Below are positions 1 to 64,000 of a DNA stretch of 64,000 bases, piece after piece. The notes beneath the pieces are model-generated. The model worked only from the letters and a program-made list of their open reading frames with translations, was not told the DNA's origin and ran no database searches. Made by a program: the position numbers and the translations under genes. Origin of the DNA: Pseudarthrobacter equi (GTDB lineage: Bacteria; Actinomycetota; Actinomycetes; Actinomycetales; Micrococcaceae); assembly GCF_900105535.1 (NCBI RefSeq), contig NZ_LT629779.1, positions 2,108,001 to 2,172,000 of the forward strand, written 5' to 3'. Position 1 is the stretch's first letter; the number at the start of each line of letters is the position of its first letter.

Positions 1-281
1 CGGCGGCCGCCGCCGATCATCTCACTGCGGAGAGGCTGTCAGGTTCGGGCAGGGTACTCTCGGGCTTCATCAGCACGGTCACGGACGTCCGGACCGAACC
101 GGGTGCAACGGAATCGCGCGCGGTTGTCCGGGCCACCGCCGGCACATCAGCCTGGGAAGAGAAGGACACCACGGGAACTGTTGCCGCGAAAGGTGCCGCT
201 GCACCCGGCCAGGCCCTGCGCCTGGTCCTGGTTACAGAGGAGGGAAAATGGCGGATCAGCGAGATCCTCCCCGGCTCCTGA
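1..281 (+). CDS. C-terminal part of an unrecognised protein (cut by window edge)
   Basis: An open frame with codons starting at position 3 runs to a TGA at 279-281, giving 92 residues with no start codon inside the window, so the gene begins upstream. The product is rich in Thr, Ala, Ser and Val. It ends in a short alternating hydrophobic strand with GKWRISEILPGS, a pattern typical of the last beta strand of small secreted or NTF2-like domains. The reading is supported by actinobacterial codon bias (mostly G or C in third positions) and by a stop just before the convergent gene on the other strand. Function is not assigned. An overlapping minus-strand frame of 113 codons in the same place has no family resemblance and is taken as a shadow. 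Confidence 0.55.
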   Translation, partial: AAAADHLTAERLSGSGRVLSGFISTVTDVRTEPGATESRAVVRATAGTSAWEEKDTTGTVAAKGAAAPGQALRLVLVTEEGKWRISEILPGS

Positions 282-323
282 AACCACGCCGCTGCAGCCC
301 GCGCCCTGTTCACCAGTTCAAGG

Positions 324-1235
324 TCAGGCCAGGTCCGCGGCCTTGTCGTTGCCGGCAACCCAGGCGGCCGCCTCCGCCAAACCAGGATGTTCCCAGCGGA
401 AACCGGCTGCCGACAACACGGCAGGCTCCATCCTTTGGCTGGCCAGCAACAGCTCTTCGGCCAGGTCGCGCATCAACAGGCGCAACACCGGGCCCGGGAC
501 CCGCAGGACAGCGGGCCGGTGCAGTGCATGGGCCAGTGCGGCCACGATGCTGTTGACGTCAGCCTGTTCGGGGGCGCACAGGTTAACAGGGCCACGGATG
601 TCGGATTCCAGCAGGAACAGGAAAGCCTTTGACACATCCGGCAGGGATATCCAGGGCCAGTACTGGCGGCCGTCCCCGAACGGTCCGCCGATGCCGAGAC
701 GCAGGAGGGGGAGCAGCCTGCCCAAGGCGCCGCCGGAGCGGCTGAGGACGACGCCGGTGCGCGGCGTGACAGTCCGTACGCCTGGCGGGGCAGCGGCAGC
801 GGCCTGTTCCCACTCCACACAGATGCGGGACAGGGTGCCGGACCCCGCGGGGGCATTTTCGCGGAGCACGGTGTATCCCGCGTCCCCGTAATACCCGGAC
901 CCGGACTGACTGATGAAGGTGGGCGGCGGGCTGTCCACCTGCTGCATGGCCTGGACAAGGGTCTCTGTGGGCCGGAGCCGCGAACTGAACAGGTCCTCCA
1001 CGCGCTTGCGCGTCCACGGCCGGTCGCCGATTCCGGCGCCCGAAAGATTGACGACGGCGTCCACGCCCTCGAGTGCCCGGGGATCCAGTTCCCCGGCGGC
1101 CGGATCCCAGCGGACTTCGGCGGCCGTCTTGGGTTCACGGCGCACCAGGGACACGACGTCGTGCCCGGCCTCCCTGAAGGTGGCTGACATGGACGTGCCG
1201 ATCATTCCCGAGGCCCCGGACATAAGGATGCGCAT
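324..1235 (-). CDS. TIGR01777 family NAD-dependent epimerase-like oxidoreductase
   Basis: The 303-residue protein opens with a Rossmann dinucleotide-binding motif (GASGMIG, residues 7-13). It carries the family signatures NLSGAGIGDRPWT and SGSGYYGD and ends in the short DUF1731 C-terminal domain (LMRDLAEELLLASQRMEP followed by GFRWEHP). This matches the YfcH/SDR39U1 group in domain order and length. The family is an atypical short-chain dehydrogenase/epimerase fold; no substrate is established, and the older label cell-division inhibitor (SulA) is unreliable. It is divergent from the tricorn protease gene, with 73 bp between start codons. The stop lies 42 bp from the convergent truncated gene at the window edge. 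The ATG start at 1235 is preceded by a GGAG only one or two bases away, so the translation signal is weak. Confidence 0.9.
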   Translation of the reverse strand: MRILMSGASGMIGTSMSATFREAGHDVVSLVRREPKTAAEVRWDPAAGELDPRALEGVDAVVNLSGAGIGDRPWTRKRVEDLFSSRLRPTETLVQAMQQVDSPPPTFISQSGSGYYGDAGYTVLRENAPAGSGTLSRICVEWEQAAAAAPPGVRTVTPRTGVVLSRSGGALGRLLPLLRLGIGGPFGDGRQYWPWISLPDVSKAFLFLLESDIRGPVNLCAPEQADVNSIVAALAHALHRPAVLRVPGPVLRLLMRDLAEELLLASQRMEPAVLSAAGFRWEHPGLAEAAAWVAGNDKAADLA

Positions 1236-1308
1236 GCTCCATCACACCACGGACCCGGCCCCACGGCACGTCCCGCGGCGCCGGGTAAGGGATGACTATG
1301 ATCGAACG

Positions 1309-4300
1309 ATGACCTCTTCGAGCTACTTCCGTTTTCCGCATCTGCACGGCGATCTGGTCACCTTCGTGGCCGAGGATGACGTCTGGATTGCGCCACTGGA
1401 CGGGGGCCGCGCGTGGCGTGTCTCCTCGCTCCAGTTGCCCGCCCGCAACCCGCGCTTCACCCCGGACGGCAAGAAGCTGGTGTGGACGGTGGTCCAGGGA
1501 ACGGCGCCGGAAGTGGTCTCGGCGGACGTCGACGGCGGCGGTTACCGGCAGCTGACCTACTTCGGCCACAGCACCACCCGGGTCAAGGGCTTCACCGCCG
1601 GCGGCGCCGTCGTGGTGACCAGCGCGTTCCGGCAGGCCGAAAGCCGTCACACCCACGCGTACAGCGTGCCTCTCGAAGGCGGCTGGGCGGAGGAACTGCC
1701 GTTTGGCCCCGTGGAGTCGGTGGCCTTCGGCCCGGAAGTGGGCGATGAGCGCCCGGTGGTGGTGGCCAGCGTGCTGTCCCGCGAACCTGCCTGGTGGAAG
1801 AGGTACCGCGGCGGCACAGCAGGGAAGCTGTGGATCGACACTGACGGAAACGGCGAATTCGAACGGCTGCTGCCGGACCTGGAAGGAAACCTTGCGGACC
1901 CCCTGTGGGTGGATGGCCGGGTGGCCTTCCTCTCCGACCACGAGGGCTACGGCAACCTCTATTCAGTCCTTCCCAACGGCAAGGACCTGCGCCGGCACAC
2001 CGACCATGAGGACTTCTACGTCCGCCACGCCGCCACGGACGGCACCCGGGTTATCTTCGAATCCGCCGGTGAACTGTGGGTACTGACGGACCTCGGGTCC
2101 GAGGCTGTCCGCCTTGATATCACCCTCGGATCCGCCTCCCAGTCCCGCCGCCCCGCACTCCTGAAGACGTCAAAGCACCTGGGCGCCGCAGTGCCTGATG
2201 CCACCGGTTCAGCCAGCGCAGTGGAGGCGCACGGCACCATCCACTGGCTCCGCCACAAGGACGGACCGTCGCGCGTCATCGAGGCCACACCCGGCGTGCG
2301 CGGCCGCCTTCCAAGGCCGCTGGGCGACGGCCGGATCGCCTACATTGCTGACCACGGCGGCGTCGAGGCCCTGCATATCAGGGACATCGTGGCAGCCATC
2401 GACCACCCGGCCGTCGCCGCAGGAACCATGCCGGCAACGCCGCCCGCCGGCGACACAGCGGAGGCAGCCAATCCCGTGGAAGCAGACACCGGTTCAGCCT
2501 CCGGGCGGGCGGATGCCATGGCCTTGCCCCAGCCCGTGCCGGCTGCCGGCGCGGCTGTGCTGGCCGGATCTGCGCAGCCTTCCCCTGTTGTCCTGGCCAG
2601 CTCCCGCGCCGGTGGCAGCGACGAACAGCAGCCGGATGGGGCCCCTGGGGAGGGCACCGGCGAACCTTCCGCACCTGCCGTGGCTCCCGCTGCCGCGCAG
2701 ATTGCCGTCCCGACGCCGTCGCGGGCCAGCGCCCTCGAGGCGAGCCCTGACGGACGGTGGCTCGCCCTGGGCACGTCGTTCGGCGACGTGTACGTCGCCG
2801 ACGCCGCCTCGGGCGAACTGACCCGGGTGGCCAGCATCGGGGAGGGAACCATTTCCGACCTCGCCTGGTCCGGCGACTCCGCCTGGCTGGTCTGGTCCGA
2901 GCCCGTCACCTCCTTCGGATCGCGCAGCCGGCTGCGGGCCGCCAACATCGCGGACCCGGGCTCCGACCCCGTGGAGGTCACCGACGGACGGTTCTGCGAC
3001 AGGTCTCCGGCGTTCACCCCAGACGGGAAGTACCTGGCCTTCCTCTCCAACCGCAGCTTCGACCCGGTCTACGACGGCCACTCCTTCGACCTGTCCTTCC
3101 CGAGCCCCATCAAGCCGTACCTCGTTGCCCTGGCCGCCGGTACGCCGTCGCCGTTCGGACCGGACGTGGCACCCGGGGCAGCTGGTGGAGACGCCGCCGC
3201 CGCCGCCGCCGACGCCGACGCACAGGACGGGCCGCCGGCGGTCCGCGTGGATCCCGAAGGCCTGGCCCACCGGGTCATCGGCGTTCCGGTTCCGCAGGGC
3301 AACTACACCCGACTCTCGGCAACCAAGGGCGCGCTCCTGTGGCTTGATGCTGCCCTCTCCGGCGTCACCGGCGACGGCAAGGCAAGCCAGGAGGACAAGG
3401 ACACCCGTCCCAGCCTGGTGCGGTACGACCTCGGCCGGCGCAAGCAGGAGACCCTCGTGGAGTCCCTGGACAGCTACCGGCTCTCCGGCGACCGGACCAA
3501 GGCCGTGGTCCTTGCTGACAAGCAGGTCACAGTGGTTCCGTCCGACGCCAAGGCGGACGAGGAATCCGGCAAGCTGGTCAAGGTGGACCTGGGCCGCATT
3601 CGCGTGATGATGGACCCCGTCAGCGTCTGGGGGCAGGCCTTCGATGAGGCCTGGCGCCTGCAGCGGGACTTCTTCTGGGCCGAAGACATGGCCGGCCAGG
3701 ATTGGGACTCGATGCGCAACCGGTACCGTCCCCTGGTGGACCGGCTGGGCTCGCACGACGACCTCGTTGACCTGCTCTGGGAGCTGCACGGCGAACTGGG
3801 CACCTCGCATGCCTATGTACGCCCCGCAGCCGTGACGGAGAACGGGAGCCACGGGCAGGGCCGGCTGGGCGCCGATCTGGCCCACACGGCGTCGGGCTGG
3901 GAAATCACCCGGATCCTCGCCGGCGAGTCCTCGGATCCGCTGGCCACCTCGCCATTGAACCGGCCCGGGGTCGACGCGAAAGCCGGCGACATCCTGCTGG
4001 CCATCGACGGCGTGCCGCTGGCTGAATCGGTCACGCCCGCCATGCAGCTGGTCGGGGCGGCGGGCCGCGCCGTCGAGCTGACCCTGCTGAACGGTGCCGG
4101 GCACGGCGATGCCGCCGGCACCCAGCGCCGCGTCGCCGTCGTGCCCGTCAAGGATGAGGAGCGGCTGCGCTACCAGGAATGGGTGGCGTCGAACCGCCGC
4201 ACCGTCCGGGAAGCCTCAGGCGGTGCCTTCGGCTACCTGCACATCCCGGACATGATGGCCAACGGCTGGGCCCAGTTGCACCGGGACCTCGATACCGAGA

Positions 4301-4866
4301 CCGCGCTGGACGGGCTGATCGTGGATGTGCGGCGCAACCGCGGCGGACACACGTCGCAGCTGGTGGCCGAACTGATTGGCCGCAAGGTGACCGGCTGGAG
4401 CATGCCGCGCGGGGAAAAGCCGCGCACCTACCCCCACCACGCACCGAGGGGACCGGTGATTATCCTCGCGGACGAATTCGCCGGCTCCGACGGCGACATC
4501 ATCACCCAGGTGTCCAAGCTGCGGGGAATCGGCCCGGTCATCGGAACGCGCACCTGGGGCGGCGTGGTGGGCATTGACAACCGCTTCGCCCTGGCCGACG
4601 GAACGGGAGTGACCCAGCCGCGCTACGCCACCTGGTTCGGCGGCGGCGTGGGCTGGGGCGTGGAGAACTACGGCGTGGACCCGGACATCGAAGTGACCTT
4701 CCCGCCGCATGCCTACGCCGCCGGGCGCGATCCGCAGCTGGAATACGGCATCGGCGCGCTCAAGGAAATGGTCCAGGAACTGCCTACCGACCGTCCTCCG
4801 CTCCGTGAGGGCTACCGCCGGCTGCGTCCCGCGCCGCTCCCGGCGCGCAGCCAGGCCAAGGCTTAG
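1309..4866 (+). CDS. tricorn protease homologue (S41 family peptidase)
   Basis: The protein has 1185 residues. Residues 1-370 and about 475-640 form beta-propeller repeats (FTPDGKKLVW, ASPDGRWLALG, FTPDGKYLAFLSN). Next come a tricorn C1-like region (about 770-850), a PDZ segment (about 850-930) and the C-terminal S41 catalytic core. The catalytic Ser-His pair of tricorn is visible in GTSHAY (Ser833, His834), and the nucleophile serine is in AGSDGD (Ser1060). Tricorn degrades oligopeptides released by proteasome-type proteases, probably in the cytoplasm here because there is no signal peptide. An Ala/Pro-rich insert of about 100 residues (about 375-475) separates the two propeller blocks. I chose the ATG at 1309 because the propeller begins immediately after it. 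A TATGAT hexamer at 1297-1302 lies 6 nt before it, suggesting leaderless transcription. The upstream part of the frame overlaps the divergent gene and is not coding. Confidence 0.93.
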   Translation: MTSSSYFRFPHLHGDLVTFVAEDDVWIAPLDGGRAWRVSSLQLPARNPRFTPDGKKLVWTVVQGTAPEVVSADVDGGGYRQLTYFGHSTTRVKGFTAGGAVVVTSAFRQAESRHTHAYSVPLEGGWAEELPFGPVESVAFGPEVGDERPVVVASVLSREPAWWKRYRGGTAGKLWIDTDGNGEFERLLPDLEGNLADPLWVDGRVAFLSDHEGYGNLYSVLPNGKDLRRHTDHEDFYVRHAATDGTRVIFESAGELWVLTDLGSEAVRLDITLGSASQSRRPALLKTSKHLGAAVPDATGSASAVEAHGTIHWLRHKDGPSRVIEATPGVRGRLPRPLGDGRIAYIADHGGVEALHIRDIVAAIDHPAVAAGTMPATPPAGDTAEAANPVEADTGSASGRADAMALPQPVPAAGAAVLAGSAQPSPVVLASSRAGGSDEQQPDGAPGEGTGEPSAPAVAPAAAQIAVPTPSRASALEASPDGRWLALGTSFGDVYVADAASGELTRVASIGEGTISDLAWSGDSAWLVWSEPVTSFGSRSRLRAANIADPGSDPVEVTDGRFCDRSPAFTPDGKYLAFLSNRSFDPVYDGHSFDLSFPSPIKPYLVALAAGTPSPFGPDVAPGAAGGDAAAAAADADAQDGPPAVRVDPEGLAHRVIGVPVPQGNYTRLSATKGALLWLDAALSGVTGDGKASQEDKDTRPSLVRYDLGRRKQETLVESLDSYRLSGDRTKAVVLADKQVTVVPSDAKADEESGKLVKVDLGRIRVMMDPVSVWGQAFDEAWRLQRDFFWAEDMAGQDWDSMRNRYRPLVDRLGSHDDLVDLLWELHGELGTSHAYVRPAAVTENGSHGQGRLGADLAHTASGWEITRILAGESSDPLATSPLNRPGVDAKAGDILLAIDGVPLAESVTPAMQLVGAAGRAVELTLLNGAGHGDAAGTQRRVAVVPVKDEERLRYQEWVASNRRTVREASGGAFGYLHIPDMMANGWAQLHRDLDTETALDGLIVDVRRNRGGHTSQLVAELIGRKVTGWSMPRGEKPRTYPHHAPRGPVIILADEFAGSDGDIITQVSKLRGIGPVIGTRTWGGVVGIDNRFALADGTGVTQPRYATWFGGGVGWGVENYGVDPDIEVTFPPHAYAAGRDPQLEYGIGALKEMVQELPTDRPPLREGYRRLRPAPLPARSQAKA

Positions 4867-4900
4867 CCAGGCGGGCTGCCGCCTGCAGACGGACACGCAA

Positions 4901-4945
4901 AAAGGCCCTGTTCCTGCCGGACGAACCGGCAGGAACAGGGCCTTT
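4901..4945. terminator. bidirectional rho-independent-like terminator
   Basis: A perfect 20-bp inverted repeat (4901-4920 and 4926-4945) with a 5-nt ACGAA loop lies between two convergent genes. It begins in an A tract and ends in a T tract, so it can terminate the tricorn protease gene on the plus strand and the OsmC gene on the minus strand. Confidence 0.9.
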
Positions 4946-4958
4946 GGCGTTTGTTGGG

Positions 4959-5387
4959 TCAGGAAGCGAGCGTGGCGTCCAGGCTGATCTCAATGCCGGC
5001 CAGCGCCTGCGAAACAGGGCAGCCCTTCTTGGCTGCCTCGGCGATGCGCTGGAAGTCTTCCTCGGAAATGCCGGGAATGCGGGCATTAAGGGTCAGGTGG
5101 CTGCCGGTGATGCCGGTGCCCGGCTGGAAGCCCACCTCCGCCTTGGTGTTGACTTCCTCCGGGGTGAAACCGGCCTGGCTGAGTTCGTGGCTGAAGGCCA
5201 TCGAGAAACACGCCGAGTGTGCCGCTGCGATGAGTTCCTCGGGGCTGGTCTTGCCCTCGGCCGCTTCGGTGCGGGCCTTCCAGGTGACATCGAACGTGCC
5301 CAGGCCTGAGCTGTCCAGGGTGGTGTTGCCGGAACCCTCGGTCAGGCTGCCCGTCCATACCGTGTGCGCGTTGCGTGTTGTAGCCAT
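4959..5387 (-). CDS. OsmC family peroxiredoxin
   Basis: The 142-residue protein matches OsmC/Ohr organic hydroperoxide reductases in length and motifs. The two redox cysteines are visible as Cys60 in HSACFSMA and Cys123 in KGCPVSQAL. The GTFDVTWKART and SPEELIAAAHSAC segments are typical of the OsmC rather than the Ohr branch. These enzymes reduce organic hydroperoxides using thiols or dihydrolipoamide-linked electrons. The genes for E2 and E3 lipoyl enzymes start about 700 bp upstream on the same strand, but no operon is implied because the membrane-protein gene lies between. The start at 5387 (ATG) is chosen over the upstream in-frame ATG at 5399 because a GAGGAG Shine-Dalgarno lies just before it. 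Confidence 0.93.
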   Translation of the reverse strand: MATTRNAHTVWTGSLTEGSGNTTLDSSGLGTFDVTWKARTEAAEGKTSPEELIAAAHSACFSMAFSHELSQAGFTPEEVNTKAEVGFQPGTGITGSHLTLNARIPGISEEDFQRIAEAAKKGCPVSQALAGIEISLDATLAS

Positions 5388-5519
5388 GTCACTCCTCAAC
5401 GTTGATTCGATCCGGGCGCCGGCATCCGCCGCAGCCCGCCGTTCCCCATCCTAGGGATTTGGCAGCACCGGTGCACAGGTTGTCCGCTGAGAGAGGATTG
5501 TGACCGGCCCTGACAACGC

Positions 5520-5560
5520 ACGACGGCGGCGCTCCCGCACAGGGGAAGCGCCGCCGTCGT
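5520..5560. terminator. hairpin terminator downstream of the four-helix membrane protein
   Basis: A 14-bp perfect inverted repeat (5520-5533 and 5547-5560) with a 13-nt loop lies just after the stop of the minus-strand gene 5587-5937. There is no clear T tract, as is common in high-GC actinobacteria. Confidence 0.6.
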
Positions 5561-5586
5561 CAGAGGCACGCGGAGGGGTGGGGCAG

Positions 5587-5937
5587 CTACCGCCAGAGCG
5601 TCGCGATGGCGACGTTCAGCAGTGCCAGGCCGCCCACGCTGTGGGCGAGGCCGATGGAGACCGGTTCGCCCTTCTTGAATTTGCGGCTGCCGATGAAGGC
5701 CAGGACGGCAACCACCAGTGCAATGACGAGTTTGATGCCCAGCTTGGCGTAGTTGGCGTCCATGTCCAGGGCGGGGATCAGGCCCATCATCGCCACACCG
5801 GTGAGGAGCTGCAGGGCAGCACCATCGAACTGGCGCGGGTGGACGGTGGGCTTCTTCATCTGCCCGATCCAGATGCCGACGATCATGGCGGCGCCGACGA
5901 TGTGCAGGAAGACCATGACGTTGTAAACGATGTTCAT
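5587..5937 (-). CDS. small four-helix integral membrane protein
   Basis: The 116-residue protein has four predicted membrane segments (about residues 4-25, 40-58, 65-85 and 93-113). Two histidines (His12 in helix 1, in VFLHIVGAAMIVG, and His33 in the first loop) and a central Met/Gly-rich helix are visible. The pattern VxLHIVGA resembles the CopD/DUF2269 type of membrane proteins, but I cannot assign a function. The gene looks leaderless: TAGACT at 5944-5949 sits 6 nt before the ATG. A 17-bp inverted repeat at 5959-5975, nearly identical to the three between blaI and cydA, overlaps the expected -35 region. That points to repression by the BlaI-type regulator encoded at 20658-21041, placing this protein in the cytochrome bd regulon by inference. 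A hairpin follows the gene. Confidence 0.75.
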   Translation of the reverse strand: MNIVYNVMVFLHIVGAAMIVGIWIGQMKKPTVHPRQFDGAALQLLTGVAMMGLIPALDMDANYAKLGIKLVIALVVAVLAFIGSRKFKKGEPVSIGLAHSVGGLALLNVAIATLWR

Positions 5938-5958
5938 GGCATCAGTCTATCCAGATTC

Positions 5959-5975
5959 TTCTACGCTCTGTAGTA
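5959..5975. promoter_or_regulatory. candidate BlaI-type operator in front of the membrane protein gene
   Basis: TTCTAC-GCTCT-GTAGTA is an inverted repeat differing by one base from the consensus of the three cyd-region copies (TTCTAC-N5-GTAGAA). Even the spacer resembles copy 2 (ACTCT). It lies 9 nt upstream of the TAGACT -10 hexamer (5944-5949, minus strand), where a bound repressor would cover the -35 region. Confidence 0.6.
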
Positions 5976-6102
5976 ACCGTCGCGTGCGTGCCCTCCGCAG
6001 CGCGTCCCTGGCGCAAAGTCGTTTAAAAGCCGCAGCGGCCGGCCGGACGTCCAGTGGATCACCACCGGATGCCGGACAGCCGCCGCGGACTGCGTCCTGG
6101 GG

Positions 6103-7860
6103 TTAGAGGCCCAGGTCCGCTTCGAAGGCGCCCTCTTCGAGGCGTGCCTTCAGGGTCTGGAGGAACCGGCCGGCGTCAGCGCCGTCCACCAGCCGGTGGT
6201 CGTACGTCAGCGACAGGTACATCATGGAGCGGATGGCGATCGAGTCGTCACCGTTTTCGTCAGCGACCACTACGGGGCGCTTGACGATGGCACCGGTGCC
6301 CAGGATGCCAACCTGCGGCTGGTTGATGATCGGGGTGTCGAACAGGGCGCCCACCGAACCGATGTTGGTGATGCTGAACGTGCCGCCGGACAGTTCGTCC
6401 GGGCCGATCTTGCCGGCGCGCGTACGGCCAGCCACATCGGCGATCTTGCCGGCAAGGCCGGCCAGGTTCAGGTTGCCGGCGTCGGAAATGACCGGAACCA
6501 GGAGGCCCTTGTCGGTGTCGACGGCGATCGCCAGGTGTTCGGCGTTGTGGTAAGTGATTTCCTGCTTGTCCTCGTCGTACGCAGCGTTGAGCTTGGGGTG
6601 CTGCTTGAGGGCCTCGGCCACGGCCTTGGCAATGAACGGCAGGAAGGTCAGCTTGGTGCCGTTCTGGGCCTGGAACGAGTTCTTGGCCTTGAGGCGGAGC
6701 TTGGCAACCTTGGTCATGTCCACTTCGTGGACCTGCGTCAGCTGCGTGGAGACCTCGAGGGATTCGCGCATGCGGCGGGCAATGACCTGGCGGATGCGCG
6801 GAGCCTTCTGGGTGGTACCGCGGAGCGAGGAAACCTGGCCGTTGCCGGCTGCGGGTGCGGACGCAGCGGGTGCTGCAGCGGGAGCTGCGGCCGGAGCGGC
6901 CTTAGCCTCGGCGGCGGCGATGACATCCTGCTTGCGGATGCGGCCGCCGACGCCGGTGCCGGACAGTGCGGAGATGTCCACGCCGTGCTGGTTGGCCAGC
7001 TTGCGGACCAGGGGAGTGACGTAGCCGGACTCGCCGCCTGCCGCCGGAGCCTCGGCTGCTGCCGGGGCGGCCTGCGGAGCAGGTGCGGATGCCGGAGCGG
7101 GCGCGGCTGCCGGAGCCGGAGCGGCCTTCGGGGCCTCCTGCTTCGGTGCCTCTTGCTTGGGTGCTTCCTGCTTGGGTGCTTCCTGGGCGGGAGCGGCCGG
7201 AGCAGCCGGGGCGGCCGCCGGTGCTGCTGCAGCGCCCGAACCGATGACGGCAAGGACGGAACCGACCTCTGCGGTCTCGTCCTCGTTCACGCGGATTTCC
7301 TGCAGGGTGCCCGCAACGGGGGACGGGATCTCGGTGTCGACCTTGTCCGTGGAGACCTCGAGCAGCGGCTCGTCCACCTCAACGGTGTCGCCCACGGCCT
7401 TCAGCCAGCGGGTGACGGTGCCTTCGGTCACGCTCTCGCCCAGGGCAGGGAGGGTGACGTCGTGGCTTTCGCCACCACCGGCAGCAGGCGCTTCGGCGGC
7501 GGGAGCGGCCGGTGCTTCCTCTGCGGGTGCGGCGGGAGCTTCCTGGGCGGGTTCAGCCGCGGCGGCTTCTTCTGCCGGTGCAGCGGCGGGGGCTTCTTCT
7601 GCGGGTGCGGAACCGCCGCCGGAGCCATCACCGATGCGGACCAGCGGTGCGCCGACCTCTGCGGTCTCGTCTTCGGCGACCAGGATTTCCTCAATCACGC
7701 CAGCGACAGGAGAGGGGATTTCGGTGTCGACTTTGTCGGTGGAGACCTCGAGCAGCGGCTCGTCCACCTCTACCCGGTCACCTACCTGCTTCAGCCAGCG
7801 GGTGACGGTTCCTTCGGTGACACTCTCACCGAGGGCGGGCAAGTTAACGGATTCAGACAT
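6103..7860 (-). CDS. sucB: dihydrolipoamide acyltransferase E2 (two lipoyl domains)
   Basis: The 585-residue protein has two lipoyl domains (about residues 2-76 and 120-195). Each carries the lipoylated lysine motif [12 protein letters not shown], the first at Lys43. Ala/Pro-rich flexible linkers follow, then an E3/E1-binding domain ([19 protein letters not shown] region) and a C-terminal catalytic acyltransferase domain ending with [14 protein letters not shown]. It is annotated SucB in relatives. In mycobacteria and corynebacteria the equivalent protein (DlaT/AceF) serves both pyruvate and 2-oxoglutarate dehydrogenase complexes, so the acyl group is not settled by sequence. The ATG at 7860 is used because the lipoyl domain starts there and AAGGAG lies upstream. 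lpdA lies directly upstream, but a strong hairpin separates the two genes. Confidence 0.95.
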
Positions 7861-7921
7861 GTCGTCCCCGTTCTCCTTATTGATCTTTAGTGCGAATGAT
7901 TGCTGCCTTGTTGGAAGCCTA

Positions 7922-7950
7922 GTGCACCCGGTCTGCGGGACCGGGTGCAC
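7922..7950. terminator. hairpin between lpdA and sucB
   Basis: A perfect 12-bp stem (7922-7933 and 7939-7950) with a 5-nt TGCGG loop sits 25 nt after the lpdA stop and about 60 nt before the sucB start. No T tract follows, so it could terminate, attenuate or stabilise an RNA end. Confidence 0.65.
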
Positions 7951-7974
7951 CGGGCTCGGTAATGCTGTGGGGAA

Positions 7975-9357
7975 TCAGCCGTGAAGAGGCTTGCCGGCCA
8001 GAGCCAGGTGGGCCTCGCCGAGGGATTCGTTCTGCGTGGGGTGTGCGTGCAGCAGCTGGGCCACATCCTCCGGGTACGCTTCCCAGTTCACGATCAGCTG
8101 GGCTTCGCCCACCTGCTCGCCCATGCGGGCACCGATCATGTGGACGCCCACCACGGGGCCGTCCTTCTGGCGGACCAGCTTCACCAGGCCGGAGGTGCCC
8201 AGGATGGAGCTCTTGCCGTTGCCGGCCAGGTTGTATTCCTGGGTCTGGACCTGGTCGTCGCCGAACTTTTCCTTGGCAGCCTTCTCGGTGTAGCCAACCG
8301 TAGCGATCTCGGGCTCCGAGTAGGTGACCTTGGGGATGTTGATGTCCTCAACGATCACGGGCTTCAGGCCCGCGATTTCCTCGGCTACGAAGATGCCCTG
8401 CTGGTAGCCGCGGTGGGCCAGCTGTACACCGGGGACGATGTCGCCCACGGCGTAGATGTTGCCGACGCCGGTGTGCAGGCGCTCGTTGGTGATGACGAAG
8501 CCGCGGTCGATGGTGATGCCTGCGTCCTCGTAGCCAAGGTTGGCGGTAACCGGTCCGCGGCCCACGGCAACCAGGAGGAGGTCGGCTTCGAACGTCTTGC
8601 CGTCCACCAGGGTGACCTTGACGCCGTCGGCGTTCTGCTCGACGCCCTGGAAGAACACGCCGGTGGAGAACTTGATGCCGCGCTTCTTGAAAGCGCGCTC
8701 AAAGTTCTTGATGATGGTGGCGTCCTCGTTGGGGACCAGGGAAGGCAGACCCTCCACGATGGTGACGTCCACGCCGAAGGACTTCCAGACCGAGGCGAAC
8801 TCGACGCCGATGACGCCGCCGCCCAGGATGATGGCGCTCTTGGGGATGGAGTCCATGGTGAGGGCCTGGTCGGAGGTGATGACCTTGCCGCCGATTTCCA
8901 GGCCGGGCAGGGTGCGGGAGTAGGAACCCGTGGCCAGGATGATGTTCTTGCCCCTGTAGGCGGTGCCGTTGACCACGACGGTGTCGGTGCCCTGGAGCTT
9001 GCCTTCACCTTCGATGACGGTGATGCCCTTGGACTTGATGAGGCCCTGGAGGCCCTTGTACTTGCCGGCAATGATGCCGTCCTTGTACGCGTTGACGGCG
9101 GTCATGTCGATGCTGTCAAGGGTGACGTTCACGCCGTACTTGGCGGAGTCGCGGGCGTGGTCGGCCAGTTCCGCGGAGTGGAGCAGGGCCTTGGTGGGGA
9201 TGCAGCCGTTGTGGAGGCAGGTGCCGCCCAGCTTGGCTTTCTCCACGAGGCCGACGGTGAGGCCGAGCTGTACTGCCCGGAGCGCCGCGGCGTAGCCGCC
9301 GCTGCCGCCGCCGAGTACCAGGATGTCGAATTCTTGCGCAGTTGCCTGATCGGCCAC
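7975..9357 (-). CDS. lpdA: dihydrolipoyl dehydrogenase (E3)
   Basis: The 460-residue FAD-dependent pyridine nucleotide-disulfide oxidoreductase reoxidises the dihydrolipoyl arm of E2 with NAD+ in 2-oxoacid dehydrogenase complexes. Visible features are the FAD motif GGGSGG (residues 16-21) and the redox disulfide Cys47/Cys52 in GGTCLHNGCIPTK. The NAD-binding motif is ILGGGVIGVEFASVW, and the C-terminal His-Glu active-site pair is in HAHPTQNESLGEA. Length is normal. The GTG start at 9357 is supported by a GAGGGA Shine-Dalgarno 8 nt upstream. A 467-codon frame on the opposite strand is a mirror of this gene and is not real. The gene is followed by sucB, with a hairpin in between. Confidence 0.96.
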   Translation of the reverse strand: MADQATAQEFDILVLGGGSGGYAAALRAVQLGLTVGLVEKAKLGGTCLHNGCIPTKALLHSAELADHARDSAKYGVNVTLDSIDMTAVNAYKDGIIAGKYKGLQGLIKSKGITVIEGEGKLQGTDTVVVNGTAYRGKNIILATGSYSRTLPGLEIGGKVITSDQALTMDSIPKSAIILGGGVIGVEFASVWKSFGVDVTIVEGLPSLVPNEDATIIKNFERAFKKRGIKFSTGVFFQGVEQNADGVKVTLVDGKTFEADLLLVAVGRGPVTANLGYEDAGITIDRGFVITNERLHTGVGNIYAVGDIVPGVQLAHRGYQQGIFVAEEIAGLKPVIVEDINIPKVTYSEPEIATVGYTEKAAKEKFGDDQVQTQEYNLAGNGKSSILGTSGLVKLVRQKDGPVVGVHMIGARMGEQVGEAQLIVNWEAYPEDVAQLLHAHPTQNESLGEAHLALAGKPLHG

Positions 9358-9542
9358 TTAAACGCTCCCTCGCGTGAACGATGACGCGTTCTGCGCGCAT
9401 CATCTGGTCTTGGAATTGCACTGCCGTGATTATGTCAGCAGGTCAGTTCTCTTGCATTTGTGACTACCGTGGTTCACCTTAGCGAACCACCCATCCATGC
9501 TCCACCTTGGCGCAGCGTTTGTGGAGCGCTTGTGTCCAGTGT

Positions 9543-9589
9543 CACGCGGCCCTGTGGCACAGGGATCACCCGTACCGCAGGGCCGCGTG
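9543..9589. terminator. hairpin terminator downstream of pepA
   Basis: A 12-bp perfect inverted repeat (9543-9554 and 9578-9589) with a 23-nt loop lies 21 nt beyond the pepA stop codon. The rest of the 253-bp gap up to the lpdA start holds only the lpdA ribosome-binding site and no other recognisable element. Confidence 0.6.
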
Positions 9590-9610
9590 CACCGTTGCCG
9601 CTCCGCGGAG

Positions 9611-11134
9611 TCAGGCTGCGGCCAGGATGTCCTCGACGTAGGCGACGAGGGTACGGACCGTGCAGCCGGTGCCCTGCTTGTGCGTGTAGCCGTACGGGCT
9701 GCCGTTGTTGAAGGACGGGCCGGCGATGTCGATGTGCGCCCAGGGGATCTGTTCGCCCTGCTTGTCCTGGCCCACGAATTCGCGCAGGAACACGGCAGCG
9801 GTCATCATGCCGCCATGGCGTTCGCCGATGTTGGCCAGGTCCGCCACCTGGGAATCCAGGGTGGGGCGCAGTTCCTCGGGGAGAGGCATGGGCCATACGA
9901 GTTCGCCGGCGCGGTCCGCAGCCGACTTGAGGGCTCCGGTGATGGTGTCCGAGCCCATGACGCCTGCGGTCCGGTTGCCCAGGGCGATGAGTTGCGCACC
10001 CGTGAGGGTTGCGACGTCAATGATGGCGTCCGGGTATTCGCGGCTGGCTGCCACGATTCCGTCGGCCATGACCAGGCGGCCTTCGGCGTCCGTGTTGAGG
10101 ACTTCCACGGTCTTGCCGCCGAACATCGTCAGGACGTCGGCGGGACGGGACGCTGCACCCGACGGCATGTTCTCGGCGATGCAGAGCCACGCGGTGGCCT
10201 TGACCGGCAGGCCCAGTCCGGCGATGGCCAGGACAGTGTTAAGGACGACGGCGGCGCCGGCCATGTCGCTCTTCATATCGCCCATGCCGAGGGCCGGCTT
10301 GATGGAGATGCCGCCGGTGTCGAACGTGATGCCCTTGCCCACGAGCGCGATGCTGGACGCAGCCTTGGCAGGGGAGTACTCCACCTTGACCAGGCGCGGC
10401 TGGCGCGTGGAGCCCTTACCGACGCCCATGATGCCGCCGAAGCCTTCCTTTTCCAGGCGCTTCTCGTCCCAGACCGTCACCTTGACGGGCAGGCCCTTGG
10501 CCAGGTCCTTCGCTGCTTCGGCGAACGACTCCGGGTACAGGTGGCTGGGCGGGGTGTTGACCAGCGAACGCGTGGCGTTGACAGCCTTGGCTACCAGGCC
10601 CGCGCGCTTCAGTGCGGTGCCGAGTTCCTTCTGCTCCACCACATCGGTGAAAATCAGTGCGTTGGCAACCGGGTCCTTGAGCCCGTCCTTGGCGGACCGG
10701 AACTCGGTGAAGGAGTACGCACCCAGCGCCGCACCCTCGGCGACGGCCTCGACGTCGGCGACTGACGCCGTCGGGAACGCCAGCGCCACCGTTGCCAGCC
10801 CGGCCAGTTGCCGGACCGCGGAACCGGCGGCGCGGCGGAGCGATTCTGCGGCGAGCGGCTTTCCTGCCTGTACCTTGCCCACGCCCGCCAGCACCAGGAT
10901 GCCCGCACCGGTTTCCGGCAGGCCGGGCAGCCGGACCACCTGGTCTGCTGCGCCGGTGATGCCCAGTGCCTTGAGGGAGTCGGTGAGGGCTTCAGCCGAT
11001 TTTGCCGTCAATGGGTTGTCCAGAAGGACCGGCCCGTCGGTTCCCTGCCCCACCCCGATGACCACGGCGTCGCTGGGGCTCTTCTTCAGGTCCCGGGAGA
11101 CGGTACTAAGGTTGATTTCAGTATTCTTGACCAC
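9611..11134 (-). CDS. pepA: leucyl aminopeptidase (M17)
   Basis: The 507-residue protein matches the two-zinc M17 aminopeptidases, which release N-terminal residues from peptides in the cytoplasm. The metal and catalytic residues are visible: Lys267 and Asp272 in VGKGITFDTGG, Lys279, Asp290, and Asp349 and Glu351 in NTDAEGRL (residues 347-354). The weakly conserved N-terminal macro-like domain covers about residues 1-165. The GTG start at 11134 has a GAGGA about 9 nt upstream. The gene is divergent from the PAC2 protein gene. With the tricorn protease also in the window, peptide turnover is well represented, but the genes are not linked in an operon. Confidence 0.95.
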   Translation of the reverse strand: MVKNTEINLSTVSRDLKKSPSDAVVIGVGQGTDGPVLLDNPLTAKSAEALTDSLKALGITGAADQVVRLPGLPETGAGILVLAGVGKVQAGKPLAAESLRRAAGSAVRQLAGLATVALAFPTASVADVEAVAEGAALGAYSFTEFRSAKDGLKDPVANALIFTDVVEQKELGTALKRAGLVAKAVNATRSLVNTPPSHLYPESFAEAAKDLAKGLPVKVTVWDEKRLEKEGFGGIMGVGKGSTRQPRLVKVEYSPAKAASSIALVGKGITFDTGGISIKPALGMGDMKSDMAGAAVVLNTVLAIAGLGLPVKATAWLCIAENMPSGAASRPADVLTMFGGKTVEVLNTDAEGRLVMADGIVAASREYPDAIIDVATLTGAQLIALGNRTAGVMGSDTITGALKSAADRAGELVWPMPLPEELRPTLDSQVADLANIGERHGGMMTAAVFLREFVGQDKQGEQIPWAHIDIAGPSFNNGSPYGYTHKQGTGCTVRTLVAYVEDILAAA

Positions 11135-11390
11135 AGGGATGAGTCCTCAATTCTCGAAAAGATCGGGCGGGGATGCATGTTCGGCTCCCGCCATGGTGGC
11201 CCGGAGGCGGCCGTTCCGGACGCGGCCCGGGCGAAAAGCAGGCCCGGCTGGCAGGCCAGTTCCGATCGTAGCCCTTCGCCGGTGCGCCGGGAGAATTTCC
11301 TGAGATGTGCACCACACGGTGGGGCGGAATGCCGCGTCCCAACTCTGCGTTATGCCTATTGACCACCCCAACCAGTGAAAGGACCATGGC

Positions 11391-12329
11391 GTGCTTGAAA
11401 GGATCTCCGGCTCCCTGCTGGACCCCGACGCTCTCTATGCGAGCAACATTGAGCTGTTCCACAGCCCTGAGCTTCGCGGCCTGAACCTGGTGATGGGGTT
11501 TACCGGCTTCGCGGACGCGGGCCACGTGGTGAAGCAGATCAATGCCGAACTGCTGGACTCCCTTGATGCCCAGCCCGTCGCCGTCTTCGACGCCGACCAG
11601 CTGATTGACTACCGGTCCCGCAGGCCCCACGTGAGCTTTGTCGAAGACCATATCCAGGACTACCAGGAGCCGCGGCTGGCGCTGTACCGGCTGGTTGACG
11701 GGCTGGGGAAGCCGTTCCTGCTGCTGGCGGGGTTCGAGCCCGACCTTCAGTGGGAGCGCTTCGCCCGTGCCGTGGTGGGCATCGTGGAGAAACTGGACGT
11801 CAACCTCGTCACGTGGATCCATTCGATTCCCATGCCGGTGCCGCACACCCGTCCGGTAGGTGTGACAGTGCACGGAAACCGGCCCGAGCTCATCGAGGGC
11901 ATCTCCGTGTGGAAGCCAACTGTGGAGGTTCCCGCCGCCGTCGGCCACATCCTGGAGCTGCGCCTCGTCGAGGCGAACCGCAACGTTGCCGGCTACGTCA
12001 TCCACGTGCCGCACTATTTGGCTGAAGCCGAATACCCCACCGCCGCGGTTGCGGGCCTGGAGTACCTGGGTGCTGCCACGTCCCTCATGCTGCCCACGGA
12101 CCGGCTGCGCGAATCGGGCCGCGACGTGAGCCGCCAGATCGCCGAGCAGATCGAGGCCTCGGACGAGGTCCAGCAGGTGGTCTCCCGGTTGGAAACCCGT
12201 TACGACGAAAAGTCCGACGGCATCGTCCGCCGGTCCCTGCTCGCCGACGAGAATGACGAGCTTCCCGACGCCGATGTGCTGGGTGCCGCCGTCGAGGCCT
12301 ACCTCGCACGGGAGAACCCAGGGCAGTAG
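11391..12329 (+). CDS. PAC2 family protein (proteasome assembly chaperone-like)
   Basis: The 312-residue protein carries the PAC2 fold pattern (LVMGFTGFADAGHVVKQI near residue 38, FLLLAGFEPDLQWERF, then HSIPMPVPHTRPVGVTVHGN). PAC2 domains occur in eukaryotic and archaeal proteasome assembly chaperones. Actinobacterial members are common near proteasome-related genes, but their role is not established. The GTG start at 11391 follows GAAAGGA at the right distance; an out-of-frame ATG 5 bases earlier is ignored. The 256-bp region between this gene and the divergent pepA presumably holds promoters for both, though I find no clear consensus element there. The MFS gene follows after 51 bp. Confidence 0.85.
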   Translation: MLERISGSLLDPDALYASNIELFHSPELRGLNLVMGFTGFADAGHVVKQINAELLDSLDAQPVAVFDADQLIDYRSRRPHVSFVEDHIQDYQEPRLALYRLVDGLGKPFLLLAGFEPDLQWERFARAVVGIVEKLDVNLVTWIHSIPMPVPHTRPVGVTVHGNRPELIEGISVWKPTVEVPAAVGHILELRLVEANRNVAGYVIHVPHYLAEAEYPTAAVAGLEYLGAATSLMLPTDRLRESGRDVSRQIAEQIEASDEVQQVVSRLETRYDEKSDGIVRRSLLADENDELPDADVLGAAVEAYLARENPGQ

Positions 12330-12380
12330 CCGGCGGCGCGTGCTGCGGTGGGGCCTGCGGCATGCGGGCATAATGAAGAC

Positions 12381-13727
12381 GTGACTGCACCCCGCGCCTG
12401 GCTGATTTGGACCGTCGGTGTTTTCGGGTACCTGGTGGCCGTGTCCCAGCGCACGTCCTTCGGCGTGGTGGGGCTCGAGGCCACCGAGCGGTTCCATGCC
12501 AGCGCATCGGCAATCTCGTTCTTCACTGTCCTGCAGTTGCTGGTCTACGCGGCCCTGCAGATCCCCGTGGGGCTCCTGGTGGACAGGTTCGGTTCACGGG
12601 CCATGATCGCCGGTGGCGCCGTCCTGATGGGCCTGGGCCAGCTTCAGCTGGCCTTTGCCGACAGCATTCCCGGCGGTGTCCTGGGCCGCGTCCTGGTGGG
12701 CGCCGGTGATGCGATGACCTTTATTTCCGTGATCCGGCTGATCCCGCTGTGGTTCGCGCCCGCCAGGGTTCCCCTCGTCACCCAGCTGACCGGCATGTCC
12801 GGCCAGCTGGGCCAGCTCATCAGCGTGATCCCCTTCGCCTTCGTCCTGCACTCGTCCGGCTGGACGCCCGCGTTCCTGATGCTCGCCGGCATGTCCGGTG
12901 TGGCCGTGGTGCTGGTGGTGGTCCTGCTGCAGGACGTTCCGCCCGGCGTAGAACGGCCCTCATCGCAGCAGGGGCTGAAGGCGACGGGCGTGTCCTTAGC
13001 CCGCGCGTGGCGCCAGCCCGGCACCCGGCTGGGAATGTGGAGCCACTTCACCATCCAGTTCAGCGGAACCGTGTTCGCCATGACGTGGGGCTACCCTTTC
13101 CTGATTTCCGGACAGGGCCTGGACGCCGGCACTGTTGCGTCCCTCATGGCGCTGTACGTGGCTGCGGCGATGGCGGTGGGTCCGTTCATTGGCCGTTTCG
13201 TCTCCCGGCACCCGCTGCGGCGCTCCACGATGGTCCTGCTCATCGCCGCGGTGACGGCGGCCGCCTGGGCCGCGGTCCTGCTCATCCCCGGCCGTGCCCC
13301 GCTCTGGCTGCTGGCCATCCTGGTGGTGGCCCTGGCCATCGGCGGCCCCGGGTCCATGATCGGCTTCGACTTTGCCCGGACCTTCAACCCCGCCCACCGC
13401 ATCGGCACCGCCACTGGAATCGTGAACGTTGGCGGCTTTATCGCCGCGCTGACGGCCATCTTCCTGATCGGCCTCGTGCTGGACCTCCTGTACGCCAGTG
13501 GATTCTCCAACGGCGTCCTCTACGGGCTCGATCCCTTCCGCATCGCCCTTAGCCTCCAGTTCCTCCTCCTCGGGTTCGGGGCGGCCGCAGTGATCGGGTG
13601 CCGGCGGAAGGTCCGGCGCCGGATGGCTGAGCAGGGCGTGGTGGTTCCGCCGCTGCGGACTGCCCTTGCCAGGCAGCGCCGCGAGAACCTGGCGCGGCGC
13701 AACCAGAACACTCCCTCGGGCGACTGA
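12381..13727 (+). CDS. MFS transporter
   Basis: The 448-residue protein has twelve predicted membrane segments and the major facilitator loop motif between helices 2 and 3 (VDRFGSRAMI, about residues 67-76). A repeat of the loop pattern lies after helix 8. It is a proton- or ion-coupled secondary transporter of the cytoplasmic membrane. The substrate cannot be read from the sequence, though the fold pattern resembles nitrate/oxalate-type and other anion MFS groups. The GTG at 12381 is selected because the first helix begins nine codons later. CATAAT at 12369-12374 lies 6 nt before it and there is no Shine-Dalgarno, so the transcript is probably leaderless. The C-terminal tail is basic and arginine-rich. 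Confidence 0.85.
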   Translation: MTAPRAWLIWTVGVFGYLVAVSQRTSFGVVGLEATERFHASASAISFFTVLQLLVYAALQIPVGLLVDRFGSRAMIAGGAVLMGLGQLQLAFADSIPGGVLGRVLVGAGDAMTFISVIRLIPLWFAPARVPLVTQLTGMSGQLGQLISVIPFAFVLHSSGWTPAFLMLAGMSGVAVVLVVVLLQDVPPGVERPSSQQGLKATGVSLARAWRQPGTRLGMWSHFTIQFSGTVFAMTWGYPFLISGQGLDAGTVASLMALYVAAAMAVGPFIGRFVSRHPLRRSTMVLLIAAVTAAAWAAVLLIPGRAPLWLLAILVVALAIGGPGSMIGFDFARTFNPAHRIGTATGIVNVGGFIAALTAIFLIGLVLDLLYASGFSNGVLYGLDPFRIALSLQFLLLGFGAAAVIGCRRKVRRRMAEQGVVVPPLRTALARQRRENLARRNQNTPSGD

Positions 13728-13883
13728 CCAGTCCTCCACAACCGGTATCCGCCGTCACTGTTCGGTGGATTTCCGGATGTTTGTTGGTGGACGCCGCCGC
13801 CTGCGGACGACGCCGGGATGGACTTGTCCACTTAGCCAGGCCCGCACCTTTCCGGCGACGGCCGCCCGGCGGATCGTGGAGCC

Positions 13884-15170
13884 ATGACAGCTCCCGATCG
13901 CCTCACCGTCACCGGACCCGCGGACATCCTCGGTTTCATTCCGCATTCGCTGGGCTACTGGCCTTCCGACAGCCTCGTGGCCATGACCATGCACGGCAGG
14001 CAGCTTGGTGCCACGCTTCGGCTCGACCTGCCGGCACCTGAAGGGGATGCCGCGCCGGAGCACTATCTGCAGGCGGTACGCGGCTACCTTGATGCTGACA
14101 CGAGTGCTGACGGCACGCTGCTGGCCGTCTTCACCAGCGACATGCACCTGGCCGCAGGCACTTATGGCCCGCTGTTGGCCGGGCTTGCGCCCGTCCTGGA
14201 TCAGGCCGGCATGCCGGTCCGGGACGCCTGGTACGTCGGCGCGGACTACTGGCGGGACGCGTACTGCCTGGACGCCGAGTGCTGCCCCGCTCCCGGACGC
14301 CCCGTCCAGGAAATCCGCGACAGCGCACTCAACGCGGAAATGGTGTACCGCGGAAGCAGTGTGGGACCGGCGCCCGAACGGCAGGAGGCTGCTGCCCGGC
14401 CCGTTCCCGCCATGCACCGGGCCGCCGCCATAGAGGCCGAGGAAGAGTGGGTATGCGGGCTGTCGCCGCGGCGCCGCAGCCTGGCACAGTTCCGGCTGGT
14501 CCTGGATGTGTGGGAGGACCTGCTCGCCCGGCCTGCCGGGCTGCCCTGGGTACCGGAGGTGGACCGCGACGGCTTCCTGTCCGCCTCCCTCCTGGTCCCG
14601 CATTGGCGGGACGCTGTGCTGGTGATGAGCGCAGCAGGGAGGAACGCGGCCGAGGCCGGCGTTGAAGGCCTCTGCCTCTTTGACGACGCCCTTCAGCTGG
14701 AGGCGATCAGCCCCCTGTGGGTACCGGGCGATGACGCCGGCATGCCCGGCGGCGCGGATGGGCCACGTCCAGCAGGGGAGTGCTGGGGGATTTCACGGCT
14801 TCACGCGGCGCACCGTACAGCGCCGGCGTCCGTCGACCGGGAAGTGCCGAACTACGGGGCGGTTCTGATGGGCATGGCGCCCGAAGTCCCGGACTGGGCG
14901 GGAATGGACGGGTTGGACCGCATCCTGGCGGAGCTGGCCGCGTTGGGCGGCCAGGCGGCCGCAGCGGCGCTGACCGGCCGCGGCTGGATCTCATGGTGCC
15001 GTGGCCGCGGTTCCTATGCCGCCCGGCACCTGAGTGACGCACTGAGCGCCGAGCCCGGGTACCGGCTTGCGGAACTGATCCTGGAGCTGGTGGGCCGTGG
15101 ATCCATTTGCGGTTGGGCGGCCAGGAAGGAATCCGCCTGGCAGAAGTTCGGTCCCGGAGCCGCTGCGTGA
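13884..15170 (+). CDS. DUF4192 domain-containing protein
   Basis: The 428-residue protein starts with the DUF4192 signature (TGPADILGFIPHSLGYWPSDSLVAM). This is an actinobacteria-restricted family of unknown function commonly found near the primary sigma factor gene. No membrane segment, nucleotide-binding motif or catalytic motif is apparent. The middle part is rich in Trp, Tyr and acidic residues. The ATG at 13884 has GGAG only two bases upstream. The 156-bp gap before it contains a TTGTCC element at 13828 but no convincing -10. Confidence 0.8.
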   Translation: MTAPDRLTVTGPADILGFIPHSLGYWPSDSLVAMTMHGRQLGATLRLDLPAPEGDAAPEHYLQAVRGYLDADTSADGTLLAVFTSDMHLAAGTYGPLLAGLAPVLDQAGMPVRDAWYVGADYWRDAYCLDAECCPAPGRPVQEIRDSALNAEMVYRGSSVGPAPERQEAAARPVPAMHRAAAIEAEEEWVCGLSPRRRSLAQFRLVLDVWEDLLARPAGLPWVPEVDRDGFLSASLLVPHWRDAVLVMSAAGRNAAEAGVEGLCLFDDALQLEAISPLWVPGDDAGMPGGADGPRPAGECWGISRLHAAHRTAPASVDREVPNYGAVLMGMAPEVPDWAGMDGLDRILAELAALGGQAAAAALTGRGWISWCRGRGSYAARHLSDALSAEPGYRLAELILELVGRGSICGWAARKESAWQKFGPGAAA

Positions 15171-15310
15171 GTGCAGGCCGCGCAAAGAGGCGGCACGTCC
15201 GGAAGCAGCCCGTGGGAGCCCGGGGAGGCCCGATGCGGCGAAACATGAGACAATGGATGCCGAGACCCGGTTGGGTCCGTGTATCGAGCACCAGCAGTAT
15301 TGCCCTTCGG

Positions 15311-15336
15311 GGAACAATACGGCCGCTCCGGTAGTT
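15311..15336 (+). promoter_or_regulatory. candidate SigR/SigH-type promoter of the primary sigma factor gene
   Basis: GGAAC at 15311-15315 is followed by exactly 18 nt and then GTT at 15334-15336. This fits the thiol-oxidative-stress sigma factor consensus of actinobacteria (GGAAT/C-N18-GTT). The site lies 116 nt upstream of the sigma factor start codon. In Streptomyces the orthologous hrdB gene is known to have a SigR-dependent promoter. Confidence 0.5.
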
Positions 15337-15451
15337 GTCCTATTAGACTCTGCCGGCCGTGGTGGCGCTTGATTTCCATCACGGACTTGACAGGGTCATA
15401 GTGGTGTTGCCCGCATGGCGATTCCACAGACCACCGCAAGAAAGGTTTTCT

Positions 15452-16753
15452 GTGACCCCGTCTTCCACGAAGAAGGACCCCGCCGCCCAGGACAATGTGT
15501 CCGCCGAGGAGAAGCAGGCTGCGACCAACGCCAAGCGGGCCGCTACGCGGGCAGCCAACAAGGCTTCCGCCGGTGCGGACGGCAAGCCCGAGCCCAAGAA
15601 GCGCGGGCCCAAGCCCGGCGCCAAGGCGGCCGCGGAGGCTGCCAACAAGGCTTCTGCCGACGACGCTGACGATGCTGAGGACGCCGAGGAGGAACTCGAC
15701 GAGAGCCTCCTGGAAGGCGCCGAGGCTGCTGAAGAGAGCGAAGCCACCACTGCCAAGGGTGCCGTCGGCAGCGGCAAGGGCTTTGTCTACTCTGATGCCG
15801 ACGACGACGACGCTCCCGTCCAGCAGGTCATGTCGGCCGGCGCCACGGCCGACCCCGTCAAGGACTACCTGAAGCAGATCGGCAAGGTGGCACTGCTCAA
15901 CGCTGAGCAGGAAGTAGACCTTGCGCTGCGGATCGAAGCCGGCCTGTTCGCCGAAGAGAAGATCGCCGCCGACGACGGTTCCATGGAGCCGAAGTACAAG
16001 CGCGAACTCGAATTCATCATCCACGACGGCAAGCGCGCCAAGAACCACCTGCTGGAGGCCAACCTCCGCCTGGTGGTCTCACTGGCCAAGCGCTACACCG
16101 GCCGCGGCATGCTCTTCCTGGACCTGATCCAGGAAGGCAACCTGGGCCTGATCCGCGCCGTGGAGAAGTTCGACTACACCAAGGGCTTCAAGTTCTCCAC
16201 GTACGCCACGTGGTGGATCCGCCAGGCCATCACCCGCGCCATGGCCGACCAGGCCCGCACCATCCGTATCCCGGTGCACATGGTGGAAGTCATCAACAAG
16301 CTGGCCCGCGTCCAGCGCCAGATGCTGCAGGACCTGGGTCGCGAACCCACGCCCGAGGAACTGGCACTGGAACTCGACATGACTCCTGAAAAGGTTGTCG
16401 AGGTCCAGAAGTACGGCCGCGAACCCATCTCCCTCCACACCCCGCTGGGTGAAGACGGTGACTCCGAGTTCGGTGACCTCATCGAGGACTCCGAAGCCGT
16501 GGTTCCCGCTGACGCCGTGAGCTTCACGCTGCTGCAGGAGCAGCTGCACTCCGTTCTGGACACGCTGTCCGAGCGCGAAGCCGGCGTCGTGGCCATGCGT
16601 TTCGGCCTGACCGACGGACAGCCGAAGACTTTAGACGAAATTGGCAAGGTCTACGGAGTCACGCGCGAGCGGATCCGCCAGATCGAATCGAAGACCATGT
16701 CCAAGCTGCGCCACCCGTCACGCTCCCAGGTGCTGCGCGACTACCTCGACTAG
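15452..16753 (+). CDS. sigA: primary RNA polymerase sigma factor
   Basis: The 433-residue protein has an Ala/Lys-rich then acidic N-terminal extension (residues 1-130), region 1.2 ([17 protein letters not shown]) and region 2 with the -10 recognition helix ([14 protein letters not shown]). Region 3 and region 4 follow, with the helix-turn-helix [20 protein letters not shown] near the C terminus. This is the housekeeping sigma factor (SigA/HrdB/RpoD type), directing RNA polymerase to most promoters. The GTG at 15452 is chosen because AAGAAAGG lies 6 nt upstream; frame upstream of it looks non-coding. Two hairpins follow the stop. A SigR-type promoter and a TAGACT hexamer (15344-15349) lie in the 281-bp leader region. 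Confidence 0.95.
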
Positions 16754-16790
16754 GCATCACGCGCCGCCGGGCTCCGGCAGCAAGGCAGCT

Positions 16791-16839
16791 CAGCGGGCCG
16801 GTCCGGATTCCTCCAGCAGGGGTCCGGGCCGGCCCGCTG
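16791..16839 (+). terminator. first hairpin after the sigma factor gene
   Basis: A 16-bp stem with one wobble pair (16791-16806 and 16824-16839) and a 17-nt loop begins 37 nt after the sigA stop codon. Confidence 0.6.
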
Positions 16840-16933
16840 CCGTTCCCGTCGTCGTTCGGCTGAATCGGCGCCGTTCAGCAGAACCCGCCCCGGTCGGGCC
16901 GAGCCGGCATCGCAGCAAAGCAACGTTAAAGCA

Positions 16934-16973
16934 AAAGGGTGGGACCCCTCCGATCGGAGGGGTCCCACCCTTT
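16934..16973. terminator. bidirectional terminator between sigA and the DUF7455 gene
   Basis: A perfect 40-bp palindrome (arms 16934-16953 and 16954-16973) has an AAA start and a TTT end, between convergent genes. It can terminate transcription from both sides. Confidence 0.85.
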
Positions 16974-16989
16974 GGACGTTGTGCTGTCC

Positions 16990-17211
16990 CTAGTCGATTT
17001 CCACGGCTTCCTTCTGGTGAAGCTTGCCCGTCTCATCGTGCCAGTCCGAGCTCAGGGGCTTGAGCGTCGCTTCGACGGCACGGGCATGGTGGCCGCAGAA
17101 CAGCAGCTCACCGCCGGAGGACTCGAGTACAACCCGGACATACGCTTGAGCTCCGCAACGGTCGCACCGGTCGAGTGCGTTGAGTGTGCGGTCTGCCACT
17201 GCTGTTGTCAT
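16990..17211 (-). CDS. DUF7455 small zinc-binding-like protein
   Basis: The 73-residue protein carries CDRCGAQAYVRV followed by FCGHHARA. This is a CxxC...CxxH arrangement that could bind one zinc ion, as expected for the DUF7455 family. The family is widespread in actinobacteria next to the primary sigma factor or topoisomerase genes, and its role is unknown. The ATG at 17211 has a near-perfect AAGGAGG 6 nt upstream, which fixes the start; a longer upstream frame is not used. The region upstream (17220-17270) is unusually AT-rich for this window and probably holds its promoter. Confidence 0.88.
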   Translation of the reverse strand: MTTAVADRTLNALDRCDRCGAQAYVRVVLESSGGELLFCGHHARAVEATLKPLSSDWHDETGKLHQKEAVEID

Positions 17212-17468
17212 AATCGGCCTCCTTAGTAGATCTGTATGTCTATATAACCAGTATTCGTATCCAAACCATCGCAAGGATGGACCAAGTTCGCTGACCGCGT
17301 ATCCGCAAGCTTCGGTCAAGATTGGCCCCTGCTTGGTTCGCGGCGGCTGAGTGGTGCGGTCCACACGGGCCGCAAAGAGTGGCAACCGCAGCTCCGGGCC
17401 GGGGCCGACTACCCTAGAGGGAGCGCTTTATGCGCCTGCTGTTCCGTCCCTGAAGGAGTTCATCACCA

Positions 17469-19577
17469 GTGGCACCAAGCTCTGAGTACACCGCCCGGCA
17501 TCTGTCAGTCCTGGAAGGCCTGGAGGCCGTCCGCAAGCGCCCGGGCATGTATATCGGCTCAACCGACTCGCGCGGCCTGATGCACTGCCTTTGGGAAATC
17601 ATTGACAACTCCGTGGATGAGGCCCTGGCCGGCTTTGGCCACGACATCCGCATCATCCTGCATGCGGACAACTCCGTGGAAATCCACGACGACGGCCGCG
17701 GCATCCCCATCGACAAGGAACCCAAGACGGGACTCACCGGCGTCGAAGTGGTCTTTACCAAGCTGCATGCCGGCGGCAAGTTCGGCGGCGGCTCCTACAC
17801 GGCCTCCGGCGGCCTGCACGGCGTGGGCGCCTCGGTGGTCAACGCGCTGTCATCCCGGCTGGACGTGGAAGTTGACCGGGGCGGGAAGACCTACCGGATG
17901 TCCTTCCGCAGGGGCGAGCCCGGCCGTTTCAAGGATGTTGGCAGCAAGATCGATCCTGCCGCTGCGTTCACCCCGTTCGTTGACGACTCCGTGCTCGACA
18001 TCGCCGGCAAGGCCAAGCGCGGCGTCACTGGCACCCGCATCCGCTACTGGGCGGACCGCCAGATCTTCACACCCGACGCAAAGTTTTCCTACGACGAACT
18101 GGCGGCCCGCGCACGGCAGACGTCCTTCCTGGTGCCGGGCCTGAAGCTGACCGTCCGTGATGAACGCCGGGTCCCCGGAACCCCGGGCGAGGCCGGCCCG
18201 CACGAGGAAGTGTTCCACCACGACGGCGGCATCTCCGAGTTCGTCGACTTCCTGGCCGCAGACCCGCCCGTGACCGACGTCTGGCGGCTGCACGGTTCTG
18301 GCAAGTTCAAGGAAACCGTCCCCGTCCTCGATGAGCGCGGCCACAGCCAGCTTGCAGAAGTGGAACGGGACTGCGAGGTGGATGTCGCCCTCCGGTGGGG
18401 CATCGGCTACGACAGCACCGTCCGCAGCTTCGTCAACATCATCTCCACGCCGAAGGGCGGAACGCACCAGTCCGGCTTCGAGCAGGCGCTCGTGAAGACC
18501 TTCCGCAAAGCCGTGGAAACCAACGCCCGCAAGCTCAAGGCCGGCAACGACAAGATCGAAAAGGACGACATTTTTGCCGGCCTGACGGCAGTCCTGACCG
18601 TCCGACTTGCCGAGCCGCAGTTCGAAGGCCAGACCAAGGAAATCCTTGGCACCTCCGCCGTCAGGGCCATCGTGGCCAAGGTGGTGGAACGGGAGATCGT
18701 TGCCAAACTGAGCTCCGCCAACCGCAACGACAAGGCGCAGTCGGCCCTGCTGCTCGAGAAGATCGTCAGCGAGATGAAATCGCGCATCTCGGCCCGTGTG
18801 CACAAGGAGACCCAGCGGCGGAAGAACGCGCTGGAAACCTCCTCGATGCCCACCAAGCTCGCAGACTGCCGGACGGACGACGTCGAACGTTCCGAACTCT
18901 TCATCGTCGAAGGCGACTCGGCGCTGGGAACTGCCAAGCTGGCACGGTCCTCCGACTTTCAGGCGCTGCTGCCCATCCGCGGCAAGATCCTCAACGTACA
19001 GAAGGCCTCTGTGGGGGACATGCTCTCCAACGCCGAATGCGCGGCCCTCATCCAGGTGGTGGGCGCAGGGTCCGGCCGCAGCTTCGACATCAGTGCGGCC
19101 CGTTACGGCAAGGTCATCCTGATGACGGATGCCGACGTGGACGGCGCCCATATCCGCACGCTCCTGCTGACGCTCTTCTTCCGCTACATGCGCCCGATGA
19201 TCGAGAAGGGCCGGGTGTTCGCTGCCGTCCCGCCGCTGCACCGGGTGGAAGTGGTCAACGCCGGCCAGAAGGCCAACGAGATGATCTACACCTACTCCGA
19301 GGCCGAGCTGCACGTGCTGCTGGCCAGGCTGGCCAAGGAAGGCAAGCGGTACAAGGAACCCATCCAGCGGTACAAGGGCCTGGGCGAAATGGACGCGGAG
19401 CAACTGGCCGAGACCACCATGGACCCCCGGTACCGGATGCTCCGCAAAGTGGGGATCGCCGAACTGGAAGAGGCCGAGAAGACCTTTGACCTGCTGATGG
19501 GCTCTGACGTGTCTCCGCGCAAGGACTTCATCATCGCGGGCGCCGCAAGCCTGGACCGGGAGCGCATCGACGCCTGA
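17469..19577 (+). CDS. parE: DNA topoisomerase IV subunit B (ATPase subunit)
   Basis: The 702-residue type IIA topoisomerase B subunit has a GHKL ATPase site (EIIDNSVDEA, residues 43-52; DDGRGIPID; GGLHGVGASVVNAL). A transducer domain follows, then a Toprim domain with EGDSALGTAKLARS near residue 480 and the DADVDGAHIRTLLL metal site. It pairs with the A subunit at 28994-31504 to decatenate chromosomes. The gene's organisation apart from gyrBA and the subunit length support ParE rather than GyrB, but family assignment from sequence alone is not absolute. The GTG start at 17469 has AAGGAG 10 nt upstream. A TACCCT hexamer at 17408-17413 is a possible -10. The convergent M56 gene follows after 81 bp. 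Confidence 0.92.
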   Translation: MAPSSEYTARHLSVLEGLEAVRKRPGMYIGSTDSRGLMHCLWEIIDNSVDEALAGFGHDIRIILHADNSVEIHDDGRGIPIDKEPKTGLTGVEVVFTKLHAGGKFGGGSYTASGGLHGVGASVVNALSSRLDVEVDRGGKTYRMSFRRGEPGRFKDVGSKIDPAAAFTPFVDDSVLDIAGKAKRGVTGTRIRYWADRQIFTPDAKFSYDELAARARQTSFLVPGLKLTVRDERRVPGTPGEAGPHEEVFHHDGGISEFVDFLAADPPVTDVWRLHGSGKFKETVPVLDERGHSQLAEVERDCEVDVALRWGIGYDSTVRSFVNIISTPKGGTHQSGFEQALVKTFRKAVETNARKLKAGNDKIEKDDIFAGLTAVLTVRLAEPQFEGQTKEILGTSAVRAIVAKVVEREIVAKLSSANRNDKAQSALLLEKIVSEMKSRISARVHKETQRRKNALETSSMPTKLADCRTDDVERSELFIVEGDSALGTAKLARSSDFQALLPIRGKILNVQKASVGDMLSNAECAALIQVVGAGSGRSFDISAARYGKVILMTDADVDGAHIRTLLLTLFFRYMRPMIEKGRVFAAVPPLHRVEVVNAGQKANEMIYTYSEAELHVLLARLAKEGKRYKEPIQRYKGLGEMDAEQLAETTMDPRYRMLRKVGIAELEEAEKTFDLLMGSDVSPRKDFIIAGAASLDRERIDA

Positions 19578-19658
19578 TGCCGGGCGCTGGGCCGGGCTGA
19601 CGGCGCACCGCCCTCCGCGCGGCGCAGCGTCCGCTTGGAAGGCACGACGGCGGGAGGT

Positions 19659-20651
19659 TCAGCCAAGCAGGCCGGGCACCACCAGCAAGGCGGTGGGGAG
19701 CGCCAGCAACAGCACGCACGCGGTGAGGACCAGGCTCCGTGCGGCCCGCGGCAGTTCTGGCTGTGGCGAGAGCAGGCGGCTGACCCGGGACGCCGTAGTG
19801 CGGGTGGAGTCGGAGCCGCCGGTTCCGGCGGCAGCTTCAAGGCCTGACAACGCCATCCCGGGAGCGGGCTGGCCACCGCCGTGCCCGTTCGTTCCGGCAG
19901 GCGAACCGCTGGCCACGATGGCGATGGCCTTGATAAGCGTGGCTTTGCTGGCCGTTCGAAGCGCAACATCGTCGGCCAGCATCTCGATCAGTGAGCTCAC
20001 GGATTCCTGTGCCAGACGCGTGGTGGGCAGCCAGGGGAGGGCCTGGCGCCACGCAGCAAACGCCCACAGCAGCAGGTGGTGCCGCTGGCTCAGGTGGGCG
20101 TTCTCGTGGGTCAGGACGGCCTGGAGCTCTTCGGGCTCAAGGGCCGCCATGAGGCCATCGGACAGGACGGTGACAGACCGTGCTCCGCCGGGCAGGCAAT
20201 AGGCCACCGGGGAATCATGGCTGATGACCAGCGTGGCGGTGTCCTGGCCTGACGGCGACGCCAGCAGGGCCAGCAGCTCGCGGTGGCGCCGCCGCTGCCG
20301 CTGGATCCGGTAGTAGGTCAGCAGCAGGGTGAAGACAAGGTGGGCCGTCAGCAAGGCTGCTGCAGACAGTGCGAAGATGTGCCAGAACCCCAGGGCCGTG
20401 GTGGGGGCGTTGAAGAGCACCATGCCGGCCAGGGACCGGAGCCCTGCGATCAGGTTGTCTCCGATGGGCTCCAGGCCGTACACCAGCATGGCACCGATCA
20501 TCGACAGGCCACCTGCCAGGGCGATGGCCTGCCAGAGCAGCATGGCCGTAAACGGCGACCGCGCGGGCCACTGCGCGCGTGACAGCAGGATGGGTACCGG
20601 CCACGCCAGTATGATCGCCAGGACCGCCAGCAGGTATGAGGCCCAGAACAT
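19659..20651 (-). CDS. M56 family membrane metallopeptidase (BlaR1-like, no sensor domain)
   Basis: The 330-residue protein has three N-terminal membrane helices (about 4-25, 36-60 and 88-113), a cytoplasmic zinc-protease domain and one C-terminal helix (about 308-328). The zinc site is HENAH (residues 182-186), with a downstream Glu in IEMLADDVAL. M56 proteases of the BlaR1/MecR1 type cleave their cognate BlaI repressor after sensing a signal. Here the extracellular penicillin-binding sensor domain (about 250 residues in BlaR1) is missing, so the signal is unknown. The gene starts 6 bp after the BlaI-type gene stops, forming a two-gene operon. Its position facing cydABDC suggests it controls respiration genes. 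Confidence 0.88.
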   Translation of the reverse strand: MFWASYLLAVLAIILAWPVPILLSRAQWPARSPFTAMLLWQAIALAGGLSMIGAMLVYGLEPIGDNLIAGLRSLAGMVLFNAPTTALGFWHIFALSAAALLTAHLVFTLLLTYYRIQRQRRRHRELLALLASPSGQDTATLVISHDSPVAYCLPGGARSVTVLSDGLMAALEPEELQAVLTHENAHLSQRHHLLLWAFAAWRQALPWLPTTRLAQESVSSLIEMLADDVALRTASKATLIKAIAIVASGSPAGTNGHGGGQPAPGMALSGLEAAAGTGGSDSTRTTASRVSRLLSPQPELPRAARSLVLTACVLLLALPTALLVVPGLLG

Positions 20652-20657
20652 GGTGGG

Positions 20658-21041
20658 CTAGACGTGACCCAGCAGTTTGCGCAGTGTTTCGGCTTCACCT
20701 TCGGAGACGGATCCAATGAACCGGGCCAGTACGGCCTCGCGGTCCGGAGCCGACCCCAGCACCTCGTGCATGAGTTCGGCCGTGTGGTCCGCCCGGCTGG
20801 ATACCGCCTGGTAGCGGTGCGGACGGGTTCCGCGTTCCCGCTCCACAAGGCCCTTCTTTTCCAGCCTCGACAGCACCGTCAGCACGGTGGTCACCGCGAG
20901 TTCCTTGCCCTCATGGCCGGGGCCGCCCTGCGCGGCGGACGTGCGGGCCAACTGGTCCCGCAGCGTGTTGGCCGTGGCTGCTTCCTGGCCCGCCCAGAGC
21001 AGGTCCATCACTGCCCGTTCCAGTTCACCAAGACTAGCCAT
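20658..21041 (-). CDS. BlaI/MecI/CopY family transcriptional repressor
   Basis: The 127-residue winged-helix repressor shows the family pattern LGELERAVMDLLW at the start. The recognition region is LAVTTVLTVLSRLEKKGLVERERG, and a C-terminal dimerisation helix pair follows. Family members bind inverted repeats as dimers and are inactivated by cleavage through an M56 partner, which is the next gene. The ATG at 21041 has AAGGA about 8 nt upstream. Three TTCTAC-N5-GTAGAA repeats lie in the 260-bp region shared with the divergent cydA. I infer that this protein represses itself and the cytochrome bd operon, and probably the membrane-protein gene at 5587-5937. Confidence 0.92.
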   Translation of the reverse strand: MASLGELERAVMDLLWAGQEAATANTLRDQLARTSAAQGGPGHEGKELAVTTVLTVLSRLEKKGLVERERGTRPHRYQAVSSRADHTAELMHEVLGSAPDREAVLARFIGSVSEGEAETLRKLLGHV

Positions 21042-21143
21042 TGCACTTTTCCTTTTTGTCCCCGCACCGCGCGCTTCCTGCGCCGGTGACTGTTCAACGG
21101 TTAAACAACTACAGGTTCAAATTTACCCTGAAACCGCCGGACT

Positions 21144-21160
21144 TTCTACGTTGGGTAGAA
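21144..21160. promoter_or_regulatory. BlaI-type operator, copy 1
   Basis: TTCTAC-GTTGG-GTAGAA is a perfect 6-bp inverted repeat with a 5-nt spacer, 103 bp upstream of the blaI-type start codon. It is the copy closest to the repressor gene and is inferred to mediate autoregulation. Confidence 0.65.
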
Positions 21161-21230
21161 CACGTGGCGCGTCCGGCCGTTAAGCAGCATGCTGGTAGCG
21201 GCGGTGCGTTTTCCGTCGGACAGCAAGTTG

Positions 21231-21247
21231 TTCTACACTCTGTAGAA
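21231..21247. promoter_or_regulatory. BlaI-type operator, copy 2
   Basis: TTCTAC-ACTCT-GTAGAA is a perfect inverted repeat. Its centre is 24 bp from that of copy 3, so the two sites could bind dimers cooperatively near cydA. Confidence 0.65.
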
Positions 21248-21254
21248 GTTGAAC

Positions 21255-21271
21255 TTCTACGAAACGTAGAA
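21255..21271. promoter_or_regulatory. BlaI-type operator, copy 3, over the cydA -35 region
   Basis: TTCTAC-GAAAC-GTAGAA is a perfect inverted repeat ending 13 nt before the TATAGT hexamer. It covers the place where the -35 element of the cydA promoter must lie. Confidence 0.7.
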
Positions 21272-21284
21272 GTTTGAGTTGGCC

Positions 21285-21290
21285 TATAGT
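21285..21290 (+). promoter_or_regulatory. cydA -10 element
   Basis: TATAGT lies 11 nt before the TTG start codon of cydA and fits the actinobacterial -10 pattern TAnnnT. The corresponding -35 position falls inside operator copy 3. Confidence 0.5.
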
Positions 21291-21301
21291 AGGGACCTGC
21301 G

Positions 21302-22906
21302 TTGGACGCCTTGGAAATCGCACGCTGGCAATTCGGCATCACCACCGTCTACCACTTCATGATGGTCCCGCTGACCATCGGCCTGGGCCTGGTGGTGGCC
21401 ATCATCCAGACGGCCTGGCACCGCACCGGCAAGCCCGAATATCTGCGGATGACCAAGTTCTGGGGCAAGCTCTTCCTCATCAACTTCATCATGGGCGTGG
21501 CCACCGGAATCGTCCAGGAGTTCCAGTTCGGCATGGCCTGGAGCGAATACAGCCGGTTCGTCGGCGATGTGTTCGGCGCACCCCTGGCCCTGGAAGCGCT
21601 GCTGGCCTTCTTCGTCGAGTCCACCTTCCTGGGACTGTGGATCTTTGGCTGGAAGCAGCTGAAACCCGGCATCCACTTGGCCTGCCTCTGGGTGGCGGTG
21701 ATCGGATCGGTCTTCTCCGCCTACTTCATCATCGTGGCCAACAGCTGGATGCAGCACCCGGTGGGCGTCGAAATGATCGACGGACGCCCGGTCATGACCG
21801 ATGCCTGGGCCGTCTTCACCAACAACACCGCCCTTGTTGCCGTCCCGCACACCCTCTTCGGCGCCCTTGCGGTGGCCGGCGGCTTCCTGCTCGGCATCGC
21901 CTGGTACCACCTGTGGCGCCGGCGCCGCGACGGCATCGATACCATGGGTGCCGACGGCAAGGTGGTTCCCGGCGAGTCCGCCACGATCCCCGGACGTGAC
22001 CGGGCTGACCACAGTGTCTGGATCCGTTCACTGCGCATCGGCGCCGTGGTGGCCATGATCTCCTTCGCCGGAACCGCCGTCACCGGTGACCTGCAGGGCA
22101 AGCTCATGTTCGAACAGCAGCCCATGAAGATGGCTGCAGCGGAGGCGGCCTGCCACGACGGCACCGGGTTCTCCGTGCTGAGCATCGGCAACATCGGCTC
22201 CCAGAACTGCGACGACATCGTGGCCGTCATCGAGGTCCCCGGAATCCTGTCCTTCCTGGCCAAGGGCGACTTCACCACCGAGGTGAAGGGCGTGAACACG
22301 CTGCTGCCCGAGTACAAGGAGAACTACGGCACCCACCTGCCGGACAATCCCATCTACGGTGAGCGTGCCGGCCAGGAAATTGAGTACCTGCCCGTCATGG
22401 AGGTCACCTACTGGGGCTTCCGGATGATGATCGGCTTCGGCGGACTCGCCGCGCTGGCGGCTGTGGTGGCCCTGTGGCTGACCCGGAAGGGCACCGTGCC
22501 GGAATCGCCGTGGCTCATGCGCCTTGCCATCTTCGGCATCCTCGCCCCGTTCGGCGCCAACGCTGCCGGCTGGATCTTCACTGAGATGGGCCGGCAGCCG
22601 TTCGTGGTGGCTCCCAACCCCGATCCCAGCGGCATCGACCAGGTGTTCATGTTCACGGCCGCGGCCGTCTCACCAGGGGTTTCGGCGGGCGAGCTGGTGG
22701 CGTCACTGGTCACCCTGACAGCGGTCTACGCCGTGCTGCTGGTGGTGGAGGTCAAGCTGCTGGTGAAGTACATCCGCGGCGGCGTGGTGTCCGCCATGCC
22801 CGAACTGGCCCATGTCCCCGCTGACGAGAACGAGGACCAAACGCCGGGCTCCGGCGGACCGGGCGGCGCCAAGCCCGCCGACGACGTCCTGGCCTTCGCC
22901 TACTAA
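21302..22906 (+). CDS. cydA: cytochrome bd ubiquinol/menaquinol oxidase subunit I
   Basis: The 534-residue haem-bearing subunit of cytochrome bd transfers electrons from menaquinol to oxygen in the cytoplasmic membrane. His18 (TTVYHFMMVPLTIG) matches the haem b595 ligand, His in VAVPHTLFGAL (about residue 183) the haem b558 ligand, and WGFRMM the Met ligand region. The quinol-binding loop is of the short type. The start is a TTG at 21302: homologues begin exactly at this MDALEIARWQ and AGGGA lies upstream, so weak initiation may limit expression. It is first in the cydA-cydB-cydDC operon and sits behind three candidate BlaI operators. Confidence 0.96.
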   Translation: MDALEIARWQFGITTVYHFMMVPLTIGLGLVVAIIQTAWHRTGKPEYLRMTKFWGKLFLINFIMGVATGIVQEFQFGMAWSEYSRFVGDVFGAPLALEALLAFFVESTFLGLWIFGWKQLKPGIHLACLWVAVIGSVFSAYFIIVANSWMQHPVGVEMIDGRPVMTDAWAVFTNNTALVAVPHTLFGALAVAGGFLLGIAWYHLWRRRRDGIDTMGADGKVVPGESATIPGRDRADHSVWIRSLRIGAVVAMISFAGTAVTGDLQGKLMFEQQPMKMAAAEAACHDGTGFSVLSIGNIGSQNCDDIVAVIEVPGILSFLAKGDFTTEVKGVNTLLPEYKENYGTHLPDNPIYGERAGQEIEYLPVMEVTYWGFRMMIGFGGLAALAAVVALWLTRKGTVPESPWLMRLAIFGILAPFGANAAGWIFTEMGRQPFVVAPNPDPSGIDQVFMFTAAAVSPGVSAGELVASLVTLTAVYAVLLVVEVKLLVKYIRGGVVSAMPELAHVPADENEDQTPGSGGPGGAKPADDVLAFAY

Positions 22907-22924
22907 GAGCAGAGGAATTCGACA

Positions 22925-23974
22925 ATGGAACTGCTGCCCACCATCTGGTTCATCGCCATTGCGGTGCTGTGGACCGGCTACCTCTTCCTTGAGGGCTTTG
23001 ACCTCGGCGTGGGGATGCTGATGAAGATCTTCGCGCGGAACAACACCGAACGCCGCGTCCTGCTGAACACGGTCGGCCCGGTCTGGGACGGCAACGAGGT
23101 GTGGCTGCTGACCGCCGGCGGTGCCACGTTTGCAGCCTTCCCCCTCTGGTACGCCTCCCTGTTCTCGGCCCTCTACCTGCCCCTCCTGGTGGTCCTCGTG
23201 GCCCTGATCTTCCGCGCCGTGGCCTTCGAGTACCGCGGCAAGGTGGACACGGACCGCTGGCGTGCCCGGTGGGACTGGGCCATTGCCCTGGGATGCTTTT
23301 TCGCCGCCTTCGGCGTTGGAGCCGCGCTGGCCCTGACCACTACCGGGCTGCCCCTCAATGCCAACGGCGACCGCGAAGGCGGCCCATTTGCCTGGTTCAG
23401 CGGCTACGCCGTATTGGGCGGGGCGGCCGTGGTTGGCTTCTCCCTGGTCCACGCGCTGGCCTTCCTTGCCCTGAAGACCGACGGCGAGGTCCGGCACCGT
23501 GCCCGCGCCTGGTTCGTGCGCCTGCTTCCGGTGCTGATCCTTCCCATCGCGGCCTGGGCGCTCAGCATCCAGTTCCTGGACGGCAAGCCCTGGACCTGGG
23601 CCCTCGTGGTGCTGGCGGTGGCCGCAGCCGCCACCGCCTGGATGCTGGCCCGCGCCGGTGCCGAAGGCAGGGCGTTCCTGGCGCTCGGCGCTTTCCTGGT
23701 GCTCGGCACGGCCTCCATCTTCGGCGCCGTGTTCCCCGTGGTGCTGCCCTCCACCCTGGACACCGCCTTTGACCTGACCATTGCCAACGCCTCGTCCTCG
23801 GACTACACCCTGGGGCTCATGACCATCGTGGCCGCGTTCGGCCTTCCGCTCGTGATCGCCTACCAGGCATGGACGTACTGGGTGTTCCGCCGCCGGGTCA
23901 GCACCGAGTCCATTCCGGAAGCCCACAGCTTCCTGCCTGCCATCGCCGTCAAGGCGTTCACCACCAAGGGCTGA
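22925..23974 (+). CDS. cydB: cytochrome bd oxidase subunit II
   Basis: The 349-residue protein has about eight or nine membrane helices and the CydB signatures YLFLEGFDLGVGML near the N terminus and WDGNEVWLLTAGGATFAAFP near residue 55. It forms the structural partner of CydA. The gene starts 18 bp after cydA, with AGAGGAA upstream of the ATG. Its stop (TGA at 23972-23974) is one base before the GTG of cydDC, so the three genes are tightly coupled. Confidence 0.96.
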   Translation: MELLPTIWFIAIAVLWTGYLFLEGFDLGVGMLMKIFARNNTERRVLLNTVGPVWDGNEVWLLTAGGATFAAFPLWYASLFSALYLPLLVVLVALIFRAVAFEYRGKVDTDRWRARWDWAIALGCFFAAFGVGAALALTTTGLPLNANGDREGGPFAWFSGYAVLGGAAVVGFSLVHALAFLALKTDGEVRHRARAWFVRLLPVLILPIAAWALSIQFLDGKPWTWALVVLAVAAAATAWMLARAGAEGRAFLALGAFLVLGTASIFGAVFPVVLPSTLDTAFDLTIANASSSDYTLGLMTIVAAFGLPLVIAYQAWTYWVFRRRVSTESIPEAHSFLPAIAVKAFTTKG

Positions 23975-23975
23975 C

Positions 23976-26900
23976 GTGCGGCCCATGCTCACGCCGGGAC
24001 CCGCCACCCGTTCCGCCGTCTACTGGCTCGGCCTGCTCGCAGCCCTGAAGGCACTCTCGCTCGTCCTGATGGGACAGGCGGTGGCGGCCGCCCTTGCCGG
24101 GCTGGCGGGCGGGGAAGCCGTGCACGTGGACCAGATCACGCTGGGCATGGCCGGCGTGGTCCTGCGGTCCATCACCGTGTGGGGGCAGGCTGTGGCCGCC
24201 CGGCGGGCCGCGCTGGGCATCAAGGAGGAACTGCGGGCCGGGCTCCTGGAGCGGACGCTGCGCAACGGGGTGCGGGAAACCGGCCCGGCGGACGGTGGCC
24301 TCGCCGTGCTGGCCACCCGCGGCCTGGACGCCCTGGACAGCTACTACACCCAGTTCCTGCCGGCGCTCGTAAACTGTGCCGCCGTGCCGCTGCTGCTCGG
24401 CGCCAGGATCCTCTTCGCGGACTGGGTCAGCGCAGTGGTGATCGTCCTGACCGTGCCCCTGGTGCCGCTGTTCATGGTGCTCATTGGCCGCTACACCGAG
24501 GACAACGTGCGCGAGGCCCAGGCGTCGCTGGCCAGGCTCTCGGCCCACATGCTGGAACTCGCCAAGGGACTCCCCGTTCTGGTGGGCCTGGGCCGGGCCA
24601 CGGCCCAGCGCAAAGCCCTCGAAGAGATCTCCGAGGAATACCGCTCGCGCACCATGGGGACCCTGCGCACCGCATTCCTCTCCGCCCTGGCACTGGAACT
24701 CATTGCCACCATCTCCGTGGCCGTGGTTGCCGTGTTCATCGGCGTGCGACTGGTGCACGGCGACATGCCACTCGAAGCCGGGCTGCTGGCCCTGATCCTC
24801 GCGCCGGACTGCTACCTGCCGCTTCGTGAGCTTGGCACGGCACACCACGCCAGCGACGACGGCCGGGTGGCCCTGGCCGGCGTCAATGCCGTCACGGACG
24901 CCCTCGAGGCGAAGCCGCTGCTTGCCGTGCCGGCGGGACGGCCCGGAGCGCCGCTCACCGTCACCGGCCTCACCGTGACCTACCGCGGAAGGTCCCGCGC
25001 CGCCGTCGGACCCCTGTCGTTTGAGGCGCCACAGAGCCGGATCACCGCCCTGGACGGCCCCAGCGGTGCCGGCAAGAGCACGGTACTGGGCGTCCTGGCC
25101 GGCACCATCGGGGACGGGGCCGGGACCTCCGTTACCGGGACAGTCGCCGGGTTGGACCGGAACGCCGTGGCCTGGGTGCCGCAGCATCCCGTGCTGGTGG
25201 CCGACAGAGTGCTGGACGAAGTGCTGCTCTACCTCGGCGCCAACCCCCGCAACGCCCACGACATTGCGCTGGCTGAGGAAACCGCCCGCGCCTGCCTCAC
25301 CCGGGCCGGGGCCGGCCACCTGGCCGCGAAACACCCTGCGGAGCTGAGCCCCGGCGAGCTGCGGCGCGTTGCGCTGGCACGCGGGCTGGCGAGGATTGAC
25401 GCCGGAGCAACAGTGCTCCTGCTCGATGAGCCCACTGCGCACCTGGACAGCGATTCAGCGCAGGCCGTCGAAGACGCCATCCACGGGCTGCGCGGCCAGG
25501 TCACGATCATCCTCGTTGCCCACGAGGAGCGGACCCGCGGCCTCGCCGACGTGCTGGTGCCGGTTGGCGGCCGTGCCACGGCGCCGGAACCTTCGAACCA
25601 GCCGGAGACCTTGCCGGCCAGGGCATCTTCCGCCGGCCTTCCTGCCGCGATTTCAGCGGCGCCGCCCGCGGCCACGCGGCCCACCACGAACCCGCGCGCC
25701 GCAAACCCGCGCGCTGACGACGCCAAGAACGGAACCGCGGGCCGCTTCGGCGCAGGCGCCATGGGACTCCTGGCTCCGTTACTGGCGCCGGTGCGGGGTA
25801 AATTCGCCGCGGCCGCCATCGTGGGCACTTTCGCAGCGCTCTTCGCGGTGGCGTTGTCCGGGTTGTCCGGCTGGCTGATCATCCGAGCCAGCGAGCAGCC
25901 ACCCATCCTCTACCTGCTGACCGCCATCGTTGGCGTACGCTTCTTCGGCATCGGCCGGGCAGTGCTCCGGTACTGGGAACGGCTGCTGCTGCACGATGCC
26001 GTGTTCGCCGCGCTGACCAGGCTCCGGGGACGGCTGTGGGCGTCACTGAGCCGCCGGGCCCTGGCCCTGCGCCGCCTCCTCCAGGGCGGGAACGTGCTGG
26101 GCACCGTCATCGACGACGTCGACACCGTCCGGGACCTCCTGCCCCGGGTGGTGCTGCCCCCCGTCACGGCCGTGGCGGTCGCCGTGTTGGCATTGGGAAC
26201 CACCTGGCTGGTGGTCCCGCCGGCGCTCCCGGCGGTCATCGCCGCCGCCGCGGCCAGCCTGGTGCTGGCGCCCGCGCTTGCGCTCTGGGGCGACCGGAAG
26301 TCGGCGACGGCGGAGCAAGTACTGCGCTCCGGTGTGCTGCGCCGCATCTCGGCGGCCCTGGATGCCCGGGCGGAGGTGTCCGCCAACGGTGTGGCACCTC
26401 GGGTGCTGGCCGGACTCCGCGGCGAAGACCGTAAGGCAACTGGCGCCTCCCAGCGGTCGGCCTGGGCCGAGGGCCTGGGCCATGCGGTCACCGCTGCCGC
26501 GTGCGGAGCCGCAGCGCTCGCCAGCGCGTGGCTGGCCGCCCCCGCCGTCCTGGACGGACGGATCGAGCCGGCTATTGCCGCCGTCGTGGTCCTGCTGCTG
26601 CTTGCCCTCGTGGAACCCTACTCGGCGATGACGACGGCGGTGCGCCAGTTCCCGGCCCTGCGCGCGGTGCTGCAGCGCGTGGCATCGTCCGGGGCGCTGG
26701 ATGCGTCCAGCGATGCCCAGGAAGACGACGGCGGGGCCACAGACGGGCTGCAGCCGGTGCCGGCGCGAGAGGGCGGCGTTCCCGGGCTGGAGCTGGCGAA
26801 CCTCGCGGCGGCGTGGCCCGGCAGCGCACCGGTCTTCACCGGGCTCAATGCCGTTGCCGGACCCGGGCATTGGCTGGCCGTCACAGGCCCGTCCGGCTCG

Positions 26901-27500
26901 GGGAAATCGACGCTGCTCTCGGTCCTGCTGGGATTCCTGCCGGCTGCCGCCGGAAGTGTCCGGGTGTCCGGAGGGGTCGCCTGGTGCCCCCAGGAGGCCC
27001 ACCTTTTCGACTCCACCATCCGAGGCAACCTCCTTCTGGGGCGGACCGCGGCGGAACCCGACCGGCGGGGACACGACACCCGGGAACAGGGCACCCGGGG
27101 ACAGGACAATCCGGGGGAGAGCGCAACCGAACAGGACATGGCAGCGGTGATTGCCGCCGTTGGCCTCGCCGGGCTGATGGAACGGCTGCCCGCGGGACTG
27201 GACACGCGGATCGGTCCCGGTGGTGCTTTCCTCAGTGGCGGCGAACGCCAGCGCCTCGCGGTGGCCCGCACCCTGATGACCGGTGCCGAGGTGATCCTTC
27301 TGGACGAACCCACCGCGCACCTGGATGCCGAATCGGCCAGCGCTATGCTGCACGACCTGAGGGCCGGCCTGCGGGACCGGACCGTGGTGCTGGTTACCCA
27401 CCACGCCGCCGATATCCAGGCCGGCGACGTTCGGTTGGCGCTTGTGCCGGCCGCGGAACTTCGGGAGGCCGGCCGGGCAGCGGCGGGGCTGCGAGCCTGA
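23976..27500 (+). CDS. cydDC: fused CydD-CydC thiol ABC exporter
   Basis: The 1174-residue protein contains two complete ABC exporter halves in one frame. The CydD half (about 1-540) has Walker A GPSGAGKST, signature LSPGELRRVALARG and Walker B VLLLDEPTAHLD. After an Ala/Pro-rich linker (about 540-590), the CydC half has a second membrane domain, Walker A GPSGSGKST, signature LSGGERQRLAVART and Walker B VILLDEPTAHLD. In E. coli the separate CydD and CydC proteins form a heterodimer that exports cysteine and glutathione and is needed for cytochrome bd assembly. The fusion replaces that dimer by one chain. A short repetitive insert rich in Asp, Arg, Gln and Gly (about residues 1025-1050) lies between the second Walker A and its signature. 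GTG at 23976 or ATG at 23985 could be the start. Confidence 0.94.
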   Translation: MRPMLTPGPATRSAVYWLGLLAALKALSLVLMGQAVAAALAGLAGGEAVHVDQITLGMAGVVLRSITVWGQAVAARRAALGIKEELRAGLLERTLRNGVRETGPADGGLAVLATRGLDALDSYYTQFLPALVNCAAVPLLLGARILFADWVSAVVIVLTVPLVPLFMVLIGRYTEDNVREAQASLARLSAHMLELAKGLPVLVGLGRATAQRKALEEISEEYRSRTMGTLRTAFLSALALELIATISVAVVAVFIGVRLVHGDMPLEAGLLALILAPDCYLPLRELGTAHHASDDGRVALAGVNAVTDALEAKPLLAVPAGRPGAPLTVTGLTVTYRGRSRAAVGPLSFEAPQSRITALDGPSGAGKSTVLGVLAGTIGDGAGTSVTGTVAGLDRNAVAWVPQHPVLVADRVLDEVLLYLGANPRNAHDIALAEETARACLTRAGAGHLAAKHPAELSPGELRRVALARGLARIDAGATVLLLDEPTAHLDSDSAQAVEDAIHGLRGQVTIILVAHEERTRGLADVLVPVGGRATAPEPSNQPETLPARASSAGLPAAISAAPPAATRPTTNPRAANPRADDAKNGTAGRFGAGAMGLLAPLLAPVRGKFAAAAIVGTFAALFAVALSGLSGWLIIRASEQPPILYLLTAIVGVRFFGIGRAVLRYWERLLLHDAVFAALTRLRGRLWASLSRRALALRRLLQGGNVLGTVIDDVDTVRDLLPRVVLPPVTAVAVAVLALGTTWLVVPPALPAVIAAAAASLVLAPALALWGDRKSATAEQVLRSGVLRRISAALDARAEVSANGVAPRVLAGLRGEDRKATGASQRSAWAEGLGHAVTAAACGAAALASAWLAAPAVLDGRIEPAIAAVVVLLLLALVEPYSAMTTAVRQFPALRAVLQRVASSGALDASSDAQEDDGGATDGLQPVPAREGGVPGLELANLAAAWPGSAPVFTGLNAVAGPGHWLAVTGPSGSGKSTLLSVLLGFLPAAAGSVRVSGGVAWCPQEAHLFDSTIRGNLLLGRTAAEPDRRGHDTREQGTRGQDNPGESATEQDMAAVIAAVGLAGLMERLPAGLDTRIGPGGAFLSGGERQRLAVARTLMTGAEVILLDEPTAHLDAESASAMLHDLRAGLRDRTVVLVTHHAADIQAGDVRLALVPAAELREAGRAAAGLRA

Positions 27501-27567
27501 CGCGAACGCGCCCTGCGCCGGGTTCCGGCGCCGGCAACCGCGGGCAACCCGCCCGCGCAACCCCGCC

Positions 27568-27595
27568 GCAGGCGGCCCCGCACGGGGCCGCCTGC
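27568..27595. terminator. bidirectional terminator after cydDC
   Basis: A 12-bp perfect stem (27568-27579 and 27584-27595) with a GCAC loop lies between the convergent cydDC and DinB-like genes, 8 bp from the latter's stop codon. Confidence 0.75.
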
Positions 27596-27603
27596 CAGCG
27601 GAA

Positions 27604-28122
27604 CTATCCGTCGACGTCGTGCAGGTGGTGGACCACGTCGTGCAGGAAATAGCGCGCGAGCGTCAGGACCGTGAACTCGGAACCGTTGCTGCGCAGCCCC
27701 TTGCGGTCCCAGTCGGATTCGCGGACCCCGGCGAAGGACTCCGCCACCTGCTGCCCCTCGGCAGCCAGCTCGGTGTTGACCACTGCCGGATCGGCGTTGG
27801 CGTAGTCCTTCTCGATGGCGGTCAGGTCCTGGTCCCAGTTCTCAAACTTTGCGTCGTCGGAGTCCAGCATCAGGTTCAGGCGCTGGTCGAACAGGCTGAA
27901 CACATCGCGAACGTGGCAGGCGTACTCCAGCGCGGACCAGGTGTTGTCGTCGGGACGCTCGGCAACCTCCGGCCGGCGCAGGACGGCCCGCCACCGGGGC
28001 AGCATGTTTTCGATGGTGCCGGGGACCGTTGCCGGTGTGGTGGTGGAGGGGTCGAACGAGCAATCGGGGCAGGGGCGGTCCAGGACCCAGGTCCAGTCCT
28101 TCTCATCAGGCACGATAGGCAT
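27604..28122 (-). CDS. DinB superfamily / mycothiol-dependent enzyme-like protein
   Basis: The 172-residue four-helix-bundle protein has the metal-binding histidine pattern of the DinB/MDMPI superfamily: His in YACHVRDVF and the paired histidines in YFLHDVVHHLHD near the C terminus. A CPDC motif near the N terminus (residues 18-21) is an additional possible metal or redox site. Members include mycothiol-dependent isomerases and S-transferases, and mycothiol is expected here because mycothione reductase is encoded in the window. The exact reaction is unknown. TAGACT (28129-28134, minus strand) sits 6 nt before the ATG, indicating a leaderless transcript. The promoter overlaps that of the divergent GNAT gene. 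Confidence 0.82.
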   Translation of the reverse strand: MPIVPDEKDWTWVLDRPCPDCSFDPSTTTPATVPGTIENMLPRWRAVLRRPEVAERPDDNTWSALEYACHVRDVFSLFDQRLNLMLDSDDAKFENWDQDLTAIEKDYANADPAVVNTELAAEGQQVAESFAGVRESDWDRKGLRSNGSEFTVLTLARYFLHDVVHHLHDVDG

Positions 28123-28145
28123 GGGAGCAGTCTAAAGTACAAGCA
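28123..28145. promoter_or_regulatory. overlapping divergent leaderless promoters
   Basis: Only 23 bp separate the ATG codons of the DinB-like and GNAT genes. TAGACT on the minus strand (28129-28134) and TAAAGT on the plus strand (28133-28138) lie 6 and 7 nt before their start codons and share two base pairs. Both -35 regions would have to lie inside the opposite coding sequence. Confidence 0.5.
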
Positions 28146-28951
28146 ATGAAGCATCCGGACGCTGCACGGTTCCTCGCCGCCTACGACTCCCAACTGCGCC
28201 TCGCCCCCGAAGTTGCCGGCGCCAGGTCAGTGGTCGCGCTCGGCCCGCTGCGGCTCGCCACGTTCGACGGCGGACGCGGGTTCGTCACCTACGCTGGCCT
28301 GGCCTGGGCGGGGCGTCTGCGGCCATTGTCGCGGAGTGGGTGGGCCAGGCAGTGGCGCACTTCCGCGCGGACCCTGCGGTGCGGTCCGTGGAGTGGAAGA
28401 CCCGCGGGCACGACTCTGCGCCGGGCCTGCACGGGGCGCTGCTGGCCCACGGCTTCGTGCCCGCCGACGCCGAATCGATCATGATTGGTGCCGCTGCCGC
28501 CCTGGTGGCGAACGTTCCCCTGCCGCCCGGGGTGTGGCTTCGGCAGGTCACTGGGCCAGCGGACGTCCGCGCCGTGAGCGCCATGCAGGATGTCGCTTTC
28601 GGGGACAGCGTCTCGGAAGCCCGGGCCGATGACCTGCTGCGGCGGTTGGCCGCCGGCGACGGAACCGAGCTGTGGGCAGCAGGCCACGAGGGCCGCATCG
28701 TCAGTGCCGGCCGCCTGGAACCGGTGGCAGGTGCGGACTTCGCCGGCATCTGGGGCGGGGCCACGCTGGCGCCGTGGCGCGGACAAGGCATTTACCGGGC
28801 CCTCACCGCACAGCGTGCCCGATCCGCCCTGCAGCTCGGCAAGACCCTGATCCACAGCGACTCCACCGAATACTCGCGCCCCATCCTTGAGCGGTACGGA
28901 CTGGTCAAGGTCTCCACCACCACGCCCTACAACTGGAGCAGGGAACCCTGA
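28146..28951 (+). pseudogene. GNAT family N-acetyltransferase, frameshifted by a 5-bp duplication
   Basis: The first frame (from ATG 28146) codes for a plausible N terminus up to GRGFVTYAGL. The second frame, ending at 28951, carries the rest: VEWKTRGHDSAPGLHGALLAHGF and the acetyl-CoA-binding region TLAPWRGQGIYRALTAQRAR. The break is at 28296-28305, where GGCCT occurs twice in tandem. Removing one copy joins the frames into a 266-residue protein reading YAGLGGASAAIVAEW. GNAT enzymes transfer acetyl groups to amines; the substrate here is unknown. If translated as it stands, the product would be a 112-residue truncated protein. A GTG at 28340 could start the second part alone, keeping the catalytic domain. 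The 5-bp change is either a true mutation or an error, and I favour a true mutation because it is not a homopolymer. Confidence 0.85.
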
Positions 28952-28993
28952 TCCGGCGCAGCGGTGGCGGGCGGACTTTGCCTCGAGTGCGGT

Positions 28994-31504
28994 TTATGCC
29001 TCGGCGGCGGCCTCCGGCCACGCCATCGCGGCACCCACTACATCCACGGCCTGGGACAGGGGGATGCCGGAACCATCGCGGCGGCCGTGCTCCTGCGGAA
29101 GTGACCTGGCAACGCCCGCGGACGAGGACGCCTTGGCGGGACCATGACCGGCCCACGCCAGCAGCAACGTGTCCTCGCCCTTCAGGAACCGGTGCGCGCG
29201 CACCCCTGCGGTGGCACGGCCCTTCACCGGGTATTCGGAGAACGCGGTCACCTTCGCCGTGCCCGGGGCAGTCCCCGGAAGGGCGCCGTTGGTGCCGGCA
29301 ATGGTGACCACGACGGCGGCCTCGTCCTGGGCGCGCACCGCGCCGAAGAACGTCACGCGGTCGCCCGCGGCAAGTTTGATGCCGGCCATTCCACCGGCCG
29401 TCCTGCCCTGCGGGCGCACGGCGGAGGCGGCAAACTTCAACAGCTGGGCCTGGGCAGTCAGGAACACCAGTTCGGTGTCATCAGCCGCAGCCGGTGCCAC
29501 GCCCACCACGAAATCCTTGTCCTTGAGCGCGATGACTTCCCAGTCCTCGCGGTTCAGCGGATAGTCCGGCTGGACCCTCTTCACCACGCCCTGGGCGGTG
29601 CCGATGGCGAGAACCTCGTCCAGCGGGGCGAAGGCCACCAGGGTTTCGCCCTTCAGCAGCGTGAGGAAGTCCTTCGCCGGGACACCACCGGCCATGTTGG
29701 GCAGGCCCGCCACGGGGGGCAGGACCGGCATGTCCATTACCTGGAGGCGGAGCATCCGGCCCTGGGAGGTGATGGCAGCGATCTCACCGCGCGCTGAGGT
29801 CTTCACCACTGTCGTGAACACGTCGTGCTTGTTCCGCGGTCCGGCTTCTGCCAGCGGCTCCTGGTTGCTGGTGCGCCCGATCTGCCCGGAGGCTGTCAGG
29901 ATGGCCCAGCAGGGGTCGTCGGCGATCTCCAGGGCCAGGGGAGCGGGCTTGCCCTTCTTGCTGCCGGCAAGTTCTGCCGCGACGGTGGGGGAGACGGCTT
30001 CGGACTCCAGCAGGATGGTGCGGCGGGGAGTGCCGTGTTCCTCGGCAATCGCTGCGAGTTCATCGGACACCAGCGAACGGAGCAGTTCCTCGGAGTTGAG
30101 GATGGCTTCGAGTTCGGCGATCTCGCGGCGCAGCTGGTCCTGTTCCTTCTCCAGCTCAATCCGCGAGTACTTGGTCAGCTGGCGGAGCCGCAGTTCCAGG
30201 ATGTAATTGGCCTGGATCTCGGTGAGGTCGTAGATGGACATCAGGCGCTCACGGGCTGCGGCCGCCTCATCCGAGGACCGGATGATCTGGATGACCTCGT
30301 CGATGTCCACGATGGCGATGAGGAGGCCCTCCACCAGGTGCAGCCGGTCCTTCTTCTTGCCCAGCCGGAAGATGGTGCGGCGGCGGACAACATCGATCCG
30401 GTGGTTGACGTAGACGGAGAGCAGGTCCACCAGGCCGAGGGTCTGCGGCTGCCCGTCCACCAGGGTGACGTTGTTGATGCCGAAGGAATCCTCCATCGGC
30501 GTGTACCGGTAGAGCTGCTGGAGCACCGCGGTGGGGTTGAAGCCGTTCTTGAGCTCGATGACCAGGCGCAGCCCGTGCTTGCGGTCCGTCAGGTCCACGA
30601 TGTCGCTGATGCCGGTCAGCTTCTTGGCGTTGACGGCGTCCTTGATCTTCTCAATGACCTTTTCGGGGCCCACCATGTATGGCAGTTCGGTGACCACCAG
30701 GCCGGTGCGGCGGGCCGAGAGCTGCTCCACTTCCACCTTGGCCCGGGTCTTGAAGGACCCCCGGCCGGTGGCGTAGGCGTCGCGGATGCCGTCCAGGCCC
30801 ACAATCCGGCCGCCGCTGGGCAGGTCCGGGCCCGGGACGAACCGCATGAGGTCTTCGAGGGTGGCGTCCGGGTTGGCGATCAGGTGCCGGGCCGCGGAGA
30901 TAACTTCCACCAGGTTGTGCGGGGCCATGTTCGTGGCCATGCCGACGGCGATGCCGGTGGCGCCGTTGACCAGCAGGTTGGGGAAGGCCGCCGGGAGTAC
31001 GTCCGGCTGAGTGAGTTGGTTGTCGTAGTTGGGGACGAAGTCCACCACGTCTTCATCGAGGTGGTTGGTGAGGGTGAGGGCGGCGGGCGCCAGCCTGGCC
31101 TCCGTGTACCGCGGAGCTGCCGGGCCGTCGTCGAGCGAGCCGAAGTTGCCGTGCCCGTCGATCAGGGGCAAACGCAGCGAGAAGTCCTGCGCCATGCGCA
31201 CCATGGCGTCGTAGATGGCGGCGTCACCGTGCGGGTGCAGCTTACCCATGACCTCGCCCACCACCCGGGCGCTCTTGACGTGCCCGCGGTCCGGCCGCAG
31301 CCCCATGTCGCTCATCATGTACAGGATGCGGCGCTGCACCGGCTTCAACCCGTCGCGGGCGTCGGGCAGTGCCCGCGAGTAGATCACGGAGTACGCGTAC
31401 TCCAGGAACGAACCCTCCATCTCGGAAATGACGTCGATGTCGACGATGTTCTCCGTGAAGGGAGTGGTGTCCGCGACGGGTGCTGGGCTTTGGCGGCGGG
31501 CCAT
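28994..31504 (-). CDS. parC: DNA topoisomerase IV subunit A
   Basis: The 836-residue type IIA A subunit has the winged-helix cleavage domain with catalytic Tyr133 in APRYTEARL and the quinolone-binding helix motif [15 protein letters not shown] coiled-coil tower follows (about 430-490), then a C-terminal beta-pinwheel ([23 protein letters not shown]) for DNA wrapping. It forms the cleavage core with ParE, whose gene is about 9 kb away. Position 95 is Ala where E. coli GyrA has the quinolone-resistance Ser83; Asp99 corresponds to Asp87. The ATG at 31504 is used because the conserved core begins shortly after and AAGGATT lies upstream. A longer frame from 31714 would run through the divergent gene. 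Confidence 0.93.
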
Positions 31505-31585
31505 GGGGGTGGTGAATCCTTCGGTTACTGGGGTTGCCGGGCAGGGTGCTGCTGCGCTGCGGCAGTTTTTGGCTAGGCTAAGCCT

Positions 31586-34270
31586 ATGGTGGATCAGCCC
31601 GGGGACGGCGAATATCCGGAACATTGGGAAGCCGATGTCGTCCTGCGCGACGGCGGGACAGCCCATTTGCGGCCCATCCATCCGTCCGATGCAGAGGCCA
31701 TCCAGACCTTCCATACCGGACAGTCGCAGAACTCAATTTACATGCGCTTCTTCGCCTTCAAGGCACGGCTGTCAGCCAAGGAGCTCAAACGGTTCACCGA
31801 AGTGGACTACAAGGACCGGGTGGCGTTCGTCATCACCATGCGCGGGGAAATCATCGGCATCGGCCGCTACGACCGGCTGGACGATCCCGCCGAGGCCGAG
31901 GTCGCCTTCAACATCGCCGACGCTCACCAGGGCCGGGGAATCGGCTCCATCCTGCTCGAACACCTCGCCGCCGCGGCCCACGAAAACGGGATCCAGCGTT
32001 TCAGCGCCGAGGTGCTGCCCGAGAACCGCAAAATGCTCATGGTCTTCTCGGATGCCGGCTATGACGTCAAACGCCACTTCGACGACGGCGTGGTCAGCCT
32101 CGAATTCAACATCGACCCCACCGAAAAATCACGGGCCGTCATGGAATCCCGCGAGCACCGCGCCGAGGCGAGGAGCGTGCGGGACCTGCTGACGCCGTCG
32201 TCCGTGGCCGTCATCGGCGCCAGCCGCAAGTGGGGGACCGTGGGCTACCACCTGCTGGAGCACATCGTGGAAGGCGGCTTTTCCGGGCCCGTCTACGCCA
32301 TCAATCCCGAGGCGCTGGAACTGGCCGGCATGCTGTCCTACGGCCGGCTGACCGAAGTGCCCGAGCCCGTGCAGCTCGCGGTGATCGCCGTGCCGTACGA
32401 GGAGGTTCCCTCCGTCGTGGAGGACTGCGCCGCCGCCGGTGTCAAAGGGCTGGTGATCGCCTCCGCAGGTTTCGCGGACGACGGCGAACGCGGCCTTCAG
32501 CGGCAACGGAACCTTGTGCGCCAGGCGCGCGCGAGCGGGATGCGGGTCATCGGCCCCGCCTCCCTGGGCATCATCAACACGCACCCGGAGATCCGGCTCA
32601 ACGCCTCCATGGCTCCCACCCTGCCGCGTCGCGGCGGGCTGGGGCTGTTCAGCCAGTCGGCAGCCATTGGCGTGTCCCTGTACGCGGCGTCCAGCCGCAG
32701 GCGCCTCGGCATGTCCACGTTTCTTTCCGCCGGGAACCGTGCCGACGTGTCCGGCAACGACATCATGCAGTACTGGGAAGACGACGCCGACACCTCCGCC
32801 GTGGGCCTCTACCTGGAATCAATCGGCAACCCGCGCAAGTTTTCCCGCATCGCCCGGCGCCTGGCACACACCAAACCGGTGATCGTGGCCAAGTCCGACA
32901 CCATGGGCCTGCGCCTGCCGCCGGGCCACGCCGTCCGCACCACCCAGGCGCCGGGCGGGGCGCTGGACTCGATGCTGCGCCAGTCCGGCGTCATTCGCGT
33001 CGGAACCATCGAGCAGCTGGTGGATGTGGCCCAGGTTGTCGCGGGCCAGCCGCTGCCCGCCGGGCCCGGCCTTGCCATCCTCAGCAACTCCCAGGCGCTG
33101 GGCAAGGTAGTGGCGGACAGTGCAGCAGACCACGGCCTCAGCGTTGAGCAGCTGGTGACCGGCGTGGACCTCGACGCCGGCCGCTCGGTGGCCTTGCCCG
33201 CCCTGCGCGCAGCACTGCTTGAGGCACTGCGTCCCGCGCACGTCCATGCCGCCGTCGCAGCACTCCTGCCGGCCCGCGGACTCACGGTGGACAGCATCGC
33301 GGAATCGCTGGCCGACGTCTCCGCCGAGGCCGGAAAGCCCGTGGTGGCAGCGTTCACCGGCATCCTGGACGACTCCGTCTACGTTGAAGGCATGGTGGGG
33401 GCCGCAGACAAGGCCGTGCCATGTTTCTCCAACCCCGGCGCGGCCGTGGCTGCGCTCGCCGCCGTGGTGCGGTACTCGGAGTGGGTGTCGCGGGACCACG
33501 GCCACTTTGTGGAACCGCCGGGCTGCGATCCCGCCCGGGCCCGCGCCGAGATTGAAGTACAGCTCCGCGACGTCAAGGGGGAGCAGCTAAAGCAACTGGA
33601 CCCCGCGGCGGCCGCGTCCCTGCTGGGGCACTACGGCATTTCCGTGCTGCCATCCGCGGCCTTCGACACCCCTGACGAAGCGGTGGAAGCCGCCGAGGGC
33701 CTCGGCTGGCCGGTGGCCGTGAAGACGACGGACCCCGCCCTGCGGCACCGGCTCGACCTGGGCGGCGTCCGCCTGGACATCCAGGACGCCGAGTCGCTGC
33801 GCCGGGATGTGGTCCAGATGCGCCGTGCCCTCGCCCTCTATGGCGATCCGGCCCTGGAGGTGCAGTCCATGGCGCCGGTAGGCCAAGCGTGCACGTTCCG
33901 GGCCATTGAGGACCCGTTGCTGGGACCTGTGATCTCCTTCGGCCTGGCCGGCGATGCCGTGAACCTGCTGGATGACTGGTCGCACCGGGTGCCGCCGCTG
34001 TCCGCCGCGGACGTCCACGACTTCATCCGGGCGCCCCGGGCAGCGCGGAAGCTGTTCGGCTACCAGGGACTTCCCGCCGTCGACGTTTCCGCCCTGGAGG
34101 ACCTGGCAGGGCGGCTGGCGTGGATGAAGGACAACCACCCCGAAATCGCCCTGGTGGAGTTCAACCCGGTGCTCTGCGGGACGAATGGGGCCACCATCCT
34201 GGCGGCCGACGTCCGCATCGGGAACGCCGCCCAGCGCACGGACAGCGCACGGCGGGCCATGCGGGGCTGA
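31586..34270 (+). CDS. Pat-like protein acetyltransferase: GNAT domain fused to acyl-CoA synthetase (NDP-forming) domains
   Basis: The 894-residue protein has an N-terminal GNAT domain (about 15-180; [21 protein letters not shown] is the acetyl-CoA site). A CoA-binding Rossmann domain follows (about 195-325; [18 protein letters not shown]), then a succinyl-CoA-ligase-like domain (about 335-630; [11 protein letters not shown]) and an ATP-grasp domain (about 660-890). This is the inventory of bacterial Pat/PatZ lysine acetyltransferases, which inactivate acetyl-CoA synthetase and other enzymes. The GNAT domain is at the N terminus instead of the C terminus, as known for Streptomyces PatA. The histidine required for a working synthetase is not obvious. 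TAGGCT at 31574-31579 is 6 nt before the ATG, so transcription is probably leaderless. Confidence 0.9.
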
Positions 34271-34312
34271 CACTGCGGTGGTCCACGGGCTGGCCGGCCG
34301 CGCCATCTGCCG

Positions 34313-34378
34313 GTGTTTGTGGCGCGCTAGTCATGTGTTTGTCGTTCGGCTGTGCCGAGTTTGTCGTTCGTTTGTCCC
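34313..34378. repeat. three degenerate 22-bp direct repeats upstream of the DUF5998 gene
   Basis: Units at 34313-34334, 34335-34356 and 34357-34378 align with no gap. All share the core GTTTGT; units 2 and 3 share GTTTGTCGTTCG and match at about 17 of 22 positions. The period equals two helical turns, so the repeats face the same side of the DNA. They end 42 bp before a GAAAAT hexamer (34421-34426) in front of the next gene. Confidence 0.55.
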
Positions 34379-34432
34379 CTGCGGTGAGCGGGCGGTTGGC
34401 AAAGTGAGCGGCGCATCTGTGAAAATGGGGGA

Positions 34433-35176
34433 ATGAGCTCCCAGCCTCCCGCCTCGGCGCCTGAAACGCCCGGCAACGAAAACCAGGCCATCCGCCACCA
34501 CAGCTCACACAGCCACAGTTCCCAGGGCCAAAGCCTGGAAGGCGCCCTCCAAAAGGCCGGTTTCTATCCCCGCCTCGTGGCGGACGTGGTGGACGACGCC
34601 CTGGACGGCCGCGACTGCGTGGCACACCTGGTGCATCTGGAAACCCACTTTGACCGTGCTGAAGTCCGCCGTCACATCACGGTGCTGGTCCTCACCGCGG
34701 ACATGCTGGTCATCACCCACGTGGACGACCAGCAACTGGATGAAGCGGGCGAACAGATCGTTGCCCAGATCTCCACGGAGTCCGTTCCCGTGGCCCAGAT
34801 CCGTTCGGTGGTCCTCAGCTACATGTACGCCCAGCCGCAGAACTACAAGCCGTCCGATCCCGTGCGGGAACTGACACTGTCCATCGCCTGGTCCGGTGGC
34901 CAGCGCCTGGACATGGGTCCTGCCAGCTGCGGCGATCCCCAATGCGAAGCGGACCACGGCTATACCGGCACGATTGCGCAGGAAGACATCGTCCTGCGGA
35001 TCAGCGCAGAGGCCGACGGGCTGCAGGCAGTCCAGGACGCGAAGCTCTTTGCCCGCGCCCTGCGGGCCGTCAACACCGGGTCCACCTCGCCCGTACCCCA
35101 CGTGCAGTCACTGCCGCCCCGGCCCCGCGCCGGCGTGTTCGGCACGCGCCTCAGCCGCGGCCACCAGCAGCGCTGA
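34433..35176 (+). CDS. DUF5998 family protein
   Basis: The 247-residue protein belongs to an actinobacterial family of unknown function. It has a Ser/His/Gln-rich leader (residues 1-35) and a conserved core (GALQKAGFYPRLVADVVDDAL, then ETHFDRAEVRRHITVLVLT). A CGDPQC motif sits around residue 165, and the tail is Pro/Arg-rich. No membrane helix or catalytic motif is evident. Its stop overlaps the ATG of the next gene (TGATG), so the two are translationally coupled. GAAAAT at 34421-34426 is 6 nt before the ATG, and a GGGGGA tract could also serve as a ribosome-binding site. Confidence 0.82.
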   Translation: MSSQPPASAPETPGNENQAIRHHSSHSHSSQGQSLEGALQKAGFYPRLVADVVDDALDGRDCVAHLVHLETHFDRAEVRRHITVLVLTADMLVITHVDDQQLDEAGEQIVAQISTESVPVAQIRSVVLSYMYAQPQNYKPSDPVRELTLSIAWSGGQRLDMGPASCGDPQCEADHGYTGTIAQEDIVLRISAEADGLQAVQDAKLFARALRAVNTGSTSPVPHVQSLPPRPRAGVFGTRLSRGHQQR

Positions 35177-36426
35177 TGCCCGAAGAGCGCCCCCAAGAAC
35201 CCCCGGCCGCCCCTGCAGCTGCCGCCGCAGTGTCTGGACCGGCGTCGGACCTTCCCCCGGCACCGGCCTACGGACACCGTTCCGTGGCCGAGGTGCTGAC
35301 CAGCGCCGCAGCCAGCCTCGGAATCGGCGGGTTTGAGAACACGCTGAAGCTGCCGCCGTCGCAACGGGTCTGCGTTGTGGTGGCGGACGGCCTGGGCCGG
35401 AACCTGCTCAAGCAGAAGTCCGCCCACACGCCGTTCCTCCGCTCGGTCATCCAGGCGGGGCAGGGAGAGGTCCCCGTATGGATCGACTCCGCGTTTCCTT
35501 CCACCACCGCCGCAGCCCTGTCCAGCCTTGGCACCGGCCTGCCGCCCGGCCAGCACGGCATGGTGGGCTACGACGTCCTCGATCCGCAGCAGGACAAGGT
35601 GGTCAACCTGCTGGGGAACTGGGACCCGGGAGTGGACCCCAACGACTGGCAGCCCCACCCCACGGTGCTCGAACGGGCGGCCGAACATGCCGACGTCACC
35701 ACCATCAGCCTGCCCCAGTTCGCGGATTCGCCTATGACCCGCGCAGCCTTGCGCGGCGGGCGGTTCATCTCCGGCACCACGTCCCATGCGCGTACCGCGT
35801 CCGCCGCGGATGCCATGTCCGGCAGCGGGCCCTCGCTGATGTACTTCTACCTGAACGAACTGGACAAAGCCGGGCACCGCTACGGCTGCCAGTCCCAGCA
35901 GTGGGAACACCAGCTCGAGGAACTCGACGCCACCGTCAAGCGGCTCAGCACCTCGCTTCCGGCCGGGACCACCATTCTCCTGACCGCTGACCACGGAATG
36001 CTGGACGTGCCGGAACCGCACCGGATCGATTACTCCGCCGAGCCCGCCCTGGTGGAAGGCGTACGGCACACCGCAGGCGAACCCCGCATGGTCCACCTCT
36101 ACCTCGAAGAGTCCGCCGGAACAGCGGGCCGGGACCGGGTGCTCACCGCATGGCGGAACCGCTTCGGCAGCAAGGTCTGGGCTTTCACCCGGGACGAAGC
36201 TGTGGCCGCCGGGCTCTTCGGTGCGGTGCGGCCCGCCGTCGAAGGCAGGATCGGCGACGTGATGATCGCAGCGCGGGATTCCCTGGCGCTCTACGACACC
36301 CGGCGCAGCCGCCCCACCGCCATGGAAGTGGTGGGCCAGCACGGGTCGCTGACCAAGGCGGAGCGCGAAGTTCCGCTGCTCTGCCTCACCGCCGGCGGCG
36401 GCAAGGATGGCCGCCGCCGTGGCTGA
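35176..36426 (+). CDS. alkaline phosphatase superfamily / nucleotide pyrophosphatase-phosphodiesterase family protein
   Basis: The 416-residue protein has the alkaline-phosphatase fold elements of the nucleotide pyrophosphatase group: a first metal aspartate in CVVVADGLGRN, the nucleophile threonine in DSAFPSTTAAALSSLG, and later metal ligands in LNELDKAGHRYG and TADHGMLD. It should hydrolyse phosphodiester or pyrophosphate bonds; the substrate is unknown. No signal peptide is seen and the first 35 residues are Ala/Pro-rich, which suggests a cytoplasmic enzyme. The ATG at 35176 shares a base with the upstream TGA. The next gene overlaps its 3' end by about 20 bp. Confidence 0.87.
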   Translation: MPEERPQEPPAAPAAAAAVSGPASDLPPAPAYGHRSVAEVLTSAAASLGIGGFENTLKLPPSQRVCVVVADGLGRNLLKQKSAHTPFLRSVIQAGQGEVPVWIDSAFPSTTAAALSSLGTGLPPGQHGMVGYDVLDPQQDKVVNLLGNWDPGVDPNDWQPHPTVLERAAEHADVTTISLPQFADSPMTRAALRGGRFISGTTSHARTASAADAMSGSGPSLMYFYLNELDKAGHRYGCQSQQWEHQLEELDATVKRLSTSLPAGTTILLTADHGMLDVPEPHRIDYSAEPALVEGVRHTAGEPRMVHLYLEESAGTAGRDRVLTAWRNRFGSKVWAFTRDEAVAAGLFGAVRPAVEGRIGDVMIAARDSLALYDTRRSRPTAMEVVGQHGSLTKAEREVPLLCLTAGGGKDGRRRG

Positions 36427-37150
36427 ACTCGTCTTTTTCTCCGGCACGATGGACTGCGGAAAGTCCACCCTCGCGTTGCAGATGGACCACAACCACCGGG
36501 TCCGAGGCCGTGGCGGAGTACGGTTCAGCCGGAACGACCGTGCCGGCGAATCACGCATCTCCAGCCGACTGGGCCTGGAAACCGACGCCGTAGAGGTGGT
36601 GGACGGCACGGACTTCTGGGAGGAAGTCATGCGCCGGCGGACCCACGGCCAGCGCGTCGACTACCTCATCTGCGACGAAGCGCAGTTCTACACGCCCGAG
36701 CAGGTGGAGCAGCTCGCCAAAGTGGTGGATGAGATCGACGTGGATGTTTTCGCGTTCGGGATCACTGCGGACTTCCGGACCAGGCTGTTTCCGGGCTCGC
36801 AGCGGCTGATCGAACTCGCTGACCGCGTCCAGGTCCTGCAGGTTGAGGCTTTGTGCTGGTGCGGGCGCCGCGCTACGCACAACGCCAGGACGGTCGACGG
36901 CGTCATGGTCACCGAGGGTGCCCAGGTGGTGGTGGGCGACGTGGACATGGCAGTGGACGGAGCCGTGGCTGTGGCCGGCCACCACGTCCCGGTGGTGGGG
37001 TACGAGACCCTCTGCCGGCGGCACTTCATGCGCCGTGTCACCGCCCATGGGGCCAACCTGATGGCGGAGCAGGACCAGCTCCTGCCGTTCGACGTTGATG
37101 CATGCCTCTGGCACGGATCCGGGGGACCGGCCGCGGGGACCGGGGCCTAG
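36407..37150 (+). CDS. tdk: thymidine kinase
   Basis: The 247-residue protein is a type II thymidine kinase that phosphorylates thymidine for salvage. It has the P-loop GTMDCGKST (residues 13-21), the Walker B-like DEAQF near residue 90, and a lasso/zinc region with CWCGRRATHNAR and the later CRRHF that supply zinc cysteines. The ATG at 36407 overlaps the phosphodiesterase gene; GTG at 36419 is an alternative start that begins closer to the first beta strand. It is coupled to the DUF5998-phosphodiesterase unit. Arthrobacter-type genomes carry this gene in the same neighbourhood. Confidence 0.92.
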   Translation: MAAAVAELVFFSGTMDCGKSTLALQMDHNHRVRGRGGVRFSRNDRAGESRISSRLGLETDAVEVVDGTDFWEEVMRRRTHGQRVDYLICDEAQFYTPEQVEQLAKVVDEIDVDVFAFGITADFRTRLFPGSQRLIELADRVQVLQVEALCWCGRRATHNARTVDGVMVTEGAQVVVGDVDMAVDGAVAVAGHHVPVVGYETLCRRHFMRRVTAHGANLMAEQDQLLPFDVDACLWHGSGGPAAGTGA

Positions 37151-37262
37151 CTATTTCTGTTGGCGTTCCCGGATTCGGAACTTGGACCGCCCCGAGTGTG
37201 GTCCGTCGGAGGTGGCTGCGCGTACCGGCATCAATGTCAGACCCTCGCGCGATGATGTCTAT

Positions 37263-39395
37263 ATGGGAAACGCAGGCGTTGGAGCAGCAGCGATGGAGAG
37301 TCTTCGGGCCTCTGTTGCTGGCCTCGACGCCCTGTTCCTTGAGGACTCATGGCTTGAGGGTGAACCCTGTGCGGGCAGTCTGGACCTGGCGGGGACCGGT
37401 TCTGACGTCCTCGTTGGTCCGGGTGGCACGGGCGCGGCCGGTGTCTCCGGTTCCATTCTTACCGGTGTTGATGTGTTGGAGCGGAGGTCGGAGCTGCGGC
37501 TGCAGCGGCTGGCGCTCTGGAAGCATTTGGAGGCCCAGGCCGCGGCCGGAATGGCAGCGGACGCCGCGGATTTCGCGGAGTTCCAGGAGGCGATGACACC
37601 GCCGGAGGCCACAGGGTCGGAGCGGGCGTTTGTGGAGATGTCCACGACGGCGGAGGTCGCCGGGGTCCTGACGCTCAGCCCGGGCGCCGCCTCAGCGTTC
37701 ATCAGCCAATCCCGCAAAGTCTGTGCGATGCCGACGGTCGCGGCCGCACTGGCGGCGGGTGCGGTGTCGTGGCGGCATGCGGTGATCGTGGCCGACGAAA
37801 CCGACTGCCTCGCCGCCGAGGGGGCCGAGGCGTTGGTGGCGCATTTCTTCGACCCGGACGCCCCCAACCGTGCCCGGGGGTCTGCGCCCGGTGACCTGGT
37901 GGCGCACCTGTTCCGCCGGAAAGTCAGGACCTGGCGCGAACGCAGCTACCCCGCCTCCGTTGCAATCCGGCATGCGAAGTGTGTGGCGGAGCGGCGGATG
38001 GAATACCGCCCCGGCGCCGACGGGATGGCAACAATTACCCTGATCCTGCCCGGGGACACCGCCTGCGCCATCTGGAACAAGACCACCGCCATCGCCCGCG
38101 GCCTCCAGGGACCGCGAGAGACCCGCACCCTCACCCAGTTGCGGCCGGACGTCGCCGCCGCGCTCCTCTTGAGCGCCCACACCGGGGCCGCTGCCACAGG
38201 CCGGTCCATCGATGGCCAGGAAACCGGCGCCGGGACCGACCCATACTTCGTTGACCTCAGCAAGATCCCCGCGCCGAAAGCCGACGTGCTGGTCACCATT
38301 CCGATATTTACAATGTTGGGCAGCACTGACGAACCGGCTGACCTCGACGGATACGGGCCCATCCCGGCAGCGATGGCCCGCAAACTCGTCGCCGACGGGG
38401 CGGCCTCGTTTTACCGGGTCCTCGTCGACCCCCGTACCGGTGCGCCGCTGGAGATTGGCAGGACCAGTTACCGGCTGTCGGAGGCGATGAAACGCTGGAT
38501 CAGGATGCGCGACGGACACTGCACGTTCCCCGGCTGCACCAACCCCACCGACCACCTCACCGCCTGGCAACACCACGGCACAACAGGAGTCAGCAACCTG
38601 GCACAACTCTGCCCGAAACATCACCGCCTCAAACACAACAGCGCCTGGAACCCCACACCCGCCACCACAACCGAACCACCCGGCTGGACCTCACCCACCG
38701 GCCGCCACTACCCGGGCCAACACCCCGACCCCCAACCACCACACTGGCCACCCGCACTCTCTGAACTGGCACCGGACAGGGCGCTGAATGAAGACACTGG
38801 CGCGGCCGGAGACTCTGGCGTGACCGGAGACCTCACTCCGGGCGGCGACGCTGGCGCGGCCGGGGAGCCACGCGCCACCGGAGACGTCCGCGAGGCTGGA
38901 GAACTTACGACGGCTAGAGACTCTGAGGCGACTGGGGACTTTGGTGCGGCTGAAGTGTTTGCCTCCACCGGGGACTTTGGTGCGGGCGACGAACCTGGCC
39001 TGACCGGGGAGCCGCGCGTGGGGGGAGAACTGGCGGTGTGCAGCGACGTTATCTTGAAGGGCGGGACTGACGCGGTCGAAAGAATGGCCAGTGCACAGGA
39101 GCCGGTAGAGCAAACGCGCGGGGAACTGCCTGAGGGAACGATTGTCAACGGATCAGCTGAAACGCAATGGTCGTTGGAGGAGCAGATTCTTGCCGGCATT
39201 GCAGTCTTTCCGGAACACCTGCTCGCGGACCCACCTGACGACGAGTCACTCGACGGAGAACTCCTCGGTGGGGACCTCATCGAACCCGGCGATCTCTCCC
39301 CGGACGATCCGCTGTGGGACGCCTTCTACGCGACACCCTTCATACTGCCCGCTGATCCATGGGGAAGCCGGACAGACTGGTTGCTGCACGCCTAA
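37263..39395 (+). CDS. DUF222/HNH endonuclease domain protein (13E12 repeat family)
   Basis: The 710-residue protein has a DUF222 region (about 55-390) followed by an HNH nuclease motif (about 418-458; CTFPGCTNPTDHLTAWQHH, then LCPKHHRLKH). This is the mycobacterial REP13E12-like family, which is multicopy and linked to mobile DNA; the role is unknown. The last 230 residues form an unusual tail. It is first a degenerate Gly/Asp/Ala/Thr repeat (about 510-590), then an acidic segment ending in Trp and aromatic residues. Such a tail is not part of the family core. The ATG at 37263 has GATGAT 6 nt before it and no Shine-Dalgarno. The 112 bp upstream contain no other gene. Confidence 0.87.
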   Translation: MGNAGVGAAAMESLRASVAGLDALFLEDSWLEGEPCAGSLDLAGTGSDVLVGPGGTGAAGVSGSILTGVDVLERRSELRLQRLALWKHLEAQAAAGMAADAADFAEFQEAMTPPEATGSERAFVEMSTTAEVAGVLTLSPGAASAFISQSRKVCAMPTVAAALAAGAVSWRHAVIVADETDCLAAEGAEALVAHFFDPDAPNRARGSAPGDLVAHLFRRKVRTWRERSYPASVAIRHAKCVAERRMEYRPGADGMATITLILPGDTACAIWNKTTAIARGLQGPRETRTLTQLRPDVAAALLLSAHTGAAATGRSIDGQETGAGTDPYFVDLSKIPAPKADVLVTIPIFTMLGSTDEPADLDGYGPIPAAMARKLVADGAASFYRVLVDPRTGAPLEIGRTSYRLSEAMKRWIRMRDGHCTFPGCTNPTDHLTAWQHHGTTGVSNLAQLCPKHHRLKHNSAWNPTPATTTEPPGWTSPTGRHYPGQHPDPQPPHWPPALSELAPDRALNEDTGAAGDSGVTGDLTPGGDAGAAGEPRATGDVREAGELTTARDSEATGDFGAAEVFASTGDFGAGDEPGLTGEPRVGGELAVCSDVILKGGTDAVERMASAQEPVEQTRGELPEGTIVNGSAETQWSLEEQILAGIAVFPEHLLADPPDDESLDGELLGGDLIEPGDLSPDDPLWDAFYATPFILPADPWGSRTDWLLHA
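38788..39035 (+). repeat. degenerate coding repeat in the tail of the HNH protein
   Basis: About ten imperfect units of 7-9 codons encode variants of the pattern Thr/Ala-Gly-Asp/Glu-x-Gly/Arg-Ala/Val. At the DNA level the units share GG-AGAC and GGCG-CC blocks but are too diverged to count exactly by eye. Confidence 0.45.
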
Positions 39396-39495
39396 TAGCC
39401 GCCAGTCCCGCAGGGACCCTGCACAGCACAAGTCGAACTTTTGCCGCTGCATATTCGAAGTCCCCGGTGAAAACCGGAGGAGCTGCTATATACCG

Positions 39496-40881
39496 CTATT
39501 CGCTGCGGGTGCCGAAAACAATCTCGTCCCACGACGGGACGCTGGACCGCTTGGGGCGGGAAGGCTGGCGCTCGGGCGCCTCGGCTTCCGGCGACTGCCC
39601 CTTCACGCTGGACTGGCCGTCGTCGTTCCTCGACGCGAACCGGCGCTGGCCGCCGCCCAGCAGCTCGTCCAACCCTGCATTAGTACTGCTGTCACGCCCG
39701 GAGGGAGCGTCGTTGGAGGGCGTGTCAGCCGGGCGTTCCGGAGCGGACTGGCTGTCCTGCTGGGATGCGCTGCTCTGCGGGGACGCGACGATGGTGACCT
39801 CGCGCGTTTCCGTGCTGACGCCTTCGTGCAATCGGAGGACGTCATCCTCAACGTCACGGTGAGGCGGGATCAGGCTTAGCCGGGACAGCATGGAGGGCCT
39901 CGCATCACGGCGGCGGACGAAGGAATCGCCCTTTGCTGCGGGAGTATCCGGCTGGTCGTCCTGTTGCCCGTTGTCAGGTTCTTCGACGTCGGCCTCAGCC
40001 TCAGGTTCGGGGACAACCTCTGACGGCCGCGGGTGAGCCGCCGGTACCCCGTGGGTCAGGAGCATGGCAAGGGCATCATCCGAGTCCTCGTCGACGCCCA
40101 GGCGCTGGCCCCGGCGGGAACGGAGCATGTCCAGCAGCCCATCAGCTTCCTTGCCGGGCACTGCAACGACACCCTGCGGGCCAGTCCGCACCGCATCGGC
40201 GTCGGTTTCGAAATCGAATGGCCGGTCCGAGACGGCCGACAGGCGGCGGGCCGGAACTGGTCCATCCAGGGGCTCCAGTTCACTGAGCTGCTGGGCCCAG
40301 CGGTTGGTGTTCTGCAGTGCCTTCCGGACGGGGTTGAAAGTCCACGTGGCCGGCGGTTCCTCGCCGATACCGGCAGTGCCGTCAGTCTTTGCCTGGAAGC
40401 TTGCGGTGACGGTCCAGGTTCCGTCCTGCCTGCGCCAGGAGTCCCATTCCACTGATGAGGGGTCGATGCCGTGGGCGGTCAGCCGGTGCGACACCATCTC
40501 GTCCAAGGTGGCGGGGTTGTCGCCGAAAGCGGACCTGTATACGTCGTGGCCGGGGGAGGGCGTGGCTACTTCGACCTTGCGGGCCTGCTGCGCAATGTAT
40601 TCACGTTCGGCAAGGACCGGGCCTTCGTAGCGCTCAACTTTTGCAAGCGGCAGGCCGGAGAGTTCTGCGACATCGGCAGCCGTAGCGCCGGCACGGATCC
40701 GCGCCTGGATGTCCCGTGGGGACATCGGAATGGCGGGCCTTTCCGGCGTCGGCTTCGGAGCCGACCGGCCCGCTGTCCGGAGCGCTTCATCGATCGGCAG
40801 CCGGAACATCTCGCCGCCGGCCCCGCTCAACAGGAGGTGAGTCCCGTCGTCGTGCACGCCTACAAGCCGTAGATCCTGCAT
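39496..40881 (-). CDS. sepH: septation protein SepH
   Basis: The 461-residue protein has the DUF3071 N-terminal domain (MQDLRLVGVHDDGTHLLL, then SPRDIQARIRAGATAADVAELSGLPLAKVERYEGPVLAERE) with a helix-turn-helix-like element. A long acidic, Pro/Ser-rich linker follows, and a conserved C-terminal motif (RPKRSSVPSWDEIVFGTR). In Streptomyces, SepH binds FtsZ and stimulates its assembly during septation. The start has GGAGG about 8 nt upstream. The gene is downstream of the DUF3093 gene on the same strand, with a 192-bp gap that I could not fill with any coding sequence. Confidence 0.93.
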   Translation of the reverse strand: MQDLRLVGVHDDGTHLLLSGAGGEMFRLPIDEALRTAGRSAPKPTPERPAIPMSPRDIQARIRAGATAADVAELSGLPLAKVERYEGPVLAEREYIAQQARKVEVATPSPGHDVYRSAFGDNPATLDEMVSHRLTAHGIDPSSVEWDSWRRQDGTWTVTASFQAKTDGTAGIGEEPPATWTFNPVRKALQNTNRWAQQLSELEPLDGPVPARRLSAVSDRPFDFETDADAVRTGPQGVVAVPGKEADGLLDMLRSRRGQRLGVDEDSDDALAMLLTHGVPAAHPRPSEVVPEPEAEADVEEPDNGQQDDQPDTPAAKGDSFVRRRDARPSMLSRLSLIPPHRDVEDDVLRLHEGVSTETREVTIVASPQSSASQQDSQSAPERPADTPSNDAPSGRDSSTNAGLDELLGGGQRRFASRNDDGQSSVKGQSPEAEAPERQPSRPKRSSVPSWDEIVFGTRSE

Positions 40882-41073
40882 CCAAAATCCTCCACCCTGG
40901 CATCACTATCAATCGAAACTCTGCCACCCGGTGGGCGATATTTGCCTCAAGGGGCAGGGCGCGCCGCGATATTCCGGCCTTTCCGGCGATGCCACCGCGT
41001 TTCTATCCGAGAGCGACGGTCCCGGCGTTGTCAGCCGTTCCGTTCCCTGGCCCGCACAGGCGTAACTGACGTA

Positions 41074-41559
41074 TCAGTGGCGGGTGAGGGCCGCCGCGAG
41101 TTCTTCCGGGTGCCGCGTCGAGGTCAGCCAATAGGGCGTCTTGTCGGCAGGATCGGTGATCTCCACCTTGACTACGGGGTCGATCCACCCGCGGATGCAG
41201 AGGTAGGCCAGGCCGTTGAGCCTGGTGCCCCGTTCCGCCGTTGCTTCCCCGCCGCTGAAGTGTTCGACGGCGCCGACGAACTTGCGTTCGATGGTGGCGC
41301 GGCCGACGGTGAAGGTTTCCCCGGTGACCAGGAGGGTGGGTGTCGACAAGATCAGGAGTACCGCAATGATGACGAAAAGGACCACTGCCGCAGTGATGCC
41401 GGCGAACATGCTGATCGGTGCAAACACCAGGATCCCGGCTGCCGAGATCCCAGCTGCGATGATCCAGATCCACACGTTGGGCCAGAGCTTCTCCCTATAA
41501 GTGGCCGAAGACCCTGTAGACGGGCTGGGCGTGGGGGCAGGGGAGCTTGTTTCGGGCAT
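41074..41559 (-). CDS. DUF3093 family membrane protein
   Basis: The 161-residue protein has a Pro/Ser/Thr-rich N terminus (residues 1-20) and two membrane helices (about 28-47 and 50-70). A C-terminal soluble domain carries RGWIDPVVKVEITDPADKTPYWLTSTRHPEEL. This is the DUF3093 pattern, an actinobacterial family of unknown function adjacent to dut. The ATG at 41559 is preferred to a GTG 54 bases upstream because it begins the normal family length. No good Shine-Dalgarno is visible. The gene is divergent from dut, with 132 bp between. Confidence 0.85.
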   Translation of the reverse strand: MPETSSPAPTPSPSTGSSATYREKLWPNVWIWIIAAGISAAGILVFAPISMFAGITAAVVLFVIIAVLLILSTPTLLVTGETFTVGRATIERKFVGAVEHFSGGEATAERGTRLNGLAYLCIRGWIDPVVKVEITDPADKTPYWLTSTRHPEELAAALTRH

Positions 41560-41691
41560 AGGCCAAGCTTTCCACCTTTGCCGGGCTATTTCATCTTGGC
41601 GTGCAATCCGCACGTGCCGTTCACCCCGGCCACGGGCCTTCGCCCTTCAGGGCCCACCCTAGGTCTGATCCTGAGGCGCGGGTTAGAGTGA

Positions 41692-42219
41692 GTGACTGTG
41701 ACTGATCAACCCGCCACAGCAAATACCGTTTTCGACGAAGCGCCGGAACTTTCGGCCTCCGCTCCCACCCTGCAGGTCCAGCTGAAGATGCTGGATCCGG
41801 ACCTGGAAGCGCCCTCCTACGCCCATCCCGGCGACGCCGGCGCGGACCTCCGCGCGCGGCAGGACGTTACCCTGCAGCCCGGTGAGCGTCGGCTCGTCCC
41901 CACCGGGGTGGCCATTGCCCTTCCCGAGGGATTCGTCGCCCTGATCCACCCCCGTTCCGGCCTCGCAACCAAGCACGGCCTCACCATCGTCAACGCCCCG
42001 GGAACGGTCGACGCCGGCTACCGCGGCGAGATTTCGGTCACCCTCCTGAACACTGATGTGAGCCAGGCCATCGAGCTGCGGCGCGGCGATAGAATTGCCC
42101 AGATGGTCATCCAGCGCGTCGAGTATGCACAGTTCGTTCCAGTCACGGAATTGAGCGGGTCCGTGCGCGGCACCGGGGGCTTCGGCTCCACCGGCGGGTT
42201 CAATCAGCCCGGAGCCTGA
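41692..42219 (+). CDS. dut: dUTP diphosphatase
   Basis: The 175-residue trimeric dUTPase hydrolyses dUTP to dUMP. All five motifs are visible: [43 protein letters not shown] and the C-terminal [11 protein letters not shown]. Two GTG starts compete, at 41692 and 41698. TAGAGT at 41684-41689 is a likely -10, placing the transcription start near 41697, so the second GTG would give a leaderless message of 173 codons. A hairpin follows the stop. It heads the dut-DUF3710-OB-DUF3159 cluster, with a terminator after dut. Confidence 0.93.
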
Positions 42220-42223
42220 TTCG

Positions 42224-42248
42224 GCCCGTGGCAGCTGGTGCCACGGGC
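42224..42248 (+). terminator. hairpin after dut
   Basis: A 10-bp perfect stem (42224-42233 and 42239-42248) with a GCTGG loop starts 5 bp after the dut stop codon, separating it from the DUF3710 gene. Confidence 0.65.
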
Positions 42249-42316
42249 AACGCAGTACGGCGACGGTACCTTCCAGGGCCGGACCGGAACTTTCACACTA
42301 AAGGAGAAACATCCTC

Positions 42317-43030
42317 ATGGCCTTTGGGTTCGGCAGGAAAGCCAAGACGGAGCAACCGGACGCACCGGACGGGTTGCTCGCTGACGATGCGCCCGCAGAC
42401 GGCGATGCGGAGGCAGTCGACCAGCGAGCCAACGGCCCCTTGGATGAGTCTGAAATCAGCAGCCGCGACGGTTATGTGGATCTCGGCGCCCTGCTGATCA
42501 CCCCCAGTGAGGGCCTCCAGCTCCGCCTCGAGGTTGAGGAAGCCACCCAGCGGGTCGTGGCAGTCACCCTGGACCTCAATGGATCCAGCCTGCAGCTGCA
42601 GGCCTTTGCCGCACCCAAGACCGAAGAGCTCTGGGAAGAAATCCGCACCCAGATCGGCCAGTCGGTCGGTGCGCAGGGCGGGCAGGTGGAGGACATCGAA
42701 GGACCCTTCGGAACAGAACTCGTGGCCAAGCTTCCTGCCGGGCTCCCCGACGGCAGCCAGGGATTCCGCGTGGCGCGCTTCATCGGCGTCGACGGACCCC
42801 GCTGGTTCCTTCGTGGCGTGCTCGGCGGACCTGCTGCGCTTGAACGTGACGCGGCCGAACCGCTCGAAGAACTGTTCCGGAAGGTGGTTGTGGTCCGCGG
42901 GGACAGCCCCATGCCCCCACGCGACCTCCTCCAGCTGCGCCTCCCCAAGGACGCAACCACCACACCGCCTCCGGGCGCTCCCAACCTCCAGGAGCCGGAA
43001 CGCGGCCCCGAAATCACCCAGATTGGCTGA
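42317..43030 (+). CDS. DUF3710 family protein
   Basis: The 237-residue protein has a charged N terminus (MAFGFGRKAKTEQ, then an acidic segment to about residue 45). A conserved core follows: DGYVDLGALLITP, GFRVARFIGVDGPRWFLRGVLGGPAA and SPMPPRDLLQLRLP. This is the DUF3710 family, actinobacterial and of unknown function. No membrane segment is seen. AAGGAGAAA lies upstream of the ATG. The next gene starts 4 bp after its stop, which suggests co-translation. Confidence 0.87.
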   Translation: MAFGFGRKAKTEQPDAPDGLLADDAPADGDAEAVDQRANGPLDESEISSRDGYVDLGALLITPSEGLQLRLEVEEATQRVVAVTLDLNGSSLQLQAFAAPKTEELWEEIRTQIGQSVGAQGGQVEDIEGPFGTELVAKLPAGLPDGSQGFRVARFIGVDGPRWFLRGVLGGPAALERDAAEPLEELFRKVVVVRGDSPMPPRDLLQLRLPKDATTTPPPGAPNLQEPERGPEITQIG

Positions 43031-43034
43031 AGCC

Positions 43035-43388
43035 ATGGGTGGGGGATCACCGGCGTCGCACGGCAGGGCTCCGGTTCCCCTGGACCAACTGCCGGACAAG
43101 GGGCGCGTTCTGTGCCAGGGCCGCATCGAGTCCGTCACCTATGTTCCAGCCGACCGGACGGCGGCCTTCAGCGCTATTGTCTCCGACTCCGGCGCCCTCC
43201 GTCCGGGATCCGGCCGTGCCAGCGCGGCAAGGGCGCGCCTCAGGGTCGTGTGGCTGGGCCGGCGCCGCGTTCCCGGCATTGAAGCCGGGACCGAACTCAA
43301 GCTCGAGGGCATGCTGTCCAGGAGCGAGGGGATGCCCACCATCTTCAACCCGCGCTACGAAATACTTTCCCACCAGGAGAACGAATGA
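43035..43388 (+). CDS. OB-fold nucleic acid-binding protein
   Basis: The 117-residue protein has an OB-fold pattern: GRVLCQGRIESVTYVP starting strand 1, FSAIVSDS, RLRVVWLGRRRVPGIEAGTELKLEGML, then a Pro-Arg-Tyr ending. OB-fold proteins bind single-stranded nucleic acid, and the corresponding M. tuberculosis gene is a conserved neighbour of dut. Function is not known in detail. It is linked to the upstream gene by a 4-bp gap and to the downstream gene by an ATGA overlap. Confidence 0.85.
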   Translation: MGGGSPASHGRAPVPLDQLPDKGRVLCQGRIESVTYVPADRTAAFSAIVSDSGALRPGSGRASAARARLRVVWLGRRRVPGIEAGTELKLEGMLSRSEGMPTIFNPRYEILSHQENE

Positions 43389-44245
43389 CCGCGCACCAGC
43401 CAGACCCGTCGCCCGGCGCGGCCCACCCTGACACCACCGGAAACTCCGGAGCTAACGGCGCGGAGGGCGGTCAGTCCCGCGCCACCAGGGACCAGGCCGG
43501 CAACTTCCCGGCCGACTACACCCGGGACAACGGCCCACGGGACGGCGGGGAGTCCTCGCCAATGGCAGGCTTGGCCGCCGACTACGCGGCCAAGGCTGGA
43601 CTGCACAGGACCGACGACGGGCGCGTTGACGTCCTGAAGAGCGCGGGCGGGGTCCAGGGCATTGCCGAGAGCATCCTGCCCGGGCTGGTGTTCCTCATTG
43701 CCTTCACCGTGACCCAGGACCTCACCCCGTCGCTGGTGGCGGCGCTGGCCTCCGCGGCGGTGTTCACTGTGGCGCGGCTCGTGCAGCGGCGGCCGCTGAC
43801 CCAGGCACTCGCCGGCGTTGTCGGCGTCGGCATTTCCGCGTGGCTTGCAAACACCACAGGTAAGGCCGAGGATTTCTACCTTCCCGGGTTCTTTACCAAC
43901 GGGGCGTACATCATTGCGATGGTGATCTCGATCTTCGTGAAATGGCCGGTTGCTGGGCTGCTGTTCGGTTTTATCCGCAATGAAGGGCTGGACTGGCGCA
44001 AGGATCCGGCCCGCGTTCGTGCCTACCAGCTGGGCACTTGGATCATTGTCGGCGTCCTGGCACTGCGGCTCCTGGTGCAGGTCCCGCTCTACCTGATGGG
44101 ACCGGACGGGCTCGCAGCCCTGGCGACCACGCGCCTGATCATGGGCGCCCCGCTGTACATCCTCGGCGTCTGGATCGCTTGGCTGGTCACCCGGCCCGCT
44201 GCCGCCGCGGATGCAGCAGGCAGCGAGACGCCCGCGAAAGACTAG
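43385..44245 (+). CDS. DUF3159 integral membrane protein
   Basis: The 286-residue protein has a disordered polar N terminus (residues 1-75) and about six membrane helices between residues 95 and 270. Family motifs are GGVQGIAESILPGLVFLIAF, ARVRAYQLGTWIIVGVLALRLLVQVPLYL and LGVWIAWLV. DUF3159 is an actinobacterial membrane family of unknown function. The ATG at 43385 overlaps the previous TGA by four bases. It faces the TrkA-type genes across an 84-bp convergent gap. Confidence 0.87.
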   Translation: MTAHQPDPSPGAAHPDTTGNSGANGAEGGQSRATRDQAGNFPADYTRDNGPRDGGESSPMAGLAADYAAKAGLHRTDDGRVDVLKSAGGVQGIAESILPGLVFLIAFTVTQDLTPSLVAALASAAVFTVARLVQRRPLTQALAGVVGVGISAWLANTTGKAEDFYLPGFFTNGAYIIAMVISIFVKWPVAGLLFGFIRNEGLDWRKDPARVRAYQLGTWIIVGVLALRLLVQVPLYLMGPDGLAALATTRLIMGAPLYILGVWIAWLVTRPAAAADAAGSETPAKD

Positions 44246-44329
44246 GCTCGCCGGGGTTTCCACCACCACGGGCCCTGTTCAGGCGGCCACCGCTGGCCCG
44301 GGCGGCTCACGCCACAGGTGCCGGCCCCG

Positions 44330-45229
44330 CTACCCGTCGAACCCGTCGTCCTCCAGGGACGACTGCCGGGCCTGACGGGAATCCTGCGTCGTGCCGGAAC
44401 GCGCAGTATCAGCGGATGCGGCGCTGCCATTCCCAGTAGCAGCATCGGAGTGCCTCGCGCTGCCATTCTCAGTGCGGCCGTGATCCCCGCCGCCAGCGGC
44501 AGCGCCGGCGCCTGAAGGCACCTGACCGCCGGGCGTTTCTTCTTCCTCCGACTGTGCCGACGAATCGGCAGCATCGGGGGAGAGGAGGGCACGCAATTCA
44601 TCCTCCGCCGCGATGGTGGTGACGAAGAACAGTTCGTCACCGCCGTCGATGACGTCATCCCGGCTGGGTGTGATGGGTGCATGGTCCCGCAGGATCGCCA
44701 CCAGGGTGGAATCATCGGGCCATTCGATGTCGCCCACGGTGCTCCCAATGACATGCGAGTCGTGCGGAACAGTGAATTCCACCAGGGAGGCAACACCCGT
44801 CTGGAGGGTCAGGAGCCGTACCAGGTCGCCGATTTCCACGGCCTCTTCCACCAGTGCTGTCATCAGCTGTGGGGTGTTGACAGCCACGTCTACGCCCCAG
44901 GAGTCGTTGAACATCCAGTCGTTCTTGGGGTTGTTGACGCGGCCCACCGTGCGGCCCACGCCGAACTCGGTTTTCGCCAGCAACGAGACCACAAGATTGA
45001 CCTTGTCATCGCCCGTGGCGGACACCACCACGTCGGCTTCCTCAACCTTCGCCCCTTGGAGCGTGCTCAGCTCGCAGGCGTCACCCACCAGCCAATGCGC
45101 GCCCCGAAGGCCGCTGCGGCCGATGACCTCGGGCTTGAGGTCGATCAGGAGGATCTCGTGCTTGTGGGACAGCAATTCCCTGGCAATGGACGATCCGACG
45201 CTGCCCGCGCCAACGATCACGACTTTCAC
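44330..45229 (-). CDS. ceoC: TrkA family potassium uptake regulator (CeoC)
   Basis: The 299-residue protein has an N-terminal RCK/KTN domain (MKVVIVGAGSVGSSIAREL, an NAD-binding Rossmann motif) and a C-terminal RCK_C domain ending near residue 215. An 80-residue Gly/Ala/Ser/Asp-rich tail without predicted structure follows. TrkA-type proteins gate potassium transporters in response to nucleotides such as NAD(H), ATP or c-di-AMP. It overlaps ceoB by four bases. No TrkH membrane subunit is near; the divergent KimA-like permease is the only transporter in this cluster. Confidence 0.9.
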   Translation of the reverse strand: MKVVIVGAGSVGSSIARELLSHKHEILLIDLKPEVIGRSGLRGAHWLVGDACELSTLQGAKVEEADVVVSATGDDKVNLVVSLLAKTEFGVGRTVGRVNNPKNDWMFNDSWGVDVAVNTPQLMTALVEEAVEIGDLVRLLTLQTGVASLVEFTVPHDSHVIGSTVGDIEWPDDSTLVAILRDHAPITPSRDDVIDGGDELFFVTTIAAEDELRALLSPDAADSSAQSEEEETPGGQVPSGAGAAAGGGDHGRTENGSARHSDAATGNGSAASADTARSGTTQDSRQARQSSLEDDGFDG

Positions 45230-45900
45230 TGCAACTCCTTAGCGGGGGCTTTGGCCAGGACCTGGGCGACGTGGGACGTGCGGTCCACCTGGAGCATGGC
45301 GTGGACGGTGTCGCCGTCCTGGTAGGCCGTGCCGGCATCCGGCAGCAGCCCTTCTCCGAAACGGGTGAGGAACGCCACGCGAACGCCGGCAGCCTTCTCG
45401 ATGGAGCTGATCCTGTGGCCTACCCACCCGGCGTCCAGGTCCAGTTCCGCCAGCACCAGGCGTCCGGACGGTTCGCGGTAGTCGCCGGCAAGATGCTGCT
45501 CCGGAAGGATCCGGCGGAGCACCTGGTCGGCGCTCCAGCGGACGGCCGCCACGGTGGGGATGCCCAGGCGCTGGTAAATTTCGGCGCGGCCGGGATCGTA
45601 GATCCTCGCCACCACATGCGGCACATGGAAGGTTTCGCGGGCCACCCGGGTGGCCAGGATGTTGGAGTTGTCGCCGCTTGATACAGCTGCAAAGGCGTAG
45701 GCCTCTGCTACTCCGGCCTGTTTGAGCGTTTCCCTGTCGAAACCGACGCCGGTAACCTTCCGCCCCGTGAACCCCTGCCGGAGCCGGCGGAACGCGCGGT
45801 CGTCCTGGTCGATGATGGCCACTGAGTGCCCGGCATCTTCGAGGGTGTGCGCCAGTGTCGCCCCCACCCGGCCACATCCCATGATCACGAAATGCGCCAC
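45226..45900 (-). CDS. ceoB: TrkA family potassium uptake regulator (CeoB)
   Basis: The 224-residue protein has the RCK N-domain (VIMGCGRVGATLAHTLEDAGHSV), then RCK_C from about residue 140. It forms the first gene of a two-gene operon with ceoC; the stop and start overlap at 45226-45229. GTG at 45900 has GAGGAG close upstream. The pair is the standard actinobacterial CeoB/CeoC. CeoB and CeoC are likely to bind the divergent permease in heteromeric rings, which is inference. Confidence 0.92.
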   Translation of the reverse strand: MAHFVIMGCGRVGATLAHTLEDAGHSVAIIDQDDRAFRRLRQGFTGRKVTGVGFDRETLKQAGVAEAYAFAAVSSGDNSNILATRVARETFHVPHVVARIYDPGRAEIYQRLGIPTVAAVRWSADQVLRRILPEQHLAGDYREPSGRLVLAELDLDAGWVGHRISSIEKAAGVRVAFLTRFGEGLLPDAGTAYQDGDTVHAMLQVDRTSHVAQVLAKAPAKELQ

Positions 45901-46019
45901 CGTATCTCCTCTGTATTCCGGTCCAGCTTCTGCAGCTAGAACTCTACCGGCAGCGCCCCTGCTTCCTGCCGCCTGGCTGCCGTCATGACATCATCCGGGA
46001 ATCAGACTAGCTTTGTGGA

Positions 46020-47996
46020 GTGCTGACAATATTCAACGCGGTTAAGCGCGTTCTGGTGGGCAAGCCGTTCCGGAATGACAGGATGGCCCATACCCTGCTT
46101 CCGAAGAAGATCGCCCTTCCGATCTTCGCGTCTGATGCACTGTCCTCCGTCGCGTACGCGCCGGACGAAATCCTGCTCACCCTGGCCCTGGCCGGTGTCA
46201 GTGCCGTGGCCTTTTCCCCGTGGGTTGGCCTGGCCGTCATGGTGGTCCTGCTGACCGTGGTGGCGTCCTACCGGCAAAATGTCCATGCCTACCCGTCCGG
46301 CGGTGGCGATTACGAGATCGCCAATGAGAACCTGGGCAAGTACGCCGGGCTCACTGTCGCCTCAGCACTCCTGGTGGACTACGTCCTCACCGTGGCGGTA
46401 TCCATGTCATCGGCCGCGGCATACTTGACGACGGCGGTGCCCTCGCTCCACGGGCAGCAGGCCACCATCGCCACCATCGGCGTGATCATCCTGGCCCTGG
46501 TTAACCTCCGGGGCATCAAGGAGGCCGGCAGCGTTTTCGCCGTCCCCACGTACATCTTTATGGCTTCGATCTTTGGCATGACGGCGGTGGGCGTTTACCA
46601 GGTGGCCACCGGACAGGTGGGTGAGGCCCCCTCCGCCGCCTTCACGATCGTCCCGGCGGCAGGCTTCGACGAGGGCCTCGTGGGACTTGCCGGCGCCTTC
46701 CTCCTGCTGCGTGCCTTCTCCTCGGGAGCGGCGGCCCTCACCGGCGTTGAAGCGATCAGCAATGGCGTGCCCAACTTCCGTCCGCCCAAGAGCAAGAATG
46801 CCGCCACCACGCTGCTTCTGCTGGGCGTTATCGGCGCCTCGATGCTGGCAGGGATCATGTTCCTGGCCCAGGCAACAAAGGTCCACATTGTCCTGGACCC
46901 GGCCAAGGAGTTCCTGCTCAACGGCAGCCCGCTGCCCGAGGGGTACATCCAGAACCCGGCCATCAGCCAGATCGCGCAGACGATCTTCGGCCCGGGCTCG
47001 ATTCCGTTCTACATCGTGGTGGCCGCCACCGGCGTCATCCTGGTGTTCGCCTCCAATACCGCGTTCAACGGGTTCCCGGTGCTGGGGTCCATCCTCGCCC
47101 AGGACGGGTACCTGCCGCGCCAGCTCCGCACCAGGGGTGACCGGCTGGCGTTCAGCAACGGTGTCCTGGCCCTGGCCGCCGGAGCACTGGTGCTGATCAT
47201 CGCGTTCAACGCCGATGTCACCAAGCTCATCCAGCTCTACATCGTCGGCGTCTTCATCTCCTTCACGGCCAGCCAGCTCGGCATGATCCGGCACTGGGGC
47301 CGGGAGCTGAAGCTTGCCAAGGACAAAGCAGTGCGGCGCAGGATGATGAAGTCCCGCACCATCAACACCATCGGCTTCGGCATGACAGCGCTGGTCCTGG
47401 TGATCGTGCTCATCACCAAGTTCGAACAGGGTGCCTGGATTGCGCTGCTCGCCATGTTCATCCTGTTCCTCATCATGTGGAGCATCCGGGCGCACTACGA
47501 CAACGTGGCCAAGGAACTGGCCGTGGACGAGGACTCGTCTCCCCGCGCGCTGCCCACCCGCGTCCACGCCGTCCTCCTGGTGTCCCACGTGCGCAAGCCG
47601 GTGCTCCGCGCGCTGGCCTACGCCCGCGCGTCGCGCCCGTCCCGGCTGGACGCCATCACCGTTGACATCGACGCCGCCGAAACCGCGCACACCGTCAACG
47701 ACTGGGAGAAACTGGACATCCCCGTTCCCCTGACGGTGCTGGCGAGCCCGTACCGCGAAACCGTCACGCCCATCATGGAATACATCAAACAGATGCGGCT
47801 CGACTCTCCGCGCGACCTGGTGGTGGTCTACATCCCCGAGTACGTGGTGGGCAAGTGGTGGGAGCAGCTGGTGCACAACCAGACGGCCCTGCGCATCAAG
47901 ACCAGGCTGCACTTCGAACCCGGAGTCATGGTGGCCAGCGTGCCATGGCAGCTCAAATCATCCGAAGAAGCCAAGAACCTCCAGGACGTGCAATGA
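46020..47996 (+). CDS. KimA-like APC superfamily potassium permease
   Basis: The 658-residue protein has twelve membrane helices and a C-terminal cytoplasmic domain from about residue 500. It shows the KimA signatures: FASDALSSVAYAPDEIL, SYRQNVHAYPSGGGDYEIANENLG, LVDYVLTVAVS, AFSSGAAALTGVEAISN, and the C-terminal VHNQTALRIKTRL. B. subtilis KimA is a high-affinity K+/H+ importer inhibited by c-di-AMP; this similarity is from memory. The location opposite ceoBC supports a potassium role over amino acid transport. The GTG start at 46020 is 6 nt after TAGCTT (46008-46013), so no ydaO-type leader riboswitch is present. It overlaps the RNA methyltransferase gene by 4 bases. Confidence 0.85.
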   Translation: MLTIFNAVKRVLVGKPFRNDRMAHTLLPKKIALPIFASDALSSVAYAPDEILLTLALAGVSAVAFSPWVGLAVMVVLLTVVASYRQNVHAYPSGGGDYEIANENLGKYAGLTVASALLVDYVLTVAVSMSSAAAYLTTAVPSLHGQQATIATIGVIILALVNLRGIKEAGSVFAVPTYIFMASIFGMTAVGVYQVATGQVGEAPSAAFTIVPAAGFDEGLVGLAGAFLLLRAFSSGAAALTGVEAISNGVPNFRPPKSKNAATTLLLLGVIGASMLAGIMFLAQATKVHIVLDPAKEFLLNGSPLPEGYIQNPAISQIAQTIFGPGSIPFYIVVAATGVILVFASNTAFNGFPVLGSILAQDGYLPRQLRTRGDRLAFSNGVLALAAGALVLIIAFNADVTKLIQLYIVGVFISFTASQLGMIRHWGRELKLAKDKAVRRRMMKSRTINTIGFGMTALVLVIVLITKFEQGAWIALLAMFILFLIMWSIRAHYDNVAKELAVDEDSSPRALPTRVHAVLLVSHVRKPVLRALAYARASRPSRLDAITVDIDAAETAHTVNDWEKLDIPVPLTVLASPYRETVTPIMEYIKQMRLDSPRDLVVVYIPEYVVGKWWEQLVHNQTALRIKTRLHFEPGVMVASVPWQLKSSEEAKNLQDVQ

Positions 47997-49378
47997 CCTC
48001 CAGAACTTCCACCACCGCCGCCAACAGCACAGCAGATGCGCATGCGGGGGAGGAACTTGTCGTCGAGGTGGGGCCCGTTGCCCACGGCGGCCACTGCGTA
48101 GCCCGCCACGAAGGCCGCGTCATCTTCGTCCGCCACGGCATTCCCGGGGAAAAGGTCCGGGTGCGGCTCACCGACGCCGGGGACAACGCGAAGTTCTGGC
48201 GCGCCGACGTCGTGGACGTACTGGACGCCTCCCCGGACCGCGTGGACCACTTTTGGCATGCGGCGGATTCCACCCGGGCCTGGGGGCACGGACATCCTCC
48301 GGTGGGCGGTGCGGAGTTCGGCCACATCAGCCTGGACCGGCAGCTTCGGCTCAAAGCCGAGGTGCTGGACGAACAGCTCAGGCGGCTGGGCGGGACGGGA
48401 CAGTCGCCGGCCGGCTGGAGCGGCGTCGTTGAGGCCGTGGGGGAAGCGGCCGACGGCGGGCCAGGCCTTGGGTGGCGCACGCGCGCCAGTTTCTCGGTGA
48501 CCCCCTCGGGGAAGCTGGGCATGCACGCGCACCGCTCCACCCAGGTCCTCCCGGTTCGGGAGATGCCGCTCGCCACGGACGCCATCAATGCCCTGCAGCT
48601 GTGGAACATCGACCTGCAGGGCATCGAACGGGTGGAAGTCGCGGCCCCGGCCAACGGTTCCCGCCCGCTGGTGCTGCTGGCTCCGGCGGAGGGAACAAAA
48701 CCCAAACGACTGGCTGCTGTTGCCGCGGCCCTGCCGGATGACGTGTCGGCGGCAGGGTTCGACGCCGCCTCGGGGGAGGTGACCCGGTTGCGGGGCCGTT
48801 CGTGGGTACAGGAATCCGCGGCGGGCCACGACTACCGGGTCACGGGCGCCGGGTTCTGGCAGATCCACCGCGACGCGCCCGGGACACTTGTGGGGGCTGT
48901 CACAGATTTCCTGCACGGGGGCGGGTTCCTGCACCCCGGTGCGGTGGTTGCGGACCTTTATGCCGGCGCCGGACTGTTCACCGCAGTGCTGGCCGACGCT
49001 GTCGGGGAGACCGGCTCGGTACTGTCCGTCGAGGGCGCACCGGGAACCAGCAGGGATGCGCGCAAGAACCTCCACGCTGCCCCGCAAGTGGAAATTGTCC
49101 AGGGCCGGGTGGAGCGTGTCCTCCGCCAGAAACCGCGGAATTTCGACGCCCTGGTCCTCGACCCGCCGCGCGCCGGTGCCGGCAAGGCAGTGGTGCGGCA
49201 ACTGGTGGATGCGCACCCGCGGGCCATCGCCTACGTATCCTGCGATCCGGCGTCGTTCGCCCGTGACGTGTCCTACTTCCGGGACGCGGGCTGGGAGCTC
49301 GCCAACCTGCGGGCCTTCGACATCTATCCGCACACCCACCACTTGGAGACAGTGGCGCTGCTGACGCCCCGTTCATGA
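47993..49378 (+). CDS. class I SAM-dependent RNA methyltransferase with TRAM domain
   Basis: The 461-residue protein has an N-terminal TRAM RNA-binding domain (about 18-75; VEVGPVAHGGHCVARHEGRVIFVRHGIPGE). The C-terminal methyltransferase of the TrmA/RlmD group has motif I VADLYAGAGLF, DPPRAGAGK, and the catalytic Cys417 in SCDPASFARD. The iron-sulfur cysteine cluster typical of RlmD is not visible in the N terminus. It probably forms 5-methyluridine in tRNA or rRNA. It overlaps the permease stop (ATGA) and is translationally coupled to it. Confidence 0.9.
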   Translation: MTSRTSTTAANSTADAHAGEELVVEVGPVAHGGHCVARHEGRVIFVRHGIPGEKVRVRLTDAGDNAKFWRADVVDVLDASPDRVDHFWHAADSTRAWGHGHPPVGGAEFGHISLDRQLRLKAEVLDEQLRRLGGTGQSPAGWSGVVEAVGEAADGGPGLGWRTRASFSVTPSGKLGMHAHRSTQVLPVREMPLATDAINALQLWNIDLQGIERVEVAAPANGSRPLVLLAPAEGTKPKRLAAVAAALPDDVSAAGFDAASGEVTRLRGRSWVQESAAGHDYRVTGAGFWQIHRDAPGTLVGAVTDFLHGGGFLHPGAVVADLYAGAGLFTAVLADAVGETGSVLSVEGAPGTSRDARKNLHAAPQVEIVQGRVERVLRQKPRNFDALVLDPPRAGAGKAVVRQLVDAHPRAIAYVSCDPASFARDVSYFRDAGWELANLRAFDIYPHTHHLETVALLTPRS

Positions 49379-49410
49379 CGGCGGCATCCATGATGGCCAC
49401 GGCGTTTTCG

Positions 49411-49427
49411 ACTACGATGGCCGTAGT
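49411..49427. promoter_or_regulatory. palindrome in the acnA upstream region
   Basis: ACTACG-ATGGC-CGTAGT is a perfect 17-bp inverted repeat 131 bp upstream of the acnA start. TAGTAGT just after it fits a -10 hexamer. No regulator is identified. Confidence 0.4.
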
Positions 49428-49558
49428 AGTCCCACGTCGCGCCCCGTATTCGCGGGCGGCTGTGTGCCATTTTCGGGTCCTGAGCTAATTAGGACCACCT
49501 AACTAGCAGGCGGTCAACCGCGCGACAAAGATGAAACTGTTGCGAGAGGAGTCCTGCG

Positions 49559-52371
49559 ATGAGCACTGTGGACAGCTTCGGTTCAAAAGGCAAACTTAAT
49601 GTAGCCGGAACCGAATATGAAATTTTCCGGTTGAACTCCGTTGAAGGTGCAGAAAACCTTCCGTTCAGCCTCAAGGTATTGCTTGAAAACCTGCTGAGGA
49701 CCGAGGACGGCGCGAACATCACTGCCGATCACGTCCGCGCCCTGGCAGGCTGGGATCCCAATGCGGAACCCGATACAGAAATCCAGTTCACGCCGGCACG
49801 CGTGATCATGCAGGACTTCACCGGCGTCCCCTGCGTGGTGGACCTGGCGACGATGCGTGAAGCCGTCAAGGAACTTGGTGGCGACCCCAAGCGCGTCAAC
49901 CCGCTGGCACCGGCCGAAATGGTCATCGACCACTCGGTGCAGATCGATGCCTTCGGTAACTCCGGCGCGCTGGAGCGCAACATGGAGATCGAATACCAGC
50001 GCAATGGTGAGCGCTACCAGTTCCTGCGCTGGGGCCAGACCGCGTTTGACGATTTCAAGGTCGTCCCCCGGGAACCGGCATCGTGCACCAGGTCAACATC
50101 GAGTACCTGGCGCGCACGGTCATGACCCGTGAAGTCAACGGCGCTTTGCGTGCCTACCCCGACACCTGCGTCGGCACCGACTCCCACACCACCATGGTCA
50201 ACGGCCTGGGCGTTCTCGGCTGGGGCGTCGGCGGCATCGAAGCCGAGGCAGCCATGCTCGGCCAGCCCGTCTCCATGCTCATTCCCCGCGTCGTCGGCTT
50301 CAAGCTGACCGGGTCCATCCCGGCCGGCGCCACCGCCACCGACGTCGTTCTCACCATCACCGAGCAGCTGCGCCAGCACGGCGTGGTGGGCAAGTTCGTT
50401 GAGTTCTACGGCGAGGGTGTCGCGGCCGTGCCGCTGGCCAACCGCGCCACCATCGGCAACATGAGCCCGGAGTTCGGCTCCACCGCCGCCATGTTCCCCA
50501 TCGACGACGTCACCTTGGACTACCTGCGCCTCACGGGCCGCTCCGATGAGAATGTTGCCCTGGTCGAGGAGTACGCGAAGGAACAGGGCCTCTGGCACGA
50601 TCCTTCCCGCGAGATCAAGTTCTCCGAGTACCTGGAACTGGACCTGTCCACGGTTGTTCCGTCGATCTCCGGCCCCAAGCGTCCGCAGGACCGGATCATC
50701 CTCAGCGAGTCCAAGGACCAGTTCCGCGAGGATCTCCGCAACTACGTCAAGGTTGACCTGGCCGACGGCAGCCTGGACGAAGCCATCGACGAGAGCTTCC
50801 CGGCGTCGGATTCCCCGTCGTTCACCGCTTCGGCAACGCACCTCACGGAGCAGGCGCCCCACAGCCACGGCCCCAAGGCCAATGGACGCCCGTCCAAGAA
50901 GGTGGCCGTCACGACCGCGGACGGCCGGGAGTTCGAGTTGGACCACGGTGCGGTGTCGATCGCGTCGATCACCTCCTGCACCAACACGTCCAACCCCTCG
51001 GTGATGCTGGCTGCTGCCCTGCTTGCGCGCAACGCCGTGGAAAAGGGCCTGGCCGCGAAGCCGTGGGTCAAGACCTCCGTCGCCCCGGGCTCCAAGGTGG
51101 TGACCGACTACTACAACAAGTCGGGCCTGACCCCTTACCTGGAGAAGCTCGGCTTCTACATCGTGGGCTACGGCTGCGCCACCTGCATCGGCAACTCCGG
51201 CCCGCTCGACGCCGAGATCTCCGAAGCCATCCAGGCCAACGACCTCTCCGTCACGGCTGTGCTTTCCGGCAACCGCAACTTCGAAGGCCGCATCAACCCG
51301 GACGTCAAGATGAACTACCTGGCTTCCCCGCCGCTGGTCATCGCCTACGCCCTGGCCGGAACCATGGACTTCGACTTCGAAGCCGATGCCCTGGGCCAGG
51401 ACGAAGCCGGCAATGACGTCTTCCTCAAGGACATCTGGCCGAACCCGGTCGAGGTCCAGCAGGTCATTGACTCATCGATCGACAAGGGCATGTTTGCCCG
51501 CGGCTACGAGGGCGTCTTTGAAGGCGACGACCGCTGGAAGGCGCTGGACACCCCTGCGGGCGACACCTTCGCCTGGGATGCCAAGTCCACCTACGTCCGG
51601 AAGCCCCCGTACTTCGAAGGCATGAAGGCCCAGCCTGAGCCGGTCAAGGACATCAGCGGCGCCCGCGTGCTGCTGAAGCTCGGCGACTCCGTCACCACGG
51701 ACCACATCTCGCCTGCCGGTTCCTTCAAGTCCGACACCCCCGCCGGCCAGTACCTGCTGGCCAACGGCGTGGAGCGCAAGGACTTCAACTCGTACGGTTC
51801 CCGCCGTGGCAACCACGAGGTGATGATCCGCGGTACGTTCGCGAACATCCGCATCAAGAACCAGATCCTCGACGGCGTGGAGGGCGGCTTCACCCGCGAC
51901 TTCACCCAGGAAGGCGGCCCGCAGGCCTACGTCTACGACGCCGCCCAGAACTACCAGGCAGCCGGCACTCCGTTGGTGGTCCTGGCAGGCAAGGAATACG
52001 GTTCGGGTTCATCGCGTGACTGGGCTGCCAAGGGTACCGCCCTGCTGGGCGTCAAGGCCGTCGTCGCCGAGAGCTACGAGCGCATCCACCGCTCCAACCT
52101 CATCGGCATGGGCGTCCTGCCGCTGCAGTTCCCGGCCGGCGAGAACGCTGCCAGCCTGGGCCTCACCGGCACGGAAACCTTCTCGGTTGAGGGCGTCACC
52201 GCCCTGAACGAAGGCACCACGCCCAAGACCCTCAAGGTCACGGCAACCGCCGAAGACGGCTCCTCGAAGACCTTCGACGCCGTCCTTCGTATCGATACGC
52301 CGGGTGAAGCGGACTACTACCGCAACGGCGGCATCCTGCAGTACGTGCTGCGCCAGATCTCCGCGAACTAG
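49559..52371 (+). pseudogene. acnA: aconitate hydratase, frameshifted by one missing base
   Basis: The N-terminal 170 residues (from the ATG at 49559, ending FDDFKVVP) and the remaining 760 residues lie in different frames. The break is at the five-C run 50065-50069. One extra C restores a 937-residue aconitase reading [13 protein letters not shown]. The rejoined protein has the iron-sulfur cysteines in [10 protein letters not shown] and [10 protein letters not shown] and the C-terminal swivel domain ([17 protein letters not shown]). AcnA interconverts citrate and isocitrate. The break in a C run of a normally essential enzyme makes a sequencing error more likely than a real mutation. AGAGGAG lies before the ATG. 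The 180 bp upstream hold two inverted repeats. A hairpin follows the gene. Confidence 0.9.
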
Positions 52372-52398
52372 CGGAGCCTGCCAGCAGGCAGAACCACT

Positions 52399-52437
52399 CC
52401 GAAGCCCCGGCCGGTCACCGACCAGCCGGGGCTTCGG
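52399..52437 (+). terminator. hairpin terminator after acnA
   Basis: A 13-bp perfect stem (52399-52411 and 52425-52437) with a 13-nt loop begins 28 bp after the acnA stop and separates it from dxs. Confidence 0.75.
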
Positions 52438-52512
52438 CCGTCCGGCTGAGCTTTGTCCGCGGACCAAGGCGTTAGAGTTAAACGGCACGTCTACCACCCG
52501 AAGGAGGGGTCA

Positions 52513-54486
52513 TTGGGAATCTTGGACACCATCCGGAATCCGCAGGACCTGAACGATTTATCCGAAGAGCAGCTGGAACAGCTGGCCTCGGAGATCAGGG
52601 AATTCCTGATTACTAACGTTTCCCAGACGGGCGGCCACCTCGGACCCAACCTCGGCGTCGTGGAACTCACGCTGGCCGTGCACCGCATTTTCGACTCTCC
52701 GCGGGACAGCATCGTCTTCGACACCGGGCACCAGTCCTACGTACACAAGCTGCTGACCGGCCGGCAGGATTTCAGCACTCTCCGCCAGCAGGGCGGCCTC
52801 TCCGGCTACCCCTCGCGGGCCGAGTCGGAACACGACATCGTGGAAAGCTCCCACGCGTCCTCGTCACTGTCCTGGGCTGACGGGATCTCCCGCGCCCGGC
52901 AGCTCACCGGCGAAGGCGACCGCCACGTCGTCGCCGTCGTGGGGGATGGCGCGCTGACTGGCGGGATGGCCTGGGAGGCCATCAACAACATTGCAGCCGA
53001 CAAGAAGCGGCGCGTAGTCATTGTCGTCAACGACAATGGCCGCTCTTACGCACCCACAGTGGGTGGTTTCGCCGATTACCTGGCGTCCCTGCGCCCCACC
53101 ATCGACTCCTTCCGTGCAGCACCTGCCTACGAGAAGGCGCTGGACTGGTGGAAGAAGAAGCTCCAGAACGGGGGCCCGGCGGGCCAGTTCACCTACAAGA
53201 GCCTCCACGCCATGAAGAAGGGCGTCAAGGACTGGTGGGCCCCGCAGGGCATGTTCGAGGACCTCGGTATGAAGTACATCGGCCCTGTGGACGGGCATAA
53301 CCTGCAGGCCCTGGAGCACGCCCTCGCCACTGCACGGAACTACCACGGCCCGGTGATCGTCCACGCCATGACCGAAAAGGGCCATGGCTATGCGCCCGCC
53401 CGCGCCCATGAGGCAGACCAGTTCCATGCCGTCGGCATCATCGATCCGGAGACCGGCGAACCCACCGGTACTGCGGGCGCAAAGTCCTGGACGTCGGTTT
53501 TTGCCGACGAAATCGCTGCCATCGCGGACGAGCGCAAAGACATCGTGGGCATCACCGGAGCCATGCTCATCCCGGTGGGCCTGCACAAGTTTGCCGCCAA
53601 GCACCCGGACCGGGTTATCGATGTTGGAATTGCTGAACAGCATGCCCTGACGTCCGCAGCCGGCATGGCCTTCGGCGGACTGCACCCCGTGGTGGCCGTC
53701 TACGCCACCTTCCTCAACCGCGCCTTCGACCAGCTGCTCATGGACGTGGCCCTGCACAAGGCCGGCGTCACGATCGTCCTGGACCGGGCAGGCGTCACCG
53801 GCCCGGACGGCGCCAGCCACCACGGCATGTGGGACATGTCCATGGTCCAGATCGTCCCCGGCCTCCACCTCGCCGCGCCCCGCGACGCCTCACGCCTCCG
53901 CGAGGAGCTGCGCGAAGCCGTGGCCATCAATGACGCACCCACCGTGGTCCGTTTCTCCAAGGGATCCGTCGGCGCTGAAATCGAAGCGCTGGAACGCCTC
54001 AGCGACGGCGTTGACGTGCTGGCACGCCGGCCCGCTGGCTCCACTGCCAACGATGTCCTCATCGTCAGCGTCGGCGCCATGTCCGAGCTCGCCCTCGACG
54101 TGGCCAACCGGCTCGGCGCGCAGGGGATCAGCACCACCGTGGTGGACCCCCGCTGGGTGCTTCCGGTCCGCCGTTCAATCATCGCCCTGGCCTCGCACCA
54201 CCGCCTGGTGATCTGCATCGAGGACGGCGTCCGCGCCGGCGGAGTGGGATCACGGATCCGGCAGGAAATGCGGGCGGCAGGGGTGGACACCGCCCTGAAC
54301 GAAGTGGGCCTTCCGGTTGAGTTCCTGGACCATGGCACCCGCGGCGAGGTGCTGGAGCGCGTTGGCCTCACGGCCCAACAGATCACGCACGACGTCGTCG
54401 CCCAGGTTTTGGGGACAAAGGTCCCCTTCGCGCGTCCATTGCCGGGGCAACAACACCCCACCACCGGCAGCCTCCCCATCCTGTGA
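52513..54486 (+). CDS. dxs: 1-deoxy-D-xylulose-5-phosphate synthase
   Basis: The 657-residue thiamine diphosphate enzyme makes DXP from pyruvate and glyceraldehyde 3-phosphate, the first step of the MEP isoprenoid pathway. Visible are the active-site [13 protein letters not shown], the TPP motif [13 protein letters not shown]...NDNGRS and the transketolase-like domain ([20 protein letters not shown]). TTG at 52513 is chosen because homologues begin [12 protein letters not shown] and AAGGAGGGG lies just upstream; a longer frame from 52453 lacks support. It starts an operon with DUF402, the WGR-like protein, aldo/keto reductase and perhaps nucleoside hydrolase, joined by 4-bp overlaps. Confidence 0.95.
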
Positions 54487-55118
54487 GGGGAGAAGAAAGG
54501 CTGGAGGACCAAGGCGGGCCCGCGTATCCCGGCATGCTGGGGGACCAGCACGAAACCGGCCACCCCGGGGCAACCAGGACACCGCAGGGACTCGAACCCG
54601 GCCAGTTGGTGGTGGCCCGCAACCGCAAGTGGAACGGCAAGGCACACTGGGTGGTGCCCGGCCGCTACCTCGGCGAGGACCGGCACGGCTGGTGGATCTT
54701 CCAGGGCACCAACGAGTTCTGTTCCCGGCCCGGCGCGGCGTTCTACACCAGGTCCGACGCCGTGCTCCTGGTTCCGCGCGACGGCGACTGGGTAGCCACC
54801 TTCTACGATGATGCCCACCCCGGCGGCGTCCGGATCTACATCGACCTCGCCGTTGCCCATGAATGGAACCCCATCCGGCCGCACGTCACCGAATTCCACG
54901 TCATCGACATGGACCTGGACGTTGTGAGCACAGCGGACCGCGGCGTCTTCATCGACGACGAGGACGAGTTCGAGGACCACCGCACCGCCATGAACTACCC
55001 CGCAGCACTGGCGGAGTCCCTCGAGGCTTCTGCCGCAGAACTTTTCCAGGCCGTTAAGGCGCAAGAGGCACCGTTCGACGGCACGGACGTCGGATGGTTT
55101 ACCAAGGGACGAATATGA
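54483..55118 (+). CDS. DUF402 domain-containing protein
   Basis: The 211-residue protein has the DUF402 core ([28 protein letters not shown], then [31 protein letters not shown]). The family includes nucleoside phosphatases and RNA-linked enzymes; the activity here is unknown. GTG at 54483 overlaps the dxs stop (GTGA). An ATG at 54534 would shorten it by 17 residues and cannot be excluded. It overlaps the next gene by ATGA at 55115-55118. Confidence 0.82.
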
Positions 55119-55675
55119 GCGACAACATGCGGGTCTACAAACGCGACGACGAAGGCGCCCTCCACTTCCGGGAGGCCTGGTACGACGAAGAGTACGGCCA
55201 GTTCGTCATGAACTTCGGTGCTGTGGGGCACCAGAGCAAGACCCAGGAGACAGACGTACCGGATGCTGCCGCCGCAGAAGGGCTGATGGATGCCTTCGCC
55301 GTGCAGTGCACCGAGGATGGCTACGCCGAGATCCCCGCCGAAGACCAGTTCTGGGTGGTGGCCCAGTTCGCCCTGAAAACCCGTGAAGGCACCGCCCGCG
55401 ACCACCACCTTGCCCAGAAGGCGTCCGACGCCCTCATCAGCCACCTCGCCTGGCGGGGCCTGGGCACCGTGGACCGCAGCGGGTTCAGCGACTTCAAGCT
55501 CAACATCTTCTGCCTCTGCCCGGACGTGAACAAGGCCGTCGCCGCCATCAAGGTATGCGCCCGCAACGAGGACCTCGACTTCACCAAGCTCAGCATCGGT
55601 GCTGCCCCCTTCACCGACGCGGAAAACTTCAAGCTCAAGCACTCCGCCAAACCCGCCAACAGCTTCAGCCTCTAG
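55115..55675 (+). CDS. WGR-like domain protein of unknown function
   Basis: The 186-residue protein has an N-terminal segment with the WGR pattern (REAWYDEEYGQFVMNFGAVG, then a conserved aromatic-Gly-Tyr run). WGR domains occur in PARPs and bacterial regulators and usually bind nucleic acid. The second half (about 75-186) has no family that I recognise; it shows FALKTREGTARDHHLAQKA, then FCLCPDVNKAVAAIKVC. AAGGGA lies 5 nt before the ATG. It is translationally coupled on both sides in the dxs operon, with the aldo/keto reductase gene 9 bp downstream. Confidence 0.75.
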   Translation: MSDNMRVYKRDDEGALHFREAWYDEEYGQFVMNFGAVGHQSKTQETDVPDAAAAEGLMDAFAVQCTEDGYAEIPAEDQFWVVAQFALKTREGTARDHHLAQKASDALISHLAWRGLGTVDRSGFSDFKLNIFCLCPDVNKAVAAIKVCARNEDLDFTKLSIGAAPFTDAENFKLKHSAKPANSFSL

Positions 55676-55684
55676 GAGTTCCCT

Positions 55685-56662
55685 GTGACAACGTACCGCC
55701 GCGTCGGAAAATCAGGCCTGACCGTCTCCACGGTGGGCCTCGGATGCAATAACCTGGGCCGCGCCAACACCGTCACCGAATCCCAGGAAGGCACCGACGC
55801 CGTCGTTTCCGCGGCCCTTGATGCCGGCATCACGCTGTTCGACGTCGCGGACAACTACGGCCGCGAGCCCGGACTCAGCGAAACGATGCTGGGCAAGGCG
55901 CTCGGCAGCCGCCGGGGCGACGTTGTGGTGGCCACGAAGTTCGGAATGGATGCCAAGGGCGTCAACGGCCCGGACTTCGGTGCGCGCGGTTCCCGCCGGT
56001 ACATCATCCAGTCCGTCGAAGCGTCCCTGCGGCGCCTCGGCACCGACTGGATCGACCTCTACCAGTTCCACACGCCGGATCCGCAGACGCCCATCGACGA
56101 AACCCTGTCCGCGCTGGACGACCTTGTCCGCAGCGGGAAGGTCAGGTACATCGGCCACTCCAACCGCGCCGGCTGGCAGATCTCCCAGGCCGAGTACGTG
56201 GCGCGCGAACTCGGCGGGGCCCGCTTCATCTCCACCCAGAACCACTACAACCTCCTGGACCGCCGGGCGGAACTGGAGGTCACTCCCGCGGCTGAGGAAT
56301 TCGGCCTTGGCGTCCTGCCGTACTTCCCGCTGGCCAACGGCCTGCTGACCGGCAAATATGCGCCGGGCCACGCGCCGGACGGTTCGCGGCTCAGCCACAC
56401 ACGCACCAACATGGTGGACGACGCCGACTGGGACCAATTGGGCAAGTTCAGCCTGTTCGCCAAGGAACGCGGCCTGGGCGAAGTGGAGGTCGCCTTCTCC
56501 TGGCTCGCCGCCCAGCCGTCCGTGGCCAGCGTCATTGCCGGCGCCACGAAACCGGAGCAGGTCCGGCAGAACGCGGCTGCGGCCCACTGGCAGCCGTCGG
56601 CGGACGACCTCGCGGAACTGGACAGCATCTTCCCGGCCGTGCCCAAGGTAGCCCTCTTCTAG
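55685..56662 (+). CDS. aldo/keto reductase
   Basis: The 325-residue TIM-barrel oxidoreductase uses NADPH. The catalytic tetrad is visible: Asp and Tyr in FDVADNYGREPG, Lys in VATKFGM and His in YQFHTPDP. It belongs to the YghZ/potassium-channel-beta-like branch of AKRs by motif (TVGLGCNNLGR, WIDLYQFH). The substrate is unknown. The GTG start at 55685 has AGGAG about 7 nt upstream, at the end of the WGR-like gene. It is in the dxs operon, 74 bp upstream of the nucleoside hydrolase gene. Confidence 0.93.
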   Translation: MTTYRRVGKSGLTVSTVGLGCNNLGRANTVTESQEGTDAVVSAALDAGITLFDVADNYGREPGLSETMLGKALGSRRGDVVVATKFGMDAKGVNGPDFGARGSRRYIIQSVEASLRRLGTDWIDLYQFHTPDPQTPIDETLSALDDLVRSGKVRYIGHSNRAGWQISQAEYVARELGGARFISTQNHYNLLDRRAELEVTPAAEEFGLGVLPYFPLANGLLTGKYAPGHAPDGSRLSHTRTNMVDDADWDQLGKFSLFAKERGLGEVEVAFSWLAAQPSVASVIAGATKPEQVRQNAAAAHWQPSADDLAELDSIFPAVPKVALF

Positions 56663-56736
56663 GCGTCCGAAAACCGGCACCAGCCAACCCGTGCAGCTGA
56701 ACCCCAACCAACCGAACCACGTAACCCGGACCAACC

Positions 56737-57762
56737 ATGACCGCATTCCTGCTGGACGTCGACACCGGCATCGACGACGCCCTGGCCCTTGCTTATCTGG
56801 CCGCCCTGCCGGACACGGAATTCGTGTCCGTCACGGCAACCCCCGGAAACGTGGACGCGGACCAAGTGGCACGGAATACCCTGGCGCTGCTGGAACTGTG
56901 CGGACGCCCTGGCGTTGAGGTGGCCATCGGGGCACGGGTACCACTGTCCATCCCGTTGGTCACCACCCCGGAAACGCACGGTCCGCAGGGCATCGGCTAC
57001 GCCGTCCTGCCCGAACCGGACGGGCAGGTCTCGGCGCGGAACGCCGTCGACCTCTGGATCGACCATGCCCGCGCCCGGCCGGGCGAACTCACCGCGCTCA
57101 TCACTGCGCCGTTGACCAACTTCGCCCTGGCCCTCCGCAAGGAGCCGGACCTGCCCGAACTGCTGGCCGGCGTCGTGATCATGGGCGGAAGTTTCTATTA
57201 CCAGGGGAACACCACGCCCACCGCCGAGTGGAACACCCACGTGGATCCGCATGCCGCAAAGGAGGTGTACGCCGCCTACCGCGGCAGGCCCGCCGCGAAG
57301 CTGCCGGTGGTCTGTTCGCTGGACACCACCGAGCGGATGGAGATGCGGCCTGACCATGTCCGGCAGCTTGCTGAGGCGGCCGGTGCCTCCGTTCCCGAGC
57401 TTGTGCTCCCGGACCAGACAGAGGGCCGGCGCAGCACCTCTGACAACCGCGTCATCCGGCACCTCTCGGACGCGCTGCGGTTCTACTTCGAGTTCCACCG
57501 GCTGTACGACCAGGGCTACCTGGCGCACGTCCATGATTTCTTTGCCGCCGGAGTTGCCGCGGGCACCCTCGAGTACAGTGCGCGGCCGGCAACCATCGAC
57601 GTCGAGACGGACTCGCCGCTGCTGATGGGAACAACTGTGGCGGACTACCGGGGACTGTGGGGGAGCGCACCGAACGCCCGGATCGTCTCGGCCAACAACC
57701 CGGAGCAGGCGTTCCGGGAACTCATCACGGCCGTCGGGAACCTGGCCGCCCGGTTGGGCTGA
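56737..57762 (+). CDS. nucleoside hydrolase (inosine-uridine preferring type)
   Basis: The 341-residue protein has the calcium-binding N-terminal motif DVDTGIDDA (Asp8, Asp10, Asp14, Asp15). Other hallmarks are VTATPGNVDADQVARNTLAL, the segment TALITAPLTNFALAL and MGGSFYYQGN. The enzymes hydrolyse the N-glycosidic bond of ribonucleosides in salvage. The ATG at 56737 has no clear Shine-Dalgarno. The 3' end carries a tandem duplication of about 19 bp that includes the stop codon, so the last residues may be recently changed. Confidence 0.92.
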   Translation: MTAFLLDVDTGIDDALALAYLAALPDTEFVSVTATPGNVDADQVARNTLALLELCGRPGVEVAIGARVPLSIPLVTTPETHGPQGIGYAVLPEPDGQVSARNAVDLWIDHARARPGELTALITAPLTNFALALRKEPDLPELLAGVVIMGGSFYYQGNTTPTAEWNTHVDPHAAKEVYAAYRGRPAAKLPVVCSLDTTERMEMRPDHVRQLAEAAGASVPELVLPDQTEGRRSTSDNRVIRHLSDALRFYFEFHRLYDQGYLAHVHDFFAAGVAAGTLEYSARPATIDVETDSPLLMGTTVADYRGLWGSAPNARIVSANNPEQAFRELITAVGNLAARLG

Positions 57763-57784
57763 CACGGCCCGGTTGGGCTGGCAC
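57748..57784. repeat. 19-bp tandem duplication at the end of the nucleoside hydrolase gene
   Basis: GCCCGGTTGGGCTGACAC (57748-57765) is followed one base later by GCCCGGTTGGGCTGGCAC (57767-57784), with one mismatch. The first copy includes the stop codon TGA. Confidence 0.75.
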
Positions 57785-57859
57785 CGCGCGGTAACGCGGA
57801 CCCGGCTGAAAGCTTTCCGGGCGGCGCAGACGTCCGGCTGACGGGACCGGGCCGGACCG

Positions 57860-59284
57860 CTAGAGCGGGGCGTCCGCCGGTACGTCGGTGTCCAGGGCCA
57901 GCAGGGCGTTTTCCACCACTTCCATCAGCGCCGGGTGGATCCAGTACGGGCCGCGGGCCAGCACATGCACGGGTGTCTCCTGGTACATGGCCTGCACCAG
58001 CGGCTGGATCAGGTTGGACGCTTCGTGTCCCAGGATGTGGGCCCCCAGCAGGCGTCCCGTCGAGCGTTCGGCGATGAGCTTGACCACCCCCTCCTGGTCC
58101 TCCATGGCCCAGCCGTACGCGGTGCTGCCGTACTCCTGCAGGGCGGTGACAACATCGGATCCGGACGCTGCGCCGGACCGTGCCTCCTCTTCCGTCAGTC
58201 CCACCGAAGCGATCTGCGGATTGGAGAACACGGCGGACGGGACGGCGGTGTAGTCGATGCTGCGGAGCCTGTCCGGGTGCTCAAGATTGTGGGCCACCAC
58301 CCGGGCCTCCCGGTTGGCCACGTGCTTGAGCTGGTACGGGTTGGCTGCATCGCCCAGTGCGTACACACCCGGCAGGGGTTCGCCTCCGGAGAGGACCCGA
58401 AGCCTCGAGTCCACGGCGAGGATTCCGTCGTCGCGCAGGTCAAAGCCCGCAGCTTCGGCGCCCAGCCTGTCGGTGTTGGGAACCCGGCCGGTGGCCATCA
58501 GCACGAGGTCCGCCGGCACCCGCAGCTGCCCGCCGCCGCGGCCCGTGAAGACGGCGGTGACGCTGCCGTCGCCGTTGTCCTCCACGGACTGGATCGCGAA
58601 ACCGGTCCGGAGCGTCCAGCGCTCGGCGGCGGCGGCCGCGAAACGCTCCGCGATGTCTGCATCATGGCCGCGGAGTAGGCGTTCGGACCGGTTCACCTGC
58701 GTCACGTCGGAGCCAAGGCCGGCAAAGACGCCGGCGAACTCCGCGGCGATGTAGCCCCCGCCAACCACCACCACGCGCCGGGGGAGCCCGTCCACCCGCA
58801 TCACCGTGTCCGAGGTGTGCACTTGGGGTAGGTCCATGCCCTCAACGTCCGGCACCACGGCCCGCGAACCCGCGGCAACCACTACCTGGTCCGCCGTGAT
58901 CTCCACCCCGGAGTCCGTCCGCAGTGACCGCGGACCGGTGAAGCGCGCGTGCTCCTCGTACAGGTCAACGTTGTCCAGCTCGTCCGCCCGGTACCGGCGG
59001 CCTGATGCTGAGATGGCGTCAATCCGGCCGAAGATCCGGTCCCGGATGCCGTTCCAGTGCACCTTGTCCAGGTTCAGGTCCACGCCCAGCCGGCGGGCCT
59101 CGGCCGGTGCGGCGGCGAGCCCGGCGGGGTAGACGAACATCTTGGTGGGGATGCAGCCCACGTTCAGGCACGTTCCGCCGAACACGCCGCCGTCGATCAG
59201 GGCCACCCGCTTGCCGTCCCAGTACGGGGTGATCAGCGAGTTCCCTGATCCGGATCCAATGATGGCGAGTTCGTAGTGGGGCAT
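57860..59284 (-). CDS. mtr: mycothione reductase
   Basis: The 474-residue FAD disulfide reductase restores mycothiol from mycothione with NADPH. It has the FAD motif IIGSGSGN, the redox pair Cys39/Cys44 in GGTCLNVGCIPTK and an NADP-binding VVGGGYIAAEFAGV. The C-terminal catalytic region has ARGPYWIHPALMEVVENALL, where HPALME replaces the HPT-E of lipoamide dehydrogenase. The overall match to actinobacterial Mtr is good. It is the key marker for mycothiol as the main thiol. The ATG at 59284 is preceded by a TAGACT hexamer about 90 bp upstream on the same strand (59375-59380). The opposite strand carries the ECF operon. Confidence 0.93.
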   Translation of the reverse strand: MPHYELAIIGSGSGNSLITPYWDGKRVALIDGGVFGGTCLNVGCIPTKMFVYPAGLAAAPAEARRLGVDLNLDKVHWNGIRDRIFGRIDAISASGRRYRADELDNVDLYEEHARFTGPRSLRTDSGVEITADQVVVAAGSRAVVPDVEGMDLPQVHTSDTVMRVDGLPRRVVVVGGGYIAAEFAGVFAGLGSDVTQVNRSERLLRGHDADIAERFAAAAAERWTLRTGFAIQSVEDNGDGSVTAVFTGRGGGQLRVPADLVLMATGRVPNTDRLGAEAAGFDLRDDGILAVDSRLRVLSGGEPLPGVYALGDAANPYQLKHVANREARVVAHNLEHPDRLRSIDYTAVPSAVFSNPQIASVGLTEEEARSGAASGSDVVTALQEYGSTAYGWAMEDQEGVVKLIAERSTGRLLGAHILGHEASNLIQPLVQAMYQETPVHVLARGPYWIHPALMEVVENALLALDTDVPADAPL

Positions 59285-59529
59285 GCGGCCGACTTTCAGT
59301 GGAGGACCCCCTGCCAGGGAGGGCCGATGTTCTTTGCGCGGGCCGGCAGCCCAACTGCCGGTGTCCCTTCCCGCAGTCTAAGGGAGGACACCTGCCGGCA
59401 CGCTGCAGCGCCGGTAGACTGGTTCCGTCTGCCGGTTCATTCCGGCTCCTGCCGCCGAGGTGACATAGGTGGCGCTCCGCACGGCCCGGTTTTTCCGTGC
59501 CGTCCGTGCCGCACCCCAAAGGAACCTTC

Positions 59530-60372
59530 ATGTCATCGCCCTCCCTGACGCTGCCGTCCCCGGCGCCCGCCGCTGCCCGCCGGCGCCGGCTCCTGGAAAC
59601 CCTTGGTGCCCTGGCCATTGCCGGCACCTACGTCTTCCTGGTCCTCAACCAGCCCGCGGACATCACCGGCGGCCCCGGCAGTGCGTCGGCACTGATTGCC
59701 CTCTCCGGCTTTCTGGTGGGTGCCATCCTGCTGATCGTTGCCGTGCTGCCCAGCCTGCCGGCGTCCACCGTGGTGCTGATTCCGGTGGCCCTGGTCCTGA
59801 ACATCGTGCTGGGCCAGTTCGTCGGCAGCACGCTGGTGCCGTTCTACCTGGACGCGATCGGTACTGTCCTGATCGCCGTCCTGGCCGGTCCCGCCGCGGG
59901 TGCGGCCACCGGGGCACTCAGCAGCATCGTGTGGTCCTTCTTCAATCCCACGGTCCTGCCTTTCGCCGCGGGCGCTGCGCTGATCGGCTGCCTCGCCGGC
60001 CTTGCTGCCCGGTACGGCCTGTTCCGCCGTTTCTACCTGGCCCCCGTTGCCGGCTTCGCCACCGGCATCATCGGCGGCGTCGTCTCGGCACCGGTGGCCG
60101 CCTTCGTCTTCGGCGGCACCTCCGGGGTGGCAACCGGCGCCATCGTCAGCGCCTTCCGCTCGATGGGCGACACCCTGCTGGCCGCCATCACCAAGCAGGC
60201 ACTCATTTCCGACCCCATGGACAAGGCCATCGTCTTCACCGTGGTGGCCATCCTGGTGTACGCGTTGCCGCGCCGGACCAGGTTCCAGTTCCCGTTTGTC
60301 CGCCGGCACCACGTCCTGGCCGGAAAGGCGCCGGGACAGGCAGCAGGACAGGATTCCACGCCCGCATCCTGA
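59530..60372 (+). CDS. ECF transporter substrate-binding (S) component
   Basis: The 280-residue membrane protein has about eight membrane helices. A segment with the ECF S-component pattern reads FYLDAIGTVLIAVLAGPAAGAATGALSSIVWSFFNPTVLPFA, interrupted here at its natural breaks: FYLDAIGTVLIAVLAG, then GALSSIVWSFFNP. It captures a vitamin or similar compound, which I cannot identify. AAAGGA lies 6 nt before the ATG. A TAGACT hexamer at 59415-59420 is a likely -10, giving a leader of about 100 nt with hairpins (59478-59500). The next genes encode the T and ATPase components. Confidence 0.85.
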   Translation: MSSPSLTLPSPAPAAARRRRLLETLGALAIAGTYVFLVLNQPADITGGPGSASALIALSGFLVGAILLIVAVLPSLPASTVVLIPVALVLNIVLGQFVGSTLVPFYLDAIGTVLIAVLAGPAAGAATGALSSIVWSFFNPTVLPFAAGAALIGCLAGLAARYGLFRRFYLAPVAGFATGIIGGVVSAPVAAFVFGGTSGVATGAIVSAFRSMGDTLLAAITKQALISDPMDKAIVFTVVAILVYALPRRTRFQFPFVRRHHVLAGKAPGQAAGQDSTPAS

Positions 60373-60384
60373 ATCCCGTTTCCC

Positions 60385-61134
60385 ATGCGCGTCCACCCGC
60401 TGACGGGCCTCGCCGCGGCCGGCAGCACAGCAGTGATCACGACGGCGGCAGGCAGCTGGCCGCTGTCCCTCGCCGTCGTTGCGGGTGCCCTCGCCGTGTC
60501 CGCGGCGGGTGGCACGGCCCGGCGGTTGCTGCCGGCGGCTGCGGCAATACTGGTGCCGCTCACGCTGTCCCTGCTGATGGTGCACGGGCTGGCGTATCCG
60601 GAGGGCCGCACAGTCCTGGCCGAGTGGGGTCCTGCCCGGGTCACGGCCGAAGGGCTGGGCTTCGCCCTGCAGCGGGGTGCGCAGGTGTGGGGTGCCGTCC
60701 TGGCGCTCTTTGCCTTCTCCTTCAGCGTCAGCGTCCCTGACCTGGTGGCTGCCCTGAATGCCAAGGGAGTCCGCGGACGCTTTGCCTTTGTGCTGGCCTC
60801 CACGCTCACCCTGCTGCCGGCCATCGCGGCACAGGCGGAGCGTATCCGCACCGCCCAGGAAGCCCGCGGGCTGGTGATCCGCAGGGGGCTGGTCCATCGG
60901 GCGGCCGCGTTCCGCCTGCAGGCTGTACCGCTGGTCCTGGCGCTGGTGGACGATGCCGGTACCCGCGCCGCTGCACTGGAAGCGCGCGGATTCAGCAGCA
61001 GCGGACCGCGGACCAGCTACCGCACCGTCCCGGACTCCACAGCCCAGCGACTCTTGCGGGCTGTGTTGCTGCTTGCTGCGGCTGCCGCCGTCGTCCTGCG
61101 CCTGTGGGCCGCTGCAGCAGGGGGGTGGGCGTGA
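60385..61134 (+). CDS. ecfT: ECF transporter transmembrane (T) component
   Basis: The 249-residue protein has about five or six membrane helices and the two Ala-Arg-Gly coupling motifs (AQEARGL near residue 158 and ALEARGF near 197) that bind the ATPases. It couples ATP hydrolysis to toppling of the S component. The gene starts 12 bp after the S component gene and overlaps the ATPase gene by four bases (GTGA). The C terminus is Ala/Val-rich. Confidence 0.88.
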   Translation: MRVHPLTGLAAAGSTAVITTAAGSWPLSLAVVAGALAVSAAGGTARRLLPAAAAILVPLTLSLLMVHGLAYPEGRTVLAEWGPARVTAEGLGFALQRGAQVWGAVLALFAFSFSVSVPDLVAALNAKGVRGRFAFVLASTLTLLPAIAAQAERIRTAQEARGLVIRRGLVHRAAAFRLQAVPLVLALVDDAGTRAAALEARGFSSSGPRTSYRTVPDSTAQRLLRAVLLLAAAAAVVLRLWAAAAGGWA

Positions 61135-62819
61135 CCATCCCATCCAGTCCGGTCCTGCAGGCCGGCATCCAGAGCTTCACATTCCACGACGGCGGCGGGC
61201 CAGTCCTGGACAGAATCCAGTTGGCCGCCGCGCCAGGCACCCTGACCGCGGTACTGGGTGCGTCCGGCAGCGGAAAGACCACCCTCGGAAGGTTGCTGGC
61301 CGGGTGGCTGACGCCGGGAAGCGGCGGAACCCTGGCTGGCTACCTGGAGCTGGCAGGCACGCGGCTGGACTTCGGTAGCGGAATGGCTGGCGGTGACGGA
61401 AAGAGTCACCACCGGGTTGAACCGCGCATCGACCCCGCCGCGTGGGGCCGGCAGGTGGGCTTCGTCCCCCAGGACGCGGCCGCGGCACTTTCCACCGTCC
61501 GGGCGACGGTCGCCGAAGAACTGGCCTTTGGGCTGGAGAACGCAGGAGTGCCCCGCCCGGCCATGGTTGCCGCGGTGGACCGCACGGCAGGCCTCCTGGG
61601 GCTCACCGGGCTGCTCGACCGAAACCCTGCCCGGCTCTCCGGCGGGCAGCTGCGGCGCCTGGCCATTGGCTGCGCCGTCATCTCGGGGCCCGCCGTGCTG
61701 GTCATGGACGAGCCGTTCGCCTCGCTGGACGCGGCAGGGGCCCAGGAGCTGGCGGCTCTGGTGCGGCACCTCGTGGCGTCGGGAACCGCCGTCGTGATCC
61801 TGAGCCGGGTGATCGATGGGCTCCTGCTCGCGGCAGACCAATGGCTGGTGCTCGCTAACGGGACCATGGCGGCCGCCGGCGATCCTGCCAGCCTCGGCCC
61901 TGAGACCGGCCTTGTTCCTGCGGGAATCCGCCGGGTGGGCGAAGCCGCCGGAGCTGCCCGAGCCTCCCGGCTGCCTTCCCGGACCATGCGGCCACCCGCC
62001 ACAGCCGCCCGCACAGCCTCGGCAGTCAATGCGGAGGTTCCAGCCGCTGCAGGCACCGCCGCAATTCCAGCCACTCCGTCGAAGACGGCCGGAGCCGGCG
62101 CGGCGCTCGAGTTGCGTGACGTCTCCTTCAGCTACGGTCCGGAGGCCCGCCGGGCCGGCAACAAAGGCCGGTGGCTGACCCGCAGCAGGAACGTCCCTTC
62201 GCTACCCCGGCAGCCCCTGGTCCTGGCTGGCATCAACCTGGCGGTGTACCCGGGGGAGATCGTTGCCGTTGCGGGGCCCAACGGAGCGGGTAAGTCGACG
62301 CTCCTGCGGCACTTGAACGGGCTGCTGCAGCCGACGTCCGGCTCCGTGCTGGTGAACGGCAGTGACGTCGCCCGGCGTGCGGTGGGGGAAACTGCCGCTG
62401 AGGTGGGCCTGCTCTTCCAGCATCCCCGTGACCAGCTGTTCGAACGGACGCTCCTGCGCGAGGTCCGCTTTGGCCTGGACCGCCTGGTGGGTACCGCGAA
62501 GGCCGGCGAACGTGCTGCGGCCGCGCTGGCGGCGGTCGGACTCGAACATGCCGCCCACGGACACCCTGCTGAGCTGTCCGCGTCCGGCCAGCGGCTCCTG
62601 GCACTCGCCACCGTCCTGGCCCGGAGGCCCTTGGTCATCGCCCTGGACGAGCCCACCGTGGCACTGGACGGCGACGGCCTGGCCGTGCTGGACGCAGCCG
62701 TCTGTTCCGCGGCCGCGGAGGGGGCCGCCGTCGTGCTGGTCACCCACGACCTGGACTATGCACGGACGGCGGCCCACCGCCTGGTGGCGCTCGACGGCGG
62801 CCGGCTGCGGCAGGCTTAG
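61131..62819 (+). CDS. ECF transporter tandem ATPase
   Basis: The 562-residue protein fuses two ABC ATPase domains. Domain 1 (about 15-235) has GASGSGKTT, signature LSGGQLRRLAIG and VLVMDEPFASLD. An Ala-rich linker (about 265-320) follows. Domain 2 (about 325-560) has GPNGAGKST, Walker B VIALDEPTVALD and the D-loop. The second signature reads LSASGQ instead of LSGGQ, with an extra residue, so one of the two ATP sites may be inactive. The fused ATPase, T and S genes make up a complete ECF transporter. The GTG at 61131 overlaps ecfT. The stop TAG (62817-62819) overlaps the convergent stop of the next gene. Confidence 0.9.
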   Translation: MTIPSSPVLQAGIQSFTFHDGGGPVLDRIQLAAAPGTLTAVLGASGSGKTTLGRLLAGWLTPGSGGTLAGYLELAGTRLDFGSGMAGGDGKSHHRVEPRIDPAAWGRQVGFVPQDAAAALSTVRATVAEELAFGLENAGVPRPAMVAAVDRTAGLLGLTGLLDRNPARLSGGQLRRLAIGCAVISGPAVLVMDEPFASLDAAGAQELAALVRHLVASGTAVVILSRVIDGLLLAADQWLVLANGTMAAAGDPASLGPETGLVPAGIRRVGEAAGAARASRLPSRTMRPPATAARTASAVNAEVPAAAGTAAIPATPSKTAGAGAALELRDVSFSYGPEARRAGNKGRWLTRSRNVPSLPRQPLVLAGINLAVYPGEIVAVAGPNGAGKSTLLRHLNGLLQPTSGSVLVNGSDVARRAVGETAAEVGLLFQHPRDQLFERTLLREVRFGLDRLVGTAKAGERAAAALAAVGLEHAAHGHPAELSASGQRLLALATVLARRPLVIALDEPTVALDGDGLAVLDAAVCSAAAEGAAVVLVTHDLDYARTAAHRLVALDGGRLRQA

Positions 62820-64000
62820 CCGGCGGCCGGACCCGCGGCCGGACCCGAGGCCACGCCGGACGCCACGCCCGGTGGGAGGAACCGCTTGCCGTTGACCCTT
62901 TCGGAGGCACCCACCCGGTCGAGGTACGGCGTGATGCCGCCCAGGAACATGGGCCACCCGGCGCCCAGGATCATGCAGAGGTCGATGTCCTCCGGCCCTG
63001 CCACCACTCCTTCGTCCAGCATGAGGCCGATTTCTTCGGCCAGGGCGTCCTGCGTGCGCCGCAGCACCTGGCCGGCAGTGGAGGGGCTGGTACCGAAAGA
63101 CATCAGCGACAGGGTGGAGTCCGGGATGGCAACGGAACCGTCCGGCGCGGTTTCCCAGAGGCCCTTCACACCGTTGTCAATCAGCTTGTGCAGGTTGGCG
63201 GAGACCGGGAACCGGTCGCCGAAGGCACTGTTCAGCGACTCCTGGACGTGCTGGGCCACCGGCAGGCCCACCATGGCCAGCAGCGTGAAGGGGGACATCG
63301 GCAGCCCCATGGGTTTCAGGGCACTGTCCGCCACGTCGGCCGGTGTCCCTTCATCGAAGGCGGCCGTCACCTCGCCCATCAGGCGCAGCAGGATCCGGTT
63401 GACCACGAAGGCGGCGGCGTCCTTGACCAGCACGCCGGTCTTCTTCAACGTCTTTGCGAGTTCGAAGGCGGTGGCCAGGACGGCGTCATCGGTCCGCGGG
63501 GCGCGGACGATCTCCAGGAGCGGCATCACGGCAACCGGGTTGAAGAAGTGGAACCCTACCAGCCGTTCCGGGTGCTGCAGGTCCTCGGCCATGGCCGTCA
63601 CCGAGAGCGACGACGTGTTGGTGGCCAGGATGCAGTCTTCCGAAACGACGGCCTCCAACTCCGCGAACACCTGCTTCTTGACGCCGAGTTCCTCAAAGAC
63701 CGCTTCGATCACGAAATCAGCATCCGCAAAGGCTTCCTTGGACACTGAACCGGACACCAGCGCCTTGGTGCGGTTGGCGGCGTCCGCGCTGATCCGCTTC
63801 TTCGCCAGCAGTTTGTCCACCTCGCCGTGGACGTAGCCGACGCCCTTGTCCACCCGGGCCTGGTCAATGTCGGTCAGTACCACCGGCACCTTCAGCTGGC
63901 GGGCAAACAGCAGCGCCAGCTGGCCGGCCATCAGGCCGGCTCCCACCACACCGACTTTGGTGACAGGGCGGGCGAGTTTGCGGTCAGGGGCACCGGCGGG
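62816..64000 (-). CDS. 3-hydroxyacyl-CoA dehydrogenase (FadB-like), C-terminal part, cut by window edge
   Basis: The frame remains open to base 64000, giving 394 residues with no start inside; a GTG at 63949 lies inside the conserved region and is not the real start. The part present contains the NAD-binding domain (GVVGAGLMAGQLAL near the edge), the catalytic His in LVGFHFFNP and NRILLRLMGEV. A second 3HCDH domain follows (about 230-375). It acts in fatty-acid beta-oxidation, and the missing upstream part is likely an enoyl-CoA hydratase domain as in FadB/FadJ. The tail ends with an Ala/Gly/Pro/Ser/Val repeat of about 15 residues, unusual for the family. The stop overlaps the ECF ATPase stop tail-to-tail. 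Confidence 0.9.
   Translation of the reverse strand, partial: PAGAPDRKLARPVTKVGVVGAGLMAGQLALLFARQLKVPVVLTDIDQARVDKGVGYVHGEVDKLLAKKRISADAANRTKALVSGSVSKEAFADADFVIEAVFEELGVKKQVFAELEAVVSEDCILATNTSSLSVTAMAEDLQHPERLVGFHFFNPVAVMPLLEIVRAPRTDDAVLATAFELAKTLKKTGVLVKDAAAFVVNRILLRLMGEVTAAFDEGTPADVADSALKPMGLPMSPFTLLAMVGLPVAQHVQESLNSAFGDRFPVSANLHKLIDNGVKGLWETAPDGSVAIPDSTLSLMSFGTSPSTAGQVLRRTQDALAEEIGLMLDEGVVAGPEDIDLCMILGAGWPMFLGGITPYLDRVGASERVNGKRFLPPGVASGVASGPAAGPAAG

Follow-up and report, generated by a model that had tools for sequence, protein, structure and literature searches.

What does a BlaI-type repressor control when its gene, together with that of a membrane metalloprotease, is divergent from a cytochrome bd oxidase operon? 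The question is raised by a locus of Pseudarthrobacter equi, which lies in a 64,000-nt stretch of the 4.46-Mb single contig of the genome (this whole stretch is called the window below; Table 1). The blaI product belongs to the BlaI/MecI/CopY family (PF03965), with a Penicillinase_R match above the cut-off over residues 4-124, and the match to 2g9w (M. tuberculosis Rv1846c) over residues 3-125 identifies it as a close relative of that protein. Its PF03965 match is the sole full-length one of the genome, another being partial, and 100% identical proteins occur in P. chlorophenolicus Mor30.16, Arthrobacter sp. Leaf137, and P. enclensis CC222. None of its 127 residues is a cysteine, which ruled out that it is the copper repressor CopY. 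The adjacent metalloprotease, with its HExxH motif at residue 182, matches Pfam M48 at 1.2e-10 (42 bits, above the cut-off) and Pfam M56 at 2e-5 (24.4 bits, under the cut-off of 31), so that this BlaR-like protein scores higher as Peptidase_M48 than as M56. Pfam returned only these M48/M56 matches for the 330-aa protein and no beta-lactam sensor domain. Both genes are divergent from cydA-cydB-cydDC (21302-27500, + strand), where cydDC was so named because of its operon position.

Table 1. Features of the window, and predicted targets of exact dyads elsewhere in the P. equi genome.
Feature	Position	Strand	Basis or remark
116-aa membrane protein, probable regulon member	5587-5937	-	54-72% identical to proteins behind exact dyads (L313, L354, L359)
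One-mismatch dyad (TTCTACGCTCTGTAGTA), possible further operator	5959-5975	.	Exact dyads of relatives
M56/M48-like membrane metalloprotease, 330 aa, directly after blaI	19659-20651	-	Pfam, HExxH, hydropathy
blaI, 127-aa BlaI/MecI-type repressor	20658-21041	-	Pfam Penicillinase_R 9.9e-21; PDB 2g9w 3.3e-15
Dyad 1 (TTCTACGTTGGGTAGAA), blaI-proximal predicted operator	21144-21160	.	Exact match; overlaps putative blaI -35 (from sequence)
Dyad 2 (TTCTACACTCTGTAGAA), cydA predicted operator, upstream copy	21231-21247	.	Exact match; arm mean 0.999
Dyad 3 (TTCTACGAAACGTAGAA), cydA predicted operator, over putative -35	21255-21271	.	Exact match; arm mean 1.0
cydA, cytochrome bd oxidase subunit I, TTG start	21302-22906	+	Pfam 2.7e-153
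cydB, cytochrome bd oxidase subunit II	22925-23974	+	Pfam 5.9e-100
cydDC-like fused ABC exporter, 1174 aa	23976-27500	+	Two ABC_tran stretches and ABC_membrane domain
hemQ target			Then ferrochelatase, HEM4/hemD, ALAD/hemB, further on hemL-like aminotransferase
ccs target (cytochrome c biogenesis)			Histidine-phosphatase gene, then resA-, ccdA-, resB-, ccsB-like genes
Flavohaemoglobin (hmp) target			Adjoins nsrR-like gene
PNPOx-family protein target			
122-aa membrane protein target			No Pfam match

The first-pass annotation had described three identical 17-bp inverted repeats between blaI and cydA. A pattern scan confirmed an exact TTCTAC-N5-GTAGAA at each of the three claimed starts (21144, 21231, and 21255), all within the intergenic region, as well as the 24-bp spacing of dyads 2 and 3 (centres at 21239 and 21263). 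The identity is that of the 6-bp arms, whereas the 5-bp spacers differ (GTTGG, ACTCT, and GAAAC). When up to two mismatches are allowed, the window contains 5 matches, compared with 0.25 expected from shuffles. The whole genome has 8 exact dyads, compared with 1 for a reversed-pattern control; three of the 8 are those at blaI/cydA and five lie ahead of other genes. A sigma-70 consensus scan of the blaI-cydA region found no promoter, and the positions of the dyads relative to -35 and -10 elements were therefore judged by eye. The putative -10 elements read in this way are TAAATT for blaI (21125-21120) and TATAGT for cydA (21285-21290). The latter places dyad 3 on the cydA -35, so that the earlier statement that this copy covers the -35 region fits the element read by eye, but lacks the backing of the consensus scan.

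The conservation of the dyads was analyzed in an alignment of 80 regions from the genus, comprising the window and 79 of 80 named intergenic regions (one was dropped for length). No fewer than 35 of the 36 arm columns are invariant, and the arm columns of dyad 1 have a mean conservation of 1.0. The corresponding means are 0.73 for the spacers and 0.63 for the other 210 intergenic columns, and the best window of the same shape elsewhere reaches 0.83. The distance between dyads 2 and 3 is 24 bp in 49 of the 80 regions and 23-26 bp in 79. As judged from this alignment, the dyad arms are under selection. Among 142 blaI loci, a set that includes repeats of the P. equi locus and genus genomes listed under two names, three exact dyads were found in 126, two in 14, and one in 2 loci (L056 and L061), the last being blaI genes without an adjoining cydA. 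A second set consisted of another 72 loci, taken from the best hits in other genera of the family. Here, 64 of the 65 linked blaI-cydA regions have at least one exact dyad; the exception (L239, genome G149) has a one-mismatch site only. No exact dyad was found within 450 bp upstream of eight paralogous blaI genes of the family (L241-L248; 32-37% identity).

If the dyads are operators of BlaI, they should accompany the repressor rather than the gene neighbourhood. In six genomes, all draft assemblies (G064, G094, G101, G125, G168, and G204), cydA lies on another contig than blaI, and 7 of 7 such cydA loci carry at least two exact dyads; two of these loci belong to G204, which has cydA in duplicate, and those of G101 and G125 encode a divergent CydA (42% identical). 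Each of the two G204 copies (L249 and L258) has an exact-dyad pair of its own, and the stretch read there contains no blaI. blaI genes without an adjoining cydA, some of them from genomes in which no cydA was found, have kept an exact dyad in 8 of 9 loci, and the ninth (L226) has a one-mismatch dyad. A BlaI match is missing in 18 of 149 family genomes, and in these BlaI-less genomes none of 12 cydA loci (one cydA match is a fragment) has a dyad within two mismatches in up to 450 bp upstream. Within genus g6, one exact dyad was found in each of the two genomes with BlaI and none in the five that lack it. Altogether, the 127 genomes with a close BlaI contain 684 exact dyads versus 59 reversed patterns (125 of the 127 are above the control), and the 18 BlaI-less genomes contain 2 versus 3; the Mann-Whitney rank test on these counts ignores phylogeny, and the BlaI-less genomes occur in three genera (g3, g6, and g14). 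The two exact sites of the BlaI-less genomes (L276 and L277) precede no recognised target. The only BlaI in each of four genomes of genus g11 (G070, G100, G124, and G147) is distant (about 36% identical); nevertheless, cydA is preceded by one exact TTC dyad in all four. Their total is 4 exact dyads versus 1 reversed pattern.

Inverted repeats could form hairpins, and the dyads might then be structural repeats, or products of chance, that have no regulatory meaning. The probability of this reading is negligible, because the arms are conserved whereas the spacers drift, single sites stand at other promoters, and the dyads track with blaI; conservation and tracking together rule out a chance origin.

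Further evidence comes from the wider class. A blaI gene beside a cydA match was also found in families f4, f6, f25, f27, f34, f36, f42, and f48, with dyads that are mostly of the TTCTAC-, TCCTAC-, or TACTAC-N5 type; some of the f25 cydA matches are only 28-33% identical, and one f6 blaI-cydA pair (L378) has no recognisable dyad. Family f11 was taken as mycobacterium-like because its BlaI resembles the M. tuberculosis protein. Six f11 genomes that were read have no cydA in the stretch around blaI. In f11 genomes of genera g114 and g118, TACTAC-N5-GTAGTA precedes cydA, and the stretch searched before blaI contains no such motif. In the mycobacterium-like genus g49, 14 genomes were searched. All 13 of them that have cydA carry TACTAC-N5-GTCGTA at 26-43 bp upstream of this gene, and the motif also precedes blaI in each of the 4 genomes that were read there. 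Family f24 has a TACTAC-type dyad before cydA in one of two genomes. We tabulated 64 blaI loci, which are not independent of each other, 46 with a listed motif and 18 without, and compared the motifs with the recognition helix of BlaI. The 24 TTC-type operators pair with a TTx-L (22) or TTx-H (2) helix, all 11 TAC operators with TTx-M, the 10 TCC...GAA operators with Leu, and a single TCC...GTA operator with Met. Across these loci, the half-site of the predicted operator co-varies with the recognition helix. An exception to this pairing is the distant BlaI of g11, which has Met in the recognition helix (two were read) despite the TTC dyad.

These comparisons bear on the idea that some other conserved regulator, such as a sensor of redox state or NO, occupies the dyads, with blaI being a mere neighbour. 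The retention of the cydA dyad in g11, with only a distant BlaI, would agree with such a regulator. However, genomes of g3, g6, and g14 that have cydA and no BlaI match lack the dyad, blaI genes without a neighbouring cydA keep their own, and a bystander would not explain why the operator sequence follows the BlaI helix. We consider this idea improbable. Control of cydA by the adjacent BlaI is thus strongly supported by comparative evidence, that is, by the conservation of the arms, the dyads at unlinked cydA genes, the loss of the dyad in genomes without BlaI, and the co-variation with the helix.

The five other exact sites of the P. equi genome lie 10-84 bp before the start of a gene reading away from the site (targets in Table 1); as each stands just ahead of a gene start, chance was rejected as their origin. 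The same five gene families follow all 33 non-cyd exact sites in eight genomes of the genus: hemQ, ccs, and the 122-aa protein have a site in 8/8 genomes, flavohaemoglobin in 6/8, and the PNPOx protein in 3/8. The 122-aa membrane protein (L263, 4727-5095) recurs in all eight genus genomes and behind 8 sites in other genera. Thus, according to the site comparison, the same dyad marks a haem/cytochrome/NO regulon beyond cydA. Immediately behind the exact sites of the P. equi genome, no gene matches a beta-lactamase family or belongs to the ATP synthase operon. A pair that responds to beta-lactams and is linked to cyd only incidentally would be suggested by the family name and by the control of blaC by M. 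tuberculosis BlaI, reported in a 2017 eLife paper. In contrast, the protease has no sensor domain by Pfam, and beta-lactamase control was ruled out because no such gene stands behind the exact sites, which makes a beta-lactam-responsive pair very improbable. The first-pass annotation had proposed that a BlaI/M56 switch regulates a terminal oxidase rather than beta-lactamase. The comparative support for cydA control agrees with this proposal, but since the dyad marks a wider haem/cytochrome/NO regulon, restricting it to the terminal oxidase is too narrow.

At the flavohaemoglobin promoter (L002 1416-1572, C1:1155543), the BlaI dyad is followed by a palindrome that we take to be an NsrR-like motif, and an nsrR-like gene adjoins. 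BlaI and an NsrR-like regulator may share this promoter, and the possibility that several regulators share promoters is a point in favour of a different protein at the dyads. Upstream of hemQ and ccs, 39-47 bp separate the dyad from the start codon in the genus (52 bp in one genome), and, as judged by eye, the dyads seem to precede the likely -35 element of a leaderless promoter. Therefore, activation or a roadblock is possible at these two operons, as the position does not by itself agree with simple repression. It is accordingly conceivable, though unlikely, that BlaI binds the dyads as an activator or dual regulator of the respiration genes, with which the position before hemQ and ccs would be compatible. 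Against it, the likely -35 elements of cydA and blaI, again as read by eye, are overlapped by dyads 3 and 1, respectively, and mycobacterial BlaI was reported as a repressor of Rv1303 of the ATP synthase operon in a 2025 paper (PMC12565901).

Outside the genus, we read 61 non-cyd, non-blaI sites in 12 genomes with BlaI, nine of which had been picked mostly for high counts; most sites of G143 and one of G123 were left out. Part of the targets were assigned by similarity to a scanned relative, and the choice of target at divergent sites is uncertain. With this proviso, 29 of the 61 sites precede recognised haem, cytochrome, oxidase-assembly, copper, NO, or succinate dehydrogenase genes: hemQ (10), ccs/resA (4; 52-66% identical to the P. 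equi ResA), flavohaemoglobin (3), hemA/hemE, COX2, CopC, and CopD (2 each), and SURF1, UbiA/ctaB, cytochrome c, and SdhC (one each). Some site-gene distances are long (242 bp for SdhC, 236 bp for one CopD, and 191 bp for one COX2). Another 19 sites precede recurring families, namely the 122-aa protein (8), a 115-117-aa membrane protein (5), an ABC ATPase (4, in three cases divergent from a winged-helix regulator), and PNPOx (2). Other named genes follow five sites (isocitrate lyase, lactate dehydrogenase, CarD, DJC28, and Usp), and the remaining 8 are without an assigned target. In G068, a dyad (L341) precedes a 155-aa protein that looks Rv1303-like by eye and has no Pfam match. The genomes of genus g12 (G071, G101, G125, G148, and G166) have 9-15 exact dyads each, although three of the five have no cydA match and two only a divergent CydA; in G071, the genes marked by the sites are those for aa3 oxidase, copper, and cytochrome c, which make up a larger regulon than that of the P. 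equi genus.

Are imperfect dyads also operators? At up to one mismatch, the P. equi genome has 17 sites compared with 9 for the reversed pattern; the one-mismatch sites alone, 9 versus 8, show no excess, and at up to two mismatches 91 sites stand against 183. Exact sites at gene starts and loose counts below the control indicate that exact and loose matches behave differently. Seven of the nine one-mismatch sites were read (L412-L418), and two look regulon-like. One is the dyad at 5959 of the window, 21 bp before the gene of the 116-aa membrane protein, relatives of which have exact dyads in five loci of three other genera. The other, L418, precedes an ABC ATPase gene; its product shares 51-67% identity with dyad targets from four other genera. 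As one-mismatch sites show no excess as a group, the cases for these two rest on the orthologues. Of the others, two lie ahead of ORFs, L413 at 52 bp from an unrelated one of 116 aa and L412 at about 195 bp from one of 389 aa, and L414, L415, and L417 are inside ORFs.

Taken together, we propose, with a probability of about 0.87, that the dyads are operators of the adjacent BlaI, which would repress blaI-M56 and cydABDC and act in trans on the haem/cytochrome regulon. A BlaI dimer would occupy each TTCTAC-N5-GTAGAA dyad. From dyad 1, over the blaI promoter, it would shut off blaI-M56 in an autoregulatory manner, and from dyads 2 and 3, over the cydABDC promoter, it would shut off cydA. In trans, the same BlaI would act on the hemQ and ccs/res operons, the flavohaemoglobin gene, and related genes. 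The co-encoded M56-type protease, activated by a signal from the membrane or from respiration, would remove BlaI whenever the state of the membrane or of respiration calls for cytochrome bd and new haem proteins. Binding, repression, and proteolysis by the M56-like protein, as well as its signal, are what we infer from the sequences.

To a broader reading we give even odds. Across the Actinomycetes, the BlaI/M56 pair might be primarily a respiratory switch, which would sense the respiratory chain or the haem/copper supply at the membrane and set cytochrome bd, the assembly of haem, cytochrome c, and aa3 oxidase, and the detoxification of NO. In M. tuberculosis, the control of beta-lactamase would then represent a side branch, and the one-residue Leu/Met change in the recognition helix would switch the operator between TTCTAC and TACTAC. 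At the P. equi locus itself, a family named for antibiotic resistance appears as the controller of a respiration regulon. The locus also provides a free-living soil system (Pseudarthrobacter/Arthrobacter), with a defined operator and named targets, in which the signal of BlaR-type proteases that have no beta-lactam sensor can be sought.

Parts of this picture have precedents. The first-pass annotation knew of no description of the arrangement. However, the 2017 eLife paper states, citing Sala 2009, that M. tuberculosis BlaI binds the cytochrome bd promoter, so that the link between BlaI and cyd itself is not new; as for the cis-linked arrangement, the open-access literature, which leaves most subscription papers outside, contained no description of a cis-linked blaI-M56/cydABDC in relatives of Arthrobacter. 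The TTCTAC-N5-GTAGAA operator and a haem/cytochrome regulon of BlaI were likewise not found in that literature.

How does the locus compare with known systems? CopY/CopR belong to the same superfamily, and BlaI has a weak CopY_TcrY match (2e-5, 24.8 bits versus a cut-off of 121.95). BlaI differs from them in having no C-terminal Cys-X-Cys and a different operator; some CopC/CopD genes are, however, dyad targets in other genera. Staphylococcal BlaI/MecI bind dyad operators at divergent promoters. Together with BlaR1/MecR1, they resemble the pair described here in the repressor family and in the adjacent membrane metalloprotease. In contrast to BlaR1/MecR1, no beta-lactam sensor was found here, and no beta-lactamase is among the targets of the exact sites. 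The TAC...GTA core has an N5 spacing, one base wider than the N4 core of TACANNTGTA, which PMC7253601 gives as the classical operator of the wider BlaI family. The closest solved relative of BlaI is that of M. tuberculosis (Rv1846c, PDB 2G9W, 3.3e-15), which is accompanied by BlaR (Rv1845c). According to the eLife paper, M. tuberculosis BlaI is also present at the ATP synthase and blaC promoters, and its BlaR has no beta-lactam sensor. The 2025 paper (PMC12565901) describes repression of Rv1303 in the ATP synthase operon and of the non-respiratory cell-division gene ftsQ. Unlike in M. tuberculosis, the predicted targets here are haem, cytochrome c, and NO genes, none is a recognised beta-lactamase, and ftsQ was not seen among the sites. 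The blaI gene is divergent from cydA, whereas that of the mycobacterium-like family f11 has no cydA nearby (six genomes), and the predicted operator is TTCTAC-N5-GTAGAA, whereas that of g49 cydA is TACTAC-N5-GTCGTA. The likeness to M. tuberculosis lies in the dyads at the cytochrome bd promoter, with a sister motif before cydA in g49, and the binding reported for mycobacterial BlaI at this promoter gains sequence support from the mycobacterium-like genomes.
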